This document shows, in pieces, positions 1 through 6,975 of a stretch of 6,975 bases of DNA. The notes below the pieces were generated by a model, which saw only the letters and a list, made by a program, of their open reading frames with translations, made no database searches and was not told the origin of the DNA. Where the stretch lies: contig JAQGNA010000457.1 of assembly GCA_028292075.1 (NCBI GenBank), positions 1 through 6,975 on the forward strand. The letters are read 5' to 3'. This DNA is from Rhodoferax sp. Its GTDB lineage: Bacteria; Pseudomonadota; Gammaproteobacteria; Burkholderiales; Burkholderiaceae. A program made the position numbers and the translations under genes. Within the stretch, counting starts at the first letter, position 1, and each line of letters opens with the position of its first letter.

Positions 1-135
1 GCGCTGGGCGTAGTACTCGGCGGTGATGGGCTTGGGGATGGCATTGGGCGAACGGTTGCGCGTGAGCGGTGCCATGACAATGCGGTTGGCCAGCGCCCTG
101 CGGCCGGCCTGAAAGGGTTCGAACAAAGAAGTCAT
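1..135 (-). CDS. Old Yellow Enzyme family NAD(P)H:flavin oxidoreductase, N-terminal fragment
   Basis: Only the first 45 codons are present; the gene runs off the left edge. The peptide begins MTSLFEPFQAG and continues through NRIVMAPLTRNRSPNAIPKP to EYYAQR. This is the N-terminal signature of the FMN-binding OYE barrel (NemA-like alkene reductases and xenobiotic reductases), where the first beta strand and the MAPLTR segment line the flavin pocket. Members reduce activated C=C bonds, nitro compounds or nitrate esters using NAD(P)H in the cytoplasm. The ATG (133-135) is preceded by AGGA about 9 nt upstream, which supports the start. The gene is divergent from the MFS transporter. The family call is firm. 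The subgroup and substrate cannot be told from this fragment. Confidence 0.88.
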   Translation of the reverse strand, partial: MTSLFEPFQAGRRALANRIVMAPLTRNRSPNAIPKPITAEYYAQR

Positions 136-190
136 TGGTTTTTTCCTGAAATAATGCCGGGATTGCCGGCTGATCTCAGGGTAAACCCAA

Positions 191-206
191 ACGCAAAGCC
201 TTGCGT
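191..206. promoter_or_regulatory. Candidate operator palindrome in the OYE/MFS divergent gap
   Basis: ACGCAA-AGCC-TTGCGT forms a 6-4-6 perfect inverted repeat in the 152-bp gap between the divergent reductase and transporter genes. A second short repeat, GCCGG-GATTG-CCGGC, lies at 156-170, closer to the reductase start. No convincing -35/-10 pair was found for either gene, and no regulator gene is adjacent. The symmetry is seen directly; the operator role is inference. Confidence 0.3.
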
Positions 207-287
207 GTCACGCCTGGTCTGACGCTGTGCTAGCGGTTGCGCCACAGATACCCGCGGCCAGGGTGTTCGTGGCGACAATGCCGCAAC

Positions 288-1505
288 ATGGCAGCACCCC
301 AAACCAACGCACCCGGGCGATTCGACGAAACACCGGTTCTCGGTCTGGCGCTCGCGCTGTCGCTCGGCGCCGCCATCTCGCTCGGCATCACGCGTTTCGC
401 CTATGGGTTGTTGTTGCCGCCGATGCGCACCGACCTCGGCTGGAGCTACACCCTGGCCGGCGCAATGAACACCGTCAACGCGCTCGGCTACCTGCTGGGC
501 GCCCTGGCCACGCCGCGGCTCATGCGGCGTTTCGGGCCGCGCCGCCTGCTCATTGCGGGCGCTGTGCTGGCCAGTGCCTTCATGGCCTTCAGCGGGTTCT
601 TCACGTCGGCGGCACCATTGTTGGCCCAGCGCCTGCTGGCTGGCGTGGCCAGTGCCTTTGTCTTCATCGCCGGAGGTTTGCTGGCGGCGCGCCTGGGCAG
701 CCAGCAGCCGGGGCGGGCCGGCCTGGTGCTGGGCTTGTACTACGGCGGCACCGGCTGGGGCATCGTGCTGTCGGCCTGGCTGGTGCCTTCCGTGCTGGCG
801 TGGGCGCAGCCCTTGCCGCACGGCTGGGCCTGGGCATGGTGGTCGCTGGCTGCGGCTTGCGCCGCCTGCTCGGCGGTGCTGTGCTGGCCCGCGCGGGTGC
901 TGCCCGATGTGCCGGCGGCGCAGGCCTCGGCAGCTTCGCCGGCGTTCCGCTGGTCCGCCTTCGGCTTTGCCCTGGCGGGTTATGGCATGTTCGGGGTGGG
1001 CTACATCGGCTACATGACCTTTGTCATCGCGCTGCTGCGGGAGCAGGGGGCCAGCAGCACGGCGGTGACCGTGTTCTATGCGTTGCTGGGCCTGGCCGTG
1101 CTGGCGTCCTCGCGCATCTGGGCGGGCCTGCTGGACCGCAGCCGCGGCGGACGCGCGCTGGCGCTGCTGAACGGCCTGCTCGGCACGGCCACGCTCCTGC
1201 CGGCGTTGACCTCTGCCTGGCCGGTGGTGCTGGCGTCGGGGCTCGTGTTCGGTGGGGTGTTCCTGTCGGTCGTCGCGTCGACGACGGCCCTGGTGCGGCA
1301 CAACCTGCCTGCCTCGGCCTGGGCTTCGGGCATCAGCGCCTTCACCATCGTGTTCGCCGCGGGCCAGATCGTGGGCCCCACGGTGGTGGGCTGGATCGCC
1401 GACGGGCCAGGTGGCCTGGCGCGCGGCCTGGTGTTCTCGGCGGCCGCGCTGTGGGTGGGAGCGGCCCTGGCCTGGCGCCAGAAACCGCTGGGCACGGCTG
1501 CCTGA
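288..1505 (+). CDS. YbfB/YjiJ-type MFS transporter
   Basis: A 405-residue integral membrane protein whose alternating hydrophobic segments fit 12 helices of a major facilitator. The stretch ITRFAYGLLLPPMRTDLGWS (about residues 34-53), then the AGAMNTVNALGYLLGAL helix and the cytoplasmic RRFGPRR loop (80-86), match the YbfB/YjiJ group (MFS_4). A hydrophilic linker near 200-222 separates the two six-helix halves. Substrates of this group are not established; drug or metabolite export is only a guess. The ATG at 288 was chosen because helix 1 begins about 17 residues later. A TTG at 237 would add 17 Arg/Pro-rich residues with no membrane character. The Shine-Dalgarno before 288 is weak. The gene converges on the glutathione S-transferase, leaving 32 nt between stop codons. 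Confidence 0.87.
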   Translation: MAAPQTNAPGRFDETPVLGLALALSLGAAISLGITRFAYGLLLPPMRTDLGWSYTLAGAMNTVNALGYLLGALATPRLMRRFGPRRLLIAGAVLASAFMAFSGFFTSAAPLLAQRLLAGVASAFVFIAGGLLAARLGSQQPGRAGLVLGLYYGGTGWGIVLSAWLVPSVLAWAQPLPHGWAWAWWSLAAACAACSAVLCWPARVLPDVPAAQASAASPAFRWSAFGFALAGYGMFGVGYIGYMTFVIALLREQGASSTAVTVFYALLGLAVLASSRIWAGLLDRSRGGRALALLNGLLGTATLLPALTSAWPVVLASGLVFGGVFLSVVASTTALVRHNLPASAWASGISAFTIVFAAGQIVGPTVVGWIADGPGGLARGLVFSAAALWVGAALAWRQKPLGTAA

Positions 1506-1548
1506 TCCCTGATTGCTCGGGGCTGTGGCCGATCAGATCAGATCAGGC
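1500..1548. repeat. Inverted repeat with GATCA triplication at convergent gene ends
   Basis: GCCTGATC (1500-1507) and GATCAGGC (1541-1548) are perfect inverse copies. They flank the short gap between the converging transporter and glutathione S-transferase genes. Within it, GATCA occurs three times in tandem (1531-1545). The transporter stop lies in the left arm and the transferase stop lies in the GATCA run. It could act as a bidirectional terminator, but there is no T-tract on either side and the loop is 33 nt, so this is a weak inference. Confidence 0.25.
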
Positions 1549-2143
1549 CTTCGGCCCGCAGGGCGTCCTGAACGGCCGGACGTGCCGCCACGCGGGCCTG
1601 GAAAGCCTGCACATTGGGGAAGCCGGACAAATCGACGCCCACCTTGCCCGCCCAGTTGGTCACGGTGAACAGGTAGCCGTCGGCCACCGTGAAGTGTTCG
1701 TTCAGCAGGTATTCCTTGCCCTGAAGTTCGCCTTCGAGCCACTGGTAGCGGCTGGCCAGGCGCTTGCGCGCGATGTCCTTGGCGGCATCGGGCATGTCAG
1801 GGTTGAACAGCGGCGAAAAGCCCTTGTGCAGTTCGGTGCCGATGAACGACAGCCATTCCTGCAGGCGGTAACGCGACAGCGTGCCGTTGGCCGGGGCAAG
1901 GTTCTTCAGGGGAGCCTGGTCGGCGATGTACTGGACGATCACCGGGCCTTCACGCAGGCGCGTACCGTCGTCGAGCTCCAGCAGGGGCACATAGCCGAGC
2001 GGGTTGATGGTGTAGTAATCGGTGCCGTCGGGCAGCTGGTGCGTCTTGGTGGGTGCGGCAATGGCCTGGAAGGCCAACCCCGATTCCAGCAGCGCAATGT
2101 GCGGTGAGAGGGAGCAGGCACCAGGGGAGTAATACAGCTTCAT
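1538..2143 (-). CDS. gstA: Glutathione S-transferase, beta class (GstA-like)
   Basis: A 201-residue protein, the same length as E. coli GstA. It starts MKLYYSPGACSLSPHIALLESG and ends ARPAVQDALRAEGLI, closely matching that family. The N-terminal thioredoxin-fold domain carries Cys10, the cysteine that contacts glutathione in beta-class enzymes, and the glutathione-site segment YVPLLELDDG with REGPVIVQYIAD (about 51-75). The all-helical C-terminal domain holds His106 in TELHKGFSPLF and the FTVADGYLFTV helix that stabilises the fold. These cytoplasmic enzymes conjugate glutathione to electrophiles and can show peroxidase or reductase activity. The ATG is well placed, with AGGA 7-10 nt upstream. 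The reading frame stays open far upstream, but there it only runs antisense to the next two genes. The gene is divergent from the DUF1328 gene and convergent with the MFS gene. Confidence 0.95.
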   Translation of the reverse strand: MKLYYSPGACSLSPHIALLESGLAFQAIAAPTKTHQLPDGTDYYTINPLGYVPLLELDDGTRLREGPVIVQYIADQAPLKNLAPANGTLSRYRLQEWLSFIGTELHKGFSPLFNPDMPDAAKDIARKRLASRYQWLEGELQGKEYLLNEHFTVADGYLFTVTNWAGKVGVDLSGFPNVQAFQARVAARPAVQDALRAEGLI

Positions 2144-2367
2144 GTTTTTTCCTGAGAGTTTTGGATGCGTTGAAAGGCGTGAAAGTGCGACAGGCGCGAG
2201 AAGCAGCTTTGAGAGGTGCGGACCGTTGCCGTGTGTGGTGCATGGTGCAAGGCCCAAACCGCAGTTCGGATTCTGCCGCAGCATGACCGAGTGGGTGGCA
2301 TCCGGCACCGCAAATCGCTGATGCCCTTGTCCTACACCTACCGGGGCCGTTAGCCGATGCGCTGCCG

Positions 2368-2397
2368 CGGTGCAACTTTTTAACATTACTTGCACCG
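2368..2397. promoter_or_regulatory. Inverted repeat upstream of the DUF1328 gene (candidate operator)
   Basis: CGGTGCAA (2368-2375) and TTGCACCG (2390-2397) are perfect inverse half-sites. Their centres are 22 bp apart, about two helical turns, as expected for a dimeric regulator. The AT-rich spacer holds TTAACA (2380-2385), a 5-of-6 match to a -35 box, but no good -10 follows at 16-18 bp. An extra half-site, GGTGCAA, occurs at 2244-2250. The remainder of the 291-bp gstA/DUF1328 gap shows nothing else I can name. The symmetry is certain; the function is inferred. Confidence 0.4.
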
Positions 2398-2434
2398 TCC
2401 AACCAATGCGACCCTGTCGCGCAAGGAGTAAGAC

Positions 2435-2620
2435 ATGTTGAAGTACGCCATTATTTTTGCCTTGATTGCGCTGGTCGCCGGTGCATTGGGCTTTGGCGGA
2501 GTGGCCGCCGGTGCCGCCGGCATTGCCAAGATTCTCTTCGGCCTGTTCCTCATCCTGGCTGTGGTGTTCGTCGTGCTCGCCGCCTTGGGCGTGGGCGCCG
2601 CGCGCAAGGCGTTGAAGTGA
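2435..2620 (+). CDS. DUF1328 family small membrane protein
   Basis: A 61-residue protein, [20 protein letters not shown] followed by [20 protein letters not shown] and a second hydrophobic helix, ending in a basic ARKALK tail. The [22 protein letters not shown] segment is the hallmark of DUF1328 (YtjA-like) proteins. It predicts two membrane helices joined by a glycine/alanine-rich turn in the inner membrane. No biochemical role is established for the family. A strong Shine-Dalgarno, AAGGAG (2423-2428), sits 6 nt before the ATG, so translation is probably efficient. The transglutaminase-like gene starts 57 nt downstream on the same strand with no visible terminator between, so the two may share a transcript. 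The inverted repeat at 2368-2397 lies just upstream. Confidence 0.93.
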
Positions 2621-2634
2621 TCTGGTGAAGCCTG

Positions 2635-2661
2635 TTCCACTTCTTCCACTTCTTCCACTGC
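2635..2661 (+). repeat. Three tandem copies of a 9-bp unit
   Basis: TTCCACTTC occurs at 2635-2643 and 2644-2652, with a third copy at 2653-2661 differing at one base (TTCCACTGC). The array fills half of the 57-nt spacer between the DUF1328 and transglutaminase-like genes. It is not translated in either. It may simply be replication slippage, though its position in the leader could affect translation of the downstream gene. Confidence 0.7.
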
Positions 2662-2677
2662 TGAGCCACCCACTGCC

Positions 2678-3619
2678 ATGACCACCTCCCACATCGATGC
2701 CACGCTGGACTACCAGGTGCAACAGGACACGCATTTCCTGTTCAACCTGGAAGCTGCACACCATTCCAGCCAACGCATCGTGGAGGAGGATTTCACGGTC
2801 ACCCCTCCGGTGAAAGTGCATCGTTTCGTCGACGACTCCAAAGGCAACCGGTTTCTGCGCTTCGACGCGGGGCCGGGCAAGGTGTCGGTTCGCTACAAGG
2901 CGAAGGTGGAGCTGGTACGCCGAAAGAATTCGCGCAGCGGGCTGACCCAGGCACCCATCAATGCCTTGCCCGATGCGGCGCTGCACTACCTGCTGCCCAC
3001 TCGCTTTTGCGAATCCGACCTGATGTCGCGCGCGGCGCAGCAGCAGTTCGGCGGGGTCGAGCCCGGGATCAAGCGCGTGGAGGCAGTGGTCGACTGGGTG
3101 CACGACAACATTTCCTACATGCTCGGCTCGACCGACGCCACCACCACCGCGCAACAGGTGTTCGTGCAGCGGGCCGGCGTGTGCCGCGACTTCGCGCATC
3201 TGGCCATCACCTTCTGCAGGGCGCTGAACATACCGGCCCGTCTGGTGGTGGGGTACGTTGAATTCGAGGAGCCACCGCAAGACTTTCATGCGATCTTCGA
3301 AGCCTGGCTGGGCGACCGCTGGGTGCTGTTCGACCCCACCAAGATGGCGCCGGTTGAGAAGCTGGTTCGGGTGGGCAGCGGCCGCGACGCCAAAGACGTG
3401 GCCTTTGCCACGCTGTTCGGTGCGGCCTACATGACCGGCATGTTGCTCGACGTGCACGATGGCCGGGTGAGGGCGGAGAGCAGCAACGTGGTGCCGATCA
3501 TGTCCACTGCGGCGCCGGGCGATGCGTCTATTGAGCGGTCCTCAGGGTCGGCCGCTGACCTGCCAACGGAAACGCCGCTGCAGGCGGCGGTCAGCGAGAC
3601 GGCGGGCCAGGCCGCGTAG
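2678..3619 (+). CDS. Transglutaminase-like cysteine protein
   Basis: A 313-residue protein. Residues 1-110 form a beta-rich N-terminal region with no recognisable active site. The transglutaminase-like core follows: a helix ([17 protein letters not shown], about 134-150), the catalytic cysteine in [20 protein letters not shown] (Cys169), the histidine in [11 protein letters not shown] (His204) and the aspartate in WVLFDPTK (Asp219). This is the papain-like Cys-His-Asp triad. Bacterial members are usually proteases or amide-bond enzymes rather than true crosslinkers, and the substrate is unknown. There is no signal peptide, so a cytoplasmic location is likely. Residues after about 275 are an Ala/Ser/Thr-rich tail with low complexity. 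The start ATG has no good Shine-Dalgarno. Its last 29 nt overlap the converging YkgJ-type gene. Confidence 0.88.
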
Positions 3620-3887
3620 CCAACTCCAGCTGGGTGAGGTAGTGCATTGCCTGGGGCGCTGAGTCGCCGCACATTTCGGCGCTTGGCCTCAACCCGGCAC
3701 AGACCGCCGGCCTTTCCGGTCGGCCGAAAATCATGCAACGATGGTCTGCGTCGAGCTGCACGCACCGCACGCCCGCCGGTTTGCTCACCCCGTCCACCAC
3801 GGGCATTCCGGGGATCGGCGAACTGATGCTGGGGGCGATGCAACAGGCGCCGCAACCGGCACGGCACAGGGTGGACGAGGATTTCAT
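3591..3887 (-). CDS. YkgJ family cysteine-cluster protein
   Basis: A 98-residue protein with eight cysteines: Cys8, 12, 15 and 16 in [21 protein letters not shown], then Cys42 (GVRCVQLD), Cys51 ([10 protein letters not shown]), Cys63 and Cys73 (EMCG). The CxxxCxxCC opening and the later PAGVRC and [11 protein letters not shown] segments are diagnostic of the YkgJ/CxxCxxCC family (UPF0153). That family is presumed to bind zinc or an iron-sulfur cluster; its function is not established. The ATG at 3885-3887 is the only usable start before the first cysteine, because no ATG, GTG or TTG occurs in frame between it and the upstream stop. It lacks a clear Shine-Dalgarno. The tail overlaps the transglutaminase-like gene by 29 nt. 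The 110-nt gap upstream holds the divergent toxin-antitoxin promoter. Confidence 0.9.
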
Positions 3888-3966
3888 CTTGTTGATGTCA
3901 TTTGAGGAAGGCTGGCTGGCGCCAAGGCCTTGCGACGGTTAGATCAGCGGCCAGGGCCAGCACCAC

Positions 3967-3998
3967 TAAAATGTACAGAACCCTATGTTTTGTACAAA
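3967..3998 (+). promoter_or_regulatory. Toxin-antitoxin promoter with YefM-type TGTACA operator
   Basis: Two TGTACA palindromes occur at 3972-3977 and 3991-3996. The second extends to a 10-bp palindrome, TTTGTACAAA (3989-3998), while the first is limited to the 6-bp core, giving a long and a short site 19 bp apart centre to centre. A TAAAAT box (3967-3972) matches the -10 consensus at five of six bases and abuts the short site; no convincing -35 is present. The E. coli YefM-YoeB operator is known to consist of a long and a short palindrome with TGTACA cores, there about 12 bp apart. The last base of the long site is the A of the antitoxin ATG, so binding should block the promoter. Autoregulation is inferred. 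Confidence 0.72.
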
Positions 3999-4252
3999 TG
4001 CACATCCTTCCCTTGAGTGAATTCCGCGCGAATGCGTCTGCCATGCTCGACCTGGTGGAACGCGGCGAGACCGTGCGCATTTTGCGCCATGGCAAACCTG
4101 TTGCCGAACTGGTGCCCATTGCACCCGACACGGCTGAGCGACAGCCCAGCTGGAAGCGAGCCGTCACACCGCTGAAGGTCGACCGCCCCGATGGGATGAG
4201 CCTGGCCCAGTTGATCGTCGCCGAGCGTGACCAGGCGAGACTGCAGCCATGA
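3998..4252 (+). CDS. Phd/YefM family antitoxin
   Basis: An 84-residue protein starting MHILPLSEFRANASAMLDLV, followed by ERGETVRILRHGKPVAELVP. This is the N-terminal DNA-binding fold of Phd/YefM antitoxins, where the protein dimerises and binds its own operator. Arg10 falls at the position that YefM uses for operator contact, which supports the ATG at 3998. An upstream ATG at 3971 would add nine residues that lie within the operator. The C-terminal part (about 45-84) is polar and charged, as expected for the disordered toxin-neutralising segment. No Shine-Dalgarno is visible, and with a start site near 3978 the leader would be only about 20 nt. The stop overlaps the toxin start by 4 nt (ATGA), so the pair is translationally coupled. 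Confidence 0.92.
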   Translation: MHILPLSEFRANASAMLDLVERGETVRILRHGKPVAELVPIAPDTAERQPSWKRAVTPLKVDRPDGMSLAQLIVAERDQARLQP

Positions 4253-4668
4253 TTTTGCTGTTCGACACCTCGGCGCTGGTGAAGCGCTACCGGGAGGAGG
4301 GCGGCAGCCAGCGCGTGCAGCATCTGCTTGGCCAGGCGCGCCAGGTGGTCATGGCGGCCCACGGCAAGACCGAATTGGCGTCCGGCCTGTGTCGCGACTG
4401 GCGCCAGCAGCGCACCACCCGAGATGAATACGAACGCGACATGGCCCAACTCGCCGACGATTTTGCCGACTTCGAGGTCGTGCCGCTGGACGCACGCATC
4501 GAGGCGCTGGCCCTGGCCGCCATGGAAGGCCACAACCTCCAAACCATGGACGCGCTACACATCGGCACCGCGCAGGCGGCCCAGGTCGACTTGTTCGTTA
4601 CCGCCGATCCGCGGCAGGCTCAAGCCGCGCAGTCGGTGGGGCTCAAAACCGAATTGATCCAAGCGTAG
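4249..4668 (+). CDS. vapC: PIN-domain toxin, VapC family
   Basis: A 139-residue protein with the four acidic positions of a PIN ribonuclease: Asp6 (LFDTSALVKRY), Glu42 (KTELAS), Asp101 (TMDALHIGTA) and Asp120 (VTADPRQAQAA). In PIN toxins these bind Mg2+ or Mn2+, and studied VapC toxins cut RNA, in several cases tRNA anticodon loops or 23S rRNA. Its target here cannot be predicted. All catalytic residues and the normal length are present, so it looks intact. It forms an operon with the Phd/YefM-type antitoxin, which should bind and inhibit it. The pairing mixes a YefM-type antitoxin with a PIN rather than a RelE-type toxin, a combination known from other genomes. Its stop is only 6 nt before the mnmG start. 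Confidence 0.93.
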   Translation: MILLFDTSALVKRYREEGGSQRVQHLLGQARQVVMAAHGKTELASGLCRDWRQQRTTRDEYERDMAQLADDFADFEVVPLDARIEALALAAMEGHNLQTMDALHIGTAQAAQVDLFVTADPRQAQAAQSVGLKTELIQA

Positions 4669-4674
4669 AAACGT

Positions 4675-6666
4675 ATGAACTATCCCGAAATTTTTGACGT
4701 GATCGTGGTGGGCGGCGGCCATGCCGGCACCGAGGCCGCACTGGCCGCGGCCCGGATGGGCAGCAAGACCTTGCTGCTGACCCACAACATCGAGACCTTG
4801 GGTCAGATGAGCTGCAACCCTTCCATCGGAGGCATTGGCAAGGGCCACCTGGTCAAGGAGGTGGACGCGATGGGCGGCGCCATGGCGCTCGCCACCGACG
4901 AAGCCGGCATCCAGTTCCGCATTCTCAATTCGAGCAAGGGGCCCGCGGTGAGGGCAACCCGTGCGCAGGCTGACCGCGTGTTGTACAAGGCGGCGATCCG
5001 CCGCATGCTGGAGAACCAGCCGAACCTGTGGCTGTTCCAGCAGGCGGTCGATGACCTGATGGTGGAGGGCGATCGCGTGGTGGGCGCGGTAACCCAGGTC
5101 GGCATCCGGTTCCGCAGCCGCAGCGTCGTGCTCACGGCCGGCACTTTTCTCGACGGCAAGATCCACGTCGGCCTGAACAACTATGCCGCCGGCCGGGCGG
5201 GCGACCCACCTGCTGTGTCGCTCAGTGCGCGCCTGAAGGAGTTGAAGCTGCCGCAAGGGCGGCTCAAGACGGGCACCCCTCCGCGGATCGACGGCCGCAG
5301 CATCGACTTCAGCCGCCTTACGCCCCAGCCGGGCGATGGCATGCCCGGCGGCATGGGCAGCAAGGTACCGGTGTTCAGTTTCATGGGCAAGCGCGCCATG
5401 CACCCTGCGCAGGTCCCTTGCTGGGTGACCCACACCAACGAGCGCACCCACGAGATCATCCGCTCGGGATTCGATCGCAGCCCCATGTTTACCGGCAAGA
5501 TCGAGGGCGTCGGGCCGCGCTATTGCCCGAGCGTGGAAGACAAGGTCAACCGGTTTGCCGACAAGGACAGCCACCAGATCTTTCTCGAGCCGGAAGGGTT
5601 GACGACGCATGAGTTCTACCCCAACGGTATTTCGACCAGCCTGCCTTTCGATGTGCAGTACGACCTCGTGCGTTCGATGGTCGGGCTGGAAAACGCCCAT
5701 ATCCTTCGTCCGGGTTATGCCATCGAGTACGACTACTTCGATCCGCGGGGTTTGAAGAGCAACTTTGAGACGCGTGCGATTGCCGGATTGTTCTTTGCTG
5801 GTCAGATCAATGGGACCACTGGCTACGAGGAGGCTGCGGCCCAGGGGATGTTTGCCGGCATCAATGCTGCGCTGCAGTGCCGGGGCGAAGCGCCATGGTT
5901 GCCAGGGCGTGACGAGGCGTACCTTGGCGTGCTGGTCGACGACCTCATTACCAAGGGCGTCACTGAGCCGTACCGCATGTTTACCAGCCGGGCGGAATTC
6001 CGGTTGCAGCTGCGGGAGGACAACGCGGACATGCGGCTGACGGAAGCAGGGCGTCGTATGGGTTTGGTGAACGATGCGCGGTGGGAAGCGTTCAGCCGCA
6101 AGCGCGACGCTGTTTCACGTGAAACAGAACGCCTGAGGTCGCTCTGGATCAGTCCGAAGAACTTGGCTGCCGCCGAGTCAGAGCGAGTGCTGGGCAAGCC
6201 GATCGAGCATGAGTACAGCCTTGCCGAGTTGTTGCGCAGGCCGGACGTTACCTACGCGAGTCTGATGTCGCTGGACAACGGGCGGTTCCGCGATCCGTCC
6301 CTGCCAGTGACTGCGCTCCACGCCGATGCCGATGTTTCACGTGAAACAGACGAGGCAGTTTTTGTCGATTCGGTCGTGGAGCAGGTCGACATCGCCGCCA
6401 AGTATTCGGGCTACATCGACCGGCAGAAAGACGAGATCGAACGTGCCGCCCATTACGAGAGCATGCGGATTCCCGCCGAGATGGACTATTTGCAGGTGAC
6501 CGCCTTGAGCTTCGAGGTTCGCCAACGCCTGAGCAAGTTGCGTCCTGAAACGCTGGGCCAGGCATCCCGTGTGTCTGGCGTCACGCCCGCAGCCATTTCT
6601 CTCTTGTTGGTGCACTTGAAGAAGCAGGGCTGGAAAGACCGCAAGGCTGAAAAGGAACCCGCATGA
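4675..6666 (+). CDS. mnmG: tRNA uridine-5-carboxymethylaminomethyl(34) synthesis enzyme MnmG
   Basis: A 663-residue cytoplasmic flavoprotein that works with MnmE to add the (carboxymethyl)aminomethyl group to the wobble uridine of certain tRNAs. The Rossmann FAD site is [12 protein letters not shown] (about 11-22). [16 protein letters not shown] contains Cys47, and [11 protein letters not shown] contains Cys284, corresponding to the two cysteines important in E. coli (47 and 277). [13 protein letters not shown] (379-391) is a further family signature, and the C-terminal helical domain (about 560-655) ends in [19 protein letters not shown]. It is about 34 residues longer than E. coli MnmG. Two parS sites lie inside (codons 480-484 and 554-558). 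The ATG has no clear Shine-Dalgarno and follows the toxin stop by 6 nt, suggesting co-transcription. It overlaps rsmG by 4 nt. Confidence 0.98.
6111..6126. other. parS: parS centromere site 1 (ParB binding)
   Basis: TGTTTCACGTGAAACA is a perfect 16-bp palindrome identical to the classical bacterial chromosomal parS. ParB loads here, spreads on neighbouring DNA and, with ParA, moves the origin region. It lies within mnmG and is read as Val480-Ser-Arg-Glu-Thr484. Its presence fits the usual location of parS and parAB near mnmG-rsmG and oriC. Confidence 0.95.
6333..6348. other. parS: parS centromere site 2 (ParB binding)
   Basis: A second perfect TGTTTCACGTGAAACA, 222 bp (74 codons) from the first and in the same codon phase, so it is again read as VSRET (residues 554-558 of MnmG). 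Two exact 16-bp matches so close together cannot reasonably be chance. They form a small parS cluster that should nucleate one ParB complex. Confidence 0.95.
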
Positions 6667-6975
6667 CCGGCGGTGCGATCGATGCAACAAATCTTCAAGC
6701 GGTTGCGGATGGCATGGGCATTGCGCTAAGTGCAGGCCAGCAAACTCAACTGCTCCAATACCTCGGGCTGATCCAGAAATGGAACAAGGTTTACAACCTG
6801 ACTGCGCTGCGCGATCCAGTGGAGATGTTCACGCACCACCTCCTGGACAGCCTCGCGGCGGTGCCGCCTTTGCGGATGCACCTGAAGCAGTCCGGGGCCT
6901 CGAGTGCGGCGTCGCTGCTTGATGTCGGTTCAGGCGCCGGTCTCCCGGGGGTCGTGTTTGCAGTTTGCTGCCCGG
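6663..6975 (+). CDS. rsmG: 16S rRNA (guanine(527)-N7)-methyltransferase RsmG, N-terminal part
   Basis: The first 104 codons of a gene cut by the right edge. The product uses S-adenosylmethionine to methylate N7 of G527 in 16S rRNA; loss of this methyl group is known to give low-level streptomycin resistance. The N-terminal helices include [20 protein letters not shown] (33-52) and the conserved [13 protein letters not shown] (58-70). The methyltransferase motif I begins at [16 protein letters not shown] (85-100). The ATG overlaps the mnmG stop (ATGA), and AAGGAA at 6652-6657 serves as ribosome binding site, so the two are translationally coupled. In many bacteria parA and parB come next, which would match the parS sites upstream, but they lie outside the window. 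Confidence 0.97.

Follow-up and report, generated by a model that had tools for sequence, protein, structure and literature searches.

The question raised by this locus is whether two copies of a 16-bp palindrome lying inside the mnmG (gidA) gene are kept for the peptide that they encode or for the DNA itself. The window, i.e., the whole stretch of 6975 bases analysed here, carries mnmG at 4675..6666 on the forward strand; the 663-aa product was assigned by Pfam (GIDA 3.3e-166, GIDA_C_1st, SAM_GIDA_C) and by solved GidA/MnmG structures. The two TGTTTCACGTGAAACA palindromes, parS site 1 at 6111..6126 and parS site 2 at 6333..6348, can be read on both strands. They were found in a search of the window that allowed up to three mismatches, and no third match was obtained at that threshold. 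The mean expected by chance was 0.01, and none of 200 dinucleotide shuffles gave two or more matches. Both copies fit TGTTNCACGTGAAACA, the 16-bp palindromic consensus quoted in the available text of PMC4409726.

The earlier note had described these as two perfect parS sites sharing one codon phase and read as VSRET, and both parts of this description hold: the matches are exact, the shuffles exclude chance, and the sites begin 1436 and 1658 bases past the A of the mnmG ATG, each at codon position 3. The encoded (x)VSRET corresponds to residues 480-484 and 554-558 of MnmG. Of the three phases in which the palindrome can be read, one gives a stop (CFT*), another gives FHVK and the third VSRET. 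Downstream, the window stops 309 bases past the mnmG stop codon, and the rsmG (gidB) gene (6663..6975, forward strand; Pfam GidB) is represented by its 5′ part, cut by the window edge before the column at which relatives carry a third site (see below). Directly 5′ of mnmG, at 3998-4668, lies a Phd/YefM antitoxin and PIN-domain toxin pair (Pfam). A tblastn search of the 210 other loci found relatives of each in 16, and the best matches are likewise placed just upstream of mnmG.

Two sets of relatives were compared. The first consists of 80 named loci (the best 80 of 590), which are Betaproteobacteria, largely Burkholderiales, where their titles name an organism. The second comprises 130 loci taken from genomes in the family of one named locus, Curvibacter lanceolatus. 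Together with the window this gives 211 sequences and 207 distinct mnmG genes, and because these genes share kinship the counts over them are not independent. The window MnmG is ~87% identical to its nearest relatives. Parsimony on a quick tree requires at least 20 changes for site 1, 37 for site 2 and 17 for the rsmG site. One contig titled Methylobacillus (L032) encodes VSRET at both MnmG sites like the Comamonadaceae loci and may be mis-binned.

Codon constraint at the two mnmG sites

The aligned column of site 1 is present in all 207 mnmG genes. The 16-mer is exact in 98 of them, with one mismatch in 40, two in 17 and three in 1, while at the far end five mismatches were counted in 1 gene and 7 to 12 in 50. 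The inner 14 bases, GTTTCACGTGAAAC, are exact in 155 of the 207 genes, which therefore vary at positions 1 and 16 only. A single remnant has three mismatches, one of them within the core.

The simplest alternative is that MnmG needs the VSRET peptide and that the palindrome is a by-product of it. This finds some support in the invariance of E483 among 28 aligned MnmGs and in the position of site 1 within a predicted helix, which in the AlphaFold model is locally confident (467-489); over its whole length the model is of low confidence (mean pLDDT 60.6), and local features alone were used. The codons speak against it. When rows were picked by the peptide instead of the DNA core, to avoid circularity, 155 of the 156 genes with VSRET at the site 1 column were found to encode it with GTTTCACGTGAAAC. 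Across these 156 genes the median codon variability was 1.08 bits over 458 conserved degenerate columns, whereas among the 284 conserved columns with at least fourfold degeneracy the lowest variability, 0.056 bits, belongs to V480, S481 and R482, followed at 0.36 by the next column. Moreover, 50 of the 51 genes with at least five mismatches at site 1 lack VSRET and one retains it; therefore, where the DNA site is absent, the peptide is almost always absent too. VAREL takes the place of VSRET in related MnmGs. One outgroup MnmG has VSRET elsewhere, encoded by unrelated codons. Conservation at the protein level alone was rejected on the frozen synonymous codons and on this outgroup, and together with the loop position of site 2 (see below) they make a peptide requirement extremely improbable. 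The proposal that coding and centromere function share the same bases is thus supported, the codons being frozen far beyond what the peptide needs. Elsewhere in mnmG, the Asp codon 289 (5539-5541) is also invariant in the 156 genes though two codons are possible.

A second mnmG site downstream of the first, with up to two core mismatches, was found in 117 of the 207 genes, the counterparts being chosen by DNA similarity. Every one of the 117 is in the phase that reads VSRET, the two alternative phases being unused. With rows chosen by peptide, VSRET outside site 1 is encoded by the exact core in 107 of 108 cases. The ten core changes observed at site 2 fall at position 5 (three), position 12 (four) and positions 4, 9 and 15 (one each). 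The seven changes at positions 5 and 12 alter the amino acid, yet these are internal positions that ParBc1, the ParB of Burkholderia cenocepacia chromosome 1, tolerates according to the available text of PMC5450999; the other three are at positions that, by the same text, it does not tolerate.

Site 2 lies in a loop of variable length. The loop P523-E569, whose ends are invariant, has a median length of 38 residues in carriers of site 2 versus 32 in the others (p 1.5e-11, uncorrected for kinship), and 45 residues in the window. In the AlphaFold model the site closes a low-confidence segment (546-558). Its location in this loop also speaks against a peptide requirement. The commonest spacing between the two sites is 189 bp (66 of 117); it was set aside as a meaningful signal, as common descent can explain it.

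A third coding site and the ParAB machinery in relatives

In the relatives a further site is present in the neighbouring gene. FHVE occurs at one RsmG column in 130 of 193 relatives' genes, and all 130 encode it with GTTYCACGTGGAAC. These sites are of the TGTTTCACGTGGAACA type, lie in the later part of the gene and are read in a phase differing from that of the mnmG sites. The G at position 12 follows from the selection of rows by Glu in FHVE, while a synonymous C at position 5 is found in 13 of the 130. A is seen at position 12 in one phase-1 rsmG site only, and five rsmG sites were counted as phase 2. Of the 63 remaining genes, 55 differ from the core at five or more positions and 1 at three, and 7 are gapped at the column. 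The 13 rsmG sites with C at position 5 thus combine the two transitions, at 5 and at 12. In the available text of PMC5450999 the double change at 5 and 12 is not a natural one, yet a symmetrical double mutant was still bound.

The earlier note expected parAB just beyond the right edge of the window, and synteny in the relatives supports this. The 69 loci that extend 8 kb or more downstream all contain parA, and 68 of them contain parB; the exception, with no ParB match in ~10 kb downstream, is L068 (Mitsuaria sp. WAJ17), in which parA follows mnmG. With at least 4.4 kb downstream (166 loci), parA was found in 162 and parB in 138, four loci having neither, and the total for parA over the full set of 211 sequences is 183; the shortfall is partly due to short flanks. 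The four loci without a parA or parB match within ~4.4 kb downstream are L157, L166, L183 and L200, where the flank may be too short. ParA-type ATPases were identified by Pfam in three loci and ParB in four.

A ParB without the parS-recognition residues was the outcome that the earlier note had named as speaking against its claim. Equivalents of R173 and G201, the marks of parS rather than NBS binding, are present in all 125 relatives' ParBs whose length allowed the comparison. In the available text of PMC7383237, R173 and G201 are the parS-recognition residues, and Lys171 is present in both its ParB and Noc; Arg occupies the equivalent position in 121 of the 125 relatives' ParBs.

These observations bear on a second alternative, namely that a regulator other than ParB binds the palindrome. 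A palindrome by itself does not identify its protein, but this one is exactly the canonical parS, parAB adjoins it in relatives, and the changes occur mostly where ParBc1 binding, as measured in the available text of PMC5450999, tolerates them. The relatives' ParBs also have parS-type and not Noc-type residues. We consider another regulator very improbable.

The proximity to the origin claimed for the window holds loosely in relatives: the dnaA–mnmG distance is 28-224 kb in 14 of 14 relatives (median ~85 kb), measured for two genomes across the contig end on the assumption of a closed circle.

Distribution of sites across genomes

It was proposed in the earlier note that parS sites be counted genome-wide, and this was done in relatives. 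Ten genomes were searched at up to one mismatch. In nine of them 2-4 sites were found, which share a single contig and lie close to mnmG, within ~5 kb; Janthinobacterium sp. CG3 has none genome-wide at this threshold. At least one GTTYCACGTGRAAC is present in 147 of 150 family genomes (median 3), and the reversed-sequence control gave 0-2 matches per genome. In the 130 genomes with a fetched mnmG locus, 345 of 396 sites are in that locus. Coding genes hold 300 of the 396, 191 in mnmG and 109 in rsmG. A site in mnmG is present in 126 of the 130 genomes and absent in four. Some of the sites counted beyond the locus may in fact lie close to it, because the fetched flanks are short (~1.5 kb in 30 loci). 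More than two sites beyond the fetched locus were counted in three of the 130 genomes. Two genomes, G048 and G061 (loci L137 and L144), have 12 and 9 parS-like sites genome-wide versus the median of 3.

The 207 mnmG genes fall into four states: both sites in 91 (counting the site 1 remnant), site 1 only in 65, site 2 only in 26 and neither in 25. In 20 of the 25 genes with neither, a parS-like site is located up to 1.3 kb upstream of mnmG. These 20 include 12 of the 13 loci of Oxalobacteraceae genera, Gallionella and Methylotenera. A tendency to retain at least one mnmG site was not significant (Fisher p 0.09), and tree-based pairs gave it no clear support.

A third alternative is that the palindromes are relics of former parS sites, now unused, with other sites doing the work. 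Upstream sites with up to one core mismatch do occur in relatives (96 in the 207 loci), and 46 loci combine an mnmG site with another up to 1.3 kb upstream. Relics would decay, yet the mismatch distribution at site 1 is almost without intermediates. In 73 of the 130 genomes, furthermore, every site found is within mnmG or rsmG, in one of them within mnmG entirely. We regard disuse as exceedingly unlikely.

Beyond the family, 40 of 148 matching genomes of the broader class were examined, and their mnmG genes gave 0 sites at up to one core mismatch; a ParA match lies nearby in 26 of these loci and a ParB match in 20. Since no class mnmG among the 40 has a site, the coding parS in mnmG looks, on sequence comparison, derived within Burkholderiales.

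Proposed role and comparison with known systems

From sequence comparison we conclude with high confidence that the palindromes are true centromere sites for ParB, located within genes and under selection at the level of the DNA. For this organism we infer ParB binding and spreading, a function in segregation and parAB itself. The two palindromes would act as chromosomal parS, serving as binding and CTP-loading sites for a ParB expected just downstream, and would belong to an origin-region centromere segregated by ParA. Selection on the DNA for ParB binding would fix the codons, and the fixed codons would in turn fix VSRET in mnmG and, in relatives, FHVE in rsmG.

A wider reading, which we offer tentatively, is that across a large Burkholderiales group the main chromosomal centromere, formerly upstream of mnmG, has been relocated into the mnmG and rsmG frames. 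From within them it would dictate two VSRET peptides, one of which lies in a lengthened loop, and also FHVE, by way of an internal variant accepted by ParB. A centromere that dictates amino acids in this manner would thereby drive protein evolution, and ParB occupancy may couple the expression of tRNA/rRNA modification genes to origin segregation.

The locus is a clean natural example of two codes written in one set of bases. Synonymous variation is frozen out at the bases that ParB would need, and several amino-acid-changing differences are found where ParB tolerates them. The mnmG and rsmG columns may be read as a natural record of ParB binding tolerance. The same record cautions against synonymous recoding or codon optimisation of mnmG and rsmG in such bacteria. 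The influence proposed here, of a centromere on an unrelated enzyme, can be tested directly.

In Bacillus subtilis an origin-proximal coding gene, spo0J, also contains a parS; there the host gene is parB itself. Within the available text of the sources, parS sites in coding genes are already known from Pseudomonas aeruginosa and from gidB of Thermus thermophilus. In P. aeruginosa, 9 of the 10 sites parS1-10 were predicted in coding sequences and were mutated without changing the coded residues (PMC4368675); the available main text of that paper has no gidA and does not treat conservation of coding positions across a family. In T. thermophilus the single chromosomal parS (parSc) resides in the 16S rRNA methyltransferase gene gidB, immediately upstream of parA, according to the available text of PMC4409726; that case differs in belonging to another phylum and in having one site. 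A search of the literature at the level of titles and abstract openings found neither parS in mnmG nor the conserved frame-locked mnmG/rsmG arrangement; the likeliest prior art (Passot 2012, Livny 2007, Dubarry 2006) was outside its coverage.

Another close system is ParABSc1 of Burkholderia cenocepacia chromosome 1, which uses the same 16-bp palindrome and is tolerant at positions 1/16 and 5/12 (available text of PMC5450999, whose main text has no gidA). The B. cepacia locus L059 has an mnmG site at +1418 with one mismatch, and loci titled Burkholderia have no second mnmG site, unlike the window. In kind, the sites are ordinary chromosomal parS, and this is well supported; what is unusual is that they are fixed in the frames of two adjacent genes throughout a large group of bacteria.
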